From positions 1 to 64,000 of the forward strand of contig JAGLGN010000020.1 in assembly GCA_023144005.1 (NCBI GenBank): 64,000 nucleotides of DNA, written 5' to 3'. The position numbers were made by a program, and so were the translations under genes. Of the stretch, positions 1 through 64,000 are shown piece by piece. The first letter of the stretch is position 1. The number at the start of each line of letters is the position of its first letter. A model generated the notes under the pieces. The model saw only the letters and a program-made list of their open reading frames with translations. It had not been told where the DNA came from and searched no databases. This DNA is from a bacterium (lineage in GTDB: Bacteria; AUK180).

Positions 1-128
1 TCATCTTTGGTCAATTTCTTCCTCTCTCTTCGCTTCCGGACCACAAAGGGTACGCCGCAATCATCGTTTGTTGGAATTGACTCAAATCTAAACATTCCAT
101 TGACATAGTATTTATGGAACAGGACACT
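1..128 (-). mobile_element. Truncated copy of the inverted-repeat element found inside the GNAT gene
   Basis: Read on the minus strand, positions 1-96 match the plus strand at about 23598-23690 with only scattered substitutions. Positions 97-128 match the 32-bp right end of that element at 23809-23840 (both begin CCATTG, contain GTATTTATG and end ACACT). The rest of the copy lies beyond the left edge of the window. The open frame across it (11-214, minus) carries no recognisable protein, so I treat the stretch as non-coding repeat. Confidence 0.7.
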
Positions 129-133
129 GGAAA

Positions 134-215
134 TGGGACATGTCGTTCGCCACGCGAACGACCGGCTGTCATGGTGCAGAAGTTCAAAGCAAAGAGTTGA
201 CAGAACCTGAACACA
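134..215. repeat. Hairpin repeat, copy 1 (partial)
   Basis: The segment begins with GGGACATG and contains a perfect 8-bp stem, TCGTTCGC-CAC-GCGAACGA, closed by GGCTGTC. It continues into GTTCAAAGCAAAGAGTTGACAG at about 182-203. The same order, a GGGACA...TGTCCC hairpin followed by the GCAAAGAGTTGACAG core, recurs at 45687-45835 and 47571-47720. Here the right arm of the second hairpin (AACTCTTTGC) is missing, so this copy is degenerate. Confidence 0.6.
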
Positions 216-267
216 AAACGCTGTGCCTCGTAAGTTAATTCAAAATAATTTTCTCAACAAAGACAGT

Positions 268-1323
268 TTACGTCTTAATGGGGGAGGATTTATTTATTAC
301 TTCCAGGAATATATCCAGTATCTCGGGATCAAAGAATTGCTCGGATTTATCCTTCATCATGGCTATTGTCCTCTCTACCGAAAATGCAGGTCTGTACACC
401 CTGTCGGTCGACAAAGCATCAAAGAAATCAGCGATCCTGATAATCCTGGATTCCGCAGGGATTTTATCTCCTTTCAGCTTATCCGGGTATCCGGTTCCGT
501 CAAAATTCTCGTGATGATGCTTGATAAAGCCCGCCAGATGTTTGAGAGATGAAACCGATCCGATGATATCTCCGCCGATGTTCGCGTGATTCTCGATCAC
601 TCTCTTCTTTTTATCATCCAGGCGACTCGGATATTTTAATATGGAATCGGTGATGCCGATCTTACCGATATCGTGCAAATAGCCAGCGATCTTCAAGTCA
701 GCTACTTGATCATGATTCATTCCCATATATGAAGCGATGATAAGAGACAGTTTTGATACATTCATTGAGTGATTTCTTGTGTACACATCTCTGACTTCCA
801 ATGTCTTCAATAGTACTTGGATCAGATCCTCGGAAAGATTCCTCAATTTTCTATTGGTATCCCTCAATTCCATGACCTTCTCAAGAATTATTCCTTCCTT
901 ATCCGCGATCTCCTTGGACAAGGTATCCAGATTATCTTTAATAACCTTGATCTTTTCCTGCTTCGCTATCAGTTTATCCACCCATAATTCCAATTCCTCG
1001 AGCTTTGTATCTTTTGACAGGAAACACTCGGCTCCCAGTTTCAGGCCCTGCATCTCATTCTCGAACTCATCGTGTGTCGTAAATAAAATAACAGGAATAT
1101 TATTGAAACTCTGATTCAATTTCAATTTACAGAGTATATCGAAACCATCTTCATCCGGGAGTATCTTATCAAGAATTATCAGGTCCGGAATGGTTTCACT
1201 GATGAACTTAAAGAAGTTCGCGCCATCCTCAACCGTAGATACCTTATAGCCAGATTTCTGAAGATACTCCTCCAGGGTTTTTCTGATCACAAGAGAATCA
1301 TCAACTACTAATACATGTTTCAT
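268..1323 (-). CDS. Response regulator with receiver and HD-GYP domains (cyclic-di-GMP phosphodiesterase-like)
   Basis: 351 residues. The N-terminal receiver domain (about 1-125) has the acidic pair D8-D9, phospho-acceptor D52 and a conserved Lys near 104. A coiled-coil linker (about 125-175) leads to a C-terminal HD-GYP domain with HDIGKIG and HHHENFDGTGYP, so the metal-binding His/Asp residues and the GYP signature are intact. HD-GYP enzymes of this type hydrolyse cyclic di-GMP, which suggests that phosphorylation from CheA controls second-messenger turnover. It is the last gene of the chemosensory operon and overlaps the preceding cheW-like gene by 23 bp. Substrate is inferred from the family only. 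Confidence 0.93.
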   Translation of the reverse strand: MKHVLVVDDSLVIRKTLEEYLQKSGYKVSTVEDGANFFKFISETIPDLIILDKILPDEDGFDILCKLKLNQSFNNIPVILFTTHDEFENEMQGLKLGAECFLSKDTKLEELELWVDKLIAKQEKIKVIKDNLDTLSKEIADKEGIILEKVMELRDTNRKLRNLSEDLIQVLLKTLEVRDVYTRNHSMNVSKLSLIIASYMGMNHDQVADLKIAGYLHDIGKIGITDSILKYPSRLDDKKKRVIENHANIGGDIIGSVSSLKHLAGFIKHHHENFDGTGYPDKLKGDKIPAESRIIRIADFFDALSTDRVYRPAFSVERTIAMMKDKSEQFFDPEILDIFLEVINKSSPIKT

Positions 1324-1780
1324 AGAATTCCTTTAAATTAATAATATACACATCTTGCTCCTCATGGGAATAGAATGTTTTAATAAAGTTAAAATCGGAG
1401 TTAGATATCGATTTTATCGCATTCTCGGAAATAAATACAAGATCATCGACAGCATCGTACACCAGGGCAATGAAATATTTCTTTAAAAAGATCAGATGTT
1501 TCTTATTGGATTGATCGCTTTGATTCAGAAGTAATTTGATATCAGCGACATTGAAGATCGTACCCTTAAAATTTACGATCCCGATGAAAGGCGAGCTCAC
1601 TTTTGGAAGTATCCGTATCTCGCGGTTCTGCCCGATAAAAATGATCTCTTCATAGCGGATAGCAAAGTGCTTCTTCTCCACACGGATCACGATAAAACGT
1701 TTTTTACCTTCGTGTACAGATTTTTTGGATTCTTTGGAGATCTTAAGCGCTCTTGCTTTTAGAATGTTTTTTTCTTCCAT
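1301..1780 (-). CDS. cheW: CheW-like coupling protein
   Basis: 159 residues. After a basic N-terminal tail of about 25 residues the protein is a CheW fold: the strand FIVIRVEKKHFAIRYEEI is followed by a PFIGIVNFKGTIFNVADI segment, the usual hydrophobic core in which CheW proteins have a Gly-x-x-x-Leu-Arg-Gly-like turn (here IVNFKGT). Such proteins link receptors to CheA. It is the second of two adjacent cheW genes, overlapping the previous one by 38 bp and the HD-GYP gene by 23 bp. A GGAG stands about 10 nt before the ATG. Two different CheWs suggest distinct receptor or CheA partners, which is inference. Confidence 0.85.
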   Translation of the reverse strand: MEEKNILKARALKISKESKKSVHEGKKRFIVIRVEKKHFAIRYEEIIFIGQNREIRILPKVSSPFIGIVNFKGTIFNVADIKLLLNQSDQSNKKHLIFLKKYFIALVYDAVDDLVFISENAIKSISNSDFNFIKTFYSHEEQDVYIINLKEFYETCISS

Positions 1781-2186
1781 CTTTTATTTTCTCCAGTATC
1801 TTAGAGATCTCATATATGGGATAACTCTCATCAACATAAACCTTTGCTATCATTTCGCCATTAGGCAACTTATGATCGGAAGGGTCCTCCATCTGTTCAT
1901 CGGGTAGATCGTAGATATTGTCTATGTGATCCACCAGAAAAGCAAACGACTTGTCCTTAATGACAATGATAAATCTGTCCACATACTCCCTGTTGTACTT
2001 CCATTTCAATATATGCGCAAGGTTCAGCAATTGAATTTCACGCCCGCGATAATTAAAAAAACCGACCGTCTGTTTCTTCTGGCCGGGAAATTGACGTGTC
2101 TCCACGGCTTCGATCACTTCCTCGATCTCTCTTTTTAATTCAAATCCGAATGATGTTTCTCCTATAGCGCATTTAAGCACTTTCAT
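1743..2186 (-). CDS. cheW: CheW-like coupling protein
   Basis: 147 residues of CheW fold. The N-terminus MKVLKCAIGETSFGFELK and the segment GFFNYRGREIQLLNLAHIL give the two characteristic beta-barrel halves; NYRGREI corresponds to the conserved LRGxxxP region of CheW. Expected to bridge chemoreceptor tips and the CheA P5 domain in the cytoplasm. It overlaps the cheY gene upstream by 14 bp and the second cheW-like gene downstream by 38 bp, so translation is probably coupled. The C-terminus is rich in Lys and Ser. Confidence 0.87.
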   Translation of the reverse strand: MKVLKCAIGETSFGFELKREIEEVIEAVETRQFPGQKKQTVGFFNYRGREIQLLNLAHILKWKYNREYVDRFIIVIKDKSFAFLVDHIDNIYDLPDEQMEDPSDHKLPNGEMIAKVYVDESYPIYEISKILEKIKDGRKKHSKSKSA

Positions 2187-2547
2187 TCATTACCTCAATG
2201 ATCGTCTTGTAAAGATCATCCATATTGTATGGTTTTTCCACAAAACCGTCAGCGCCTACCTTCTGAGCTGTAATGGTGGCCGATTTCGCATTTCTCGTAG
2301 AGGTAAGGACGATCGGGATATCCTTCAACTTTGGGTCCTTCTTCACCTCTCTTACGAGGATATACCCGGTTTTGAAAGTACCTCTCAGGATTATATCCGC
2401 AAGGATGAAATCTATCTGCTCATTATCCAATATTTCAATGGCTTCGTCGACATTATCACAACTGAAGACCTCGATCCCTTTTTGTTCGAGATAGAATTTT
2501 ACCATCTTCACGAGTGTGGTGCTGTCTTCCACATATAGTAATTTCAT
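2173..2547 (-). CDS. cheY: CheY-like single-domain response regulator
   Basis: 124 residues, a stand-alone receiver. E7-D8 form the acidic pocket, D51 (in ILADII) is the phospho-acceptor, the Ser/Thr switch is in VLTSTR, and Lys-Pro (VEKPY) closes the site. The stretch after D51 (ILRGTFKTG) replaces the common MPxMDG loop and is longer than usual. It overlaps cheR upstream by 4 bp (ATGA). Position between cheR and cheW marks it as a phosphoryl acceptor of this operon's CheA. The output target is unknown because there are no flagellar motor genes in the window. Confidence 0.9.
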   Translation of the reverse strand: MKLLYVEDSTTLVKMVKFYLEQKGIEVFSCDNVDEAIEILDNEQIDFILADIILRGTFKTGYILVREVKKDPKLKDIPIVLTSTRNAKSATITAQKVGADGFVEKPYNMDDLYKTIIEVMNESA

Positions 2548-3956
2548 AAAGTTGCCTCCTTAATTTTCAAAGCTGTATATTTCTTCTGGGCAAGGTCCCT
2601 TAATTGTTTCGCGCTCAGATGCGGCATGATCTTCTGAACACTATCCTTAATAAAGAGACTTTTATTCCGTATCGTCTCTGTGTAATACTTCAGAGAAATG
2701 CGGTAATATCTTTTCTCTTCGTGAATAAATCCTAAAAAGAAATTTGATATCAAGCATGTCGGATTCTCCACCAATGCCAATTTAAAGAATTTGATACTCA
2801 TAGAAAAGTCCCCTGTTTCTGAAAAAAGGATGCCCTTCAGAAAGAAAATGTAATACTTCGTTTCGGGGACCTTCACAATCGAATCAATAAGCTTCAACGC
2901 CTCATCATGTTTCTGATCGAATAAGAGCAGTGTCGCGGATAAGATGCTTGCATGAAGGGAAGTTGGATAATTCTCCAGATACTTATTTACCATTTCCTTG
3001 GCATCTGCGTACGACTCCTCTGAGATCTTCTCTCTGATCTTTTCAAGTCTCATTTCATTTTCTTCAACCGCCACTGAGGTCAGGGTCTTTGATTTGGGTC
3101 TTTCCGTTCTCTTATCGGCTTTTTTCGGCGGCTTACTCTCTATTATCAAGTCATTTTCAGAAGCGGGGGATTTCTCAACGGCTTTTTGAAAAACAAAGCT
3201 ATTTCTCAGCAGAAGCGGTTGAAATTCCGTTGATATCTGATTGATCATCTCAGAATGCCCTACAAAAAGATAACTGTTCTCATGCATTATATCGTAGTAA
3301 CGGTTAAGCGCTTTCAAAATGTGGTCCGTATCAAAATAAATAAAAACATTTCGACAGAGAATAATGTCATATTGTTTCGTCCAGCAGGAATAATCATAAT
3401 CCAGAAGATTACCCTGTTTGAAAATAACTTTACCTCTTATCTCATCGGAAAGCCGGTATTCATAGGGTGACAGCCGCTTTATATGCTTCTTGCCAATTCC
3501 CATCATATCGTTCCTGATGGAGGATTTGGTATAAACACCATGCTTCGCCTTTTCAATGGATTTCGGATTGAGGTCGATGCCATAGATCATGGAGTTCTCG
3601 TAAAGATGCGGAAATTTCTCTTTAAGAAGTATGGCTAAGGTATAGGCCTCTTCACCTGTAGAGCAGCCGGCGGATAAGAACATGAGGCTTTTCCTGCCCA
3701 TGAATTCCTTGGTCAGAATATCTATGAGTATAAGGATGTGTTCGATATTGCGGAAGAAATAGGTCTCGGGAACCACTATCTTGTTTATCAGATCGTATAA
3801 GAGGATAGAATCCGTATTGATCGCAGCAATTAAATTGTCTTCAGATAATCCCTTTGTCTCCTTCAAAAAGCTCAGTACCGCTTCTGTTTTTTCAGGATTC
3901 AGATTGATCCCGAAGCGATTCAGAACAAATGAGGACAAAGCTGAGGGTATATTCAT
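2544..3956 (-). CDS. cheR: Chemoreceptor methyltransferase CheR with C-terminal TPR-like extension
   Basis: 470 residues, against about 275 for plain CheR. Residues 1-265 are CheR: PETYFFRN at 63-70, the SAM-binding SAGCSTGEEAY at 95-105, and CRNVFIYFD further on. It should methylate Glu side chains in the MCP adaptation region using S-adenosylmethionine. After a Lys/Pro-rich linker (about 270-300) comes a helical part (about 300-465) with TPR-like units such as YYIFFLKGILFSETGDFSMS. CheR-TPR fusions are known in alternative chemosensory systems such as FrzF-like proteins. Overlaps cheB and cheY by 4 bp each. Confidence 0.93.
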   Translation of the reverse strand: MNIPSALSSFVLNRFGINLNPEKTEAVLSFLKETKGLSEDNLIAAINTDSILLYDLINKIVVPETYFFRNIEHILILIDILTKEFMGRKSLMFLSAGCSTGEEAYTLAILLKEKFPHLYENSMIYGIDLNPKSIEKAKHGVYTKSSIRNDMMGIGKKHIKRLSPYEYRLSDEIRGKVIFKQGNLLDYDYSCWTKQYDIILCRNVFIYFDTDHILKALNRYYDIMHENSYLFVGHSEMINQISTEFQPLLLRNSFVFQKAVEKSPASENDLIIESKPPKKADKRTERPKSKTLTSVAVEENEMRLEKIREKISEESYADAKEMVNKYLENYPTSLHASILSATLLLFDQKHDEALKLIDSIVKVPETKYYIFFLKGILFSETGDFSMSIKFFKLALVENPTCLISNFFLGFIHEEKRYYRISLKYYTETIRNKSLFIKDSVQKIMPHLSAKQLRDLAQKKYTALKIKEATL

Positions 3957-4951
3957 ATTAATTCATTGATCCTATCGATCATCTCCGATACGCCAAGAAC
4001 TTCATTAACACATCCGAGCTCAACTGCGCTCTTGGGCATTCCCCATACCACAGAAGATTCCTTGTCCTGAACTATGGTATATCCCCCGTTCATATAGAGC
4101 TCTCTAAGTCCTTTCGAGCCGTCACTTCCCATTCCCGTAAGGATTATTCCCATTCCGCGGTCTCCAAGAAAGGACATTGATCTCAATAGGTAATCTCCAG
4201 CGGGACGCAGGCCGAAGATCGGCTCTTTCTGGTTCAGAACAGCCCTGAGGTTGTGAGAGATCTCCAGATGATGATCGTCAGGCGGAAAGTAAATATGGCC
4301 TTTTTTCAATTTTTCATTATTAGTAATAGTAGAAACAGGCAGAACGGAAAACGCGTCCATCCATTTGATCAGTCCGGAACCGAAGCCCTTGGATATATGC
4401 TGGACACATAAGATGGGAACACGGAGCTCAGGTTTCAATGACGAGAAGATATCCTTTAGGACCTTCGGGCCGCCGGTAGAAGAGACTATTGCCAGTAATT
4501 TGATCTCCGACGCGATATATTTTCTTTCTCTTTTGACCTTCTTCATTCTGTCTTTAAGAAAGGACAATTCATGCAATTTCTCGAAAAATCTCTTTTTCAG
4601 AGCCGGATTTTTTTCCCACTCCGTGATATCGGGCTTCTCAAATATATCAACAATGCCGTATTTCAATACCTGGAAGATCGATACCTCATCGGAAATGCCT
4701 GCTGAAGCTGTCAGGATAAGTATGGGAGTAGGATCATCTCTCATGATCTTCTCAATAGCCATAAAGCCGTTGCCGCCGGGCATATGTATATCCATTGTGA
4801 TCACATCGGGATTGAACTTCTTCGCAAAGTACACGGCCTCATTCCCATTTTGCGCTTCCGCTATAACCTCGATATTATCATCGTCCATAAAGATCTCGCG
4901 AAGAGTTCTTCTGACGACAACCGAATCATCTACGATCAAAACGCGTATCAT
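3953..4951 (-). CDS. cheB: Chemotaxis response regulator methylesterase CheB
   Basis: 332 residues. Receiver domain 1-120 with D8-D9 and phospho-acceptor D54 (TMDIHMPGGNG), then a basic linker and the methylesterase domain from about 150. The catalytic triad is visible: S158 in SSTGGP, H185 in VQHISKGF, and the Asp of TGMGSDGSKG near 280. It removes receptor methyl esters and may deamidate Gln, opposing CheR. Overlaps cheA by 4 bp upstream and cheR by 4 bp downstream. Length and motif order are normal for the family. Confidence 0.95.
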   Translation of the reverse strand: MIRVLIVDDSVVVRRTLREIFMDDDNIEVIAEAQNGNEAVYFAKKFNPDVITMDIHMPGGNGFMAIEKIMRDDPTPILILTASAGISDEVSIFQVLKYGIVDIFEKPDITEWEKNPALKKRFFEKLHELSFLKDRMKKVKRERKYIASEIKLLAIVSSTGGPKVLKDIFSSLKPELRVPILCVQHISKGFGSGLIKWMDAFSVLPVSTITNNEKLKKGHIYFPPDDHHLEISHNLRAVLNQKEPIFGLRPAGDYLLRSMSFLGDRGMGIILTGMGSDGSKGLRELYMNGGYTIVQDKESSVVWGMPKSAVELGCVNEVLGVSEMIDRINELI

Positions 4952-7125
4952 AATAATTCCCTCAACAATCCCTCAAGCTTTTTAACCGTGAAGTCCCTTT
5001 TCTTAATAAAGGATTGATATGATTTTACGGGAACATCGAGAATAGAACTATCCACGGTTGATACGAATACGAACGGTATCGTTTTACTCTTCTTTCTTCT
5101 TCTTATAGCCATTAGAAATTCCGCACCGTCCATAACAGGCATTTGAACATCAGAGAATATCAGGTCATAATGATTTTTTAAAACCAATTCCAGGGCGGCA
5201 GCCCCGTCGGCGGCCTCGTCGACCTCATAACCGAGTTCTACCAGAAGGTTCTTTTCAATGGTCCTCGTAGTGATCGAGTCATCAACAACTAAGATCCGGT
5301 AACTAACCCTGTCGTCAATGCGAAGACCCTTATTGTCCATTAAGAATTTCGCAGCGTCCTGTGAAAAATATTCGGGATCAAGAATAGGGGTCAATTTGCC
5401 GTTTCCCAGAATTATGGATCCCAGATACAAACTGTTATCTGAAATGGGAGGATTGAGTTTTTTGATCACGGCTGAGATCTTCTCCACAATATTTTCAACT
5501 GTAAAAGCGAATTTGATAAAATTGAATTCCCCGATAAGAATGAAATCCTCATCATACGGGCTTACTTGGCCTACTACCTGAGAAAAGGAATATAACGGGA
5601 TCAAAGAACCTTCAAACTCAATATAATTGCGCTTTTTAACGGTTTTGACCCTGATCCTCGAACGATGGAAGATCCCGCGGATATAATCAATGGGAATACC
5701 GAATAGGTCATCTGTCCCTTCGAAAAGCAGAACATTCAGTATGGACAATGTCAATGGAATGTAAAGAATGAATTCTACACCTTCACCGGGGCGATTGTCT
5801 ATCTCAATACGGCCTTTCAGTTCATCTACGATGATTGTTTTAACAACATTCATACCGATTCCGCGTCCTGACAATTCCGACAATTTTTCCTTGGTGGAAA
5901 ATCCCATGGAGAAGATGAAGTAGAAGATATCGCTATCGGTGAGGTTTTTCGCCTCTTTTTCCGTTACAACACCATTATCAATGGCTTTTTTCAGAAGTTT
6001 CTCCCTTGAAAGCCCTTTGCCGTCATCACGGCAGCGAATGATAATATTGTCCGAGGTTTGCTCGAAGGAAACATGAATAATACCAATAGGTGGTTTGTCC
6101 AATTTATCACGCTCCTCAGAGGATTCTATACCGTGATCAATAGAATTGCGTATCATATGCAGCAGCGGATCGGTCAATTTATCAAAGACCTCTGCCTCGA
6201 TCTCAGCATTGTTCCCGACTATATCAAAGGATATCCTTTTGTTTAATTCCTGCGAGATCTCGTATACCATTCTGGGGAATTTCGCGGTCAATTTCTGAAC
6301 AGGGATCATCTTCAATGAAAGAACATCCTGTTTGAGTTCTCTTGTAAAGTATTTATTGCTCTGAACCTCACGGGATACCATCTTAATGGTCTCTTTGAGA
6401 TCGATAGACAAGTCCTTTTGATTCTTATTGGTGTCAAGGAGACGCTGGAGGTAGATCAGCCGTTTTTCGATATTCGCCAGGAAATTATCCTTGATTATGA
6501 TCTGGCCAAGGGAATCGATAAGAGAATTGATCTTCTTAACGGGAACGGTAATATTGGTTTCCGCTACCTTAGATTTTTTACCTTCCTGCCCAATTGTTGA
6601 TTTCGACGCTGCTGTTTTCGCTATCCTTTCAGTTTTCTTCTTCTTTTTCTCTTCTGGAGCTTTTTTTTCGGGTGCGGCTTTATCCTCGCTCTTTTTCCCT
6701 TCCTCTTCTTTCTCATTTTTCTTTTCCGGAGCGGGTACGCTTCTCAATCTCTCGATCTCTCCGAGTATGTCATTATAGGAAGCAGGAGGAGATTCGTCGG
6801 AGATCTGTTTCTCTACATCTTCAGCGATCGAATCGATTATAAGCAGCGAAAGGTTGAGCATTTCATCACTGAATGCTACCTGGTCATTAGAGATATCTTT
6901 GAAAAGGTCCTCCCATTTGTGCACCAGTTGGGCTACTTCTGTAAGGCCGACCATCTTAGAGGATCCCTTCAAGCCATGCACTTCTCTTAATATGGTCTTT
7001 AGGAATTTGCTGTTATCCTTCCCAGCTTCCAATTCAAGAAGATTATTCGTGATAACCGTTGAACGGTCATCGAACTCCTGTTGGAAAAATCCGAAGAGCT
7101 GTGTTTTGGATAATTTGTCTTCCAT
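4948..7125 (-). CDS. cheA: Chemotaxis histidine kinase CheA with C-terminal receiver (hybrid)
   Basis: 725 residues from the ATG at 7125; a TTG one codon earlier is less likely because AAGGTG is well spaced for the ATG. Order of domains: HPt (1-110, phosphorylated His near residue 50 in EVHGLKGSSK), a long Lys/Glu/Ala-rich linker (about 130-190), the dimerisation helices, an HATPase domain with NSIDHGIE, DDGKGL and GRGIGM, a CheW-like P5 domain, and a C-terminal receiver with Asp in IFSDVQMPVMDG. The fused receiver may act as phosphate sink or second output. It follows the MCP gene with no gap and overlaps cheB by 4 bp. Confidence 0.95.
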   Translation of the reverse strand: MEDKLSKTQLFGFFQQEFDDRSTVITNNLLELEAGKDNSKFLKTILREVHGLKGSSKMVGLTEVAQLVHKWEDLFKDISNDQVAFSDEMLNLSLLIIDSIAEDVEKQISDESPPASYNDILGEIERLRSVPAPEKKNEKEEEGKKSEDKAAPEKKAPEEKKKKKTERIAKTAASKSTIGQEGKKSKVAETNITVPVKKINSLIDSLGQIIIKDNFLANIEKRLIYLQRLLDTNKNQKDLSIDLKETIKMVSREVQSNKYFTRELKQDVLSLKMIPVQKLTAKFPRMVYEISQELNKRISFDIVGNNAEIEAEVFDKLTDPLLHMIRNSIDHGIESSEERDKLDKPPIGIIHVSFEQTSDNIIIRCRDDGKGLSREKLLKKAIDNGVVTEKEAKNLTDSDIFYFIFSMGFSTKEKLSELSGRGIGMNVVKTIIVDELKGRIEIDNRPGEGVEFILYIPLTLSILNVLLFEGTDDLFGIPIDYIRGIFHRSRIRVKTVKKRNYIEFEGSLIPLYSFSQVVGQVSPYDEDFILIGEFNFIKFAFTVENIVEKISAVIKKLNPPISDNSLYLGSIILGNGKLTPILDPEYFSQDAAKFLMDNKGLRIDDRVSYRILVVDDSITTRTIEKNLLVELGYEVDEAADGAAALELVLKNHYDLIFSDVQMPVMDGAEFLMAIRRRKKSKTIPFVFVSTVDSSILDVPVKSYQSFIKKRDFTVKKLEGLLRELL

Positions 7126-7128
7126 CAA

Positions 7129-9024
7129 TTACACCTTGTAATAATCCGCCATATCTGTCAAAGAACGTGATATCGCATTAAGATTTTCAACGAGAGAAAC
7201 AAGCTCTTTTGTGGATGTCGCTGTCTGATTCGCGACTCCCGCGATATCCTTCATCGCTTCCAAAAGCTGGTCACCGGCAGATTTCTGCTGCATTGTTGAG
7301 ACCTTTATCTGCTTGGAAGCATCATTCGTTTTCTGCATAACTGCTTTGAGCCGCTTGGTGAATTCCTTCACACCTTCAAGTTTCTCCACACCGAAATTCA
7401 CATCCTTGATCTGAGATTCGGATGAAATAACCGACTCTTCAATGGATGTTTTAATGGTTTCGATGATCTCCTTGATCTTCTTCGTCGAATCATTGACCGA
7501 TTCCGCGAGGTTCTTTATCTCTTCAGCGACAACACCGAATCTTTTACCGGCCTCGCCCGCGCCGACGGCTTCAATAGACGCATTAAGGGCTAGGAGTTTG
7601 GTCTGTACAGATATTTCCTCAATTATGGAAAGGATATCGGAGATCTCTTTGGAATGCTCGCCCAGTTTCATGATCCTGTTAGTGGTGCTCATCGTCGAAT
7701 CCTTTATCTCCACCATTGATGTGATGAGGCCGTCTATCCTCTCTTCAAGCTCAAGGCCGCTAGTCAATGTATCTTCGGCATAACTTGAAACTATGTTCGC
7801 GTTCTCCGTGATCTGCCTGGATGTGGTGGTGAATTCCTCGACCGTAGAAGTGGTTTCTTCAATGGATGCGGCGGATTCGGTAGCACCCGTATTGAGCTCT
7901 TCCGCAGAAGCGAGGATCTCCGTAGATGAGCCCGAGAGTTTCATAGAAGAGTCCTTCATTTCACCAATAACTTCCTTGGTTTTCAGCATATTATTATAGA
8001 CGGCACCGCCAAGGTCGCCTTGCACCTGCTCTTTATTGATTTTGATACTCAGGTCTCCGTCTTTTATCTTATTCATATATTCCGAAAGGGAAATAAATCT
8101 CTCCACCATGCTTCTGAACGCGCCGGAAAGTGTCCCTTCGCTTGACAGGTCGCCCATGTTTATCGCGGACAGATCATCATTCTCCAGATGTTTCGCGACT
8201 TGGGAGAGCTTCAAGAGTGTCGTTTTCATGCGTTGGAAAGCCACTCCGAAATCACCTTCGAACTCATGGCTGATTATTTCAGCATCAAGCATATCGTCAG
8301 AGATCGCTTCCGCCTGCATCTTTGCCAGCGTCAGACTCTTCATCATATTATTGAAGCTGATCGCGAGAAAACCCGCTTCGTCCTTATGTGTCACCTCTAT
8401 CTCAATATCTATTCGGCCGTTCTCGACCTTATGCATCGCCTCTCTCAAGAGACGGAGCTTATTGATCTTTTTCTCTCCCAATACCGCGCATACCATTCCT
8501 ATATACAGAATAAGTCCGATTCTCATGACATGGATGAACCAGTGATCAGCATTGATATGAATAGGGAAATGATTGAAGACCAGCGCACCACCGGTATAAA
8601 CGACTGCATATACACAGGCAACATATAAAGCGACCTTCAGGCCGAAATCATCTCCGTTATGTATGATTGAAATGAACGGGGCCAGAATAAACGGGCTGAG
8701 GGCAAATCCCGTGAAATAGATGACCCACATCCCCGCGACAAGGTCAATGACGGGAAGCACATATTTAATGATCTGATGGAATTTACCGGTCTTTAACATC
8801 CATATCAGAATGAGATTTTCCACCAATAGAATACACGGGGCTATAAATATTATTATCCAGTCGAACTCAAATACCTTAAATACGAATTTTCCCAAAATGA
8901 GAACTATCGTGGAAAGTATCAGGATCCCCCAACGATCCGTCGCACCGAAGAGAAGCAGTTCCTTCTCTTTTTCGTGTACTTCCTTTTGAAATGTTATTTT
9001 ATACTCAGCATTGCTTTGTAACAT
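7129..9024 (-). CDS. Methyl-accepting chemotaxis protein with polytopic N-terminus
   Basis: About 631 residues from ATG 9024, chosen because GAGGG stands 6 nt upstream; GTG 9042 and ATG 9036 are alternatives. The N-terminal 190 residues hold about six membrane helices and no periplasmic sensor domain, so sensing is probably in or at the membrane. HAMP-like segments follow (about 200-350), then a signalling domain with IEEISVQTKLLALNAS at the tip. The usual QTN and EAARAGE are QTK and EAVGAGE here. The C-terminal half is almost identical at DNA level to the neighbouring MCP. It directly precedes cheA. Confidence 0.93.
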   Translation of the reverse strand: MLQSNAEYKITFQKEVHEKEKELLLFGATDRWGILILSTIVLILGKFVFKVFEFDWIIIFIAPCILLVENLILIWMLKTGKFHQIIKYVLPVIDLVAGMWVIYFTGFALSPFILAPFISIIHNGDDFGLKVALYVACVYAVVYTGGALVFNHFPIHINADHWFIHVMRIGLILYIGMVCAVLGEKKINKLRLLREAMHKVENGRIDIEIEVTHKDEAGFLAISFNNMMKSLTLAKMQAEAISDDMLDAEIISHEFEGDFGVAFQRMKTTLLKLSQVAKHLENDDLSAINMGDLSSEGTLSGAFRSMVERFISLSEYMNKIKDGDLSIKINKEQVQGDLGGAVYNNMLKTKEVIGEMKDSSMKLSGSSTEILASAEELNTGATESAASIEETTSTVEEFTTTSRQITENANIVSSYAEDTLTSGLELEERIDGLITSMVEIKDSTMSTTNRIMKLGEHSKEISDILSIIEEISVQTKLLALNASIEAVGAGEAGKRFGVVAEEIKNLAESVNDSTKKIKEIIETIKTSIEESVISSESQIKDVNFGVEKLEGVKEFTKRLKAVMQKTNDASKQIKVSTMQQKSAGDQLLEAMKDIAGVANQTATSTKELVSLVENLNAISRSLTDMADYYKV

Positions 9025-9082
9025 ATTTTCCCTCATTACCACAACTTAATATTGATTCCTGCAAACAATAAAATTGTCAAAC

Positions 9083-10966
9083 TTAATCTACCTCAAAATA
9101 ATCAGCCATATCGGTCAAAGAACGCGATATCGCATTAAGGTTTTCAACTAGAGAGACAAGCTCCCTTGTTGATGTCGCCGTCTGATTTGCGACTCCGGTT
9201 ATATCCTTCATCGCCTCCAGTAGCTGATCTCCTGCTGTCTTCTGCTGCATCGTCGAGATCTTGATCTGTTTGGAAGCATCGTTTGTCTTCTGCATAACTC
9301 CTTTGAGCCGCTCTGTGAATTCCTTCACTCCTTCGAGTTTTTCCACACCGAAATTCACATCCTTGATCTGAGATTCGGATGAAATAACCGACTCTTCAAT
9401 GGATGTTTTAATGGTTTCGATGATCTCCTTGATCTTCTTCGTCGAATCATTGACCGATTCCGCGAGGTTCTTTATCTCTTCAGCGACAACACCGAATCTT
9501 TTACCGGCCTCGCCCGCGCCCACGGCTTCAATAGATGCATTAAGGGCAAGGAGTTTGGTCTGTACGGATATTTCCTCAATTATGGCAAGGATATCGGAGA
9601 TCTCTTTGGAATGTTCGCCCAGCTTCATGATCCTGTTAGTGGTACTCATCGTCGAATCCTTTATCTCCACCATTGATGTGATGAGGCCGTCTATCCTCTC
9701 TTCAAGCTCAAGGCCGTTATTCAGGGTATCTTCGGCATAACTTGAAACTATATCCGCATTCTCCGTGATCTGCCTTGATGTGGTGGTGAATTCTTCGACA
9801 GTTGAAGTGGTCTCCTCGATCGAGGCCGCGGATTCCGTCGCGCCGGTATTGAGCTCCTCTGAAGAAGCGAGGATCTCTGTAGATGAACCCGACAGTTTTA
9901 TCGAAGAATCCTTCATTTCACCTATGACCTCTTTGATCTTCTCCATATTCGAATAAAGGGCATTTCCGACATCGCCGCTCTTGAATTCATCGCTTATGTC
10001 CACATTCAAACGGCCGGCCTTAATCTGATTCATGTATTCCGCAATATTTATCAGGCGCTCGATCATCTTATGGAAGGCGCTCGTAAGAGAACCCTCTCCG
10101 TCCAATTCCCCCATATCGATCTTCGACAGGTCATCTGCGGCGACCTGACTGGCGATACTCGACACCATATGCATCCTTTCCGACATCGCGCGGAAGGCCT
10201 CGCCGAAATCGCCGGAATGCTCCACGGTCAATATTTCATCATCAAGCCGGTCATCGGCGATGGCCAATGCCTGATCCTTAGCGATATTCAAACTTTCCAT
10301 CATTTCATTGAAGGATACGGAAAGGAAGCCGAATTCATCCTTCTCCTTGGTCTCTTCCATGAAGGCGCTGAGATCTCCCTTTGATACCTGGAACATGGCT
10401 TTTCTTATGTTTCGCACCTTCTCAAGGGCTCTTTTACCTAGTGTTCCTGAGAGGAAGGCTATGTAAATAATGAAGATGCCGCGGACCAGCTCTGTAAACC
10501 AGTGGAGTTCCAAGGCGGGATTGTATGCATGCGCAATAAATATAGTACCCCAATATGCGAGCGCGCTTGAGATGCCTATATACATGGTCATGAAAAATCC
10601 CATATCATAACTATTGTGAATCAATCCCAGAAAATATGCCACAAAGAAAGGACTGGCGTTCACGCCGGTAAAATTAAGAACGATACAGGCAGCCATAATA
10701 TCCACCATCGGAAACATGAATTTCATCCACCTCCGGTACAAATTCTTTGCGGAAACAAAATGAATGAAAAGATTCTGACCGATTTCCGTAGTTGGAAGAA
10801 AAAGGTAGATGATGATTGGAACATTGTAGATCTTCAGGACAAATTGTCCGAAAAGCAAGGCGGCAAGGCCAAGCACCGTGAAAAGGTATCTGTCAACCGT
10901 ACCGAACTTGGCAAGTTCTTTTTCTTTCTCAAGGACTTCGCCCGCAAATTTCTCGTCGTATCTCAT
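9083..10966 (-). CDS. Methyl-accepting chemotaxis protein with polytopic N-terminus
   Basis: 627 residues and the first gene of the chemosensory operon. Same plan as the next MCP: a cytoplasmic N-terminal stretch (EKEKELAKFGTVDRY), about six membrane helices to residue 190, HAMP-like repeats, and a signalling domain of the same variant type (QTK, EAVGAGE). The membrane halves of the two MCPs are only loosely similar while the signalling halves are nearly identical, so they probably sense different inputs and feed one array. A GGGGG ribosome site lies 6 nt before the ATG and a good promoter is upstream. There is a 58-bp gap to the likely start of the next MCP. Confidence 0.94.
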   Translation of the reverse strand: MRYDEKFAGEVLEKEKELAKFGTVDRYLFTVLGLAALLFGQFVLKIYNVPIIIYLFLPTTEIGQNLFIHFVSAKNLYRRWMKFMFPMVDIMAACIVLNFTGVNASPFFVAYFLGLIHNSYDMGFFMTMYIGISSALAYWGTIFIAHAYNPALELHWFTELVRGIFIIYIAFLSGTLGKRALEKVRNIRKAMFQVSKGDLSAFMEETKEKDEFGFLSVSFNEMMESLNIAKDQALAIADDRLDDEILTVEHSGDFGEAFRAMSERMHMVSSIASQVAADDLSKIDMGELDGEGSLTSAFHKMIERLINIAEYMNQIKAGRLNVDISDEFKSGDVGNALYSNMEKIKEVIGEMKDSSIKLSGSSTEILASSEELNTGATESAASIEETTSTVEEFTTTSRQITENADIVSSYAEDTLNNGLELEERIDGLITSMVEIKDSTMSTTNRIMKLGEHSKEISDILAIIEEISVQTKLLALNASIEAVGAGEAGKRFGVVAEEIKNLAESVNDSTKKIKEIIETIKTSIEESVISSESQIKDVNFGVEKLEGVKEFTERLKGVMQKTNDASKQIKISTMQQKTAGDQLLEAMKDITGVANQTATSTRELVSLVENLNAISRSLTDMADYFEVD

Positions 10967-10972
10967 AAAGAG

Positions 10973-11016
10973 CCCCCTTTATGTTTAAGTATAAAACTTT
11001 TAAGTGAATAAATCAA
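10973..11016 (-). promoter_or_regulatory. Promoter and ribosome site of the chemosensory operon
   Basis: On the minus strand TTGATT (11011-11016) is separated by 17 bp from TATACT (10988-10993), a good sigma-70-type match, with GGGGG at 10973-10977 in front of the MCP ATG at 10966. The leader would be about 15 nt. The stretch 11017-11184 between this promoter and the small upstream gene shows nothing else I can name. Confidence 0.65.
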
Positions 11017-11184
11017 ACTTCACTATATTTATATTTTCTACCATAAACGACTTTAATGCTGGAGAAGTACTATAACTTCGCCAACATTGGGGGTGATCGA
11101 CCCTCACTCTATTTGAATGCTTCCATGACATTCAAAGAGCACTGGCTTTGTTGCATATACATTTCTTCCAATAAGGAAGGTATA

Positions 11185-11358
11185 TCAGTGATCATCCCTG
11201 AGTGCGCCGAAAAAGAACGGTTTCTTATCTCTATCCGGGGTCGAGCTGCTCTTGAAGAATTTACCGCCTTCAAGAGACCTCTTTCTCAGATAGCAGGCCA
11301 AAGTAAATAAAAAGAAATGGAAAAAGGTCAATACCAAAAGGATACTGATCTCGTACAC
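11185..11358 (-). CDS. Small single-pass membrane protein (57 residues)
   Basis: An open frame starting with GTG at 11358, two bases after the stop of the PHP phosphatase gene (11361-11363), with GGGA 7 nt upstream, and ending in TGA at 11185. The product begins with a hydrophobic helix (ISILLVLTFFHFFLFTLACY), then a basic stop-transfer RKR and a polar tail rich in Lys, Ser, Asp and Phe (KKPFFFGALRDDH). The topology suggests an N-out/C-in anchor. No family is recognised. Close spacing behind the rnf-PHP operon supports translation. The plus-strand frame over the same bases (11056-11310) has no comparable features. Confidence 0.55.
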   Translation of the reverse strand: MYEISILLVLTFFHFFLFTLACYLRKRSLEGGKFFKSSSTPDRDKKPFFFGALRDDH

Positions 11359-11360
11359 AG

Positions 11361-12155
11361 CTATTTCCCTATACCGAAAAAATTCAATACACGCTTCATG
11401 CGGGATTTCCTGACATTTTTATATGGAAAAGGATAGATGATCTCACCCGCAAGCATCCTTTTTGGGTATGTTTCAAGGATGATATCTTTCAATTCGGGAT
11501 TTACACAATCCTCAAATACCTCAAGCGCATCTTTGATATAATTGCCTCTCTTCCCGTCACAGTGACAATCCGTCCCGATGAAATGTATCATATCCGATTG
11601 CAGCAGATGCTTTGCCGTATGCTGTATCCTTCCGCCGAATTGCCCGGCAAGACTGCCGAGGTTCATCTGCGTAAGGACATCCAGATCAATATAAGTTTTC
11701 AATATTTCGGGATTCTCACATATCTTGGTATTCCTCTCCGGATGAGCCCAGATAAGCATGTATCCATTGTGCTGAAGGACCTTTATCATTTCCTCGAGAT
11801 TAGGCAGAATAAATGAAAAATCCGTTTCAAATAATATGTATCTGCCATTATTGTTCATGGTCAGAACCTTCTTCTGCAGTATCAGGTCTAGCGTTTCCTC
11901 TGAAAGGTAAACCTCGGTTCCCGGGAAAAATTCCATCGAATCCTGAAAGTATTTCTTCATATAAGAAGCGATCTCTTTGGTCAATTTAAGTGTTTTTTCA
12001 GGTGATGTTTCAAAAAAACCAGGATAAAAATGCGGCGTAAGGACCACGCCTTTGAAACCCAATTGCTTAAAAGTTTTCAGGTATTTAAAGCTCTCGCCCA
12101 GACTCTTAGACCCATCATCAATACCGGGAATAATGTGGGAATGAATGTCTATCAT
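11361..12155 (-). CDS. PHP-domain phosphoesterase, CpsB/YwqE tyrosine phosphatase family
   Basis: 264 residues, close to the 254-260 usual for CpsB/YwqE. Metal-binding motifs are present: DIHSHIIPGIDDGS at the N-terminus, TPHFYPG, EVYL, AHPERN and GTDCHCDGKRG. Relatives are manganese-dependent phosphotyrosine phosphatases that act on bacterial tyrosine kinases controlling capsule or exopolysaccharide export. No tyrosine kinase or polysaccharide gene is next to it; instead it overlaps rnfB by 4 bp (ATGA) at the end of the rnf operon. The link with Rnf may be only transcriptional. Family assignment is firm, physiological substrate is not. Confidence 0.88.
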   Translation of the reverse strand: MIDIHSHIIPGIDDGSKSLGESFKYLKTFKQLGFKGVVLTPHFYPGFFETSPEKTLKLTKEIASYMKKYFQDSMEFFPGTEVYLSEETLDLILQKKVLTMNNNGRYILFETDFSFILPNLEEMIKVLQHNGYMLIWAHPERNTKICENPEILKTYIDLDVLTQMNLGSLAGQFGGRIQHTAKHLLQSDMIHFIGTDCHCDGKRGNYIKDALEVFEDCVNPELKDIILETYPKRMLAGEIIYPFPYKNVRKSRMKRVLNFFGIGK

Positions 12156-13213
12156 CTCTTCACATACTCTTTATTTGTCCTATTATACTTCTTATCCTTA
12201 TAAAATTCAATTGTTTTCGGCCTTTCTTTCACAAGGTCGATGGCATCGAAACGGCATACATCATAACATTTCAGACAGCCGATGCACTGCTCTTCCTTTA
12301 TCACATGCTTTTCTTTGGGTTTACCCCCGATTATAGCATCTACCGGACATTTCCTGTAACAAAGGGTACAGCCGTTACATTTCTCCTCATTGATCACCGG
12401 GATCTTTCTCTCTTGTGACCTTTTATCCGTGATACTGTTCTTGGGACAGACCTGAGCGCATATTCCGCAATCGACACATTCCTCATAATGCATTATCGCC
12501 AGATTGTCTTCCATTGTGATCGCGCCGTCGATCGGGCATGCTCGGAAACACATCGAACAGGAGATACAGCCGACCTTACATTCCTTCATCACATCCTTGG
12601 CGGGCTCATGATTGACACAGCGGATCAGGACCTCTTTACCCAATGGCTGAAGTATCAATACATTCTGAGGACAGGCGACAATACATTTTCCACAGGCCGT
12701 ACACTTCTGCTCATCCACCTCGGGAAGGCCGTTTTCCATGATATGAATGGCATCGAACGGGCAGACATCTTCGCAGTCACCGTAACCGAAGCACCCGTAA
12801 GAACATGATTTATCGCCACCGCCGACAAGTTTAACCTCTGCGCACGACTTAACACCCGTATATTCTGACCTGCGTGGTGCGAGTTCGCGATCTCCCTGAC
12901 ATATAAGATACGCGATCCTGCGGGTCTTTTGTTTACCGGCTTTCTTGCCCATGACCTCGCTTAGAGCAGCAATAGCGTCCTTACCTCCGGGAGTACATTT
13001 ATCGATTTCCTCTCCCTTGATAACTGCTTCCGCATAGGCGGCGCATCCGGGATATCCGCACGCTCCGCAATTGGCTCCCGGAAGGGACTCCTCTATCTTC
13101 GCGATGCGGGGGTCTTCCTTTACATAAAATACCTTGTTCGCGACACCGAGAGCAATTCCGAAGAGCACTCCCAGCGAAACAAGTACCACTATGGATATTA
13201 GTATAAGTGTCAT
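12152..13213 (-). CDS. rnfB: Rnf electron transport complex subunit B with extra ferredoxin domains
   Basis: 353 residues, clearly longer than proteobacterial RnfB (about 190) and also above common clostridial forms. An N-terminal membrane helix is followed by the NCGACGYPGCAAYAEA four-cysteine cluster. Then come a modified cluster (CSYGCFGYGDCEDVCP) and CTACGKCIVACP, CISCSMCFRACP, CVDCGICAQVCP, CNGCTLCYRKCP and CIGCLKCYDVCR. Up to seven [4Fe-4S] clusters can be inferred. RnfB is the entry point for electrons from ferredoxin. Starts 3 nt after the rnfA stop and overlaps the PHP gene by 4 bp. Confidence 0.96.
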   Translation of the reverse strand: MTLILISIVVLVSLGVLFGIALGVANKVFYVKEDPRIAKIEESLPGANCGACGYPGCAAYAEAVIKGEEIDKCTPGGKDAIAALSEVMGKKAGKQKTRRIAYLICQGDRELAPRRSEYTGVKSCAEVKLVGGGDKSCSYGCFGYGDCEDVCPFDAIHIMENGLPEVDEQKCTACGKCIVACPQNVLILQPLGKEVLIRCVNHEPAKDVMKECKVGCISCSMCFRACPIDGAITMEDNLAIMHYEECVDCGICAQVCPKNSITDKRSQERKIPVINEEKCNGCTLCYRKCPVDAIIGGKPKEKHVIKEEQCIGCLKCYDVCRFDAIDLVKERPKTIEFYKDKKYNRTNKEYVKR

Positions 13214-13216
13214 TTT

Positions 13217-13819
13217 CTACTCCGCGATCAGACCGGAAAAACCGGTGAAGGACAGCGACATAAGCGCCGCGACTATCAGAGCGATGGCAATGCCCTTGAA
13301 TACCTTAGGCACCTTCGCCGACTCAAGCCTTTCACGAATGCTCGCCATCATCAAGAGCGCTAATGTAAAACCGACTCCAGCGGAAATACCGAATACGATC
13401 GATTCTATCAGATTGTAATCGTTCTTGATATTCAGCAAAGTCACGCCGAGTATCGCGCAATTGGTCGTAATAAGCGGAAGATAGATACCCAATGCCTTAT
13501 AAAGGTCCGGCATCGCTTTTTTCATAACTATCTCAACGAATTGCACCAATGCGGCTATGGTAAGAATGAAAGCAATGGTCTGAAGAATATCTGTGAGATC
13601 ATACTTCCCGGATGGCGGGGCAAGCAGAAAATGCTGAACTATCCAGGTAATGAAGGAAGCAAGCGTCATAACAAATATTACGGCAATTCCCATTCCCAAA
13701 GCTGAATCCCACTTCTTTGAAACACCAAGATACGGACAAATACCAAGGAATCTGGCCAGAACAAAGTTGTTCACAAAAATTGCGGATATGGCGATAACGA
13801 ATAATCTTCCAAAATCCAT
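13217..13819 (-). CDS. rnfA: Rnf electron transport complex subunit A
   Basis: 200 residues, normal length, six predicted membrane helices. NNFVLARFLGICPYLGVSK near the N-terminus and TTNCAILGVTLLN in the middle are typical RnfA/NqrE signatures; each contains a Cys (ICP and TNCA) that in this family helps bind an Fe-S centre between RnfA and RnfE. Part of the ion-pumping membrane core that couples ferredoxin:NAD+ oxidoreduction to Na+ or H+ transport. It follows rnfE with no gap and precedes rnfB by 3 bp. Confidence 0.97.
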   Translation of the reverse strand: MDFGRLFVIAISAIFVNNFVLARFLGICPYLGVSKKWDSALGMGIAVIFVMTLASFITWIVQHFLLAPPSGKYDLTDILQTIAFILTIAALVQFVEIVMKKAMPDLYKALGIYLPLITTNCAILGVTLLNIKNDYNLIESIVFGISAGVGFTLALLMMASIRERLESAKVPKVFKGIAIALIVAALMSLSFTGFSGLIAE

Positions 13820-14419
13820 TTATGCCTCCTTTTTCCTTGATGAGATCCAATTGAAAAATGCCAGAAGAACTCCCATGGTAAAGAAGCCCCCAGGTGAAAG
13901 AATGAAGAACAACATGGGTTTATAGCTCTGCGGCAGAACAAGATATCCGAAGAAGGTGTTCGAGCCGAGAATTTCTCTGACACCGCCGATCAATGTGAGA
14001 GCAAGTGTAAATCCGATACCCATCGCTATGCCATCAACCGCAGCAAGGAAGGTGTTATTCTTGCTGGCAAAGGCCTCTGCGCGGCCCATAATGATACAGT
14101 TGACAACTATGAGCGGAATAAACAGGCCCAGACTCTTGTTGAGTTCGGGAAGAAATCCAGCCATAACAAATTGAACGATAGTAACAAATGTCGCTATTAC
14201 AACGATGAACGCTGGTATGCGCACCTTCGCGGGAATGAATCCCTTGATCATTGAAACGATGACATTCGACATGACAAGAACAAATGTTGTGGCAAGCCCC
14301 ATACCGATGGCATTATTTGCCGAAGTAGTTACAGCAAGCGTGGGACAAAGTCCCAGCAGCAGACGGAAAACCGGGTTTTCCGATAATATTCCATTCTGTA
14401 TTATCTTTAAGACCTTCAT
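13820..14419 (-). CDS. rnfE: Rnf electron transport complex subunit E
   Basis: 199 residues, six predicted membrane helices, homologous to RnfA in inverted topology. NPVFRLLLGLCPTLAVTTSA and IPLIVVNCIIMGRAEAFA are the expected RnfE/NqrD motifs with the paired Cys positions. Its ATG overlaps the end of rnfG by 4 bp and its stop abuts rnfA. The C-terminal tail ends with the basic SSRKKEA on the cytoplasmic side. No anomalies. Confidence 0.97.
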   Translation of the reverse strand: MKVLKIIQNGILSENPVFRLLLGLCPTLAVTTSANNAIGMGLATTFVLVMSNVIVSMIKGFIPAKVRIPAFIVVIATFVTIVQFVMAGFLPELNKSLGLFIPLIVVNCIIMGRAEAFASKNNTFLAAVDGIAMGIGFTLALTLIGGVREILGSNTFFGYLVLPQSYKPMLFFILSPGGFFTMGVLLAFFNWISSRKKEA

Positions 14420-15033
14420 TTGCTTCCCTCCCTTTCGAGAAGTTTCCCGATACCGGCCTTAATTGCGTCCACCGCGGCCTGAGAGGAGATCGTAGCGCCG
14501 GTCAGCGTTTCGATCTCTCCACTCCCCTCCTTGGGGGGTTCTTTTACTACTCTTAATTCACCATAGGATTTCCCGAAGAACTGCTCCTGGAAAAAGGGAA
14601 TAGGTGAAACAGCTTCTCTCTTTTTGCCTGTTATAAAATCCCATATGTATTTATTGGTCTGGACAACTTCCATATTCGCGCCCAATCCCGGGGTTTCCGC
14701 CTGGTCGATGACCTTTATCTTAATGATCCGGCCGTCTTCGGTGCATCCCGCGATGATCTTAATAGTGCTGGAAAAACCGGGTGCCTCACAGAGAACGGCG
14801 TATCCGGAAAAAACACCTTTATCATCAGTGCCCTTCCAGTATTTCAGGCCGTCTTCTTCAAATTTCTCGATCTCAGCGGGATCATCGAGAACGAAATTAA
14901 TAGCGTCATTCTCCGCCGCTTTTTTCTGTGCTTCTATCTTATCCTGTACCTTGGAATAAAGAAATGACAGCACAAAGGCGGAGATCAGTGTTACCAAAAG
15001 CAAAGTGATCACAAATTTCATGGTATCTTTCAT
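14416..15033 (-). CDS. rnfG: Rnf electron transport complex subunit G (covalent FMN)
   Basis: 205 residues: one N-terminal membrane helix and an extracytoplasmic FMN-binding domain. The flavinylation motif is ETLTGATISSQAAV, in which the second Thr of TGAT normally carries FMN through a phosphoester bond. GLGANMEVVQ and ITGKKREAVSPIP also fit the family. It passes electrons across the membrane part of Rnf. Overlaps rnfD by 4 bp and rnfE by 4 bp. A flavin transferase (ApbE) is needed for maturation and is not in this window. Confidence 0.95.
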   Translation of the reverse strand: MKDTMKFVITLLLVTLISAFVLSFLYSKVQDKIEAQKKAAENDAINFVLDDPAEIEKFEEDGLKYWKGTDDKGVFSGYAVLCEAPGFSSTIKIIAGCTEDGRIIKIKVIDQAETPGLGANMEVVQTNKYIWDFITGKKREAVSPIPFFQEQFFGKSYGELRVVKEPPKEGSGEIETLTGATISSQAAVDAIKAGIGKLLEREGSK

Positions 15034-16106
15034 TTGCTCACCTCCTTCACATAACCAAAGGGTTTGGGTTTCGTAAATCTATCAATTATAGGAACGAACG
15101 CATTCATTATCAAAATGGAATAGCAGACGCCCTCGGGGTATCCGCCGTATCTTCTTATCATTACCACAAGCACACCTGCAAGAAATGCGTATATCATCTT
15201 GCCATTGCTGTACATCGGGGATGTAACGAGGTCTGTCGCCATAAAGAAAGCGCCGAGAAATACACCGCCGGCAAAAATACTAAAGAGGAAACTCCCATCC
15301 ATCAGTCCTTTTCCGCCGAAAACCCAGCTTAAAAGACCTATTGTGAGAATATACACAACGGGAATATGCCAAGTAATGATCTTCTTCCAAAGAAGGTAAA
15401 GGCCGCCTATAAGCAGAAGCAATGCGGATATTTCACCCAGGGAACCGCCGATATTTCCAAGAAAGAGATCCAGTATGCTTTCCTTTGAAGATAGCGCACC
15501 CGTCACGGCATCCAATTGAGCGCCGTCGATAACTCCCTGAGTATTGAGACTGAAGGCCTGACCCAAAGCACCCAGCGGGGTCGCGCTTGTGATCGTATCA
15601 ACGGCTTCCGCTGGAATAGTAGAGGTCAGGGTACCCGCGGCTTCCGCGGAAATTGACGAAAGAGCGCCGACCGTGGGCTCTTTCCATGTAATGACGGCAA
15701 CAGGCCATGAAGCCGCCAGAAAAGCCCGGCCTATAAGCGCGGGGTTGAATGGATTGTATCCCAGTCCCCCGAATACCGCTTTTCCGAAGCCGATAGCAAA
15801 AAACGCACCTACGATCAGGAAGATTATCGGCATTCCCGGAGGCAATGTCATTGACATCAAAAGTCCGGTCAAAAAAGCCGAACCGTCCCAGAGACGGATC
15901 TTCTGTTTAAACAATTTAGCAAAAAGCCATTCTGCGAGAACAGCAGCGGTAATGGCGACGAGCATCGAAATGAACGCATCCATTCCAAATCTGAGGATCG
16001 CCCAGACAGCTGCAGGAAGAAGGGCAAGATTAACATTCCACATGACCTTTTTGACAGAATCCCGGGAGAATACATGAGGAGAGGTCGACATATAGAACTT
16101 TTTCAT
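15030..16106 (-). CDS. rnfD: Rnf electron transport complex subunit D (covalent FMN, ion channel subunit)
   Basis: 358 residues with about nine to ten membrane helices and the N-terminal SPHVFSRDSVKKVMWNV typical of RnfD. The expected flavin attachment site is in DTITSATPLG, where the usual S/T-G-A-T reads T-S-A-T; the attachment Thr is kept. YNPFNPALIGRAFLAASWP is a conserved helix-loop. A long loop rich in Ala/Thr precedes the flavin site. Together with RnfA and RnfE it forms the ion path. Overlaps rnfC and rnfG by 4 bp each. Confidence 0.96.
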   Translation of the reverse strand: MKKFYMSTSPHVFSRDSVKKVMWNVNLALLPAAVWAILRFGMDAFISMLVAITAAVLAEWLFAKLFKQKIRLWDGSAFLTGLLMSMTLPPGMPIIFLIVGAFFAIGFGKAVFGGLGYNPFNPALIGRAFLAASWPVAVITWKEPTVGALSSISAEAAGTLTSTIPAEAVDTITSATPLGALGQAFSLNTQGVIDGAQLDAVTGALSSKESILDLFLGNIGGSLGEISALLLLIGGLYLLWKKIITWHIPVVYILTIGLLSWVFGGKGLMDGSFLFSIFAGGVFLGAFFMATDLVTSPMYSNGKMIYAFLAGVLVVMIRRYGGYPEGVCYSILIMNAFVPIIDRFTKPKPFGYVKEVSK

Positions 16107-17422
16107 TTGGCCGCCTCCTTTCTTCTCTGCTCAGTGATCTTTGCTTTTTCCGCCTTTATGAATTGTATCATCGGGCGTTTGGAAGGGCATGTATAAACGC
16201 AGGAGCCGCATTCTATGCAGTCCATCACATTCCATTGCTCTGCCTCTGTGTACAGTTTCTGCTCGCCCAATTCAATGTATTTGTATGGCGAGAGGTACAT
16301 GGGACATACATCGATACATTTACCGCATCTTATACATACATCGTAATCTTCCTTCATCACCTCATTTTCAGTTAGGACCAAGATCCCTGAAGTACCTTTA
16401 TTTACTGCGATCTTCAGATTATCGACTGAGAATCCCATCATCGGGCCTCCCATTATGACCTTCGCCGCGTCATCTGTCAATCCGCCTGCCTGTTCGATGG
16501 CGAATTCTAATGTGGCGCCGACCGGGAAAATAAAATTGCCGGGCTCTTTGACACCGTTTCCGGTTACGGTCACTACCCTTTCAAACAGGGGCTTCCCTTC
16601 CGAAAAGAGTTCATCCACAGCAGCGGCAGTACCGGAATTCTGAACAACGACTCCGACATCCATCGGGAGTCCGCCGGCGGGAACCACACGTTTCAAGATC
16701 GCGTATATAAGCTGTTTTTCAGCACCCTGGGGATATTTGGTCTGAAGTAAAGAAACTTCCATGTCATCCCTGTCTTTCAAGAGCTCCGAAAATATACCGT
16801 GAACATCTTTCTTATTGGCTTCAATACCAATATAGCCCTTCTTGGCGGAAACAGCTTTCATAAATATTTCAAGGCCCGCGACTACTTTTTCAGGGGTTTC
16901 CAGCATAAGCCGGTAATCACTTGTAAGATAGGGTTCGCATTCCGCCCCGTTTATGATAATGGTATCTATCGGTTTATCCGCTGGCGGAGAAAGTTTCACA
17001 TGGGTCGGGAAGGTGGCGCCGCCCATTCCCACGATACCGCCGGCAAGAATACCGGGTACGATCGTTTCAACTGCGGATGGTTTCACCGGGTCAAGATAGG
17101 CCTTTTCATTCTTTCCGTCATTCTCTATTACAACCGTCTGCACCTTTGTTCCGAATACGGTGGGATGATCTATTACCGCTTTCACAATGCCCGATACAGG
17201 AGAATGGATATTTGTGGAAACAAATCCGCCTTTTTCTCCGATCAGCGATCCTGCTTTCACCTCATCTCCCTTGTTTACGACGCATTTTGCCGGTGCTCCT
17301 ATGTGCTGACTCATAGGCACATATAGCTCCTTTGGTGCTTCAATGCGCCGGATCTTTTTTTCCTTTGCCAGGAATTTCATATCCGGGGGATGTATTCCCT
17401 TTTTAAAAGTTAAGAGTCCCAT
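16103..17422 (-). CDS. rnfC: Rnf electron transport complex subunit C (NADH/FMN, two Fe-S clusters)
   Basis: 439 residues, usual length. The N-terminal barrel-sandwich part (HIGAPAKCVVNKGDEVKAG) is followed by the NADH/FMN-binding Complex1-51K-like domain with GGIVGMGGATFPTHVKL and INGAECEPYLTSDYRLM. Two ferredoxin clusters close the protein: CIRCGKCIDVCPMYLSPY and CIECGSCVYTCPSKRP. RnfC is the cytoplasmic NAD(H) site of the complex. First gene of the operon, with AAAGGAGC in front of the ATG and a near-consensus promoter upstream. Confidence 0.97.
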   Translation of the reverse strand: MGLLTFKKGIHPPDMKFLAKEKKIRRIEAPKELYVPMSQHIGAPAKCVVNKGDEVKAGSLIGEKGGFVSTNIHSPVSGIVKAVIDHPTVFGTKVQTVVIENDGKNEKAYLDPVKPSAVETIVPGILAGGIVGMGGATFPTHVKLSPPADKPIDTIIINGAECEPYLTSDYRLMLETPEKVVAGLEIFMKAVSAKKGYIGIEANKKDVHGIFSELLKDRDDMEVSLLQTKYPQGAEKQLIYAILKRVVPAGGLPMDVGVVVQNSGTAAAVDELFSEGKPLFERVVTVTGNGVKEPGNFIFPVGATLEFAIEQAGGLTDDAAKVIMGGPMMGFSVDNLKIAVNKGTSGILVLTENEVMKEDYDVCIRCGKCIDVCPMYLSPYKYIELGEQKLYTEAEQWNVMDCIECGSCVYTCPSKRPMIQFIKAEKAKITEQRRKEAAK

Positions 17423-17465
17423 AAACGCTCCTTTTCCCTATTAATATTTGAAAAATTACCGAATA

Positions 17466-17494
17466 ATTATAACCTATTAATATGGGAAAATCAA
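17466..17494 (-). promoter_or_regulatory. Promoter of the rnfCDGEAB operon
   Basis: On the minus strand TTGATT (17489-17494), a 17-bp spacer and a perfect TATAAT (17466-17471) stand about 45 bp before the rnfC ATG at 17422, leaving a leader of roughly 37 nt with the ribosome site AAAGGAGC. No operator-like palindrome is visible around it. Confidence 0.75.
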
Positions 17495-17761
17495 CAGATC
17501 AACTGCCTCAAATTGGGGACGGTGATTGCAAGAGTCGCACCTTCACCAGCACTCTCCTCATACTGCCCCTTCATTGACACATTTAACACCTTTTTAAGTT
17601 TAACATTGAGATATTGCTCCATGTAGCTAATACCACCTTGTACTACATTCAATACCATACATATTCAAGCCAATATAATATGAATTATATCATCCTAAAT
17701 CCAAATAATTTTAGGCCGTGCAACTTTCGCAACCTCCGTCCCTTTTTTCTCCCTATTACCT
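17495..17761. other. AT-rich spacer with a short GGGGACGGTG repeat motif
   Basis: The stretch upstream of the rnf promoter carries no plausible gene on either strand. At 17513-17528 it reads AATTGGGGACGGTGAT, similar to the GGGACGGTGGTGAAG motif at 57725-57744 and 56540-56658. Such words often sit in dispersed palindromic repeats of other bacteria; here only one arm is seen. The rest is AT-rich and unremarkable. Confidence 0.4.
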
Positions 17762-18442
17762 TCATATTCTTATTGCTCCTCTTACACCAAATTTAGTTCC
17801 TTGCCAAAAAGGTTCTATCACAAGCCTCTTGTATGAGAAATAAAATGACATTTCCACTAATTGTTCGCCATAATAAGGAATCATAGGCACCAAATATCCA
17901 GAAAGAGAAATTCCAAAACAATCAAATATCAAATAACTAACCTTTATAGATGTGAATACTAAGGGAAATGTAAAGCCCAAATGTATTTTTATATTTTGAA
18001 AATCGAAATTGAGATTGATCAATTCTGCTTGAATGTATTTAAGATCCATACTTCCATCATCGAAATATTGACGAGAAGGGAAGTATCTCATTTTGTATCG
18101 TAATCCTAAAGAAATGATTCTATTGATATTCCAGGTAATCGATGGAGTGAATCCAAAAAAGTGATCTTCACCAGATTCTTGATAATTTTCATAAGAAAAA
18201 TACTTGCCGTTCAATTCAAGTTTTAGATTGAGTTTCTGCTCTATATTATGTGATAGAGTAAGTGTTATATCGGTATATGACTTGAACTCGACATAGCCTC
18301 TTAACCCATTGTCTCTTAAATGTTCTTCGAAACCAACAAAATCATATTCTGAATTATCTAAATATCCAAGATCTAATTGGATATCAATACAGGTTGAAGA
18401 AATTGCTAGTAGCAATAACAGAATAATTCCTACTTTCTTCAT
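17762..18442 (-). CDS. Exported protein, probable small outer-membrane beta-barrel
   Basis: 226 residues from ATG 18442, chosen because GGAGG lies 6 nt upstream and the product then begins with a clean signal peptide (MKKVGIILLLLLAISS). An ATG at 18466 would add a basic octapeptide. The mature part has alternating polar/hydrophobic strands with many aromatic residues (LNGKYFSYENY, LGLRYKMRYFPS, MSFYFSYKRL) and no conserved catalytic motif, as in small barrels of 8-10 strands. It lies downstream of the cyclase-like gene with a 27-bp gap and may share its transcript. No family recognised. Confidence 0.65.
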   Translation of the reverse strand: MKKVGIILLLLLAISSTCIDIQLDLGYLDNSEYDFVGFEEHLRDNGLRGYVEFKSYTDITLTLSHNIEQKLNLKLELNGKYFSYENYQESGEDHFFGFTPSITWNINRIISLGLRYKMRYFPSRQYFDDGSMDLKYIQAELINLNFDFQNIKIHLGFTFPLVFTSIKVSYLIFDCFGISLSGYLVPMIPYYGEQLVEMSFYFSYKRLVIEPFWQGTKFGVRGAIRI

Positions 18443-18469
18443 AGTTCTCCTCCGTCCCCTTTTCACTTT

Positions 18470-21400
18470 TCAGAGAGATAAATGCTTCAATGCGAGACGG
18501 TATCTATAGGCTGAATGAGCCTTGTTCAGCTTGGTATAAATGCGTATAGCCGCCTTTCTGCTCTTGTCATCGGCAGCTATTTCCCAGATCAGCTTATAAA
18601 CGCTTGCAAGGTCTTCCTGATCCGTAGTCTCGTCCAGAAATTTTGTTGCTCTTTTTACAGCATCGGAGACCTTTCCCTGGGTGGCCTCCAGACGCAATCT
18701 CAGCATATTGATCTGGAATATCATTCCTGATTGAGAAAGCTCTTTCGCAATAGAGCCACCCTCATTAATATCTTTCAATACCTCGTCATACTTTTTCAGA
18801 TGTATGAGGCTCTCCCCGCGATGGCAATAAAGCGTCGGCAGCACTCCCCTGGCTCCCGCAATAGTTGCCATTTCAACGGCCTTGTCACAATATGCCGCCG
18901 CCTTTGTAAACTCACCAGCCTCTTTGAAGAGATTAGCCAGATTATCAAAGCTGATGATCTGCGCCATTTTATTGCCTATTTTCTTTGCGATGGATATTAC
19001 CCTTAGAAAATGCTCTTTTGCGGCGGGAATGTCATCCGACTCGATGCAGGCTATCCCGAGATTGCCGAGAGCATATGCGATCTGGCCCGGGTCTTTGAGC
19101 TTTTCCGCGATACGCAGTTTTTCCTTGAGATACCCCACTGCTTTCTCATAATTGCCCCTTTGGAGATTTATCACGCCAAGATTGCCTATGGATATGCTTT
19201 CACCGTTCAGATCACCCAATTCCTTGGCGACCGTATGATATTTCTGAAATGACCGCTCCGCCTGATCCAATTGCCCAAGCTCCCAATAGGCATTGCCCAG
19301 ATGACCGACCGCACTGCTGATCCTGGAACGGTCACCTATGCGCTTTGAGAACTTGAGTTGTTTTTTGAATTGCGTCATTGCACCTTGAATATCACCTTGA
19401 TCTAAAAGGACCAGGCCAAGATTGCCGATCGCGGAAACACTGCCTGACAGATCACCCGACCTCTCATCCAAATGGATCTTTCGGCTGAAATTCTTATGCG
19501 CTTTGTCCAGATCTCCCTTCTTATAGAACACCAGTCCCAGATTTCCCAGAGCGGTTGAAATGACGGCCTTATTATTCAATTTCTTCGCAATATCATATTC
19601 CTTCTCATAGGAAATGATCGCTTGCGCGTATTTACCCTTCTTATAATGAATTATACCAAGATTGCCTTCTGCTACCGCCTCCGCTAAGGGATCCTTACCG
19701 GTTTTCGCGTTCTTTAAGACCTTTTCATAAAGCGTCTCCGCTCTATCATACTCCCCCTTTGCTCGCAGCAGAGAACCTAGGTCGCTTCTCGCTTTATCGA
19801 TAATCAAGAGTACATCATGTTTTTCTGCCAGCAAAAGGTTATCCTCAAAGATCTCTTGCGCTCTTTTCCAATGTCCAAGTGTCTGATTGATATCACCTAT
19901 CTTGGAGCGGATACCCAATTCTTCCCCGCGGTCTGCGACAAGCGGCAGAAGGTCGGAATAATGACCGAGCGCATCCTCGTTCTTGTATTTTGAAAGCGCA
20001 TCATCAGCGGCCAGCAGTAAATACTTACGCGCCTTATTATCATCTTCTCCCCTTTGATAGTGAAAAGCAAGAACAGAGTAGTATTCAGGCAGACGGGCTT
20101 TGTACTTTCTCTCAATGGAATGAGCGGCGAGCAGATGAAGCTGCTTCAAGGTTTTTTTCAATTGCATTTGATAGGCGGCATCACGGAAAAGAATGGACCT
20201 GAAAATGTAATTCAATTCATTAAGTGGCACCCATATACCGTACTGTTCGCCTCGTTCAAGGGAATCATCGTCAAATTCACCCCTGAGCATCAGAGAGAGT
20301 ATATCCACCGGGAATTCTCTTCCCAATACAGCGGCGGTATGCACCATATGTCTTATCTCATGCTCCAGGCGGTCCATTCGGGAAATAAGGATTGAGCTTA
20401 TCTTATCGGGGATCTCAAGGTTTTTCTGCTTCAGGTACCATACACTGCCGCGTTTTTCGATCGCATCAGTTTCCTGAATAAAGAGCGCGGTTTGCTCAAA
20501 GTAAAATGTATTTCCGGAGCTTCTTTCCTTAATCGATTTAAAGAGACGGTCGTCAACCTTTCCGCCGAGGCGGTCTTCCACTATTTTTCGGGCTTGAGAC
20601 GCAGGCAAGCTTTCAAGAGACATCCGCTCGACCTGAGTATCTCCCAGGTCAAAATCCATTGCCTGACCCTTCTCATCATACCTGCATTCCGAAATAACTC
20701 CCAGGGAGTTCTTTTGAGATGCCCTGAAAAGTTCTTTAAAGAAGTTCACAGTATCGGAATCTACCCATTGCCCGTCATCTAACTCTATAATGAGCGGCCT
20801 CATCCAGCTTATCGCCCTGAAGAGGCATTTCAAACCCGTAATTGTGTTTTCACGGCGCGCTTTCGCGTCAATCTTCTCATAAAGCGTGCCTTTTGTGCTG
20901 ATACCCAATAATGCGGCGACGAAGCTCTTTGTCCTTATCAGCTCTCTTCTCAATTCACCATCTTTTATTGAATCCGCGATCTGATGGAAGCGGTTTGAAA
21001 AATTACGGCCGGACGCGGCGGATGAGAGCGAACTCCTCAAGGAAAAATAATCCTTCAACCCGGATATGATCGGATTGTACCCATCTCTTATCATCTCATC
21101 GCACGGCATCTTGATCCACTGAATACCCTCTCCGTTCAATTGCCTGAATCGATGGACTAAACGGCTCTTTCCTAAGCCGCCGGCGCCGTCCACATATAAG
21201 AAGCCCGGATCACTTCCTTCAATGACCCGTTTAAGCCATTGCTCCAATTGTTGAAGATGTGTCTCCCGGCCAAAGAAATTTCCCAGGAACGATCTGTCGG
21301 ATGAAACCTTTTTCTCGAGTATCCGGCGAACCGTAACAGGCTCTGAAAACCCCTTGAATACGGTTTTACCCAGATCATCGGTAGAAAATTCTCCCTCGGA

Positions 21401-22459
21401 TCTGCTATAGGCGTTTTCTCCGATCAGTATTTCACCGGCCTTGGCTGAGGCCATCAGACGGGCAGAGAGGTTTACTACTTTGCCAAGACAGGTATATTCA
21501 CTTCTATCTTTACCGCCGACAAAGCCCGCATAAGCCTTGCCGAATGTAATACCCATCTTGATCGAAGGCATACGCGAGCGCAGCCTCAAAGCGAGATCAA
21601 ACGCATGAGGGACAGGCTCCTCCACCGCGGTGGGTGCACCGAAAAACACCAGTATGGATATCCCCTTATTATCTATCAGAGCTTTGTTTAAGTATCCGCC
21701 GAATGCTTCTGTTTGTGATTGGATCTCCTTCAGGACCTCTTTCAGATCAATCCCCTTTTTCTCGGCTGAAATGAAGATCGAGACCACATTCCGGAATTCG
21801 CCCTGAGTAGTGAGCGTCATTACCGATGGTTCAATGAACTTCGATATTATCGGCAACGGCAAAGGAGGTTTTCTTTCTTGCTTGATCTTCACGGTGGAAT
21901 TTCTGTATTTTTCAGCGACCGCGATCTCTACTTGCCCCGGTGCGCATCGATTCTGTGCTTTAAAACTCTCCAAGGCGGCCTTGCCTTTGAAATAATAATG
22001 ATGACGCTTTGTACCGGGAATTATACCCCAATACAATCTGCCGCGGGAGATACCAATTCGAACCTGCAGAGAGATATTCTCTCCGGAAACCCGTATCATT
22101 TCGATCTTATTGAAATAATCCCTTATCCTGGAAGCCGCTGAATGTGCTGATGTAAATTTTTCTCCCGGAAACACGGCCATGAAAGCATCGCCGGCAAAAC
22201 CGGCAACCCAGCCGCCGCAGGAATATATTATTGAGACCGCATCGCCCAATTTTACATTTAAAATGTCGGAAAGCACCTCTGCGCCGGATGATCCTGAAGC
22301 CATTAATTTTTCAGTAAGCGCCGTAAAACCGGATATATCGACCGATACTATGATACCACTGAAATATCCCTTCTCTTTCCCTTTAAGGAATTGTTCTCCG
22401 ATAAATTGAGGTAAAAGATTTTTCTCATTCCTATATTTATTCAAAATGATCGAGCACAT
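18470..22459 (-). CDS. Tandem class III cyclase / NTPase / TPR protein, soluble adenylyl cyclase-like
   Basis: About 1329 residues from ATG 22459 (AAGG 6 nt upstream; ATG 22465 gives two more residues, and numbers here use that longer form). Cyclase domain 1 (about 35-195) has both metal Asp residues, D43 in SVDISGFTALTEK and D93 in AGFAGDAF, but a degenerate C-terminal half. Cyclase domain 2 (about 222-380) lacks the metal Asp but keeps K267 (DNKG), T325 (SEYTCLG), N332 and R336 (VVNLSARL). The halves complement each other as in mammalian C1/C2. A P-loop NTPase follows (GAGGLGKS, 427-434), then at least eight TPR units (about 840-1250). Probably cytoplasmic; cAMP production is inferred. Confidence 0.88.
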   Translation of the reverse strand: MCSIILNKYRNEKNLLPQFIGEQFLKGKEKGYFSGIIVSVDISGFTALTEKLMASGSSGAEVLSDILNVKLGDAVSIIYSCGGWVAGFAGDAFMAVFPGEKFTSAHSAASRIRDYFNKIEMIRVSGENISLQVRIGISRGRLYWGIIPGTKRHHYYFKGKAALESFKAQNRCAPGQVEIAVAEKYRNSTVKIKQERKPPLPLPIISKFIEPSVMTLTTQGEFRNVVSIFISAEKKGIDLKEVLKEIQSQTEAFGGYLNKALIDNKGISILVFFGAPTAVEEPVPHAFDLALRLRSRMPSIKMGITFGKAYAGFVGGKDRSEYTCLGKVVNLSARLMASAKAGEILIGENAYSRSEGEFSTDDLGKTVFKGFSEPVTVRRILEKKVSSDRSFLGNFFGRETHLQQLEQWLKRVIEGSDPGFLYVDGAGGLGKSRLVHRFRQLNGEGIQWIKMPCDEMIRDGYNPIISGLKDYFSLRSSLSSAASGRNFSNRFHQIADSIKDGELRRELIRTKSFVAALLGISTKGTLYEKIDAKARRENTITGLKCLFRAISWMRPLIIELDDGQWVDSDTVNFFKELFRASQKNSLGVISECRYDEKGQAMDFDLGDTQVERMSLESLPASQARKIVEDRLGGKVDDRLFKSIKERSSGNTFYFEQTALFIQETDAIEKRGSVWYLKQKNLEIPDKISSILISRMDRLEHEIRHMVHTAAVLGREFPVDILSLMLRGEFDDDSLERGEQYGIWVPLNELNYIFRSILFRDAAYQMQLKKTLKQLHLLAAHSIERKYKARLPEYYSVLAFHYQRGEDDNKARKYLLLAADDALSKYKNEDALGHYSDLLPLVADRGEELGIRSKIGDINQTLGHWKRAQEIFEDNLLLAEKHDVLLIIDKARSDLGSLLRAKGEYDRAETLYEKVLKNAKTGKDPLAEAVAEGNLGIIHYKKGKYAQAIISYEKEYDIAKKLNNKAVISTALGNLGLVFYKKGDLDKAHKNFSRKIHLDERSGDLSGSVSAIGNLGLVLLDQGDIQGAMTQFKKQLKFSKRIGDRSRISSAVGHLGNAYWELGQLDQAERSFQKYHTVAKELGDLNGESISIGNLGVINLQRGNYEKAVGYLKEKLRIAEKLKDPGQIAYALGNLGIACIESDDIPAAKEHFLRVISIAKKIGNKMAQIISFDNLANLFKEAGEFTKAAAYCDKAVEMATIAGARGVLPTLYCHRGESLIHLKKYDEVLKDINEGGSIAKELSQSGMIFQINMLRLRLEATQGKVSDAVKRATKFLDETTDQEDLASVYKLIWEIAADDKSRKAAIRIYTKLNKAHSAYRYRLALKHLSL

Positions 22460-22479
22460 CACCATCCTTGGCTAAGGAC

Positions 22480-22952
22480 CGCATTCTTGCTACCGCTCCC
22501 GGTATTGATTGTAATTGATTTTTGCTATTATTGCAAGAGGCTGAGGCGTGCAACATTGCGAGAAATGAATAATTAAAGAGGGTGAGGATTGGGGAAAAAG
22601 GGGTGTGTGGAGTGGTAATAGGAGGGGATCCGTGTTCCCACATCCACACGCCACATTGTACCATTATTTTTTATAATGTCAAATTATTTGCATGAACCGG
22701 CAAATTCTGGCGAATCAATGCGAGAATTAGAGGCTAGAGGCCTATGGAGAAGTGAATAGTGAACAATGAATAGTGAATATTGGGGAGGGGAATAAATACA
22801 ATTGAAAGTTGACAATTAAAAGATGGAGCACAAAGAAATTCTTTTCTCAGACGGTTTTCCGGTTACGGATGTGTTTACTTTTCCTTTACACACTTGTGCC
22901 TTGTGCACTTGTCACTTGTTTCTTGTTTGCTATTTTCCCCATAGGTGATATA
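22480..22952. repeat. Repeat-rich spacer: heptamer arrays and a long inverted dispersed repeat
   Basis: No gene is supported here. At 22750-22784 there are heptamers of the form AGTGAAT/AGTGAAC, at 22800-22820 TTGACAA-like units, and at 22888-22930 CTTGTGC/CTTGTCA-like units. The segment about 22805-22910 is the reverse complement of about 30748-30850, sharing the words GGTTACGGATGTGTTTAC and CACACTTGTGCC. An open frame starting at 22809 runs through this into the acetyltransferase, but its first 48 codons are repeat and are not counted as coding. At 22605-22660 a GTGTGGA/TCCACAC imperfect palindrome is seen. Confidence 0.6.
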
Positions 22953-22970
22953 ATGCAGAAGGCAATACAA

Positions 22971-24090
22971 ATGAAAATACTCTCATATAAAAATCCTCAT
23001 AGCTTTCTTAAAGCTTCGGAAGGGATACTCCTTGCTGATGAAGCTCTGAACAGCTTGATGATCGGCATCACCATGCGCCTTCAGAAAGATCCTTCGGCAT
23101 ATGAGAACCCCTATTTCACATGTGGGATTATTGACGGTATCGTGACCACACCTGCATTAATGACCCCTCCTCATCCATTGATACTTGCAGGCAAAGCAGA
23201 CCCCAAGATACTTTCTGCCATTGCAGAAGATCTATTGGACAAAGACAGGAAAGTAAATGGCGTTGTGGCTTCACGGGCTTTATCAGATAGCTTTTCCACG
23301 ATATGGAAGAAGCGGACGGGATGCAGCATTGTAACATCTATGGAACAAGGAGTTTTTCAATTGACTCATCTTAATACGATCAATATATCTCCGGGATCTC
23401 TGCGAGTTGCTGAAGAAAAAGACAGGGAACTTTTGAATAGGTGGGGAAAGAATTTTCAGATCGACATCTACGGCGAAGAAAAAGGAGCCGGACTGGAAGC
23501 GAAAAAAATAGTAGATAAAGGGCTGCGGGAGAAAAGGATACACCTGTGGACAATTGACGGCAATCTAGGTGATCTAATTCATAAAGACGGTAACAATGGA
23601 ATGTTTAGATTTGAGTCAATTCCAACGAACAATGAGTGCTGTGTACCCTTCGTGGTACATAAGCGAAGAGAGAGGAATAAATTGACCAAAGATGATATTC
23701 CCTTCGGGCTGAAGCCATTTTTCTGTCTTCTGCGTTGCTCGTCCCTTACATACCGCTACGGGTATGCGGCGCTCCTCGCGCCTTGAATACGGAACAAAGT
23801 AGCATCAGCCATTGTTACCGTATTTATGAATCAGAACACTTGCATCAATGGCCGCATCGGCGAGGCCCACAATGAACGGCGTAGCGGTGAATTTTGTCTA
23901 TACCCCGCCGGAATTCCGTAAGAATGGTTACGCCTCTTCCTGTGTATGGGCATTAAGCAAGAAATTACTACGGTCGGATCATAGTTTTTGTACTCTTTTC
24001 ACGGATCTTTCAAACCCGACATCGAATGCCATCTATAAGAATATCGGTTATCAGCAAATAGACGAATTTGTTATGTACAAATTTCTCTGA
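22971..24090 (+). pseudogene. GNAT-family acetyltransferase gene, split by an inserted element
   Basis: The 5' part (22971-23566; ATG 22953 is an alternative start) encodes the N-terminal domain of an FR47-like GNAT protein, ending in HLWTIDGN. The 3' part (from 23841) encodes the acetyl-CoA-binding domain: ASMAASARPTMNGV, then VYTPPEFRKNGYASS, which matches motif A (R/Q-x-x-G-x-G/A) and NPTSNAIYKNIGY. The intervening 274 bp has inverted ends. Removing 23567-23840 joins CT to T and restores one frame of about 281 codons (HLWTIDGNL-ASMAASARP). As it stands the upstream frame reads into the element and stops at 23786, losing the catalytic domain. Confidence 0.85.
23567..23840. mobile_element. 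MITE-like element with 32-33 bp terminal inverted repeats inside the GNAT gene
   Basis: The left end (23567-23599, AGGTGATCTAATTCATAAAG...) and the right end (23809-23840, ...TATGAATCAGAACACT) are inverted copies matching at 28 or 29 positions. No transposase is encoded. The interior shares about 95 bp with positions 1-96 of the window in the opposite orientation and has a palindromic segment around ACCGCTACGGGTATGCGG (23749-23768). Left flank CT and right-end CT leave open either a 2-bp target duplication or none. The ends recur at 97-128 and 63343-63560. Confidence 0.75.
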
Positions 24091-24110
24091 ACTAAAACTC
24101 TCTTATCTTA

Positions 24111-24222
24111 GTGTTCCGGGTTCACAAGTTGAGAATATTTGTTGGAGATCAGAATTCTCTGTGTTATATTTTTAAATTGTCAACTGTCAATTATCCATTG
24201 TCAATTTCTCTTTTTCACTTCT
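24111..24222. repeat. Leader plus TTGTCAA heptamer array
   Basis: Between the acetyltransferase remnant and the barrel gene. About 24151-24186 resembles the leader of about 35 bp also seen at 30811-30848, 36301-36338 and 63418-63452 (AGAAT-TCTCT-...-TTTTAAATTGTCAA). It runs into heptamers ATTGTCA ACTGTCA ATTATCC ATTGTCA (24174-24206). The start at 24111 (TTAGTGTTCCGG) resembles the outer end of the inverted-repeat element. No gene is supported. Confidence 0.55.
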
Positions 24223-25128
24223 CTACATCAACATTCCTACAGAGAGTCTATGCCAATTAACAATCTCGCCGCCGTAAGAGTAATTGTAGTCCACTTTGAT
24301 TATTTTACGGCTTTTCAACTTGAAGGTATATCCGAGGCCGCCATTGAGCTGAATACCTGAATTTATTCCTATTCTGATCATAAGGTTGTCATATACGCAA
24401 TATTCCGTTCCTGTAAAGAACTTGAAATTCATTCCTTCGTTCTCATTGACATCATCTTTAATGGAAATATCGATCAGGAAATTACCATTAAACTTGCCTT
24501 TTACCTTGTGATATTTATACGCAAAGCCCAACTTATATATCTCATCTATTTTTTCATCCTTAACGCCCGCAGCAATGTTCTGGGCCGTTATTCCGAGAAA
24601 CAGCGGTTTCTTAAAAAGATATCTCCACTGGACACCAATATCCATACCGAAGCCGGAACCGCTGCCCACTGTAGAATTAATGCTGAATCCCTTAAGGTTC
24701 AAGCCTAGAGCTATTTTTCCCGGGACAAGATACAGGCCAAATGACAATCTGTATTCATTCTCGCTGAATGTACTGGTTGCTTCATCAGCACCTTCTGATA
24801 ATTGGACGGATTTTCTCAACCAGCTCAATCCGATAGAGCTATTGAGATTCTTAAAGGATCGCATAACAGCAATATAATCCACAAAATAGTTGCTCAAACC
24901 GGGCATTAATTGATGCATCAAAGTATATTCGGTCTTATTCATATTCTGGGCTAATCCGGCGGGATTATAATAACCGGCGTAAATGTCATCGGCAAGCCCA
25001 ACAAACGCTCCCCCCATGCCCTGAACCCTGGCGCCTATGTTCATATCGATCGATGCTCCGTAGGTACTTGTGACGAATACAAAAGCAAGTATAAGCAAAG
25101 TGATTCTCATTACATTTTTAAATTTCAT
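24223..25128 (-). CDS. Outer-membrane barrel protein of the PorV/PorQ-UPF0164 type
   Basis: 301 residues. A signal peptide (to about TYGA, residue 24) is followed by the family's hallmark start of the mature protein, IGARVQGMGGAFVGLADD and YYNPAGLAQ. The remainder alternates beta-strands and turns to a C-terminal VDYNYSYGGEIVNWHRLSVGMLM strand. Relatives (FadL-like fold) sit in the outer membrane; PorV and PorQ shuttle or anchor type IX cargo. The gene starts 11 bp after the stop of the 1782-residue secreted protein that carries a sorting-type C-terminus, so the two are almost certainly co-transcribed. A role as its partner is inferred from position. Confidence 0.82.
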   Translation of the reverse strand: MKFKNVMRITLLILAFVFVTSTYGASIDMNIGARVQGMGGAFVGLADDIYAGYYNPAGLAQNMNKTEYTLMHQLMPGLSNYFVDYIAVMRSFKNLNSSIGLSWLRKSVQLSEGADEATSTFSENEYRLSFGLYLVPGKIALGLNLKGFSINSTVGSGSGFGMDIGVQWRYLFKKPLFLGITAQNIAAGVKDEKIDEIYKLGFAYKYHKVKGKFNGNFLIDISIKDDVNENEGMNFKFFTGTEYCVYDNLMIRIGINSGIQLNGGLGYTFKLKSRKIIKVDYNYSYGGEIVNWHRLSVGMLM

Positions 25129-25139
25129 ATCATTCTCCC

Positions 25140-28100
25140 CTATTTAACCACACCAATTGGCTCTTTTATTATCTCCACATCACCTGCGGAATTCGTTAAT
25201 TCCAGTATATAAATGTATATTCCGCTGCCGACATAACCTCCAAAGTCATTCGTACCGTCCCATCTGGCTGAATTCTTTCCCTCTTCGAAAGATACATCCT
25301 TAATAACATTACGCACCAGATCCCCTGTAACATCATATATTGAGAGATTTACCGTTCCTTTTTCAGGCAGATCAAATACGAATGAGGTGCCGCTCTCAGG
25401 AGTAAACGGGTTTGAAGTAAGATACGCCGTCAGATCAGACCCTGATGAGTCGGAATCAAGTCCCAGACAGAAGAGACCAAAATGGTTTACATTGAAAGAG
25501 ATTTTATTATTGATCAGGTCTCTTTGCTCACCACCGACTCTAACCCATTCAAAGCCGGTCCAGTGGAATGCAATAAGTTGCGTTTCATCCCATTCATCCA
25601 CCTGGTCCTGATCCGGATCAAGCTCTGCGTCTGTATAAGCCAAAGTAATTGTGATCTGTTCGTGGAAAGTCAGGTGATCTGGTGAGAATTCATGAGCAGC
25701 GCCCATCAAAATATAATCAGCATTCAATGGCTTATAGAGATCCTCTTTGGAAACTGACACGATACAGAGATTCTGCTTATCGATTAGCGCATCTTCAGGA
25801 ATTACAGCACCGGATCCGTCTGGAGATGAAACCGCCCCGCCATCCGCATTTACCACGGCGCATCCCTGAGGTACAATATAAGTAAGAGTAAATGTTTCTG
25901 AGATAGTATTGTCCAGCACATCAATTGCCGTAACCGTAATATCGTTGTTGCCTTCGATCAAGCTAACAATGTGGCTGAATGAATTATCATCATTAAGGAT
26001 TCCGATCGGACTGTTATTAACATGATCTCCGTTTTCATTCCGCACTTCAATAATGATATTCTCAACGCCGTTGGGATTCGGAAGATCGGACACGGTGCCT
26101 GAAATTATTACTTCATTTACATATACTTCTCCATCAAGAGGCCCTGCGATCGGCGCGGGACTGACCACAACGGCGATCCCTGGGGAAGTATTGTCTATCA
26201 AAAGGCCTGTAACCGTATCCTCGGAAATGAACACTCCCATTTCATCATAGGCCTGAACACGGATCATGAAGCCTGTTGAGTCCGCTAAACCATCTGCTGT
26301 CGTATCCCAGTCCTGTTCCCAACCGTCGGCACCATTGATATCGCTTGTTACGCCGATAACACCAACCAGATCATACCAGGTAATACCGTCAGGTGAAATA
26401 GAGAAATCCACTCTCGATGTATCATCCGGGGCAATTGCTTCGATCTTAATAATGTCATTCATGGAATAATCCGATAACGGTTGAATAATTGTTGTAGGTT
26501 CGGGTGTATTATCAAGCTCTACACTTGTATTTGCGCTTGAAATATTTCCCGCTGAATCCTCCGCAGCAACCTCAAGCGAATATGAGCCGTCAGGTATTGT
26601 ATTAGCCGCATTGATGGTATATGTGATGGTATATGTCGTATCGGTATTATCCAATACCACCTCATCACCCGCATTATACTCACTGTCAATCGTACTGAAA
26701 TCGGCAGTCACGGCCAGACCTGCTGCGTCCAGATCAGCGGTGATCGTGATAATATCACCGTCAGCATATGCACTTTGATCAGCACCGACCGAAGTAAATA
26801 TCGGAGCTGTATTATCTAAAGTTATGCCGAAGTTAGAATTCACAGGGCCGTTTCCAATCTCATCCAGCGCGCTGATCACAATAATTTTCGCGCCGTCTAC
26901 ATTTGCATTTCCTTTAGAGATCGTATATTCTATTGTGTAAGTCGTATCGCCGTTGTCGGTTACTGTTTCCGAACCAGATACATAATTTGAGTCCACATTA
27001 ATAAAGTTGGCGGTGATCAGATACCCGATACCGTCCCAATCCGTAACCAATGTGATGGTCTCTTCATTTCTGTAGATCGTATCACTATCCGCTTGAAGAG
27101 TGGAAGTATGGGCGGGCGCGGCATTGTCCAATTCAATTCCTGCTTCAGGATTGAAGATATTCCCGACGCCATCTGTAACTACTGCAGTTAACGTCTTGAG
27201 GCCATCAGCAATCGTATTTGCTGGAGAAATAATATAATTCGCCGTGTAAATACTGTCATTGGCCGTTATATCGGGAGCAACGCCATTATCAAGAAGACTC
27301 AGATCTCCGGCTGCTGTATCGTCAAGCAGCAGGAGCTGAGCAAGAGGCATGACTACCGATAGTCCATTCTCGTACCCATAATATTTGAATTGAACCGTAT
27401 CGGAATCCTTAAGTTTTGAAGGTGATGCAATTAATTCGCCAAGGGCATTTGTGTTGTCCAACCCGATACTGGTGGCTAAATTGGAAGAATTGCCTGCTGT
27501 GTCCTCTGCACCTATCAAAATTGAATATGAGCCGTCAGGTATTGTATTGGCCGCATTGATAGTATACGTGATGGTATATGTCGTATCGGCATTATCCAAT
27601 ACCGCCTCATCACTTGTATTATATTCACTGTCGATCGTACTGAAATCGGCAGTCACGGCAAGACCTGCTTCGTCCAGATCCACTATGATCGTGATGAGGT
27701 CACCATCAGCATATACGCTCTGATCTGCATCAACCGATGTAAACACAGGCGCAGTATTATCGACTATAATTGCATTATTCTCAATAGATGGTATTGGTGT
27801 GTTATCGCTCTCATCGGTAACTGTCACTCTGATCTCATATTGAAGTTCAGCGGCAGAACCCGCGATCGAGATAATATCTGTTCGGGATACAGCGGCGCCG
27901 CCGGTAAGTCCGCTGGAGATCGTCTTTTTACCTATCTCAGTTGCGCCATCGTAGATCTCGATCAGAATAACTCCAGGATTTAATTCCGTATATGTGTAGT
28001 TTACAGAAACAGTAGAACCCGCTTTTACCGTGATCGGTGCAACTCCAGTCGGAGAGTTGATCGAAGTTACCTGCGGCGCAGTATTATCGGTAGTGATCTT

Positions 28101-30488
28101 GTCATTTACATCTTCTGCGATCAGGGCACCATATGCATCGTAAGCCCGGGCACGGACCTGATAGGCTGCACCATCGGCTAAACCGTCATTTACACTGTCC
28201 CAGTCATACTTCCAACCGTCGGACGGAGTATTATCTGTAGTAACCAGTCCCAGAACGGCCGGAGTAGCAAGATCATACCAATTAGCACCACCGTCGGGAG
28301 AAATTTCGAAAGTTACTTCCGCCGTATTATCAGGAGCCACCGCTTCGATCGATTCTGTTCCCGAAATTGTTGTGATAGGGAGAGGAGTAATGATTGTCAC
28401 GGTAGTGCTGTTATCAATATAGAAAAGTCTCAGATCGGAAACGCCTACATTGCCATTTTCATCTACTGCTTTCACCTGGACAATGTGCGATCCGTCACTC
28501 AATAAGGTAGTGTCCAGAGAGTAGTCTCCGGCACCGCCGGTAATCGGTGGCTGTGTATCGACAGGAAGCCATACACTTCCGTCAACGGATATTTCGCAAC
28601 TGTCAGTATTGAGATCCGCGCCACCCTGGGGCGTCGCAGTAAATTGAAACAGGACTGTGCCGCTGATGATCTGGGCAATTGTAGGTGAAACCATCGCAAC
28701 TACCGGATCATTAGCGCTACCGCCAACATTGACTACGGTAACTGTAATTATCTGTGTTGTATCTCTCGCAGGAATGTTGTCATCCGTGGCGCGTATGCGT
28801 ATTTCATAGACACCATCAGCTTTCAGAGTAGAATTCCAATTACCGAACCACCATTCTGTGTCTGCTACCTGAGTCATGGCAGTCCATCCCGCCTCGCCTT
28901 CAATCTGATATTCTACAGAATCAATATTCGCTCCACCAGCTGGAACTACCCATGCATCAATCGGAACAGTCCCCTGAACGGTGGTACCGTTCTCCGGATG
29001 GATCACCTGTACATAAGGTGCTCCCAAGCGAAGTAATGGCCAACCGATGGAAAGGTTGATATTACCGGTTGCATCAACATATTCTACATCAGTATTGGTA
29101 CCATATTCCCAATAGAAATCTCGGCCGGTAGCATCATCATAATATTTGATCAGAAAACCGATCAGTGAATCGGGGCCAAGCTGGTCGAGATCATAAGGAT
29201 CCGGACCACCTGAGTTATATGATACCTGAAATTCATAATCCCAGTAAGTACCAATGTAAGTGGAATCTCCAATAGCATCATTAGCATCTGCAGCGGATGT
29301 ATCGTCAGCCCATATCCCACCGCCGCCGGGGTTGTCAAAATACCAATCGGTAGCAACACCACTTGTTATTCTGATCGCATTTTCCTGATTGTCATCCAGT
29401 ACGTAGTCTCTGATAGAAGTAGGCCCTGGATTTTGCTGCTCTTGATATATTTGACAGTAATCCGCTGCATCTTGAACCAGGTCATGAACCCGTATGCCGA
29501 AATAGAAATCATCGGCAGCAGAATCATTTATTGAATATATAGTGGCATCAATAGTATTTCCCTGAAAATCGGTAAAGATAATATCCCTTTCATAACTACC
29601 ACGCCAGGCATCTTCTGAAATATCACCGTCAATCGTGGGATTTCCGTTTGCATTGGTCGTTGCGGAAAATGTCATGAATTCTTTTGGCTTTCCCAGTATG
29701 ATATCGGCCCAGCCTACTCCGGTACCGGGATCGATTGGTTTCGGCTCATCGGATGCTCCGGCACCCGGATCATTCAGACCATTTAGTTCATCCCAATATC
29801 TCCATTGGTCACCATTATTGAATACTGCTAAAAAAAAACCCAGCTCATCTCCGGTGAATATGCTGTCTCCGCCGTCAACCAACAGGTCAAATCCACCCAG
29901 CGTGATGGGTATCCTGAACTCCCATGTGTATATATTGGTGGCATAAGTTTCAAGCACATCGAAATCCGTATCTCCTGCCACTGCGTCATCGTCATCGCCG
30001 CTTGCATATCCAGCTCCGTCCTTCCAGCCGGTACCCGTCCAATAAAGGTCCCAGGGAGCTGCTGCTGCACGGTTTGAGGATACTGCATTCTCTTCACCGG
30101 CAGTTAGTATATCGTCATGCGTTCCCCCGCCGACACCTTCGTCAAAGTACATGATAACCCTGTTATTCGCCGAATTGTTTCCTGCAAGGCCATAAACGAC
30201 ACTGATATACAGATTAGATGCATCATTCATAATGTAAAGATAGGCAGGACTTCCATTGTCCAGATATATCTCTCTACAGAAGGCGTCATCCCATTCAGCA
30301 GGGTTGCCTGTAATGTCACCGTCGATCGTCGGTGGACTATCACACCATGCGCTATGAAGCTGTAATGCTTCTCCGTTGCCTTCCGGGACATGACCCCACA
30401 TTTGACTTGGTATAAAAACAATTGCCGTTAATACCAGAAGCAAGAGAAACTTAGCAATTCCTAATTTCGAACACGCCTTTCTTTCCAT
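25140..30488 (-). CDS. Giant secreted protein: two CBM9-like domains, Ig-like repeats, FlgD-type C-terminal domain
   Basis: 1782 residues with a signal peptide (about 1-32). Two related CBM9/DOMON-like domains begin at about 45 (TIDGDITGNPAEWDD) and 275 (TIDGDISEDAWRGSY). From about 500 to 1650 follow Ig-like domains built on TAPVFTSV... and DGSYSI...AEDTAGN units; two of them (DNA about 27460-27760 and 26500-26800) are nearly identical. The last 90 residues (NPFTPESGTSFVF, IYDVTGDLVRNV, GGYVGSGIYIYIL) form a FlgD-like/type IX-like sorting domain. It probably binds surface glycans. GAGGAGG precedes the ATG and a barrel gene follows 11 bp downstream. Confidence 0.85.
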   Translation of the reverse strand: MERKACSKLGIAKFLLLLVLTAIVFIPSQMWGHVPEGNGEALQLHSAWCDSPPTIDGDITGNPAEWDDAFCREIYLDNGSPAYLYIMNDASNLYISVVYGLAGNNSANNRVIMYFDEGVGGGTHDDILTAGEENAVSSNRAAAAPWDLYWTGTGWKDGAGYASGDDDDAVAGDTDFDVLETYATNIYTWEFRIPITLGGFDLLVDGGDSIFTGDELGFFLAVFNNGDQWRYWDELNGLNDPGAGASDEPKPIDPGTGVGWADIILGKPKEFMTFSATTNANGNPTIDGDISEDAWRGSYERDIIFTDFQGNTIDATIYSINDSAADDFYFGIRVHDLVQDAADYCQIYQEQQNPGPTSIRDYVLDDNQENAIRITSGVATDWYFDNPGGGGIWADDTSAADANDAIGDSTYIGTYWDYEFQVSYNSGGPDPYDLDQLGPDSLIGFLIKYYDDATGRDFYWEYGTNTDVEYVDATGNINLSIGWPLLRLGAPYVQVIHPENGTTVQGTVPIDAWVVPAGGANIDSVEYQIEGEAGWTAMTQVADTEWWFGNWNSTLKADGVYEIRIRATDDNIPARDTTQIITVTVVNVGGSANDPVVAMVSPTIAQIISGTVLFQFTATPQGGADLNTDSCEISVDGSVWLPVDTQPPITGGAGDYSLDTTLLSDGSHIVQVKAVDENGNVGVSDLRLFYIDNSTTVTIITPLPITTISGTESIEAVAPDNTAEVTFEISPDGGANWYDLATPAVLGLVTTDNTPSDGWKYDWDSVNDGLADGAAYQVRARAYDAYGALIAEDVNDKITTDNTAPQVTSINSPTGVAPITVKAGSTVSVNYTYTELNPGVILIEIYDGATEIGKKTISSGLTGGAAVSRTDIISIAGSAAELQYEIRVTVTDESDNTPIPSIENNAIIVDNTAPVFTSVDADQSVYADGDLITIIVDLDEAGLAVTADFSTIDSEYNTSDEAVLDNADTTYTITYTINAANTIPDGSYSILIGAEDTAGNSSNLATSIGLDNTNALGELIASPSKLKDSDTVQFKYYGYENGLSVVMPLAQLLLLDDTAAGDLSLLDNGVAPDITANDSIYTANYIISPANTIADGLKTLTAVVTDGVGNIFNPEAGIELDNAAPAHTSTLQADSDTIYRNEETITLVTDWDGIGYLITANFINVDSNYVSGSETVTDNGDTTYTIEYTISKGNANVDGAKIIVISALDEIGNGPVNSNFGITLDNTAPIFTSVGADQSAYADGDIITITADLDAAGLAVTADFSTIDSEYNAGDEVVLDNTDTTYTITYTINAANTIPDGSYSLEVAAEDSAGNISSANTSVELDNTPEPTTIIQPLSDYSMNDIIKIEAIAPDDTSRVDFSISPDGITWYDLVGVIGVTSDINGADGWEQDWDTTADGLADSTGFMIRVQAYDEMGVFISEDTVTGLLIDNTSPGIAVVVSPAPIAGPLDGEVYVNEVIISGTVSDLPNPNGVENIIIEVRNENGDHVNNSPIGILNDDNSFSHIVSLIEGNNDITVTAIDVLDNTISETFTLTYIVPQGCAVVNADGGAVSSPDGSGAVIPEDALIDKQNLCIVSVSKEDLYKPLNADYILMGAAHEFSPDHLTFHEQITITLAYTDAELDPDQDQVDEWDETQLIAFHWTGFEWVRVGGEQRDLINNKISFNVNHFGLFCLGLDSDSSGSDLTAYLTSNPFTPESGTSFVFDLPEKGTVNLSIYDVTGDLVRNVIKDVSFEEGKNSARWDGTNDFGGYVGSGIYIYILELTNSAGDVEIIKEPIGVVK

Positions 30489-30530
30489 GAGAATATACCT
30501 CCTCGTTCATTTAATAATAGTTTTCAGATC

Positions 30531-30560
30531 ATTATAATTTTTGAAGATTAAATCTGTAAA
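30531..30560 (-). promoter_or_regulatory. Probable promoter of the CBM9/Ig giant and its barrel partner
   Basis: On the minus strand TTTACA (30555-30560), 18 bp, and a perfect TATAAT (30531-30536) stand 43 bp before the ATG at 30488. The -10 is consensus; the -35 and spacing are slightly off the best values seen elsewhere in the window. Confidence 0.5.
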
Positions 30561-30939
30561 ATAATGTTGTGAATGATAATATTTCATCCCCCCCCTTATG
30601 GCAAGATTTGTGCCGCAAAGCGAATTGCTTTGATATTGGAAAAAGTCTAAAACAGCAGAACAGAAATTACATAATTTTACATTATTTTACCTATAAATAT
30701 ATAATATTCGATGGTAAGTTGATAGGATGGTAGGTGCACAAGCGCACAAGCGCACAAGGCACAAGTGTGTAAGGGAAAAGGAAACACATCCGTAACCGGA
30801 AAATTGTTTAGGATAAGAATCTCTTTGTGTTCTATCTTTTAATTGTCAATTGTCCATTGTCAATTATGTTTAGTCCCTTGTCCCTTGAGCCTTGAAACTT
30901 GTCCCCTGTCCACTTGTGCCTTGTACCTTGTGCCTTGTC
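30561..30939. repeat. Repeat-rich spacer: dispersed leader and heptamer arrays
   Basis: A run of C at about 30590-30596 is followed by AT-rich sequence. GCACAAGC-type units start at 30735. About 30748-30850 is an inverted copy of 22805-22910, and 30811-30848 holds the conserved leader (AAGAATCTCTTTGTG ... TTTTAATTGTCAA). TTGTCAA heptamers lie at 30842-30866 and CTTGTCC/CTTGTGC heptamers from about 30874 to 30940, running up to the stop of the methyltransferase gene. No gene is supported. Confidence 0.65.
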
Positions 30940-32121
30940 TTACTGTCCATTCTTTGGAATGAAACTATAAGAATTGAATTTCTTATCGACGATCAATCCC
31001 TCTTTAGGGATTTCTTTATGCAGGTCATGAGGATAGACAACGATATCGTAATCGTCGTATTTGAGTTTTGAAGCCTTCCACATTGAAAAATACGAGTCAA
31101 ACTGGTTCAGAGCAGCCGGATCACCCCAGTGAATTATCTTATTGCCCTGAATTAACACTATCCCAAAAGGCAGCGTCTTTTTCCAAATTCCGTACCCATC
31201 ACTTACATCTTCATCATCAGAAACGAAGTAGATCGCCTCCTTGGCAAGGAGGGATAGGTAATACTTAAAGGAATTTCGTTCAGTTCTCGATAGCTTAATA
31301 AATTCATTGGTCAGATTCTCGACCGGCTGTGCTTTTTTAACAAGCGCGGTGAGAGAATGTATATTTTTCTTATAATCCGCTTTGATCGCATCCAATCCGG
31401 TAAATGTAAGAAAACGAACGGGCAAGAGCGGTTTCCCGACTAGTCTATCTCCACGCTTTACAAATCTGCATAGCATCTCGAGTCCTCTTGTGAGAAGCGG
31501 TATAATAATAGTTCCACCATCCTGTAATTGATCAAACCATGGAATGTCAGGAGTAGCACAGGTAACGATTATCGCTTTGTAGGGGGCATAAGGCGAAAAT
31601 CCCATTCCACCGTCCCCGGTAATAACTGCGATCTCTTTGCCTGCCCTTTCAAGGTTCTTTTTAGCTATTTCCGCTACTTCACTCTCAATCTCAATGCTCG
31701 CGATATTCCCTTCCCCTACGATCTCGGAGATGATCGCCGAATTGTATCCGCTTCCGGTACCGATCTCAAGAACATGATCACCTTCTGCGATATCTGCAAT
31801 ATCTATCATGTAGAGGATCAAACATGGCTGAGAACAGGTTGTCAATAGTTTATTGTCCCTGATCGCGACGACGAGTGCTGAATCAGTGTAGATCGCCTTT
31901 AACATTTCCTCATCCGGTGCACTGTAGTTCAACTTAGAGGAAAACCATTTACCCGTTCCTTCATCATAACTCCATCGGAAAGGAATGAAATCCGCTCTGA
32001 ATACTCTTGAATACGCCGTTATGGTCGCAGGTTTCAACGCCTTGTGGCAGATCTCCTGCACTTTCTCTTCTATTTTTACTAATAATTCCTTTTGATAACT
32101 CTCGATCATCATCTTAGACAT
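30940..32121 (-). CDS. Protein-L-isoaspartate O-methyltransferase family protein, long form
   Basis: 393 residues, against about 210 for the housekeeping enzyme. The N-terminal part has YSAPDEEMLKAIYTDSALV and TTCSQPCLILYMI where PCMT proteins have their substrate loop. The SAM site follows with HVLEIGTGSGYNSAII, VASIEIE-like and TGDGGMGFSPYAPYKAIIV. From about residue 235 on, an extra C-terminal region of about 155 residues (ending YDDYDIVVYPHDLH) has no recognised fold. Long PCMT relatives often modify peptides rather than repair aged proteins. Single gene with a 256-bp upstream gap and repeats downstream. Confidence 0.8.
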   Translation of the reverse strand: MSKMMIESYQKELLVKIEEKVQEICHKALKPATITAYSRVFRADFIPFRWSYDEGTGKWFSSKLNYSAPDEEMLKAIYTDSALVVAIRDNKLLTTCSQPCLILYMIDIADIAEGDHVLEIGTGSGYNSAIISEIVGEGNIASIEIESEVAEIAKKNLERAGKEIAVITGDGGMGFSPYAPYKAIIVTCATPDIPWFDQLQDGGTIIIPLLTRGLEMLCRFVKRGDRLVGKPLLPVRFLTFTGLDAIKADYKKNIHSLTALVKKAQPVENLTNEFIKLSRTERNSFKYYLSLLAKEAIYFVSDDEDVSDGYGIWKKTLPFGIVLIQGNKIIHWGDPAALNQFDSYFSMWKASKLKYDDYDIVVYPHDLHKEIPKEGLIVDKKFNSYSFIPKNGQ

Positions 32122-32377
32122 ATCTTATCCTTCTTGTATCAAACATGCTTTCTCCTGTCTCTTCTGTACAGGTATTCCGTTTTTCAATGAACTTGGAAAT
32201 ACCGTGATTTGAAAAGACAGCATCGGTATGAGAAAACCTTCTTTATAGCAGTATGGTACCACACAAAACAAATATTTTCAATTCCTTGACAGTGGTCAAA
32301 CAGTTGTTTAAATGTTTTATTATTACTTCCATCCCCAATTTATCACATAAAGGATATTGACCAGGTACCTCATATTA

Positions 32378-33244
32378 CTAATTCCTGAATCTTTTGATCT
32401 TGTAGCCCTTGGTCGCTAGCATTTTAAGCAGACCGTCATCTCCCATAATATGACCACCGCCAACTATAACAAAGCGGGTTTTATCCTCTTCCAGGTAGCC
32501 TTCCATTTTATCCAGCATTGCAAGAGTTCTCGTACCATAGAGGGTTGCCATCAGATCCTCTACTTCGAATCCTGCTCCTTCTTTCATAAACAGCTTATAA
32601 ATTCTGTCAACATCGCCGTTATCCCAGCTTTTAAAAAGTTCCTCAAGATCATCTTCTAATTCATTGATATTTTTATACGAATCCTGAAGAAATGTCATTT
32701 GCTCTTCTTTTGAAAGGGAATCCAGCAATTCGAACAGGAATTTATAACCTTCCAATACTTCAAGCTCCTTATTATCTCTTTTCGCTTTAAAGTAGAAGTA
32801 GGTTTCTATCTCAAAACCGGGGGGATATCCTATGTTTGAGATCTTCTTTTCGGTTATCATAATTGCAATAACCCAGGGCTTAAGGGTCTTATGCTGTTCA
32901 TAATCAAGGCCGATCTCACCCATCTCTTCTTTTAATTGCCATAGTTTCTTATATGAAAGTACATCTTGAAGGGTTTTTCCTTTTTCAAACCTTCCGATAT
33001 AGGAATACCGTCGTATATTTTCGGAATCAATATCCGCTTCAAGAACAAGGGAATCGGCATCATCATAGGCTTTTATTATACTTTCTGCAAGCGGGTACAT
33101 TTCTTTTCTGCCAACATGTGTGGAACCCAGCAAATACACCTTTCCCGTACCCTCAATTTCCCATAATAGAGGCTCATTCCCGAAAGCGCTGCTGCAAAGC
33201 AGAAAACCCAATGCAAATACTACACTCTTAATACTCATTTTCAT
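32378..33244 (-). CDS. TraB/GumN-family exported protein
   Basis: 288 residues from ATG 33244, chosen because AGGAAAGGA lies 7 nt before it and the product then starts with a compact signal peptide (MKMSIKSVVFALGFLLCSSAFG). The frame is open to a TTG at 33286, which I judge unlikely. The mature part shows the family's N-terminal LLGSTHVGRKEMYPL with SLVLEADID and the C-terminal VIVGGGHIMGDDGLLKML. The conserved His and Glu pairs are typical of the TraB/TIKI/GumN superfamily, some members of which are metalloproteases. Substrate unknown. Follows the small membrane protein gene on the same strand, 38 bp apart. Confidence 0.82.
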   Translation of the reverse strand: MKMSIKSVVFALGFLLCSSAFGNEPLLWEIEGTGKVYLLGSTHVGRKEMYPLAESIIKAYDDADSLVLEADIDSENIRRYSYIGRFEKGKTLQDVLSYKKLWQLKEEMGEIGLDYEQHKTLKPWVIAIMITEKKISNIGYPPGFEIETYFYFKAKRDNKELEVLEGYKFLFELLDSLSKEEQMTFLQDSYKNINELEDDLEELFKSWDNGDVDRIYKLFMKEGAGFEVEDLMATLYGTRTLAMLDKMEGYLEEDKTRFVIVGGGHIMGDDGLLKMLATKGYKIKRFRN

Positions 33245-33282
33245 TTTCAAATCCTTTCCTCTACCCATTATTTTGTTATCCT

Positions 33283-33723
33283 TCAATCCGGAACTTGCGA
33301 GTTTTCCAAGGCTCTTTTATATTTCGCTTTACCTGCTAATCCCGCGATCATATCAATTACTCCAAAGAGTACGGCTCCCCAGGCGAATACATAAGTTCCG
33401 CCCTCCGAGGTGTTCACATAAGTGATCACCGTGACGGCGGTTCCAAGAACTGCCCAGATGATTCCGGTTATGATCTTTTTAGAGTTTTTCTTCACCATTT
33501 CCTTCAAATATTCGGGAGAGCTTTTATACTCTATCAATCGGCGTTCGGTTTCCTCTACAAATGGAAATGCTTCGCTCTCTTCAATACCGCGTTTCATCAG
33601 GAATTTAACTATACTTTTCTTTTTTTTCTTCTTTTCCAGTCGCTCTACTACTGCAGCAGTTATTGCTTTCCACGCTTCATCATATTTACCGGGATCAGTC
33701 GATTTCCCCTGCTTCTCGATCAT
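33283..33723 (-). CDS. Hypothetical membrane protein
   Basis: 146 residues. A charged N-terminal helix region (EKKKKKKSIVKFLMKRGIEESEAFPFVEE, with the shape of helical repeats used to bind partners) is followed by two membrane helices (IITGIIWAVLGTAVTVITYV and YVFAWGAVLFGVIDMIAGLAG) and a short basic tail. This layout, soluble helices plus a helical hairpin, suggests the N-terminus is cytoplasmic. Not recognised as a characterised family. It lies 29 bp after the hybrid kinase gene and upstream of the TraB/GumN gene, so it may share their transcript. Confidence 0.65.
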   Translation of the reverse strand: MIEKQGKSTDPGKYDEAWKAITAAVVERLEKKKKKKSIVKFLMKRGIEESEAFPFVEETERRLIEYKSSPEYLKEMVKKNSKKIITGIIWAVLGTAVTVITYVNTSEGGTYVFAWGAVLFGVIDMIAGLAGKAKYKRALENSQVPD

Positions 33724-33752
33724 AATATTCCCTCCGTATTCTATTGTTCACT

Positions 33753-36239
33753 TCACTTATCATTGCTCATTATTGATTTTAATTTAGCAGCAAGGTCCTG
33801 GATCTTGTATGGCTTTGGCAGGAACTCCATAAACCCCAGATCTTTGTAATTAGAAATAGCGGGGTCATTTGTATACCCGGTAGAGACTATTGCTTTGACA
33901 TTAGGATCAATCTCCTGAAGGCGCGTCATAGTTTCTTTACCGCCCATGCCGTCGGGGATAGTAAGGTCCAGTATCACCCCATCAAACGGTTCTCCGGCAG
34001 AAAGGGATTTCTTATATTCCTCAAGTACTCGTTCACCGTTACATGTCATCATGGTTTCATACCCCAGGCGTTTCAACAGACGCGCCAGAAGGTCACGGAT
34101 AGGTTTTTCATCATCCATAATAAGTATTTTACCTGAACCGATGGGAAGTGTGAACTCTTCCTGTATCTGATCCGATTCTGAGAGATTTGAAGCAATGGGA
34201 ATAATTATTCTGAATTCCGTACCTTCTTCGGGAACGGAATCGACCGCGATATACCCGCTATGCCGTCTTATGATGGAAAATGAGGTGGCCAAACCAAGGC
34301 CGCTGCCTTTTTGCTTGGTGGTAAAAAACGGATCGAATACGCTTTTCAGATGTTCTTTTGAAATTCCATGCCCGCTATCTTTTATTGATATCTGAACATA
34401 CTCCCCGTCTTTCAGAGGATAAAGTGACTGCAATCCGATCTCGATATTTGAGATCGCTATTTTAAGTTTTCCGCCTCCCGGCATCGCCTGAATCGAGTTA
34501 ATGATAATATTATTGATCACCTGATTTATCTGCCCGGGATCCACTTCAACATGCAGTATGTCATTTGGAATATCATATTGGCATTTTACTTTCGTTCCTC
34601 TCAATACAAAATCAGCCGATTCCCTTACAAGAGCGGTGATATCAGAGCTCTCTTTTACAGGAACGCCACCCTTGGAAAAGGTCAAAAGCTGCTGTGTCAG
34701 ATTACTTGCATTGAGAATCGCATTATTAGCCTCTTGCAGGATATCATAAGAATTATTATCTCTTCCGAGATTCATCTCAACCAATTGGAGATTGCCGAAA
34801 ATAACCGTTAGGAGATTGTTAAAATCGTGGGCAATACCGCCGGCCAGGATGCCGAGGGACTCCAATTTCTGCACCTTGAGAAGTTCGGCCTGCATCTTTT
34901 TCTCATCTGTGATATCGCTCATAGTTCCTATTATTCCAGAAGGTTTTCCGTCTTTCCCTTTGATCAATGTATTATGCATCTGCGAGGGGAAAGTACTTCC
35001 ATCCTTTCTCATATGCCACACTTCACCCATGAATTCACCCGTATCAAATATCTGTTTATTTGCTTTTTGCACCAGAGGTAATTGCTCTTTTGTGTGAAAT
35101 ATACTCAGGTTTTCTCCATATATATCTTCAGGTTCATAGCCGTGCATATTGGCAAATGCCCGATTGATATAAATGACATCTCCCTTAAGATCCACAAGGC
35201 ATAGGCCTTCGTGACTCTGATCAACAGTGGTCTTTAAAAGGCGGAGCGTCTCCTCCGATACTCGAATATCAGTGATATCAAGTGACACCACTATCATTCC
35301 AACAATATCCCCTTTCTCATTCTTCAGTGGTACCTTGTCCGTTTTCCACCATTTCTTCCCGCTTGGAGTGTCTAACTCCCTGATAATGTTCAATTGGGAT
35401 TTTCCCGTATTAAGGACCTTCATGTCGCTTTCAAATATTTCTTTCCCATGATTGGGAAATGTGTCAAAGGGCGTTGAACCTATGAGCTCCTCTTCAGTTT
35501 TCCCGATATTCCGGCATAGTGCGCGGTTAACTCTGACGATCTTGTCCTCGGTATCCTTGTAAGAGATCATCGTGGGTACGGTGTCAAGAATGTTTTGCAG
35601 TTCATCCTTCTGTTGTTTTAACTTCTTCTCGAAACTGTTTCGGCTTTGAAGGGTTTCGAAGAACCTTAATCCATATCCTATTTCCTCTCCGAGAGCGACC
35701 AGAAGGGAGAGCTCCTCCTCATGGAATTTCCCTGTAGCTTCGGAATAAATATTCAGGGCGCCGAATATTTTATTTGCATATCTTATGGGGATCGCTATAG
35801 AAGAACGGAAGCCGCAATTACGGGCCTGTTCGCGCCATATATTGTAAGAATCCCCCTTTTCAATATCCGCTTGAACTACCGGCCTGTTTTCCCTGATCGC
35901 TGTTCCAGTCGGGCACATCCCGGATTCCGATTCATCCCATGTAATCTTGATTGAAGAAAGGTGCTCTGTATCACAACCGAATTGAACCTCGGGTTCAACG
36001 TCCATGCACGGAGGCGGCTTTTTCAGGCCAACCCATGCCATTTTATAGTCACCCTGCTCTACAAGGAGACGGCAGATCCCCATAAGGAATTTTTTCCTGC
36101 CCTCCATGTTAAGAAGTGTTTTCATGGAAAGGCTCATAACCTTCCAGCCCCTGTTTAAGCGGGCCAAACGCCTTTTGAGTTCTTCATTTTCTTTGATAAG
36201 CTCCGAGTTGCGGATATCGATATTTTTCTGATTTCCCAT
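33753..36239 (-). CDS. Cytoplasmic hybrid sensor histidine kinase (GAF-PAS-PAS-HisKA-HATPase-receiver)
   Basis: About 828 residues from ATG 36239; a GTG at 36299 would add 20 residues, and neither start has a strong ribosome site. No membrane segment. In order: a coiled coil, GAF (about 35-195; FRSSIAIPI), PAS (about 205-325; TMISYKDTEDKIVRVN), PAS/PAC (about 330-450; GDVIYINRAFANMHGY), the H-box AGGIAHDFNNLL, an HATPase with N, G1 (KDSGHGI) and G2 (GSGLGL) boxes, and a C-terminal receiver (VILDLTIPDGMGG). Such kinases signal by intramolecular phosphorelay. No cognate HPt or output regulator gene is adjacent. Confidence 0.92.
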   Translation of the reverse strand: MGNQKNIDIRNSELIKENEELKRRLARLNRGWKVMSLSMKTLLNMEGRKKFLMGICRLLVEQGDYKMAWVGLKKPPPCMDVEPEVQFGCDTEHLSSIKITWDESESGMCPTGTAIRENRPVVQADIEKGDSYNIWREQARNCGFRSSIAIPIRYANKIFGALNIYSEATGKFHEEELSLLVALGEEIGYGLRFFETLQSRNSFEKKLKQQKDELQNILDTVPTMISYKDTEDKIVRVNRALCRNIGKTEEELIGSTPFDTFPNHGKEIFESDMKVLNTGKSQLNIIRELDTPSGKKWWKTDKVPLKNEKGDIVGMIVVSLDITDIRVSEETLRLLKTTVDQSHEGLCLVDLKGDVIYINRAFANMHGYEPEDIYGENLSIFHTKEQLPLVQKANKQIFDTGEFMGEVWHMRKDGSTFPSQMHNTLIKGKDGKPSGIIGTMSDITDEKKMQAELLKVQKLESLGILAGGIAHDFNNLLTVIFGNLQLVEMNLGRDNNSYDILQEANNAILNASNLTQQLLTFSKGGVPVKESSDITALVRESADFVLRGTKVKCQYDIPNDILHVEVDPGQINQVINNIIINSIQAMPGGGKLKIAISNIEIGLQSLYPLKDGEYVQISIKDSGHGISKEHLKSVFDPFFTTKQKGSGLGLATSFSIIRRHSGYIAVDSVPEEGTEFRIIIPIASNLSESDQIQEEFTLPIGSGKILIMDDEKPIRDLLARLLKRLGYETMMTCNGERVLEEYKKSLSAGEPFDGVILDLTIPDGMGGKETMTRLQEIDPNVKAIVSTGYTNDPAISNYKDLGFMEFLPKPYKIQDLAAKLKSIMSNDK

Positions 36240-36300
36240 TCGTAATTTTAACACTTTTGCAGTTTTCGTACAAATTTGTTGGAAATTACTTGTAAACACT

Positions 36301-36446
36301 TAAGAATCTTTTTGAATTCTAATTTTTAATTGTCAATTTCTCTATAATCACTGCGAAGCGTCATTCTTCATTGTATTTTCCCACTTTACACTTCACACTT
36401 TCTTTTACACTTGTCCCTTGTACACTTGTGCCTTGTGCCTTGTGTT
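36301..36446. repeat. Leader plus mixed heptamer array
   Basis: 36301-36338 is a copy of the conserved leader (AAGAATCTTTTTG ... TTTTTAATTGTCAA). After TCTCTATAATCACTGCGAAGCG come CACTTTA/CACTTCA/CACTTTC units (about 36382-36407) and CTTGTCC/CTTGTGC units (about 36410-36445). The array ends at the stop codon of the next gene. No gene is supported. Confidence 0.6.
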
Positions 36447-37136
36447 CTACTTTGCTTTCTCTACAATAGTACTATAGTATTCCAAGCCCCATACATAAGA
36501 GTATTCAATGATCTGATTAATGATCTTCTGTGCTTCGCCGTCCAATTCCTTGCTGAATTTCTCATTCGGTTTAGGGTTTGCATCACTGATCACGACCTGC
36601 AAGTAATATGTTTCCATCGATTGCCCCCGTTCATCAAGCGCTAAACTCGCCGAGCCTTTTCTGAGTCCTTGGAACGGCAAATAGCCTTCAGCCTTAACAC
36701 CTACGGATATGACTATATTTGTCTTGTCGTCTTTTTTGAAATAATACGGCCCAAGAGAGCGTGTATTGCGGATCTTATATCCGTTCTTGCATGCCCATAA
36801 ATAAAAGCTGCGCTCAATTATCGTAGCTAAATGTTCAACATGATCTAGTTTCTTTGCTTTTATTTCGGCAATTTCGATCTTTGCTTCGGCTACTATGGAA
36901 GAAAGATTCCATTTCTTTGTTTGATACTTAATTACCAGCGCCTCGGCTTCCTGCTTGGCTGTACTGTCATGTATGCAGGGGTCTTCAATAAGCGGTACCT
37001 TTCCGCCATGCCTAAGCTCGATGTATTCAACATCAGCTTCCGGTTTGACATTCTCCGCATTCAGATAAACCAAAGTGCTTACAAGTAGTAAGAGCACACT
37101 TAATTTCAACGCTGCAAGTAATACGCTTTTCTTCAT
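36447..37136 (-). CDS. Hypothetical exported protein
   Basis: 229 residues. A hydrophobic N-terminus (MKKSVLLAALKLSVLLLLVSTLVYLNA) is a signal peptide or anchor. The rest is mixed alpha/beta: helical KQEAEALVIKYQTKKW and AKIEIAEIKAKKLDHVEHLATIIERSFYLWA, then strands (TNIVISVGVKAEGY, TYYLQVVISDANP) and a final helix with YVWGLEYYSTIVEK. Two Cys (DPC, WACK) could form a disulfide. No family recognised. It lies 165 bp downstream of the nuclease-peptidase giant, separated by heptamers, with AGGAGG at its ATG. Confidence 0.6.
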   Translation of the reverse strand: MKKSVLLAALKLSVLLLLVSTLVYLNAENVKPEADVEYIELRHGGKVPLIEDPCIHDSTAKQEAEALVIKYQTKKWNLSSIVAEAKIEIAEIKAKKLDHVEHLATIIERSFYLWACKNGYKIRNTRSLGPYYFKKDDKTNIVISVGVKAEGYLPFQGLRKGSASLALDERGQSMETYYLQVVISDANPKPNEKFSKELDGEAQKIINQIIEYSYVWGLEYYSTIVEKAK

Positions 37137-37149
37137 AACAACCTCCTGT

Positions 37150-37312
37150 AATTAAAATATAGTTATCTCATTCCTCTTTTTCTCTTCTCTAATTCTTCAT
37201 TTCTTAATTCTTCATTGTTCATTATTCATTGTTCATTGTTCACTGTATTTTCCCACTTTACACTTCACACTTCACACCTCACACTTTCTTCTGCACCTGT
37301 CTACTTGAGTAT
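37150..37312. repeat. Heptamer arrays before the end of the giant gene
   Basis: TTCTTCA/TTGTTCA-type units run from about 37190 to 37245 (ATTGTTC ATTATTC ATTGTTC ATTGTTC) and change to CACTTTA CACTTCA CACTTCA CACCTCA CACTTTC at about 37254-37288. The unit length of seven holds although the bases drift. The array stops at the 3' end of the 2721-residue protein gene. Confidence 0.65.
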
Positions 37313-40300
37313 AACACACTTACCCTGGATCTGCTCGCCTGCTTCGTCGGTAATAATGTATATATATACCCCTGAAACGACCTTTTTTCCTCTGCGTGTC
37401 CTAAGGTCCCAGGTGTGATCGATCAATTCCGGCTGCATTTTAATTACAAATTCTCCTGAAATACTGTATATCGCAATACTTGAATTCTCAGTGAGATTGG
37501 CAAATGTGATATGTTCAATACCCATATTGCTGCTCCACGGAACGGGATAAACCACGACATCGCCAAGGCCTTGAGCATAATTGTTCACCGCATCAAAATC
37601 CTGTACCTGGCTTATCGTCAGGTCAATGAACTGAGCCGTCTCCGGAGTATATTTATAAAGCCCTACTTCAGGAGTAACCGTATATGTCGCGCCTGCATCA
37701 AGGTCCGTAAACAAGTAATATCCTGAAATATCAGTATAAACTTCCGTTGTGGAAGCACCCGTAAGAACAACCTTGATATCCGCCAAAGGAGTTATCCCTG
37801 ACATAATATTTCCGCTTATCGACCATGAATTCAATGTTCCGGTGAAGTCCACATCAGAAACATTCGCACTCAAAACAGTACAATTGGTATTTGCGGGGCT
37901 GAATTCATAATGCGTATGCGAAGGCGTGACCGTATAATCTTTGCCCGCATCAAGACCGGCAAAGGAATAATTACCGCTGCCGTCAGTCGTCGTTGATGCT
38001 GTCGCATAACCGCTCAGATCCACGGTAGCACCGCTTATCGGATTTGTGCCGTCGGTGATGTTCCCTGAGATATCCCATGTATTCAGAGTTCCCGTAAAAT
38101 CAGAGCTCGAGATATCCGAGCTGATATTATTATACGAATTGCTGGGAGCCGCAAAGGTGTAATGCGTCATTGACGGTGTAACCGCAAAGTCCTCACCCGC
38201 ATTCAAACCGGCAAAGGAATAGTTCCCACTGCCGTCTGTCGTAGTTGTAGCAGAGGCATAGCCGCTCAGATCGACCGTAACACCGCTTATCGGGTTCGCG
38301 CCATCTGTTATCGTGCCTGAAATGGTCCATGTATTCAATATGGCAGTGAAATCAGTTGAGGTTTCATCCGCGCTCAAATCTGTATGCTCTGTACTTGTAG
38401 GAGCAAAGGAATAATGCGTGAGTGATGGAGTAACGGTATAATCTCCGCCAGCGTCAAGGCCGGCAAAGGAATAATTGCCGCTGCCGTCGGTAACAGCAAA
38501 GGTAGTCGCTGAGCCGGTGAGATCCACGGTGACACCAGAAAGCGGGGTAGCCCCATTAGTAATGGTGCCCGAGATATCCCAGGTTTTCAATGTACCGGTA
38601 AAATCATTTCCGGTATCATTCGCGCTGAGATCCAGGATCGAAATATTCACGGGAGCAAATATATAATGCGTATGAGATGGTGTCATGGTATAATCACCAC
38701 CTGCGTCAAGATCGGCAAAGGAATAATTACCGCTGCCGTCAGTAACAGTCGTGGCGGTAGCCGAGCCAGAAAGGTCGACTGTAACGCCGCTTATCGGGTT
38801 AGTGCCGTCGGTGATCGTCCCAGAAATGTCCCATGTATCGATCGTCCCTGTGAAATCGGTATTGTTGCGATCGCCTCCCAAATTAAAATGGGTGGTCCCT
38901 GAAGGTACGAACATGTAGTGTGTGTATGACGGTGTAACCGTATATGTCGCTCCCGCGTCAAGCCCGGCAAAGGAATAATTACCGCTGCCGTCGGTCGTAG
39001 TTGATGCTGACACATAACCGCTCAGATCGACCGTAACTCCGCTTAACGGATCAGTGCCGTCTGTGATCGTGCCTGATACATCCCATGTATTAAGAGTTCC
39101 AGTGAAATCGGTCGCGGTTTCATCCGCGCTAAGATCGGTATATGTGGTACTTATAGGAGCGAATGTATAATGCGTGAGTGACGGCGTGACCGTATAATCA
39201 CCGCCCGCATCAAGCCCGGCAAAGGAATAATTACCGCTGCCGTCAGTTGTCGTTGTAGCAGTTGCCGAACCCGAAAGATCGACAGTAACTCCGCTTAACG
39301 GATTAGCGCCGTCCGTGATCGTTCCCGAGATATCCCATGTATTAAGGGTTCCTGTAAAATCAACTGATGTCTGATCGCTGTCCAATGAAGCGATATCCGT
39401 AAATGACGGTGAGAACGAATAATGTGTAAATGATGGGGTGACAGTATAGCTTTCACCATGAGGGACATCCGCGAACGAATAATTTCCGCTGCCATCAGTA
39501 ACGGTGGAAGCCGAACTGTATCCGCTCAGATCAACCGTAACTCCAGCCATCGGAACTGCACCATCGGTTATCGTGCCCGAGATGGTGTGCGGAAGAGATT
39601 TTGTGATTACATCAAGCTCATCCGAAGCATCCCTTGAAAGAGGGATGCAATTCTTGGCTACGACCAAGTAAAAATATCCTGTCGCGGGTGTCAAGCCAGA
39701 GTCAGCAAATGTCAAAGCATTGGTATCCGAAGCGAGCAGAGTCGCAGTAATAGTATCCACCGGCGTCGTGCCGCTTCTGTAAAGATCGTATATAACCTCT
39801 TCTATCGTCTGCTGGGCATCTGTTGCCGCATCCCAGACAATAGTTATCGCATTGTAAGTAACAACAGTCGAATCTATATTAGAAATACCTGAAACAGCCC
39901 AGTCTGGTGCGGTTGTATCCGCAGGATCACATGCAGGCAAAGTTGCAATCGCTAGCTCGTCCGATGCCTCCCTTTCAAGCGGCACACAATTGCGTACGAC
40001 AACTTTATAATAATATGTCGTCTCCATTGTCAGTCCCGTATCCAGATATGTATTTGCTTCAGTATCTTCAACTATCGGTGTCAATGAACTTGTGTCAGAA
40101 ATTGTAACGGTATCTCTGTACAGATCATAGGTAAGAGGCAATGTGTCGTTCTCAAGATCAGAGGCCGCATCCCATTCCAAGTCAATAGATGTGTGGGATA
40201 TTGCCGTTGAACAGATATTCGAGACCCCTGAAACTGTCCAATCCGCAGCGGTAACATCGGCGGGATCGCAGATGACAGGTAGCGGAGCGGTATTTATATC

Positions 40301-43300
40301 GGCTACTGAACGGGGGTTCAATCTATAATAATCGTATCCGTATAATAACACACCCGTTAATTGACTTATCGTCTGGCCTGCCGTCATCTCGGCATGGTAA
40401 AAAGCATCATCACAGCCGAGTATCTTGGTTCCAGCGGAATCCCTGAACTCCCAATAGCCGTGATTTCCGGTGGTCGAACTCACCACAACATCATAGAATG
40501 TCACAAGGACACCTTCATACGCTTCAGGTACGAGATCGCAATTGGCGCCTTCCGGATCATTGTCTCCGATCTCTTCCACAGTTGTAGTGGTCGCATTTGT
40601 GGAATTGCCGGAAGAATTCACGGCATAAGCTGTAATCGTGTTGATCTGAGAAAGCCCGAAATACTCGTCAACCGTACCGGTAATGGTAATATTATCCCCT
40701 ATAACAGGGAAATTTGTGAAGTCATAGACATAAATACCGTTCCAAGCGCCATCGGCATCGGTAATAATATATTTATTCGTACCGACCGCAGTAACATTCC
40801 CCGTCAAGGTAACTTCTTCCGCTTCTCTTGGAGAATCGTAGCATTCCGATCCGACGCTTCCTGTAAATTGTATACTGTAGATAGTATCAACCGGAACGGC
40901 CGGCGTAATAACGGTCAGCTCATCAGAGGAATCCCTTGAAAGCGGAACACAATTGGAAACCGTGACAAGATAATAATATGTATTGGAAGCGGAAACCGTA
41001 TTGTCAGCGTATGTAGTAAGAACCGTATTATTGGCAAGTAATGTTGCGGTTGTCGTATTGAGCGGCGTTGAATTACTTCTATAAAGATCGTATGTCAATG
41101 CCTGCGTATTGTTATCACTGTCGGATGCGGCATCCCATGAAAGCGCAACGGATGTCTGCGAAACAGAAGTGCTATCCAGATTGGAGATCCCTGAGACAGT
41201 CCAATCAGGCGCTGTAGTATCCGAATCATCACAAAGAGAAGCCCCGGAAGTGTCAATATCGGCTGCTGAGCGGGGGTTCAATCTATAATAATCGTATCCG
41301 TATAATAACACACCCGTTAATTGACTTATCGTCTGGCCTGCCGTCATCTCGGCATGGTAAAAAGCATCATCACAGCCGAGTATCTTGGTTCCAGCGGAAT
41401 CCCTGAACTCCCAATAGCCGTGATTTCCGGTGGTCGAACTCACCACAACATCATAGAATGTCACAAGGACACCTTCATACGCTTCAGGTACGAGATCACA
41501 ATTGGCGCCTTCCGGATCATTGTCTCCGATCTCTTCCACCGTTGTTGTAGTGGCGTTTACAGGATTACCGGAAGAATTCAAGGTATATGAAGTGATCGTA
41601 GTAAGTTCAGTCAAACCGAAATACTCATCTACCGTGCCGGTAATAGTAATATTATCCCCTACCGTAGGAGTGTAATTGGAGTCATAAACATATAAGCCGT
41701 TCCATGCACCATCCGCATCGGAGATAACATATTTTCCGGTTGCGATTGCCGTAACAACACCTGTAAGGGTGACCTCTTCCGCATCCCTGGGAGAGTCATA
41801 ACATCCGGATCCAAGAGTTCCTGTAAATTGCACACTGTAGATAGTATCCCCTGCCGGGCCGGCGGGAGTTGTAGTTTTAACCTCATCGGAAGCTTCCTTT
41901 TCAAGAGGCACACAGTTCTTTGCCGCTATTTTGTAATAGTATGTATTTTCAGGAACCACTGTGCTATCCGCATATGCTGTACCCGTAAGATTCGATGCGA
42001 CAACGGTAGCTGTAGATGTATCGACAGGCGTAGAACCGCTTCGGTAAAGGTCATAGGTCACGGCTTCTGTCGTATTTTCAGTATCCGCGGCAACTCCCCA
42101 ACTGAGAGTTATCGAGCTTGATGCGGTATTTGTAACGGCGATATCCGATACTCCGCTCACCGTCCAATCTGGAGGTGTCGTGTCACTGTCATCACAGGCA
42201 GCAAGCGTCTCCCTCTGAATAAATTCATCCCAATTGCTTGTAGTAGCGATCAGCGTCGAGTCATAATACGCGTCATAATCCAATTCATCTAAGGGATAAT
42301 AGATACCGGTCCCGTAACAATCATTTCCCGTCTCGGCAAAATTATTTGTGACCGCATTAGTAATGGCCGTTCTAACTGCTGCAGAGCTGTCCTTCAAAGA
42401 TTGCGGTACCGCCTGGGCCTCTAATTTCAAACAGAAATCGTAAAGATCTATCTGATCGTAATAAGGGTAAGAAGAGTCAAGTTCAAAGGTATTGGCTCTT
42501 GCGTTTTGTATCTGCGTGCCATATGAGCTCAAATTCTGTCTGAGCTTGATCGCGAAAGAATTGATCGCGGGTGTCAGGCCTGAAGATACCTGCGCGAGGT
42601 CCAGGGCAGATTGTGTCCATCCGTTTGATCCACTTTCTCCCGCAGCATATGCGTCAACTACCGAATTTGCCAATGCCACAGGTGTAATTGTCCCTCCACT
42701 GCTCACAATATCATTCAGAAACGGTGTATAAGACCATCCGTCAAGCCACTCCGACATCTCTGATGCCACCATATAATCAAAATACGGAGCTGATTCCGCA
42801 TTATTTTCCCACATCTGGTCAAGACATACATCATAACCCACTATGTCGAGTTTTGAGCCGTAATAAGTATATATCTCTTTAAAAGCCGTACCAAGTTCAC
42901 CGAGCATACCCGGAGTGCCTGAAGTGAAATATAAGTAATCGCCACTTGTATCATCCGAGGAAGCGCCCTTGTAAGAGGCAAGATTATCCTCGACTTTCCG
43001 CCAGCCGTCACCATGATCCCAGATCACCAGCATATAATGCTCGGCGGGGTAATTATCCCTCACCCATTTTCCGAAGGAGACCAATGTATCGCCATCTCCC
43101 ATATTTGCCTCTCCGATATCCGAAACAGCGTTTGCAATTGTCGGAGTCATCCCGGAGGTAATATAATATCTCTTAGTTGAGGTCCAGTCGTCGTATAATG
43201 AAGAATAACCACCGATCCTGTCCATCTGGACAACGATATTCAGATTAGCATCAGAACCGACAGCGGACATTTCCAGAAAATCATCAATGCCGTCTGCTTC

Positions 43301-45466
43301 AAGATTATTGTCACAGTTAAGAAACACCGCGACGGTCCATTTCGGCAATACGCTTTCGGGGGTATTTATCTCTACTTCATCGGAGGCAGTCATAGAAAGC
43401 GGAACACAATTGGATGCCACTACTTTATAATAGTAAGTGGTGCCGCCGGAAAGAGAGCTGTCCGTATAGGAAGTTGAAGTGATCCCTGCGGTCATCAATA
43501 TCGCCGTTGTAGTATCCACAGGTGATGTCTCACTTCTATAAAGGGCATAAGTTATGGCCTCTGTATCATTTTCCGCATCCGTTGCGGAATCCCAGGCCAA
43601 TGCCGCGGATGATGATGTGATCAAGGTTGAATCGATGTTTGAAACACCTGAGACCGACCAATCCGGAGCAGTTGTATCTCCATTATCACAAGCATTCACT
43701 GAAGGGCTGGTATCTATATCCGAAGCGGAGCGGGGATTCAATCTGTAATGATCATAAGTGTAAAGGAGAACTCCCGTGATCTGTGAAATAGTCTGGCCGT
43801 TCGCGAGATCGGCAAGGTAGAAACTATCGTCACAGCTCAATTCAAGGGTTCCCGACTGATCCTTGATCTTCCAATATCCGTAAGTACTTAAAGGCGAGCT
43901 GACAACAACATCATAAAGCGTCACAAGAACACCCTCATACTCCTCCGAGTCGGCATTACAGTCCGCTCCCCATTGGGAAGAGCCGCCGATACTTTCACAT
44001 GTAACGGTAGCAGGAGTTACAGAATTTCCCGAAGAATTCAAGGTATATGAAGTAACAGTCGCGATCTCGGTAAGGCCGAAATATTCATCCACTATACCGG
44101 TTATTGTAATATTGTCTCCAACGGATGGGGAATAATTGCTGTCATAAATATAAACCCCGTTCCATGCGCCGTCAGCATCGGCGAAAACATATTTTCCAGT
44201 GCCTATTGCGGTAACGATGCCTGTCAGGGTAACCTCTTGTGTTTCTCTGGGGGAATCGTAGCATTCACTTCCCACAGTCGCCGTGTTCTGAACACTATAT
44301 ATCGTATCTGTGGTCTCCGCGGGAGTTGTTATCTCGATCTCGTCTGAAGCGGTTCTGGTCACAGGTACGCAATTTGATGCCACGACCTTGTAGTAATATG
44401 TTGTTTCTGCTGAAACAGTATTATCCGTAGCACTGGTGGATGTGGTTCCAGAAGCTACCAGAGTTGCCGTAGCGGTATCAACAGGAGATGTTCCACTTCT
44501 ATACAGGTAATATGAAATTGCAAATGTATCATTCTCAACTTCGGAGGACGCGTCCCACATAAGCGTGACCTGATCCGCCAGAAGTGAGGATGTCTCAATG
44601 TTTGACACTCCTGAGACCGCCCAGTCCGGAGGTGTCGTATCGGAATCGTCGCACCCGGCGCATGTACCGCCCCATACATCACATACCCATTCGGGGTGAT
44701 CTATATACGGATTTCTGTTGCCCTGGATCGCGTAAACCGCGTCGTTTCTGTCTATTTCCTTCTGGCTGACCGGATCTGCGTTATGCCATTCCAGGAACAT
44801 ATCATACGCCCAGGCCTGAAATCCGGGATATGATGTACCGTTGAAGCTGGTATCGGTCGTGTCCCAGGAATCGATCCGGTCTTCGTACCTTGTCACAGTA
44901 TAGAAATAGGTTCTTGCAAAATCGCCCTTATATTCATCAATGGGTTCAAATATCGCTCCAGAATAACCCGCGTATGAACAACTTCCGACCTTCGAACCAT
45001 TCGTCGATGTCCAGGTCGGGCTTGAGGTTTCACCGAAGGGGTAATTTGATCTTCTCCCGTTGACATATCCATCGGTCGGATATACCATAAAAAGATCAGT
45101 GTACATGGGAGAAGAGCTCCCGAACCAGCTTGAAGGGATAGAATGCTCTCTATTATAGCAATCCGCTTCACTGTTATAGGTTCCGCATTGATTCGAACCA
45201 TGTGTATAAGTGTATGCGGGAGTGCCGCCGGGAACAGTGGAGTACATATCCCATACGGTATTCGCGCCCGTATTATCAGTGGTCTGATAGGCGATATAAA
45301 GGGAATCATAGCTCTGACTGGAATGTCCGTCAATAATATAGTGAAGATTCGTCTTTAATGTAGCTCCGGTACCCGTAGCTGTATCATAATAGCCTGCGGG
45401 AATAGCCGCAAACAGAAGCTGTGAAAACGCGAAAAATGCAAGAAAGATCAACTTGGTAACTTTCAT
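37301..45466 (-). CDS. Giant secreted endonuclease I / clostripain-type peptidase with repeats and sorting domain
   Basis: 2721 residues from ATG 45466 (GAGG 5 nt upstream; GTG 45472 less likely). Signal peptide to about residue 20. Endonuclease I (EndA/NucM) domain, about 22-275: NREHSIPSSWF with H108, TDGYVNGRRSNYPFGE, GNRNPYIDHPEWV. Then Fn3-like domains (six in all, each with DTTxPDWxVSG...), three OB-like domains (ECYDSPREAEEVTLTG) and, at about 710-1085, a C11 peptidase with His in WDHGDGW (about 819) and Cys in GYDVCLDQM (about 881). Eight repeats of about 84 residues (ISGTITDG...TDGSGNYSFAG) fill about 1957-2630. The end (GDVVVYPVPW...SGVYIYII) is a sorting-type domain. Probably degrades DNA and protein outside the cell. 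Confidence 0.9.
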   Translation of the reverse strand: MKVTKLIFLAFFAFSQLLFAAIPAGYYDTATGTGATLKTNLHYIIDGHSSQSYDSLYIAYQTTDNTGANTVWDMYSTVPGGTPAYTYTHGSNQCGTYNSEADCYNREHSIPSSWFGSSSPMYTDLFMVYPTDGYVNGRRSNYPFGETSSPTWTSTNGSKVGSCSYAGYSGAIFEPIDEYKGDFARTYFYTVTRYEDRIDSWDTTDTSFNGTSYPGFQAWAYDMFLEWHNADPVSQKEIDRNDAVYAIQGNRNPYIDHPEWVCDVWGGTCAGCDDSDTTPPDWAVSGVSNIETSSLLADQVTLMWDASSEVENDTFAISYYLYRSGTSPVDTATATLVASGTTSTSATDNTVSAETTYYYKVVASNCVPVTRTASDEIEITTPAETTDTIYSVQNTATVGSECYDSPRETQEVTLTGIVTAIGTGKYVFADADGAWNGVYIYDSNYSPSVGDNITITGIVDEYFGLTEIATVTSYTLNSSGNSVTPATVTCESIGGSSQWGADCNADSEEYEGVLVTLYDVVVSSPLSTYGYWKIKDQSGTLELSCDDSFYLADLANGQTISQITGVLLYTYDHYRLNPRSASDIDTSPSVNACDNGDTTAPDWSVSGVSNIDSTLITSSSAALAWDSATDAENDTEAITYALYRSETSPVDTTTAILMTAGITSTSYTDSSLSGGTTYYYKVVASNCVPLSMTASDEVEINTPESVLPKWTVAVFLNCDNNLEADGIDDFLEMSAVGSDANLNIVVQMDRIGGYSSLYDDWTSTKRYYITSGMTPTIANAVSDIGEANMGDGDTLVSFGKWVRDNYPAEHYMLVIWDHGDGWRKVEDNLASYKGASSDDTSGDYLYFTSGTPGMLGELGTAFKEIYTYYGSKLDIVGYDVCLDQMWENNAESAPYFDYMVASEMSEWLDGWSYTPFLNDIVSSGGTITPVALANSVVDAYAAGESGSNGWTQSALDLAQVSSGLTPAINSFAIKLRQNLSSYGTQIQNARANTFELDSSYPYYDQIDLYDFCLKLEAQAVPQSLKDSSAAVRTAITNAVTNNFAETGNDCYGTGIYYPLDELDYDAYYDSTLIATTSNWDEFIQRETLAACDDSDTTPPDWTVSGVSDIAVTNTASSSITLSWGVAADTENTTEAVTYDLYRSGSTPVDTSTATVVASNLTGTAYADSTVVPENTYYYKIAAKNCVPLEKEASDEVKTTTPAGPAGDTIYSVQFTGTLGSGCYDSPRDAEEVTLTGVVTAIATGKYVISDADGAWNGLYVYDSNYTPTVGDNITITGTVDEYFGLTELTTITSYTLNSSGNPVNATTTTVEEIGDNDPEGANCDLVPEAYEGVLVTFYDVVVSSTTGNHGYWEFRDSAGTKILGCDDAFYHAEMTAGQTISQLTGVLLYGYDYYRLNPRSAADIDTSGASLCDDSDTTAPDWTVSGISNLDSTSVSQTSVALSWDAASDSDNNTQALTYDLYRSNSTPLNTTTATLLANNTVLTTYADNTVSASNTYYYLVTVSNCVPLSRDSSDELTVITPAVPVDTIYSIQFTGSVGSECYDSPREAEEVTLTGNVTAVGTNKYIITDADGAWNGIYVYDFTNFPVIGDNITITGTVDEYFGLSQINTITAYAVNSSGNSTNATTTTVEEIGDNDPEGANCDLVPEAYEGVLVTFYDVVVSSTTGNHGYWEFRDSAGTKILGCDDAFYHAEMTAGQTISQLTGVLLYGYDYYRLNPRSVADINTAPLPVICDPADVTAADWTVSGVSNICSTAISHTSIDLEWDAASDLENDTLPLTYDLYRDTVTISDTSSLTPIVEDTEANTYLDTGLTMETTYYYKVVVRNCVPLEREASDELAIATLPACDPADTTAPDWAVSGISNIDSTVVTYNAITIVWDAATDAQQTIEEVIYDLYRSGTTPVDTITATLLASDTNALTFADSGLTPATGYFYLVVAKNCIPLSRDASDELDVITKSLPHTISGTITDGAVPMAGVTVDLSGYSSASTVTDGSGNYSFADVPHGESYTVTPSFTHYSFSPSFTDIASLDSDQTSVDFTGTLNTWDISGTITDGANPLSGVTVDLSGSATATTTTDGSGNYSFAGLDAGGDYTVTPSLTHYTFAPISTTYTDLSADETATDFTGTLNTWDVSGTITDGTDPLSGVTVDLSGYVSASTTTDGSGNYSFAGLDAGATYTVTPSYTHYMFVPSGTTHFNLGGDRNNTDFTGTIDTWDISGTITDGTNPISGVTVDLSGSATATTVTDGSGNYSFADLDAGGDYTMTPSHTHYIFAPVNISILDLSANDTGNDFTGTLKTWDISGTITNGATPLSGVTVDLTGSATTFAVTDGSGNYSFAGLDAGGDYTVTPSLTHYSFAPTSTEHTDLSADETSTDFTAILNTWTISGTITDGANPISGVTVDLSGYASATTTTDGSGNYSFAGLNAGEDFAVTPSMTHYTFAAPSNSYNNISSDISSSDFTGTLNTWDISGNITDGTNPISGATVDLSGYATASTTTDGSGNYSFAGLDAGKDYTVTPSHTHYEFSPANTNCTVLSANVSDVDFTGTLNSWSISGNIMSGITPLADIKVVLTGASTTEVYTDISGYYLFTDLDAGATYTVTPEVGLYKYTPETAQFIDLTISQVQDFDAVNNYAQGLGDVVVYPVPWSSNMGIEHITFANLTENSSIAIYSISGEFVIKMQPELIDHTWDLRTRRGKKVVSGVYIYIITDEAGEQIQGKCVILK
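40310..40578. repeat. Near-identical internal copy A of an OB/linker segment
   Basis: This stretch within the giant gene matches 41270-41538 with one base difference up to about 40578, at an exact spacing of 960 bp. It encodes the C-terminal part of an OB-like domain (TTTVEEIGDNDPEGAN to YDYYRLNPRS). Flanking parts of the two domains have diverged much further. Confidence 0.85.
41270..41538. repeat. Near-identical internal copy B of an OB/linker segment
   Basis: Partner of 40310-40578, offset 960 bp. The third, related domain (around 43730-43990) codes for a similar protein segment but differs at many bases, so only two of three copies have been made alike. Confidence 0.85.
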
Positions 45467-45686
45467 AGACACCTCAATTAGTTTATCTTATTTGAATTAA
45501 TATATCAATACCGATTAAGCAAAAAGAAGTTCCAGGTTCAAAGGTTCACAAGTGTTAACGTATGATGTGTAGCGTGTCAAGTGAAATGTAATAAATATTC
45601 ACACCCGTAACCGGAAAATCGTTATTTCGTTTCTTTCATTAAAATCACCCGTTATAATAATAGAACGCCGGAGCGAAGTAAGATGT
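45467..45686. other. Spacer upstream of the giant gene
   Basis: AT-rich sequence next to the giant gene, then AGGTTCAAAGGTTCACAAG (45535-45553) and, at 45600-45625, CACACCCGTAACCGGAAAATCG, which matches the CACATCCGTAACCGGAAAA word at 30784-30802 and its inverted copy near 22851-22870. No gene is supported. A -35/-10-like pair close to the start (45480-45508) would place transcription start on top of the ribosome site, so I do not call it. Confidence 0.4.
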
Positions 45687-45835
45687 GGGACACGCCGTAC
45701 TCCGCAGGAGTTCGACTGTCCCGATGTAAAAGTTCCAAGCAAAGAGTTGACAGGAAGCGAAGCGTGTAAACTCTTTGCCCCGTTAGAATCAAACGGAAAC
45801 ATTCTCCACACATCTTTGAATGTTATCCCCTTTCT
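45687..45835. repeat. Hairpin repeat, copy 2
   Basis: First hairpin: GGGACACGCCGTACTCC-GCA-GGAGTTCGACTGTCCC (45687-45722). Second hairpin: GCAAAGAGTT (45739-45748) and AACTCTTTGC (45769-45778), perfect 10-bp arms. The tail CCCCGTTAGAATCAAACGG...CATTCTCCACACATC follows. The whole unit matches copy 3 at 47571-47720 in the same orientation with few differences outside the first loop. Open frames across it exist on both strands but simply reflect the repeat. Confidence 0.75.
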
Positions 45836-45843
45836 CTTTAGTC

Positions 45844-45885
45844 ATTCCCGTGCAGTTTACCCCGATTACATCGGGGATCGGGAAT
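45844..45885. repeat. REP-like nested palindrome downstream of the NicO gene
   Basis: Outer arms ATTCCCG (45844-45850) and CGGGAAT (45879-45885) enclose CCCCGAT-TAC-ATCGGGG (45860-45876), both perfect. The GTCATTCCCG...CGGGAATCCATC frame is like widely dispersed palindromes of many bacteria. It lies 45 bp after the stop of the minus-strand NicO gene and could slow RNA polymerase or protect the transcript end, though no T-run follows. Confidence 0.6.
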
Positions 45886-45930
45886 CCATCTTACTCCACC
45901 TTTCAACTTTTGAACTTTTGAACATTCTTT

Positions 45931-46803
45931 TTACAGATTGGCCAGGAAAAGAAGGGAGCCGATCGCTAAAATGAAAAGCGCACCGATGATCTCCAGGATT
46001 TTCTGCAGGAGATTCATTGTTTTGCTCTGACTTGACGCGAGTTTCATTGCGCTCTTCTTTGAGAGCACGGTCGCTACACCGACCAGGGAAATAGTAGTGC
46101 CCATCCCTATGCCCATTGATAGGACCGCAGCGACACCAAGAAGCAGAAGCCCGATCGAGACGCAAAATATCATTATAAGGATCCCACCGGTACATGGAAT
46201 TATTCCGATCGCGATGATTAGAGGTAAAACGCTTTTCTGGGATTCGTGTTCAATGTCAGCTGTCGATTCTTTGACAATCCGTTTTTTCAAGGCGAATCTC
46301 ACGAGCAGAGCAAATCCGATGAGTGCGATGACGCCGTAACTGATCAACTTTATTATTCTTTCAACATTCTGTATCGAATGAAAGAACGCCGCTTTCAAAA
46401 GAAAGTACATCAGAAGAACTACCACTATCGAAGAGATCGAGTGAAGGACGCCAATGGACCCGCCGCTCAGGATCCCTTTTTTTATCGACCCTTCCTCTGA
46501 AAGAAAGTATGAGAAGATCAGGGTCTTGCCGTGCCCCGGCCCTACCGCATGTATTACGCCGTATAGAAAGGAAAGCAGCAGGATTATAATAATGGTCTTG
46601 GGAGACTTGTCCTCCTTGATCTTACGGGCCAATATAGCTATCTTGTCGTTGATCTTTTTCTGTACGGGAGCGATCGTTTCTACGATCTTTCTGATAAATG
46701 TTGGATATATCGATTTTTTCTTCTTTGGGAAATACTGCTTGTTCTGAGCAAAAACAGGCAGGAGCATCATTAATAAGATTATAGCAATAATGATCTTCTT
46801 CAT
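45931..46803 (-). CDS. NicO-family nickel/cobalt transporter, membrane component
   Basis: 290 residues: signal-like N-terminus, a basic linker, then about six membrane helices. The conserved first-helix motif is LYGVIHAVGPGHGKTLIFSYF, where His and the PGHGK turn are characteristic of the NicO/RcnA superfamily; the fifth helix has IIPCTGGILIMIFCVS, also typical. Members move Ni2+ or Co2+ (some export it). The gene overlaps the DUF1007 gene by 4 bp (ATGA), the pairing commonly seen in this superfamily. The metal and direction cannot be read from sequence. Confidence 0.85.
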   Translation of the reverse strand: MKKIIIAIILLMMLLPVFAQNKQYFPKKKKSIYPTFIRKIVETIAPVQKKINDKIAILARKIKEDKSPKTIIIILLLSFLYGVIHAVGPGHGKTLIFSYFLSEEGSIKKGILSGGSIGVLHSISSIVVVLLMYFLLKAAFFHSIQNVERIIKLISYGVIALIGFALLVRFALKKRIVKESTADIEHESQKSVLPLIIAIGIIPCTGGILIMIFCVSIGLLLLGVAAVLSMGIGMGTTISLVGVATVLSKKSAMKLASSQSKTMNLLQKILEIIGALFILAIGSLLFLANL

Positions 46804-47441
46804 TTAACTCCTGACAGTATCACAAAGATCTCCTGCAATCGTTCTTGGCCTTTGTAGGATTTTCCGGTAATCTTATCGTAGATCGTGTACTCGCGTTTTA
46901 TATTCTGACCACCCTCGAAACTCACAGTATCCACGCTTGAAAGTGTAAACGCTACAAAAATAGTTTCGTCATACATAAATAATCGGATCTCCACTTCTTT
47001 CCCAAGTGCGTTGATCTCGCAGGGAATGAGGAATTCAAAAACAACTCGATCACCCTGATAATATGCAGTGAAATCCTTTGCTTTCTTGAACTTGAAAAAT
47101 TCTCCGTTAATGTATATATATGTGTAACAGTCGTATTGCTGGATGTTTTTAAAGATACTGCTTTTGATCTCCGCGATCTCCTTTTTTTCAAATTGCGAAT
47201 TCTTGTTCGTGTCAAAGTCGTCGCTGACCGTGATACTGAAGAATTCGTCAAAGACCCATTTTACTTTTATGCCTGTAAGTCCGGCCTCATCAAAAACGAA
47301 ATGAGCCGAATAGTCGATGAAGAGATGCGGGTGAGAAGAAGGGAGTAATTTTGCGGACAGGAAGAAGAGGAGCACAAGGGGCAATATGATAATTACCCTT
47401 TTGAAATTTGCGTACTTTAACAAGGCATGAAAGATTTTCAT
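46800..47441 (-). CDS. DUF1007-family periplasmic partner of the NicO transporter
   Basis: 213 residues. After an N-terminal membrane helix (VIIILPLVLLFFLSAKLL) the mature protein starts with HPHLFIDYSAHFVFDEAGLTGI, the DUF1007 signature whose His residues probably bind metal. Then KVKWVFDEFFS and an EF-hand-like DTNKNSQFEKKE. It is a membrane-anchored periplasmic protein thought to deliver or bind the metal handled by NicO proteins. First gene of a two-gene operon, 4-bp overlap. Direct repeats flank the pair. Confidence 0.85.
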   Translation of the reverse strand: MKIFHALLKYANFKRVIIILPLVLLFFLSAKLLPSSHPHLFIDYSAHFVFDEAGLTGIKVKWVFDEFFSITVSDDFDTNKNSQFEKKEIAEIKSSIFKNIQQYDCYTYIYINGEFFKFKKAKDFTAYYQGDRVVFEFLIPCEINALGKEVEIRLFMYDETIFVAFTLSSVDTVSFEGGQNIKREYTIYDKITGKSYKGQERLQEIFVILSGVK

Positions 47442-47570
47442 TTGTTGTATTTTACATCATTTACCGGAATTGTCCAAATATGGGACAAGCTTCGCAGTGC
47501 ACCAGTGGACCCAGGGACAAGTGTCCCAGTAGTGAAGGAAAAGAGAAACACACCCGTAACACAAGAAAAG
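47442..47570. other. Spacer upstream of the NicO/DUF1007 pair
   Basis: Holds the words ACAAGTGTCCCAGTAGTG and GAAACACACCCGTAAC (47547-47562), the latter matching the CACATCCGTAACC word of the dispersed repeat. The plus-strand frame 47408-47926 that crosses it is composed of repeat sequence and is not a gene. I see no convincing promoter for the transporter pair. Confidence 0.4.
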
Positions 47571-47720
47571 AGGGACATGCCGTCGACAACTTATTGGCAC
47601 GACTGTCCCGGATAAAGGTACCAAGCAAAGAGTTGACAGGAAGCGTAGCGTGTAAACTCTTTGCCCCGTTAGAATCACACGGGAACATCCTCCACACATA
47701 TTTGAATGTCATTCCCGTGA
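47571..47720. repeat. Hairpin repeat, copy 3
   Basis: GGGACATGCCGTCGAC at the left and GTCGTGCC-complementary CGACTGTCCC (47600-47609) form the first hairpin with a different loop from copy 2. The second hairpin has the same perfect arms, GCAAAGAGTT (47625-47634) and AACTCTTTGC (47655-47664). The tail CCCCGTTAGAATCACACGG...CATCCTCCACACATATTTGAATG matches copy 2. Beyond it, GTCATTCCCGTGAAAGAG is half of the REP-like frame at 45841-45890, and 47745-47800 returns to heptamer-like sequence. Confidence 0.75.
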
Positions 47721-47805
47721 AAGAGGAAATTCATCCCTCTCTACCTTGTGTTTTTGTTTCTTGTGCACTGCGAAGCATACCCACCTCGCACATCACACAT
47801 TTGAC

Positions 47806-49167
47806 TTATTTAAGAAGCTCCTTTATTAGGCCTTTGACTTCCGGACTGGCGTTCTTTTTCAATTTGATAGTACCGGAGGTTTCTATTCGTGATGTCTCGA
47901 CATCCACTATCTTTGCCCGTATATAATACATATTGTTTATTAATGATATCTTGCCGATGACCATCTTGTTCACGGCAAGTATTTTACCTACTTCTACCGC
48001 GCATTCGGCTGAAACACAACCGGTTTTCTGAAACTCGACTTCATCCATTATCACTTTTAACGCGCTTCTTTCTATTACGGTGTATTTGCCGGTATCAAGG
48101 AGTTCGTCGCTGATCATATCCTCTATTACATCGCTGTAACTTTCCGGAACCTCAGGTGCCTCAAATTCCATTATGGCGATCGAGATCATCTTTTTCGGTA
48201 CTTCCTCTGCAAAAGATCTCTTTTTCTCCTTTTTGGGTTTTGATACATATTTTCTTTCAGGCATTGAAAAATCAAGGCCTGCTGAAATAAAGTGAAACCC
48301 TGTGAGATCTCCCATAGCAAAGGTATAGTCCACTTGATAGTTAGCATACATTACTCCAATACCAGCGCTTAAGCCCGAAGCCAGCTCATTTCTGTCAAGC
48401 TGATAGGCAGCACGCAGGGAAATGATATTATTAATGATGTATTCCGCTCCAAGGCCGAATTTCATCGGTGAATCCGCCGGACCCAGGAAATATGTGCCAG
48501 CGGCGTTTATCTTCAGCGTACCGTCCAGAAAGTCCTTGCCCACACTGAGTCCAAGCCGTCCCGGCGTCATTGAGTCATCCCCTGAAGAGATAGCAATGAT
48601 ATCATTCAATGATAATCCCACCTTGAGAATGTCAAGTGCATACTCCATTCCCATGGAGAGGTAGGCATAGGAGAACTTCTCCTCCGCAATATCCCCTGTT
48701 TCGGGTAATGTCTGGGACAATAATGAAAAACTGATCCCGGCCGTAAGCGCCGGCATGATCTTTCTTACATATCCCGCTCTTATTATGCTATCTCCGGTAA
48801 GAGAAGCGTTTTCATCGAGGATCTCTCCAAATTCATCTACCGCGATATAATCAGGATTCGCGATCATCTGATAAGAGACAAAAGCGAAATTGTCCTCTCC
48901 AATGGTCATTGCAAGTGAAGTCTGATTATGAGCCCTGCCGCTGAATACACCGGGGAAATATGAAAATCTCAACGAGAACTGATCTTTGATCCTCGCGGCA
49001 GAGGCACAATTAAAGCTCAGATAAGCCAAGGGCCTGTCTGAAGTTATCCCGCCCGGAAGCGCGAGCGTCAAGCCGTCAACGGGAGTGAACATTTCGGAAT
49101 ACCCGAGATCACCTGCGGAAGCGAATACGCATAGAATAACGGCACATGATAATATCATCCGCTTCAT
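47806..49167 (-). CDS. PorV-like outer-membrane barrel fused to a CsgG/TolB-like domain
   Basis: 453 residues. Signal peptide to about residue 18. Residues 20-325 are beta-rich and resemble PorV/UPF0164 barrels (ISSGDDSMTPGRLGLSVGKDF, LGLGAEYIINNIISLRAAYQLDR). After a basic linker (YVSKPKKEKKRSF) residues 335-453 form a CsgG/TolB-N-like domain: ISIAIMEFEAPEVPESYSD, ISDELLDTGKYTVIER, GCVSAECAVEVGKIL, GKISLINN. That fold normally lies in the periplasm. The fusion links a barrel to a periplasmic module. It starts 3 bp after the 1217-residue secreted protein. Confidence 0.8.
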   Translation of the reverse strand: MKRMILSCAVILCVFASAGDLGYSEMFTPVDGLTLALPGGITSDRPLAYLSFNCASAARIKDQFSLRFSYFPGVFSGRAHNQTSLAMTIGEDNFAFVSYQMIANPDYIAVDEFGEILDENASLTGDSIIRAGYVRKIMPALTAGISFSLLSQTLPETGDIAEEKFSYAYLSMGMEYALDILKVGLSLNDIIAISSGDDSMTPGRLGLSVGKDFLDGTLKINAAGTYFLGPADSPMKFGLGAEYIINNIISLRAAYQLDRNELASGLSAGIGVMYANYQVDYTFAMGDLTGFHFISAGLDFSMPERKYVSKPKKEKKRSFAEEVPKKMISIAIMEFEAPEVPESYSDVIEDMISDELLDTGKYTVIERSALKVIMDEVEFQKTGCVSAECAVEVGKILAVNKMVIGKISLINNMYYIRAKIVDVETSRIETSGTIKLKKNASPEVKGLIKELLK

Positions 49168-49170
49168 CTT

Positions 49171-52100
49171 TTACTCCTCGCCTCTTCTGAAATACACGGT
49201 CAGCACTATTGCTTCAGAACCGTCCACTGGACGGACCACAAGGAAATACACACCGGAGAGCAATTTATTACCTGACTCGTCTTCGGCTATATTCAACAGC
49301 ATAGGCCCGTTTTCGGCAGATTCCCAGCTCATTAACTCTGAACCTCCCGCATCATATAGAGAAAGACCGTCGTCAGCCGCAAGATCGGTTACGCGGATAG
49401 TTCCCGTTGTGGGATTGGGGATCACGATGCATTGGTCATATGTTTTAAAAGCGGTAAAATCACAATCGATAATTCCCGCGGAAAGATCAGTATATGTTCT
49501 GAATGCCGGGGTGTAGCTATAACCGGGAGCTGCGACCGAAACCGTATATGTCTCTCCGGCATCAAGACCGGTGAATGTGAAAACACCCAGAATATTTGTC
49601 GAGACATTCATTTCCGCGCCACCTGTGACGGTGACAATTAGATCCGAAATGACGGAATCCGACAATTCATCGGTAACTTTTCCCTGTATGTCCCACTTAT
49701 CGACCTGACCGGTGAAATCCGCATTTGATACGGATGAGGAAAGCTCGGTATAATTATGTGAGGCAGGGGTGAAAGTATAATGCGTGAGTGAAATAGTAAC
49801 ACTGTATGTCTCACCGCCGGGAAGATCGTCAAATCGATAGTACCCGGTGGCAGAAGTTAACAAGGATCCTGTAGAAAATCCCGACAGATCCACGCTTGCA
49901 GAAGAAATGGGATCACCCACACCATCCTCAACAATACCGGATATGGTCCACTTGTCGTAAGCAGCCGTGAAATCGTTGGCTTCTGAATTATTGCTGAGAT
50001 CAGGGACCGTTCTGGATGCCGGGACAAATGAATAATTTGTAAGTGAAGGAGTTATCGTATATGGGGACCCCGCAGGAAGATCACTGACAATGTAATATCC
50101 TGAGGCGTTCGTAGTCGTCGGCGTATCTGTAGTACCGTCTGAAACCGTTACAGTTACACCGGAAAGAGGCGAACTGTCTTCGGTGATGGTGCCGTCGAGG
50201 TACCATGTATTGATCACTGCGACATAGTCATCATCCTGGTTCGCGCTCGTATCCGAAAATGTCCTGGAAACCGGATCAAAAGTATAATGTGTCTTTGACA
50301 GTGTAACGGTATAAGTGGCATGGACAGGAAGGCCGGTGAATGAAAAATTCCCGGAAGCATTTGTTACAGTGGTTCCGGTCGAATCACCCGAAAGGTCTGC
50401 AGTCACCCCTTCCAGAGGTGTGCTCATCGAATATCCGTCCCAAACGGTACCAGCGATGTTCATCGTCAACAGAGTCGCGTCAAATGGAGGGAAGATTAAA
50501 TGATTTGTAATAAGATCGGAAATTTCCACTTCCGTTGGCGAAAACGAATACTGTAGATGAGAAGGTGTAAAGGTATAAGTGCCGCCCGCAGACAGATTTT
50601 CAAAAATGAAATATCCTGCTCCATCGGTTATTCTGCTTCCAGTGGAATCTCCTGTAAGATTAACGGCTATACCGGAAAATGGCGATCCATCAAGCTCTAC
50701 ATTACCTTCTACTTGGTAAAGGTGAAGCGTTCCTGTAAAATCCTGATTCGTCATATCCCCGGAAAGATCGGGAAGTGTCCGTGAGGAGGGCGCAAAACCG
50801 TAATAAAGAGGATCAGGAGTAATAGTAAATGTTCCGCCCTGAAGAAGATTTGCGAACTCATAATAACCCGAAGCGTCAGTAATAGTGTTTCCCGTGGAAT
50901 CTCCGCTTAGGGAAACCGAAACACCCTCAAGAGCAACTACCATTGAATCCGCTATCGAGCCCGAGATCGTTGCGACGGGATCGGAAAGGGTACAGTCAAG
51001 GATGAAATACCCTCCCAGTTTGTCGCCTACAAAAATATATTCCGAGTCGGCGTAGATGCAGTACGCCGAACCTGTAGTTTCATAATAACCCACTTCGGAA
51101 GGAGATGTGGGGTCAGAAACGTCCAGGATCCTGAGGCCGGCGGTATTGGCCGCTACATACAAATATCCGTTCTGATACCACACATCCACCGCTTCACCAA
51201 GTGTATTGTGGTAGGTTTCCAGAGACGGCGCAGAAGGGGTGGTGATATCTATTATCGCGACACCCGAATTTCCATCGGCGACAAAGGCATGATTTCCGTA
51301 GACTGCAACCCCGTTGGAAACACCGGTTGTATTATAATCTCCGACCTCAGTAGGTGAATCAGGATTTGAAACATTGAGGACCTTGAGGCCGTCAGCGCCG
51401 GAAGCCACATAGGCATAATCATTTACAACATACACATCATATACATACGATGGAACGGTATAAGAGCTCCGTTCCGTAGGAGAATCAGGAGTGGACACAT
51501 CTATGATCCTCAAGCCGCCGGCCATATCCGCATCATAAATATCTGTTCCGTAGAGAAATATTTTAGTTGCCTCGTCCGGTGTATCGCACACTGCTAGGGC
51601 GGTCATTGAAGACGGATTACTGATATTCCAGACCCGGACCCCACTAATGTAGTCAGCTATATAGAGGTAATTTCCGGAGACGATAACATCCCTGGCATAC
51701 CATCCGGTCGCCTTACTTTCAAGTACCTCTGGGTTATATGGGTCGGTAATGTCTACTGAAGTGATCCCCATGGAATCATTGGCAACATACAGATAATTGC
51801 CCTGACGCCAGATACCGTAAACATTTCCGGGAACATCAAGAACCGCTTTTTCAGAAACATTAGAGATATTTGTTACATCAAGAACTGAGAGTCCCCCTCT
51901 GCCGGCGGCAACATAGAGGTCGTTTCCGTTTACCGCCACGCCCCACGAGTAGCCATTCGCGTAAAATTGGTCCTCCTCCTGCATAAGGAACATCGCCATG
52001 GAATCATCCCATGTTTGTGAATAGGTCCTTATTCCGCCTGTATAATCGGCAACGAATGCCTCACTGCTGGAATTGTAAACGACATCTTTTGAGCTACTGG

Positions 52101-52824
52101 TAGTAAAGAAGTCCTCAACCATTGGGAAGCTGGGCACACTCACTATCTTACTCAGTTGGGAACCCGAACAAACCAATACAGGCTCAATACTGGCCGGATC
52201 ATGTGTAATGCTCACTGCACTGCCTGGTACGGGAACACTACCGGAATGAGTAATAGCGTAGGGATCTGAAATATCAAGACAATACATTCCGTCGGGACCG
52301 CCTGCCACATACAGCGTATTGGAAGCGAGCGATAGACTGACGCCGTATCCTTCCTTAGCGGTATACTCGTCGGTCAGTGTAGGCGTATCGGAAGCGGTCA
52401 CATCAAAGACCTTGACCCCATTGGCGGCAAAGCCGACATAGGCATAATTTCCGCTTGCCCAGACTCTCTGCGAGCTGGAAGCATAATATTCTCCCACATA
52501 TGAGGGATTAAGCCGATCTGTAATATCAAGGACTACCAGACCGTCATACAGATCAGTATAATAAAGACGGTTGCCGTCAACATAAACGTCATTTACTCTT
52601 TGAGTAGTGTCGTAGTAATTGACAAGCGCAGGATCCGTCGGAATTGATATATCATAGATACCTATGAATCCGTATGCCGCGGTATAAAGATATGTATCTG
52701 AATACGCTACTTTTTTGGGATCGCCTTCGAGCACAAAAGATATCAGATCTACATTGGACGAGGCACCAGATACATAAGAAACACTCAGTAACATCAATAT
52801 AACAAAAATAAATAATCGCTTCAT
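49171..52824 (-). CDS. Secreted LVIVD-propeller protein with carboxypeptidase-regulatory-like repeats and sorting domain
   Basis: 1217 residues. Signal peptide to about residue 22. Residues 25-655 are LVIVD-type beta-propeller repeats (RLYYTDLYDGLVVLDITD, NYAYVGFAANGVKVFDV, NHAFVADGNSGVAIIDI). Residues about 655-1135 hold six repeats of about 80 residues of the type ISGxVxDG...LSGxSTGxxxTxASGYYxFxxL, related to those in the nuclease-peptidase giant. The end (IVIPNPTTGTIRV, LYDAGGSELMSW, LSGVYFLVV) is a type IX-like C-terminal domain. Probably a surface adhesion or scaffold protein. Perfect consensus promoter upstream, barrel gene 3 bp downstream. Confidence 0.87.
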   Translation of the reverse strand: MKRLFIFVILMLLSVSYVSGASSNVDLISFVLEGDPKKVAYSDTYLYTAAYGFIGIYDISIPTDPALVNYYDTTQRVNDVYVDGNRLYYTDLYDGLVVLDITDRLNPSYVGEYYASSSQRVWASGNYAYVGFAANGVKVFDVTASDTPTLTDEYTAKEGYGVSLSLASNTLYVAGGPDGMYCLDISDPYAITHSGSVPVPGSAVSITHDPASIEPVLVCSGSQLSKIVSVPSFPMVEDFFTTSSSKDVVYNSSSEAFVADYTGGIRTYSQTWDDSMAMFLMQEEDQFYANGYSWGVAVNGNDLYVAAGRGGLSVLDVTNISNVSEKAVLDVPGNVYGIWRQGNYLYVANDSMGITSVDITDPYNPEVLESKATGWYARDVIVSGNYLYIADYISGVRVWNISNPSSMTALAVCDTPDEATKIFLYGTDIYDADMAGGLRIIDVSTPDSPTERSSYTVPSYVYDVYVVNDYAYVASGADGLKVLNVSNPDSPTEVGDYNTTGVSNGVAVYGNHAFVADGNSGVAIIDITTPSAPSLETYHNTLGEAVDVWYQNGYLYVAANTAGLRILDVSDPTSPSEVGYYETTGSAYCIYADSEYIFVGDKLGGYFILDCTLSDPVATISGSIADSMVVALEGVSVSLSGDSTGNTITDASGYYEFANLLQGGTFTITPDPLYYGFAPSSRTLPDLSGDMTNQDFTGTLHLYQVEGNVELDGSPFSGIAVNLTGDSTGSRITDGAGYFIFENLSAGGTYTFTPSHLQYSFSPTEVEISDLITNHLIFPPFDATLLTMNIAGTVWDGYSMSTPLEGVTADLSGDSTGTTVTNASGNFSFTGLPVHATYTVTLSKTHYTFDPVSRTFSDTSANQDDDYVAVINTWYLDGTITEDSSPLSGVTVTVSDGTTDTPTTTNASGYYIVSDLPAGSPYTITPSLTNYSFVPASRTVPDLSNNSEANDFTAAYDKWTISGIVEDGVGDPISSASVDLSGFSTGSLLTSATGYYRFDDLPGGETYSVTISLTHYTFTPASHNYTELSSSVSNADFTGQVDKWDIQGKVTDELSDSVISDLIVTVTGGAEMNVSTNILGVFTFTGLDAGETYTVSVAAPGYSYTPAFRTYTDLSAGIIDCDFTAFKTYDQCIVIPNPTTGTIRVTDLAADDGLSLYDAGGSELMSWESAENGPMLLNIAEDESGNKLLSGVYFLVVRPVDGSEAIVLTVYFRRGEE

Positions 52825-52850
52825 CCTCTTCCTCCGGAGTTTGTTCTTTT

Positions 52851-52879
52851 ATTATATAATTCTTAAAGGGATTTGTCAA
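52851..52879 (-). promoter_or_regulatory. Consensus promoter of the LVIVD protein / barrel-CsgG operon
   Basis: On the minus strand TTGACA (52874-52879), exactly 17 bp, then TATAAT (52851-52856): both hexamers are perfect. The ribosome site GGAGG (52833-52837) precedes ATG 52824. This is the strongest promoter match in the window, implying high constitutive expression of the secreted protein unless a repressor acts. No palindrome overlaps it. Confidence 0.85.
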
Positions 52880-52990
52880 AACGGGCAAAGAAAAATATAG
52901 AGTTTGAGGTTAGTGCTGAGAAGAGATAAGACCCGATCCCTTGTTCCACTGGTCCCCTGTCCCCTGCGAAGCGTAACCTGCGAACTTCTT

Positions 52991-53701
52991 TTATCTTTTC
53001 ACTTTGCCAGTCAGATATCTCTGCTGCTCTTCTTCATCGAATTTCTCTATCGCGTATCTCAGCATTGTTCTCGGCATTTTTTGATAATGCTTTTTTAAAA
53101 ATTTAACTTCTACCGCATGATCACGATTGCCGATTTCTCTAAGCATCCATCCGACTGCTTTATGGATCAGATCCTCTTTATCATGCAAAAGCTGCTTTGA
53201 GATACGCAGCGCATCGGCAAATTGGCCCTTCCTGATATAGTAATAGGTAGCTATCATTGAGATCCGGCGTTCCCATAAGGAATTAGAGCGTGATAGCTCA
53301 TCAAGCACCTTTTTATCTTTGTCTTCCAGATAAGCACCCACAATATAATGGGCGGAGGTATCGACAAGATCCCAATTATTCACATATTCGGTATTCTTCA
53401 GATACAGGTCATAGATCTTACTCTGCTCCTCTGGATCGGTTCTTGTAAAGCGGTGCACGAAAAACAGTAATGCGAATAATCTGATCTCATGATACTTGGA
53501 CTGCAGAAGTTTTTCCGCCGTCTCTAATGAAGCATCTTTAAATTTTTTGACCGCTTGGCGGATGACAGGAACTCTGATACCAAGGAAGATATCTCCATAT
53601 CCGTATCCGCCCTTTGCTGTTTTGAAAAATCTTTGACAATTGGCAGCTCTTTCCTTATCACCTAGACTCAAAAGATAATCTACAATTTCCTTATATTTCA
53701 T
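52991..53701 (-). CDS. AlkD-type DNA alkylation repair protein
   Basis: 236 residues, usual length for AlkD. The protein is all-helical HEAT-like, with the active-site residues of the family visible: W110 and D114 in NNWDLVDTSA, R145/R146 in WERRISMIAT, and W185 in KAVGWMLREIGNRD. AlkD removes bulky or cationic alkyl bases (such as N3- and N7-alkyl purines) from DNA without base flipping. Single gene on the minus strand; short CCTTGTTC/CCCCTGT units lie downstream at 52938-52975. Start ATG is the only good one. Confidence 0.92.
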   Translation of the reverse strand: MKYKEIVDYLLSLGDKERAANCQRFFKTAKGGYGYGDIFLGIRVPVIRQAVKKFKDASLETAEKLLQSKYHEIRLFALLFFVHRFTRTDPEEQSKIYDLYLKNTEYVNNWDLVDTSAHYIVGAYLEDKDKKVLDELSRSNSLWERRISMIATYYYIRKGQFADALRISKQLLHDKEDLIHKAVGWMLREIGNRDHAVEVKFLKKHYQKMPRTMLRYAIEKFDEEEQQRYLTGKVKR

Positions 53702-53774
53702 TCATATACCTTTCTTTTCTTTAGTGTACTGTTTCATCGTAGCATATTTAATCAGGATTTTCAAAGAGCGGGGC

Positions 53775-53825
53775 TTGACAAAGGACCAATAATCCGCTAT
53801 CATGTTAGTGAACATTAACTAACAT
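53775..53825 (+). promoter_or_regulatory. Strong promoter with overlapping palindromic operator
   Basis: TTGACA (53775-53780), 17 bp, TATCAT (53798-53803). Directly overlapping the -10 and start region is a perfect 8-bp inverted repeat, ATGTTAGT (53802-53809) - 8 bp - ACTAACAT (53818-53825). Size and symmetry fit a TetR-type dimer site; the AGTGAAC...AACT core resembles operators of the FabR/DesT branch of that family. A bound repressor would block transcription of the small gene starting at 53841. No tetR gene is in the window. Confidence 0.75.
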
Positions 53826-53840
53826 TCAAGGGAGTGCTTT

Positions 53841-54203
53841 ATGGAATACACAAAATGGTCTATCAAAGAAGAAGACCTCAAAGATCTGACACTAATAGAT
53901 GCTAGGAATCTCATCATCATTTGCTTTTACGAGGCCCAGAAAGAGTCGATCGCTTCAACTAAAAAAGACATGAACAGCAAGATCAATGACGGAGAAATGT
54001 ATAACTCGGTATTGGCAAGAGTGAGATTCGCTTCGAAGCAATGCGGAGGCGATTGGGAAAACCCCTCATTGGAATATCTTCTTAATATAGTGAAGTACCT
54101 TGAAAACAGTGCTTCTGCTGCAGGAACCCCTGATGACATCGTCGCTCATCATAAAAACCAGATTCTTAAAGTCCTTGAAGCATGCGATAAGCAGTGCGGC
54201 TAA
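53841..54203 (+). CDS. Small cytoplasmic hypothetical protein under operator control
   Basis: 120 residues, no signal peptide or membrane helix, predicted largely helical (LTLIDARNLIIICFYEAQ; SLEYLLNIVKYLENS; NQILKVLEACDKQCG). Three Cys lie in pairs with Gly (KQCGGDW, EACDKQCG). One of the few plus-strand genes, with AAGGGAG 6 nt before ATG and a strong promoter and palindromic operator just upstream, so it is likely inducible. No family recognised. Its helical bundle look and tight control would suit a ligand-responsive or carrier protein, but this is a guess. Confidence 0.75.
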   Translation: MEYTKWSIKEEDLKDLTLIDARNLIIICFYEAQKESIASTKKDMNSKINDGEMYNSVLARVRFASKQCGGDWENPSLEYLLNIVKYLENSASAAGTPDDIVAHHKNQILKVLEACDKQCG

Positions 54204-54227
54204 AGGAAAGAGGCTAGAGGTTAGAGG

Positions 54228-54755
54228 TTAATTCAGAGGGGAATATTTTTTATCGAGATAAATTGAGATGTGATTGCCTTCTATATCCCCATTTATTGTA
54301 TGTATATCAACCTCTTCACCGCCATAAACAAATGCTTCAATGATCCCGTCTTTGTCAGTATATACCTGGAAATAGGCGTATGCCATCAGAGTATTTCTAC
54401 CATTATGTGTGATGGCTTCTTTTCCAATGCTCTCTTTTATTTCATCCAAATCTCCTTCGTTTGCATGAACCCCCGCAAAGTAAGAGAGTTTTGAGCCATC
54501 GGTAAAATTTACGACAAGCTCAGGTTCGCCCCACTTTTCCGGCAGTGATTTCAATTCCTTCCCAGCCTCAAGGTCGCCATAGTGTCGATTTCGATATCTT
54601 TGAAGTTTAGTTCCAATTATTCTGGGATCCGTAAGATTATTGTAGACTAGGAACCACACATATAACAATGGCACCGAAATTATTAAGCAAACAACAAGAA
54701 GACCGCTATCAAATTTCCGCTGTTTTCTCTTTCCGTTTTCCATATTATCGTTCAT
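54228..54755 (-). CDS. Hypothetical membrane-anchored protein
   Basis: 175 residues. A basic N-terminal tail is followed by one membrane helix (LLVVCLIISVPLLYVWFLVY) and an extracytoplasmic alpha/beta domain with LPEKWGEPELVVNF, DGSKLSYFAG and TLMAYAYFQVYTDKDGIIEAFVYG. The WGEPELVVNFxDG pattern resembles small lipoprotein assembly-type domains (BamE-like), where a G-x-P turn precedes paired strands. This is only a visual likeness. It stands 54 bp after the next hypothetical gene on the same strand. Neighbour repeats GAGGCTA GAGGTTA GAGGTTA are at 54210-54232. Confidence 0.6.
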   Translation of the reverse strand: MNDNMENGKRKQRKFDSGLLVVCLIISVPLLYVWFLVYNNLTDPRIIGTKLQRYRNRHYGDLEAGKELKSLPEKWGEPELVVNFTDGSKLSYFAGVHANEGDLDEIKESIGKEAITHNGRNTLMAYAYFQVYTDKDGIIEAFVYGGEEVDIHTINGDIEGNHISIYLDKKYSPLN

Positions 54756-54809
54756 ATTATTTTCCGTTTCCCCACTTATCCTTTGTCCCCTCTTAGTTCT
54801 TCCTTTTCT

Positions 54810-55997
54810 CTATTTCTTAATTATCTTGAAGTATTTGTTCAAATACTCCCATCTATCTTTATTTTGCGTCATCATCTCTCTCAGAGGATAAAGGGAAGGT
54901 AATGTAAAATCGACGCGTTCACCTTCATACTTCAATGACACTAAATATTCTTGATCAGCAATTCTTGTAGGGCTGATCGGAATTCTATTTATTATAAGAT
55001 ATTCCATTACCATTGTACTTAGGTTCTCTCGTTTTAAGGGATCATTTTCATTTTGTAGCAGATCCGTAAGATAAGAAATTTTGACATCTCTATCCATTTC
55101 TCCTGAATTTAGCATTAGCCTTATCAGCTCTTCTTTCTCAAAATAATACACTGACCCATCATATATAATATAGCAGAAATCACTATCCAGCTTCCGGATT
55201 TTAACCTCGGATAGAAGTTCTCCCGAAGACATAAGAATATACAGAAAGTAATAATCGAAACAATACACACCAATTCTGTTATCTTTAAATACTTTGATCA
55301 TAGGTTCCATTCCCGGAGCGTCTGGAAATTCTCTCTCAAGGACTACACCACCATCAAGGTTCAATACTTTCAGTATCGGGTACTTATAATCGTTATATAC
55401 ATAATTAATTTCCTTCTTAGAATTCTTGGTTCTACCTACAAATTCTTTTCTTTCTACTTTTGAACATAAGGCATAAAGAAACAATCCTGATGAATCAAAT
55501 TCTATCTCCTGATTTATAACTCCAAATCGGCTCGGGCGTGAATATTTAAACCCTTGATCGGGTGGAAGTATATACTTCCCTAGTGTTTTGCCGTTAACAT
55601 CCATAATCGCAAGCCTGTTTGCCTTGGTCATTATCGCAGTTGTACCGCTATTCGCTACCGTTGGAGGGAAATAATCGGGAATTCTTCTTTTCCATCTCAC
55701 ACGACCGCCATTATCTACAAAGGAGTACCTGCAAATTGTTATCGGATCAAGTTCTCTGAAATAGTACTTCCTCCTCGAAGAATACAGCGTATATTTACCG
55801 TTTGGGGATTCATATTTTCTGTATCGATTCAAATGATCCTTTGAAGAATTTATCGAGTTAAGTGCTATAAATTTAGATATATGCGGCCTTAGCTGCTCAC
55901 GGAAATAATACGAGGCAGATAGCATAGTAACAAGGATCATCGAGATGATGAAACCCTTGCTAAATCTTATTTTGAAATCGTCGCTCCTCTTTTTCAT
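54810..55997 (-). CDS. Hypothetical membrane-anchored protein with propeller-like domain
   Basis: 395 residues. A basic N-terminus and one membrane helix (GFIISMILVTMLSASYYF) are followed by a beta-rich domain of about 330 residues. It has repeating strand patterns with aromatic and Gly/Asn turns (YESPNGKYTLYSSRRKYYF, FVDNGGRVRWKRRI, IMDVNGKTLGKYIL, VLNLDGGVVLEREF). Such NGG/DGG turns recur every 40-50 residues as in beta-propellers. The C-terminal 90 residues are helical. No catalytic motif is seen and no family is recognised. Probably translated with the following hypothetical membrane protein. Confidence 0.6.
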   Translation of the reverse strand: MKKRSDDFKIRFSKGFIISMILVTMLSASYYFREQLRPHISKFIALNSINSSKDHLNRYRKYESPNGKYTLYSSRRKYYFRELDPITICRYSFVDNGGRVRWKRRIPDYFPPTVANSGTTAIMTKANRLAIMDVNGKTLGKYILPPDQGFKYSRPSRFGVINQEIEFDSSGLFLYALCSKVERKEFVGRTKNSKKEINYVYNDYKYPILKVLNLDGGVVLEREFPDAPGMEPMIKVFKDNRIGVYCFDYYFLYILMSSGELLSEVKIRKLDSDFCYIIYDGSVYYFEKEELIRLMLNSGEMDRDVKISYLTDLLQNENDPLKRENLSTMVMEYLIINRIPISPTRIADQEYLVSLKYEGERVDFTLPSLYPLREMMTQNKDRWEYLNKYFKIIKK

Positions 55998-56158
55998 TGC
56001 TCCTTCTTATATGACTGTAACACTTTGCTCCAAGATATACAAATATTACCGATGACGCAATCCAAGCACAAAGGTCCAGCTCTGCATATCCGATCCCCCT
56101 CTCAATCCATCATCCTATTATCCATTCCCACACCTCACACTTCACCCTTTATTTTCCA

Positions 56159-56506
56159 CTACTTAGTTCCGACAAATATGGTTTTCTTGATCGGGGTTGG
56201 AGCTTTTACGACTAGAACCCGCAATACATCATTGCTCTCATTGTACCAGCAGTGCACGATATCCTTCGGACTTTCTATTAAGGTATCCTTCGTGACTTCA
56301 ATCTTCTCATCGCCGACCTCAACGATCCCCACACCTTCAAGTACATAGAACGCTACATCAACAGGCGTGATATGACGCTTCAATGACTGCCCGGGTTTCA
56401 AGGTGATGATTGTTATCATCGCCGTTTCCTTTTTGTACAGATTGCGGGCGTCCACATCATGTGCATTTTCCATAATTCCAACTTCAGACAGCTTCTTCGT
56501 TATCAT
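56159..56506 (-). CDS. Small cupin-domain protein
   Basis: 115 residues, a single conserved cupin barrel. Motif 1 is GQSLKRHITPVDVAFYVLEG (His kept, the second His replaced), and motif 2 is SPKDIVHCWYN with a conserved Pro and His. Such mini-cupins bind a divalent metal or small ligand, and their role varies from isomerase to sensor. The gene lies 150 bp downstream of the PP-loop ATPase gene across a long hairpin, so it may or may not share that transcript. Confidence 0.82.
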   Translation of the reverse strand: MITKKLSEVGIMENAHDVDARNLYKKETAMITIITLKPGQSLKRHITPVDVAFYVLEGVGIVEVGDEKIEVTKDTLIESPKDIVHCWYNESNDVLRVLVVKAPTPIKKTIFVGTK

Positions 56507-56539
56507 AGTTTTTCTCCTTATTATCAGTTATCAGTTATC

Positions 56540-56658
56540 AGGGACGTTGGTGAAGAGTGTGAAGAGTTTGAAGGTATTCAGAAAACAATATCCCCATAAT
56601 TCCTATACTTATATAATATGGACTAAGCCAACTCTTCACACTCTTCACCACCGTCCTT
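56540..56658. repeat. Long hairpin with 31-bp arms between the PP-loop and cupin genes
   Basis: Left arm 56540-56570 (AGGGACGTTGGTGAAGAGTG...) and right arm 56628-56658 pair at 28 of 31 positions around a 57-bp loop. The right arm ends in the stop codon of the PP-loop gene. Inside the left flank is TTATCAG repeated three times (56521-56541, heptamers). The GGGACGGTGGTGAAG word also forms the end of mtnA (57724-57744). In RNA the arms would make a long stem that may end or process the operon transcript, or it may be a small mobile repeat. Confidence 0.65.
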
Positions 56659-57703
56659 AACTTTTAGTAAGATCCGAGAAAGTCAATCCAAGCTTTTTCA
56701 GAGTGTGTTTCATTACCTTTCTCGGAACAATGGCATTACCGATAAATAGTTTTGCCATGGCAAGCTGAACACGCCACGAAAAGCGGTTCTCCATACCCTT
56801 GCGGATCTTGAAACTGAATGAAGGGAGATGAGAATTATACCCCAGATTTTTGTAATCCCTGTATATCATCAGCCAGTTCAATTTGCAATTCGTCACGAGC
56901 TGGCTCGAATTACCTTTGCTCAGAAGTCCACTGTCTTTCAACTCCTGTCTGATCTTATCTGGAGAGTATTCAGGAAATACATGGAACGGCAGAAAGACCT
57001 CGGGAATGTCATCATCCTTCGTATCGGCACCATTCCAGAATGTTTCAAGCTCGGGTCCTGTAAAGTCCTCTTTTTTCAGTAGTTCATCCGGAAACCAGTC
57101 GGATCTTAGCCGCGTATCAGCTATCTTGTAAAAATAATATTCGATCTGATCAGGAGAATAACCGAGAATGATCATCGGGACCTTCTCTTCAACAGCGGTC
57201 TTCAGCAGGGCACTTTGCCAAATCACGGTACAGACCCTGCAAATACGGTCAACCGAATTCTTCTCATACTCCGATGTAAGAAGTTTACGATACACTTTCA
57301 AAGAGACCTGAACATGGTCTTTGAGCATACGATGATCTATGGGAAGCAGTTCCTTTATTCTCTCTATATTCTTGAGGGCAACATCCGATTCCAGTCCATT
57401 GTCCACAGTTACGGCAAGTATCCTGAGATCACTGTTATCAAGCAGGAATTTCATAAGATAAGTACTGTCCTTTCCCCCGCTGTAAGCAAGTATACAATCG
57501 TATTTCCCCGACCCCTTCACATCCTTGAGCTTCTTCAGGAATTCTGCGTAAAGCCGGTCTTTCTCTTCATATTGCTTTCGGACCTGAGGGTCCTTCAATA
57601 CACCGAAATGGCTCTCTCCGGAACAAAATGAACATCTTCCGTCTTTATTGATCCGGACCTCCTCGATCGCGTCAACTGCCAGGCAGCTCTTACATCTTCT
57701 CAT
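56657..57703 (-). CDS. PP-loop ATPase / amidotransferase-like protein (AANH superfamily)
   Basis: 348 residues from ATG 57703, chosen for the AAGGAG 8 nt upstream; an ATG at 57733 would run 26 bp into mtnA. An N-terminal zinc ribbon (CKSCLAVDAIEEVRINKDGRCSFC) precedes the PP-loop YSGGKDSTYLMKF. A second Cys pair (RICRVCT) and a helical ending (KVMKHTLKKLGLTF) follow. The layout resembles WbpG/LegG-type N-acetyl-sugar amidotransferases and tRNA thiolases: ATP adenylates a carboxyl or carbonyl before amination or sulfur transfer. Which of these applies is not decided by sequence. It follows mtnA in the operon. Confidence 0.78.
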   Translation of the reverse strand: MRRCKSCLAVDAIEEVRINKDGRCSFCSGESHFGVLKDPQVRKQYEEKDRLYAEFLKKLKDVKGSGKYDCILAYSGGKDSTYLMKFLLDNSDLRILAVTVDNGLESDVALKNIERIKELLPIDHRMLKDHVQVSLKVYRKLLTSEYEKNSVDRICRVCTVIWQSALLKTAVEEKVPMIILGYSPDQIEYYFYKIADTRLRSDWFPDELLKKEDFTGPELETFWNGADTKDDDIPEVFLPFHVFPEYSPDKIRQELKDSGLLSKGNSSQLVTNCKLNWLMIYRDYKNLGYNSHLPSFSFKIRKGMENRFSWRVQLAMAKLFIGNAIVPRKVMKHTLKKLGLTFSDLTKS

Positions 57704-57707
57704 TATT

Positions 57708-58694
57708 CTACTCCTTCTCCATTTCTTCACCACCGTCCCTAATTCCTTCTTCGGTAATAAAGGCAGTGATATTCTCCACAGGCACTATATCAAAGGCAGG
57801 ATTATATACATTCGCGTTTTCAGGGACCATTTGCCTGTTTCCCGAGTAACGGATCTCTTCCTCTCTTCTGATCTCGATCTTAATATCAGCTCCCGACGGG
57901 CATTTATCATCAAATGTCGATAATGGCGCGGCAACATAGAACGGTATATGGTGATATTTGGCAAGTACCGAAAGCGGATAGGACCCTATCTTGTTCGCTG
58001 CATCGCCATTGGCGGCGATGCGGTCAGCGCCGATTATGACCAGATCCACTTTTCCCGCCGCCATTAGCGACCCCGCCATATTATCACAGATAACTGTATT
58101 GGGGATACCCTTTTCGCTAAGCTCCCACGATGTCAGGCGGGCACCCTGCAGCAGCGGTCTGGTCTCATCGACCCAAACATGAAGTTTCTTGCCGTCTGAA
58201 TGCGAAAAGAATATCGGCGACAGCGCCGTGCCGTGATCCCCCGTTGCAAGCGATCCCGCATTGCAATGTGTAAGTACATTGGCACCCTCCGGTATCAGAT
58301 CCCTTCCGTTGAGCCCTATATTTTCACATCTCTTTATATCATCACGCTGAATAAAAAGAGCCTCTTTCAAAAAGGCATCGGTCCTATGATCTTTCTCCAG
58401 GAGCGTATAGAATCTCTCTACCGCCCAAGCAAGATTCACCGCAGTCGGACGCGCCGCGGCAATATCCTTCATTGCTTTTCTGAGTTCTTCAATATCAACG
58501 ATCTCTTTAGATGCGAGATAACAGCCGAAAGCACCTGCGATGCCAAGAGCGGGCGCGCCTCTGACCGCAAGCGTCTTAATGGCATCTATCATCTGTCTAT
58601 GATCTTTTATCTCAGTGATGACCTTCTCTGAAGGCAATCTGCGCTGGTCAATTATCACAATTTTTCCTTCCGCGTAATCGATCGGCCTTACCAT
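57708..58694 (-). CDS. mtnA: S-methyl-5-thioribose-1-phosphate isomerase
   Basis: 328 residues, usual length is 340-360. Catalytic C144 (LTHCNAGSLA) and D224 (IIGADRIAANGDAANKIG) are present, as are RGAPALGIAGAFG and AAPLSTFD. It isomerises methylthioribose-1-phosphate to methylthioribulose-1-phosphate in methionine salvage. The last 10 or so residues (GIRDGGEEMEKE) are encoded by the GGGACGGTGGTGAAG repeat word. Overlaps the nucleotidyltransferase gene by 7 bp and is followed 4 bp later by the PP-loop gene. No other salvage gene is present, so a role in a modified-sugar pathway is also possible. Confidence 0.93.
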   Translation of the reverse strand: MVRPIDYAEGKIVIIDQRRLPSEKVITEIKDHRQMIDAIKTLAVRGAPALGIAGAFGCYLASKEIVDIEELRKAMKDIAAARPTAVNLAWAVERFYTLLEKDHRTDAFLKEALFIQRDDIKRCENIGLNGRDLIPEGANVLTHCNAGSLATGDHGTALSPIFFSHSDGKKLHVWVDETRPLLQGARLTSWELSEKGIPNTVICDNMAGSLMAAGKVDLVIIGADRIAANGDAANKIGSYPLSVLAKYHHIPFYVAAPLSTFDDKCPSGADIKIEIRREEEIRYSGNRQMVPENANVYNPAFDIVPVENITAFITEEGIRDGGEEMEKE

Positions 58695-59596
58695 CTGACT
58701 CCCCTTTTCATTCTCTTCACCATATATCCGGGCGATATCTTGATCTTCCTCTGAACAAAGATCCAGAAATGCACTCTTTCAAACATATTAAGATTTCGGT
58801 TCATTCTGAATATATGCCTGAAAAATCCATTATCCACTCGGTATTCTTTCAAATTTTCGTATAATGTCTCAGTGATATCAAGATCACGCCGGAATCCCAT
58901 TTCTGAAAGCAACTCTCTGTCCGCTTGAGAAAATATCCCCTCATTTTTCATCAGCCCCCATTCAAGGATGTGATATACACGGTTCACATAATAATGATAG
59001 ATTAGATGCAATGCCGCCAAAGCACCGGGCGACTCCAGCAACTTCTGCTCCATATCTGTAGCGATCTCAAATAATCGCCAATGCAATTCGATCTGAAGCT
59101 TCATACCGCTTTTATTGCCTGAAAGGGTGATATGCGACCTTCCTTTTCTTTTTTCACCGCTGACGGATCCACTTGGAATAAACCCGTCGCTCTTTAATTT
59201 CATCAATAACGGGTCAATATCCTCCGGGGGGCATATCAGGTCAAGATCGGACATAAAGCGCATTCCGGAACGACCAGCATAGACCTTTCTAAGCAGAGAA
59301 CCGCCCTTAAACGCCCTGACATTGGAGAAATCCTCGGCTATCACATCAAGCATCTCCGAGATAATGGTGTTTCTCAGTAAGTTCACATTGTATTCATTCT
59401 CAAGGTAGGAGTACAATCGCGGACTGTCTTTCAGAAGAATTCTGCCATCCTTGATATTTTGGAAAGCGATACCGCCGGTTTTATGAAATTCCATCATCTT
59501 CATGACCCCGATACCATCCTTTACCCTTAATTGTTCTCTTTCGCGTGGCAGGATCAGGCGGAGAAAATCACTCTCATAGTCTTTCCAGGAATTCAT
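58688..59596 (-). CDS. Nucleotidyltransferase-fold protein (NTP_transf_5 family)
   Basis: 302 residues. Signature segments: VRAFKGGSLLRKVYAGRSGMRFMSDLDLI, in which KGGSLLR and SDLDLI carry the active-site Gly-Ser and Asp pair of the family, and QIELHWRLFE with a later Asp/Glu. The C-terminal part is helical (LHLIYHYYVNRVYHILEWGLM). Members are often found with HPr-kinase-like proteins in clusters of peptide or glycan tailoring. In lasso-peptide clusters related enzymes add phosphate groups. It overlaps the HPr-kinase-like gene by 23 bp and mtnA by 7 bp. Substrate unknown. Confidence 0.8.
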   Translation of the reverse strand: MNSWKDYESDFLRLILPREREQLRVKDGIGVMKMMEFHKTGGIAFQNIKDGRILLKDSPRLYSYLENEYNVNLLRNTIISEMLDVIAEDFSNVRAFKGGSLLRKVYAGRSGMRFMSDLDLICPPEDIDPLLMKLKSDGFIPSGSVSGEKRKGRSHITLSGNKSGMKLQIELHWRLFEIATDMEQKLLESPGALAALHLIYHYYVNRVYHILEWGLMKNEGIFSQADRELLSEMGFRRDLDITETLYENLKEYRVDNGFFRHIFRMNRNLNMFERVHFWIFVQRKIKISPGYMVKRMKRGVRW

Positions 59597-60371
59597 CTAT
59601 ATCCTTGACCGTCCTCCATTTAAATCGCATTGTCGACGCGAATGCACAGGGAAGCATTTCAATCCCCTCGGAGAAGTCCAGGGATGTATAGAACTCAAAT
59701 GGGTGTATTATTGATTCCAGAGGCAGATCTTGCCCCCTTCTTGGCATTATAAGATGCAGGCTGCTGTCCTTGAACACCTCAACTTTTTTCGGACATTTCT
59801 CAAAAAGACAGATATCGCCGCCCATGATCTCCGAATACAGCGGTTGGACACACGGGTGATATTTCTGCGTCAGATAGAGGTCTCTCGGAATATATGAAAA
59901 TCCTTCTGCTCCAATGAGAAGGTATTCGTCGGTGAAATACTCAGCCCCTGATCTTATCATTCGCGCAGAAACCGTACTTTTACCGGAGCCGCTCAGCCCG
60001 CCGATCGCGAAAAACTTGTCTTTATACTTCAAAAGCGCTGAATGCAGGGCAAAAAACCTTTCTTTCAACCGTAGAGTTATATGATAACGGATCCAATTAG
60101 CGATTATCAGCTCCCTGTCAAAATCCAATTTCCCCGAATAGTATACATAATTAGCGTCTGAACTCTGATACAGCTCCATACCCATTATGGAAAAAAACCG
60201 ACCGGCGAAACGCTCGGGGCGGCCATGGATAAAGAGGAGTGCGCCTTTATGATATGAGGGAATGCCTTCAGGGAAATTGCTTTTTACGGCAGAAACAAAA
60301 CCACGGGGCCCCTGTATGGAAACAGGGACATTCAGAAGTTCAAAACCATAGTATTCTAATGCTTTAGCCAT
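59574..60371 (-). CDS. HPr-kinase-like ATPase
   Basis: 265 residues from ATG 60371; a GTG at 60377 is possible. An N-terminal alpha/beta part (about 1-120) leads to the P-loop GGLSGSGKSTVSARM, followed by SGAEYFTDEYLLIG, the acid pair of the HprK C-terminal fold (bacterial HprK has the same order P-loop, D-D). It lacks the HPr-binding HprK signature and is much diverged. Homologues phosphorylate peptides (lasso precursor) or occur with PqqD-type genes in exported-polymer clusters. It overlaps the membrane-protein gene by 16 bp and the nucleotidyltransferase gene by 23 bp. Confidence 0.8.
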   Translation of the reverse strand: MAKALEYYGFELLNVPVSIQGPRGFVSAVKSNFPEGIPSYHKGALLFIHGRPERFAGRFFSIMGMELYQSSDANYVYYSGKLDFDRELIIANWIRYHITLRLKERFFALHSALLKYKDKFFAIGGLSGSGKSTVSARMIRSGAEYFTDEYLLIGAEGFSYIPRDLYLTQKYHPCVQPLYSEIMGGDICLFEKCPKKVEVFKDSSLHLIMPRRGQDLPLESIIHPFEFYTSLDFSEGIEMLPCAFASTMRFKWRTVKDIDEFLERL

Positions 60372-61894
60372 AACCACACCAGTCCTAATAACGCGATTAT
60401 CATCGCGGGAAGGGTCGAGAAGGGGTGAACACTATTTCGGGGAAACTTCTTCTTCTCGCCCTCACGGGAAAATTTCCGAAGAATTGTTTGGTATTTCTCT
60501 TCATTGAATCCCGAGTTAAGCTCCTCTATAAGCGGCGAGAGCGCGAAATACTTTCTCTTGACAGTAAAGGCGGTATTATTTCTGACACATTCCATCTCCA
60601 CTTCGATCTTATCCTCGCGCGGCGTGAAGGAAAAGCCATTTTCTAATTTTCTCGCTTCCCCGCCGGAGATCTTGATATTCCTGATCTCCATATCAGATGA
60701 AATGAATACCTCTTCCCCTATATGAGGGATCACTTGTGAAAGTTCCACTCTGCGGTCCATTTTTAATTGAGTGACGAATACCTCAAGAGCCATTGTGAGT
60801 TCTTCCAGCAATGCTGAATCGGTATTTTTGATCTCATCCACATGAAAGCCGGTCTTTGAGAAATAATAAAAATGATCGTACTTTCCGAAGATATCAAGGC
60901 CGGCAAGAGTGAATTCGCTCTTTATCTTCATATCTCCGCCGGAAACACAAATGGCAGACCTATGAGTTTCTGCCAAACCCGACATTCCTATGTGCATGAC
61001 GGGAATTCTTGATCTCATTGCTGCGGGAAGATCGTAATAGATGATCCCATCAGCGTTCTTGGGAGCTGCCTTGCCGATATATGTCGGCAGAGGTTCGCAG
61101 CCCAGATACTTCAATGTTCTGGAAACTGTACCGATATCCGCAGAGGGATATCTATAGACAATAACGACCTCGGGTTTAGCTTTGAGAACAATGATGTCCC
61201 TGTTCGCACCGTCATCGCCCGAAACTTCGTCTCCGGTATCCAGAAATACCTGAAGATTATATGTACCCGGAGCAAGCGGCCGCAATTTCAGATCACGCAG
61301 GTTCATGCCCTCAATAAGGTTCCAACTGCCCGTCTCGAGCACCGCGCCGTCCAGATAGGATCTGTATGTGACCTCCTTATCTTCTTTTGAAAAGATGCTT
61401 ATGATGACCGGGGCCATCGCATCATATATCATGCTTCCCGGCGAAAGTGAAAAAACTGTAATAGAGTTCTTCATCACAGCGAAATTTTTCTCGGGTATCA
61501 ATTTCACAGGGAAGTTCCCATTATAAAGCACTTGATCAGTAAAATTAAAATCTGAATTGTATGAGACCTTTTTCCCGGACAATCCCGAATACAGACATAG
61601 GGTTATCAGGTCGGAATTGATCGGCGAACTTCCCCTCATTATACCCTTGAATGTCTGGATCTGCCCATCTTCTATGACCTTGGATGATCTCATCCGATCC
61701 TTGTATCTGCTCATTGAATATGAATTATCGACGATCTCCAACGCTTCTCCGGAGAAGGATCTGCTGATAATATAGAAATTGAAGAAAAGCATGGCAAGGA
61801 TGATGAACGGGATCAAAGCGGGCAAACTCCGGATGTTTCTCCTGTGTGATATGAGGTAATATGTGATTACAAGCAGGAGGAATATTAGAAACAT
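60356..61894 (-). CDS. Membrane protein with two N-terminal helices, extracytoplasmic region and C-terminal anchor
   Basis: 512 residues. Two helices at the N-terminus (MFLIFLLLVITYYLI; LPALIPFIILAMLFFNFYII), a large extracytoplasmic or cytoplasmic alpha/beta part, and a C-terminal helix (LPAMIIALLGLVWLWLK). Topology is like BatA/BatB-type proteins or VWA-containing membrane proteins. The early IVDNSYSMSRYKDR is reminiscent of the DxSxS of a VWA metal site (here DNSYS), and LAPGTYNLQVFLD resembles a beta-sandwich. The exact family was not established. It shares one base with the GAF gene upstream and overlaps the HPr-kinase-like gene by 16 bp. Confidence 0.7.
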   Translation of the reverse strand: MFLIFLLLVITYYLISHRRNIRSLPALIPFIILAMLFFNFYIISRSFSGEALEIVDNSYSMSRYKDRMRSSKVIEDGQIQTFKGIMRGSSPINSDLITLCLYSGLSGKKVSYNSDFNFTDQVLYNGNFPVKLIPEKNFAVMKNSITVFSLSPGSMIYDAMAPVIISIFSKEDKEVTYRSYLDGAVLETGSWNLIEGMNLRDLKLRPLAPGTYNLQVFLDTGDEVSGDDGANRDIIVLKAKPEVVIVYRYPSADIGTVSRTLKYLGCEPLPTYIGKAAPKNADGIIYYDLPAAMRSRIPVMHIGMSGLAETHRSAICVSGGDMKIKSEFTLAGLDIFGKYDHFYYFSKTGFHVDEIKNTDSALLEELTMALEVFVTQLKMDRRVELSQVIPHIGEEVFISSDMEIRNIKISGGEARKLENGFSFTPREDKIEVEMECVRNNTAFTVKRKYFALSPLIEELNSGFNEEKYQTILRKFSREGEKKKFPRNSVHPFSTLPAMIIALLGLVWLWLKH

Positions 61895-62949
61895 TACTCT
61901 TTCAGTTTAAGCACGCTTTTTAATATGATGGCTGCATTTAATGCGAAATCCTGAAGTAAAACCTCGTCATCTCTGGAGAACTTATATTTCTCTACTGATT
62001 CCAGGTTGAGAACACCGATCACCTTAGCATCAATAATAAGCGGGGCGGCCATTTCCGAGTTCATCTTCGAATCCGCTTCAGAAATGTATCTCTTGTCATC
62101 CCTGACATTATTGATCCGAATTACTCTTTTCTCTTTTGCCGCCAAGCCGGTAACTCCGCTTCCAAACGGTATTTTGGTCGCCTTCACGAATTGGTCACTT
62201 GTTCCGTGCGCAGAAAAAATATCGAGACTGTCCTCCTTCTCATTGACCAGAAGGATCGCTGCGGATTCCGCGTTAAATATTTCGATGAGCTTCTTTACGA
62301 TGAGGTCGATAACTCTTTTGGGTTCTAGATTAAGCAGCAGAAGACGGTCTATCCGGCGGAGATCTTCCAGTTCTTTCAACCTTTTCTTTTCTTTCTGATG
62401 CATCAAAGCGTTCTGAAGTATGAGCTTATAGAAGGGTATCATGATCTCGTAAAGGCGAAGGTCATGTTCATCAAAATCCTGTCCGTCAAATCTGTCCGCG
62501 ACGAAAAGATAGGCAATAACATCATTTTGAAGCATTATGGGTTCGAAGATACCGGAAAAGATATTGAAATCTGAAAACAATTTATTGAATACGGGATAAT
62601 CCTTGATATTCTCCGGTGAAATGAGAAATCTCTTATTCTTCTGGAAAAGTTTTTTTATGCCTGCATTTCTTTCGGTAAAATGGGTGAATTCATTCTTGTC
62701 AATACCGAAAGTATACAGAGGCAGAAAGAGCTCTTTCTTATCATCAAAATGATAGATAGCCGCTTTGCCGGCTCGAATAAGATGCATGACACTCGTTGCG
62801 ATCCCCCATGTGGTGTCCAGAAAATTTTCAAAGGATTTCGGCAGAAGGGAATTGATCTCCTCCAATATGGCGACGATCTCCCGGGTATTGATCCTCTCTT
62901 CAAGGTCTTTTATATTAAGATTAAAAAGTTCCTTGAAGAAATTTTTCAT
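61894..62949 (-). CDS. Two-GAF-domain protein
   Basis: 351 residues with no kinase, cyclase or other output domain. A first GAF-like region (about 30-180; IFEPIMLQNDVIAYLFVADRF) is followed by a coiled-coil (QKEKKRLKELEDLRRID) and a canonical GAF (about 200-345; IPFGSGVTGLAAKEKRVIRI and APLIIDAKVIGVLNLES). Such stand-alone sensors bind small molecules and regulate a partner. Lying between PII and the tailoring operon, with 4-bp overlap with glnB-like and a 1-bp overlap with the membrane protein gene, it may sense a ligand for this operon. Confidence 0.83.
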   Translation of the reverse strand: MKNFFKELFNLNIKDLEERINTREIVAILEEINSLLPKSFENFLDTTWGIATSVMHLIRAGKAAIYHFDDKKELFLPLYTFGIDKNEFTHFTERNAGIKKLFQKNKRFLISPENIKDYPVFNKLFSDFNIFSGIFEPIMLQNDVIAYLFVADRFDGQDFDEHDLRLYEIMIPFYKLILQNALMHQKEKKRLKELEDLRRIDRLLLLNLEPKRVIDLIVKKLIEIFNAESAAILLVNEKEDSLDIFSAHGTSDQFVKATKIPFGSGVTGLAAKEKRVIRINNVRDDKRYISEADSKMNSEMAAPLIIDAKVIGVLNLESVEKYKFSRDDEVLLQDFALNAAIILKSVLKLKE

Positions 62950-63287
62950 TTTACCGCTTCCACTCCTGATTCCCCTGTTCTGATCCTGACAGCATCTTCA
63001 ACATTCTCGACCCAGATCTTACCATCGCCCATACGGCCTGTTTGCAGAAATTCCTGCAATTCCAAAATAATATCCTCAACTTCTTCATCAAGGACAAGGG
63101 TCTCCATTTTCATCTTTGGAAGAAGGTTTATCTTGAATTCTTTCCCTGAAATGAGCTCTTTATGGCCATATTGACGGCCGAACCCCCTAACTTCGTTGAA
63201 GGTCGCGCCTTTTATCTTAGTACCTTTAATGAATTCCAATAATTCCAATTCATCCCTCCTTTTGAATATTACAGTAACCTTTTTCAT
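62946..63287 (-). CDS. PII-type nitrogen regulatory protein without the uridylylation tyrosine
   Basis: 113 residues, exactly the PII size. GFGRQYGHKELISGKEFKI contains the T-loop, and F51 and I46 replace the Tyr51 and Tyr46 of enterobacterial GlnB. Q39 (FGRQ), the B-loop TGRMGDGKIWV and C-terminal AVRIRTGESG are intact, so ATP/ADP and 2-oxoglutarate binding should remain. PII proteins without Tyr51 are not uridylylated and signal only by ligand binding or by another modification. No amtB, glnA or glnD is near. It is the first gene of a tailoring-type operon. Confidence 0.92.
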   Translation of the reverse strand: MKKVTVIFKRRDELELLEFIKGTKIKGATFNEVRGFGRQYGHKELISGKEFKINLLPKMKMETLVLDEEVEDIILELQEFLQTGRMGDGKIWVENVEDAVRIRTGESGVEAVK

Positions 63288-63303
63288 ATGTTTCCCACGT
63301 TAT

Positions 63304-63332
63304 ATTATGCAGAATAATGGGCAAAAAGTCAA
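63304..63332 (-). promoter_or_regulatory. Promoter of the PII-GAF-HprK-like operon
   Basis: On the minus strand TTGACT (63327-63332), 17 bp, CATAAT (63304-63309), 17 bp before the PII ATG at 63287. The hexamers match sigma-70 sites at five of six positions each. A weak GGGA ribosome site lies between. The leader would be about ten nucleotides. Confidence 0.65.
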
Positions 63333-63342
63333 ATATTAACCT

Positions 63343-63560
63343 AGTGTTCTGATTCATGAAATAGAGGCTAGAGGTTCGAGGTTGGTGAAGGGAAGATTGT
63401 TCAAAAGTTCAAGGTTAAGGTAAAATCTCTTTTTACTCTATCTTATAATTGTCAACTGTCAATTGTGTATAATCATCCTTTAGTTTCCCACTTGTCACTT
63501 GTGCTCTTGTCACTTGTGCTCCTATCAACCATTGTCATCGTATTTATGAATCAAAACACT
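63343..63560. mobile_element. Inverted-repeat element filled with heptamer arrays
   Basis: Left end AGTGTTCTGATTCATGAAAT (63343-63362) and right end 63529-63560 (CCATTG...ATGAATCAAAACACT) match the termini of the element in the GNAT gene (28 of 32 at the right). The interior differs: GAGGCTA GAGGTTC GAGGTTG heptamers at 63364-63384, the conserved leader at 63418-63452, ATTGTCA ACTGTCA ATTGTGT units and CACTTGT units at about 63488-63520. No coding potential. A CT precedes the left end, as in the GNAT copy. Confidence 0.65.
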
Positions 63561-63605
63561 GTTAAAAAACTTGAAAAAAAGTTGAAAATGGTATAAAATT
63601 CCTTT

Positions 63606-64000
63606 ATGGGGCAGAAAGAGGAACTTCAGATCTATTTGAACCGAGTTCAAAGCAAGGTAGCCGGGGAATCCGATTATCTTAATGCGATCCAGATATTCGC
63701 GGATCTCAAAAATTTTCCAAGGGTTATCACATTATCACAGCAGGGATTGGAGAATTTTCCGGATGAAGGGATATTCCATTACTGGTACGCCTTCGCTTCC
63801 TTTTACCTTAAGAAGTTCGAAGCCGCGTTCACAAGTGTCAATCTCGCGGTGAACAACAATACTGAACATCTGGATTCTATTCTGCTCGGATACAGGATAT
63901 CTATCGAGTCCTCTGATCCCGACAACGCCTTGATCTTTTTGAAATTAGGCGCGGATCGTTTCCCCGACGAAAGCGAAATGCATCAGACCATATTTGATTT
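63606..64000 (+). CDS. TPR-like protein, N-terminal part (runs off the window)
   Basis: 131 codons open from ATG 63606 to the window end with no stop. The product is helical and cytoplasmic: MGQKEELQIYLNRVQSKVAGE, then RVITLSQQGLENFPDEGIFHYW, YAFASFYLKKFEAAFTSVNLAV and ALIFLKLGADRFPDES, with the spacing of tetratricopeptide units (a Trp/Tyr-Ala-x-x-x-Tyr core about every 34 residues). TATAAA at 63592-63597 lies only 8 nt before the ATG and no ribosome site is seen, so the start may be leaderless or further downstream. Function unknown. Confidence 0.7.
   Translation, partial: MGQKEELQIYLNRVQSKVAGESDYLNAIQIFADLKNFPRVITLSQQGLENFPDEGIFHYWYAFASFYLKKFEAAFTSVNLAVNNNTEHLDSILLGYRISIESSDPDNALIFLKLGADRFPDESEMHQTIFD

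What the first reader, a model, noticed from the sequence alone, without database searches (positions are those of the whole stretch)
37301..45466. One 2721-residue secreted chain with a nuclease and a peptidase
An endonuclease I domain (NREHSIPSSWF, H108) and a clostripain-type C11 domain (His about 819, Cys about 881) sit in the same chain together with three OB-like domains, Fn3 linkers, eight repeats and a sorting domain. A surface machine that cuts DNA and protein side by side would suit digestion of biofilm, dead cells or DNA-protein complexes. I know of no described protein with this combination.
Basis: partly seen in the sequence, partly recalled or inferred. Interest (0 to 1): 0.6.

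Follow-up and report, generated by a model that had tools for sequence, protein, structure and literature searches.

The report
Secreted giant carrying nuclease and protease
An uncultured bacterium encodes one very long exported protein that carries a complete DNA-cutting enzyme and a complete protein-cutting enzyme joined by DNA-binding-type and spacer domains; both enzymes are well-known families, but I found them fused in only one genus.

Summary
The minus-strand frame 45466-37301 encodes 2721 residues: signal peptide, Endonuclease_1 (33-259, E 8e-86), Fn3, tandem-OB module, Fn3, Peptidase_C11 (714-1083, E 2.5e-36), then Fn3/OB modules, eight CarboxypepD_reg repeats and a type IX sorting tail. 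Catalytic residues are all present (E107/H108/N136; H818/D879/C881), and clostripain's two self-cleavage sites are matched (R823, K833). It is not a misassembly: a second genome of the genus has the same 2721-residue protein without indels, under purifying selection (dN/dS 0.09). The C11 block is shared with a second giant protein of the same genome that lacks the nuclease, so the fusion arose by domain shuffling. In Cloacimonadota both families occur in the same genomes but in separate genes (17 of 17 checked); in 48 sampled Bacteroidota with long nuclease frames no C11 was found. Most likely it is an exported, surface-attached exoenzyme for extracellular nucleoprotein. The known parts are ordinary and the combination is new as far as searched. 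Joint function and self-release are inferred, not shown.

The parts
45404..45466 (-). Start codon (ATG 45466) and signal peptide, residues 1-21
   Evidence: MKVTKLIFLAFFAFSQLLFA read directly; GAGG just upstream of the ATG
44690..45370 (-). Endonuclease I (EndA/Vvn-type His-Me finger nuclease) domain, residues 33-259
   Evidence: Pfam PF04231 8e-86 over 1-235 of 235; PDB matches 2pu3, 1oup, 1ouo
45143..45148 (-). Nuclease active site E107-H108 (motif NREH; Vvn E79/H80)
   Evidence: Invariant in 21 aligned sequences; roles from PMC5305256 and PMC2653514
45059..45061 (-). Nuclease metal ligand N136 (Vvn N127)
   Evidence: Aligned with N127 in 1oup, invariant
44309..44656 (-). Fn3-like linker a, residues about 271-386
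   Evidence: Six homologous ~100-aa Fn3-like modules in the chain; PF00041
43667..44308 (-). Tandem-OB module 1, residues about 387-600
   Evidence: AlphaFold2 pLDDT 85.5; OB folds of RPA, HIN-200 and AspRS type, Z about 10 for residues 1-99 of the model; profile hits EEP nuclease 9sf8 and YgiW 1nnx
43352..43666 (-). Fn3-like linker b, residues about 601-705
   Evidence: PF00041 608-686
42218..43327 (-). Peptidase C11 (clostripain family) domain, residues 714-1083
   Evidence: PF03415 2.5e-36; AlphaFold2 pLDDT 90.6; Foldseek best match clostripain 9cip, E 2e-21
43013..43015 (-). C11 catalytic His818 (clostripain H176)
   Evidence: Invariant in 24 C11 sequences; aligned to clostripain
42824..42832 (-). 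C11 S1 Asp879 and catalytic Cys881 (D-V-C)
   Evidence: Both invariant in 24 C11 sequences; roles from PMC4850288
42968..42970 (-). Predicted self-processing site K833 (clostripain R190, PmC11 K147); R823 matches clostripain R181
   Evidence: Pairwise alignment with 9cip; Lys or Arg at this position in most of the 24 sequences; cleavage sites from PMC4850288; lowest model confidence at this loop
41897..42196 (-). Fn3-like linker c, residues about 1091-1190
   Evidence: Sequence repeat of linkers a and b
41237..41896 (-). Tandem-OB module 2, residues about 1191-1410
   Evidence: Alignment A3; ExeM/NucH model NF033681 hit
40922..41236 (-). Fn3-like linker d
40292..40921 (-). Tandem-OB module 3, residues about 1516-1725 (227 bp identical to module 2)
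39347..40291 (-). Fn3-like linkers e and f
37547..39346 (-). Eight CarboxypepD_reg-like repeats of about 84 aa (stalk)
   Evidence: PF13620 1.2e-56; TRF period 252 bp, 5.8 copies
37310..37552 (-). Type IX secretion sorting domain (Por_Secre_tail, type A)
   Evidence: TIGR04183 over its cut-off

Best explanation
It is a modular exoenzyme. After Sec export it is carried to the outside by the type IX secretion system and held at or released from the surface on a stalk of eight transthyretin-like repeats. The N-terminal endonuclease I nicks and cuts DNA or RNA non-specifically with Mg2+, with H108 as general base and E107/N136 binding the metal. The tandem-OB modules, of the kind found in ExeM-type extracellular nucleases, hold nucleic acid. 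The C11 domain is made as a zymogen, cleaves itself after K833 (possibly also R823), and then cuts proteins after Arg or Lys through D879. Together they would open DNA-protein material such as nucleoid debris, biofilm or dead cells. Shown here: gene, domains, intact catalytic residues, purifying selection, export signals, presence of a SprA-like protein. Inferred: both activities, nucleic-acid binding by the OB modules, self-cleavage, and joint action on one substrate.
For: Full-length Pfam matches. Catalytic residues invariant and matched to experimentally assigned residues. C11 model pLDDT 90.6, top match active clostripain. OB pairs match OB folds that often bind nucleic acid, and the solved EEP nuclease 9sf8. 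The orthologue keeps all 2721 codons, dN/dS 0.064 (EndI) and 0.049 (C11). Sorting tail, SprA-like gene and 26 tail matches in the genome. The two families occur as separate genes in all 17 Cloacimonadota genomes checked for both, which fits a functional link.
Against: No biochemistry. The OB modules are strongly acidic (29-32 D+E against 6-7 K+R), which speaks against simple electrostatic DNA binding, though all exported proteins of this genome are acidic. The second giant protein with the same C11 block has no nuclease, so the C11/OB/Fn3 block does not need one. The genome has three more EndI and five more C11 proteins, unfused.
Confidence: 0.6

Rival explanations
1. The C11 domain is mainly a maturation module. 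It cuts its own chain (K833 inside C11, or K712 just before it) and so frees or activates the nuclease-bearing N-terminal part (about 75-88 kDa), as caspase-like processing domains do in other large surface proteins.
For: R823/K833 match the self-cleavage sites of clostripain and PmC11; K712 does not disturb this and sits at the start of the C11 domain (printed linker ESVLPKWTVAV); large surface proteins with caspase-fold autoprocessing domains are discussed in PMC3482391.
Against: In PmC11 the self-cut chains stay together as a monomer. Free-standing C11 proteins with sorting tails exist in the same genome, so C11 is also used as an enzyme in its own right. The same C11 block occurs in a giant protein without nuclease.
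Confidence: 0.2
2. The two domains are merely joined by domain shuffling among exported giants that share Fn3/OB/C11 blocks. Each works on its own and there is no common substrate.
For: The C11 is sister to that of the 4430-aa protein (75% identity, support 100/100), and the nuclease is closest to that of the 1325-aa paralogue (71.6%). Fn3 and OB pieces are shared between these proteins and OB2/OB3 share 227 identical bases.
Against: The whole arrangement is kept without a single indel at 6.8% nucleotide divergence.
Confidence: 0.17
3. Polymorphic toxin or injected effector.
For: Nuclease plus caspase-fold peptidase in a long repetitive surface protein.
Against: The nuclease is at the N-terminus straight after the signal peptide, and the C-terminus is a sorting tail. 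The genes next to it are a NicO/DUF1007 pair upstream and a 229-aa protein without Pfam match downstream, with no recognisable immunity gene. The same nuclease family is common in exported proteins of Bacteroidota.
Confidence: 0.02
4. Assembly artefact joining two genes at repeats.
For: The chain is full of repeats; one exact repeat of 227 bp.
Against: The orthologue in a separately assembled genome is 2721 aa with no indel, and no exact repeat of 30 bp or more was found among residues before OB2.
Confidence: 0.01

Closest known systems
Endonuclease I family (EndA, Vvn; PF04231)
   Same: E-H motif and Asn metal ligand, full-length domain; many Bacteroidota and Cloacimonadota carry it
   Different: Here it is one domain of a 2721-aa chain with OB modules and a C11 peptidase
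Clostripain family C11 (clostripain, PmC11)
   Same: His/Cys dyad, S1 Asp, self-cleavage sites, fold (Foldseek E 2e-21)
   Different: Internal domain of a giant chain; the solved C11 structures matched here are not part of such a chain
ExeM/NucH-type extracellular nucleases
   Same: Homologous tandem OB modules (NF033681 partial hits; profile hit to 9sf8)
   Different: The nuclease here is EndI, not an EEP domain; no EEP domain found
Own 4430-aa giant protein G000:C2 (L015) and G003:C68 (L140)
   Same: Fn3-OB-Fn3-C11-Fn3 block, C11 75% identical
   Different: No endonuclease I; rich in lamin-tail domains
Gingipains such as RgpA (from general knowledge, not tested)
   Same: T9SS-exported peptidase of Arg/Lys type in a chain with extra domains
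   Different: Family C25, no nuclease

Membership tests
Endonuclease I (PF04231) | Full-length domain over the curated cut-off | tested here: met
   288 bits against a cut-off of 25, model 1-235
Endonuclease I (PF04231) | Glu-His motif and Asn metal ligand | tested here: met
   E107, H108, N136 (roles)
Endonuclease I (PF04231) | Mg2+-dependent non-specific nuclease activity | not testable with these tools
   Needs protein
Peptidase family C11 | Full-length domain and fold | tested here: met
   126 bits against 25.8; Foldseek 9cip E 2e-21
Peptidase family C11 | His/Cys dyad and S1 Asp | tested here: met
   H818, C881, D879 invariant in 24 sequences
Peptidase family C11 | Basic residue at the activation cleavage site | tested here: met
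   K833 aligns with clostripain R190, and R823 with R181
Peptidase family C11 | Arg/Lys-specific activity, Ca2+ effect | not testable with these tools
   Needs protein
T9SS type A cargo | Signal peptide and C-terminal sorting domain over cut-off | tested here: met
   TIGR04183 24.5 bits against 23 for the protein; Pfam PF18962 18.9 against 27, below its cut-off
T9SS type A cargo | Secretion machinery in the genome | tested here: inconclusive
   SprA-like protein just over its cut-off (211 against 200, in three pieces); other components not searched
ExeM/NucH extracellular nuclease | EEP nuclease domain | tested here: not met
   Only the OB part of NF033681 matches (120 against 300 bits); no EEP domain in Pfam
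ExeM-type OB module | OB fold and homology to the OB part of ExeM-type nucleases | tested here: met
   DUF5689 (PF18942) itself hits only a relative's copy, in L094

The most novel reading that the evidence does not exclude
A single secreted chain works as a coupled nucleoprotein-degrading enzyme: OB modules hold DNA, EndI cuts it and C11 strips basic DNA-binding proteins (its Arg/Lys preference suits histone-like proteins), with the nuclease part set free by C11 self-cleavage. That would be a new kind of dual-substrate exoenzyme.
Probability: 0.25. Interest if true: 0.6.

Novelty: new variant of a known kind. Interest (0 to 1): 0.36.

Why it matters
Extracellular DNA in nature is often complexed with protein. 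A natural chain carrying a non-specific nuclease and an Arg/Lys-specific peptidase would be a ready-made reagent for nucleoprotein and biofilm matrix, and would show how little-known lineages may feed on dead cells. The parts themselves are ordinary, and the combination is confined to one genus in what was searched.

Tried and rejected
Misassembly: rejected by the indel-free orthologue. Special Lys/Arg depletion as protection from its own peptidase: the chain has only 3.05% K+R, but all exported proteins of the genome are K/R-poor (mostly 2-8%, against roughly 10-17% for most other window proteins), and EndI domains of other phyla average 7.2%; so this is secretome-wide, not specific. Wider fusion search: none in the 80 genome loci apart from the same-genus record, none in 48 Bacteroidota genomes with long EndI frames, none in 17 Cloacimonadota genomes with C11 frames over 600 aa. 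Literature: no paper with both families or both accessions; one hit on clostripain plus nuclease domain concerned polymorphic toxins. Plasmid search: only CarboxypepD_reg repeats among the rows listed. A first dN/dS script failed on a missing file and was rerun.

Full report
1. The gene. On the minus strand an uninterrupted frame runs from ATG 45466 to the stop at 37301 and gives 2721 residues. GAGG lies just before the ATG. The GTG two codons further up that the ORF lister chose is less likely. The window is contig C13, bases 1-64000, of a 2.67-Mb genome (96% complete, 0.2% contamination) in a phylum with only seven genomes held.

2. Domains. Pfam and NCBIfam give Endonuclease_1 33-259 (8e-86), Peptidase_C11 714-1083 (2.5e-36), fn3, CarboxypepD_reg repeats and Por_Secre_tail 2639-2719. 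Between the nuclease and the peptidase lie an Fn3-like module, a 200-residue module and another Fn3-like module; two further such 200-residue modules follow the peptidase. AlphaFold2 on 13 copies of the 200-residue module (pLDDT 85.5) shows two sets of five strands, read here as two OB barrels. Foldseek and VIA-align match OB folds of RPA, HIN-200, tRNA synthetases and YgiW (VIA-align covers mainly the first barrel), and the sequence profile hits the solved EEP nuclease 9sf8 and YgiW. So the chain has six OB barrels in three pairs, related to those of ExeM/NucH nucleases. In ExeM the YhcR-like region, described as resembling an oligonucleotide-binding motif, is essential for activity (PMC6085458).

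3. Catalytic residues. In EndA enzymes the motif EWEH carries the metal ligand E79 and the base H80, and N127 binds the metal (PMC5305256, PMC2653514). Here NREH gives E107/H108, and N136 aligns with N127 of 1oup. All three are invariant in 21 aligned relatives. For C11, PmC11 uses H133/C179, an S1 Asp177 and self-cleavage at K147, and clostripain is cut at R181 and R190 (PMC4850288). Here H818, C881 and D879 are invariant in 24 sequences. R823 aligns with clostripain R181 and K833 with R190. The C11 model has pLDDT 90.6 with its weakest stretch close to this loop; its best structural match is clostripain 9cip, E 2e-21.

4. Not an artefact. A separately assembled genome of the same genus (G003; record JAGLWT010000028) has the same 2721-codon gene. 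They differ at 6.8% of bases with no indel, dN/dS 0.09 overall, 0.064 in EndI and 0.049 in C11. The only long exact repeat (227 bp) is between OB2 and OB3, downstream of both enzymes; in the relative it is at most 50 bp, so it looks like recent gene conversion rather than an assembly join.

5. Origin. The C11 domain is 75% identical and sister (support 100/100) to the C11 of a 4430-residue protein in the same genome, which shares the Fn3-OB-Fn3-C11-Fn3 block and has no nuclease. The nuclease domain is closest (71.6%) to that of a 1325-residue paralogue without C11. The genome has four EndI and six C11 proteins; only this one has both. The fusion is thus most simply a product of shuffling among exported giants, fixed before the two species split.

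6. Distribution. In the seven-genome phylum only the two same-genus genomes carry the fusion. Of 80 genome loci with the closest nucleases, only the same-genus record does. Of 296 Bacteroidota genomes, 100 have EndI at the threshold used; the 48 with a long EndI frame have no C11 match at E 1e-8. In Cloacimonadota 102 of 124 genomes have C11, and all 17 that were checked also have EndI, always in another frame. Separate genes in one phylum and a fusion in another is the usual sign of a functional link, but it is indirect. These are samples: an unseen case elsewhere is possible.

7. Export. There is a signal peptide, a type A sorting tail over the NCBIfam cut-off (under Pfam's), a SprA-like gene (just over its cut-off) and 26 tail matches genome-wide. 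Type IX export is likely; other machine parts were not searched.

8. What it most likely does. It is an exported modular exoenzyme that cuts nucleic acid and Arg/Lys-containing protein, probably on debris, biofilm or nucleoprotein, with the peptidase self-activating at K833. The main rival is that the peptidase serves chain maturation. Neither activity has been measured. The strongly acidic OB modules are a point against simple DNA binding, although all exported proteins of this genome are acidic and poor in Lys/Arg.

9. Verdict. A real, conserved, new combination of well-known families; a new variant of a known kind and of moderate interest.

Noticed in passing
45590-45840 (-), also 47600-47716: An intergenic element of about 220 bp with internal hairpins occurs in at least 40 places in the genome (mostly 75-93% identity; 117 candidates, 40 scored), with relatives in the same-genus genome; no Rfam match. 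Looks like a small interspersed repeat family or MITE; not classified.
   Followed up: partly
30736-30765, 30873-30939, 36402-36436, 37185-37286, 63491-63521: Intergenic short tandem repeats of period 7, 8 or 15 (CTTGTCC, ATTGTTC, TTCACAC and similar) between genes.
   Followed up: no
T9SS-tail proteins of G000, e.g. window 37301-45466, 25140-30488: Proteins with sorting tails have mostly 2-8% Lys+Arg against roughly 10-17% in most other window proteins, with normal Asp+Glu; the genome also encodes six C11 peptidases. Secretome-wide depletion; cause unknown.
   Followed up: partly
40292-41896 (OB2 and OB3): 227 bp identical between the second halves of OB modules 2 and 3 here but at most 50 bp in the sister species: likely recent gene conversion.
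   Followed up: partly
L015 (G000:C2), 4430-aa frame: A second giant exported protein with the same C11/OB/Fn3 block and seven lamin-tail domain stretches; its first 950 residues are mostly unassigned (weak DUF4350).
   Followed up: partly
L094 6484-8970: In a Bacteroidales genome a T9SS protein next to an EndI gene joins the same type of OB module (DUF5689) to a PLD-type NucT-like nuclease.
   Followed up: no
47806-49167 (-): 453-aa protein whose N-terminal 300 residues look like an outer-membrane barrel (by eye) fused to a CsgG/LpoB-like C-terminal domain.
   Followed up: no
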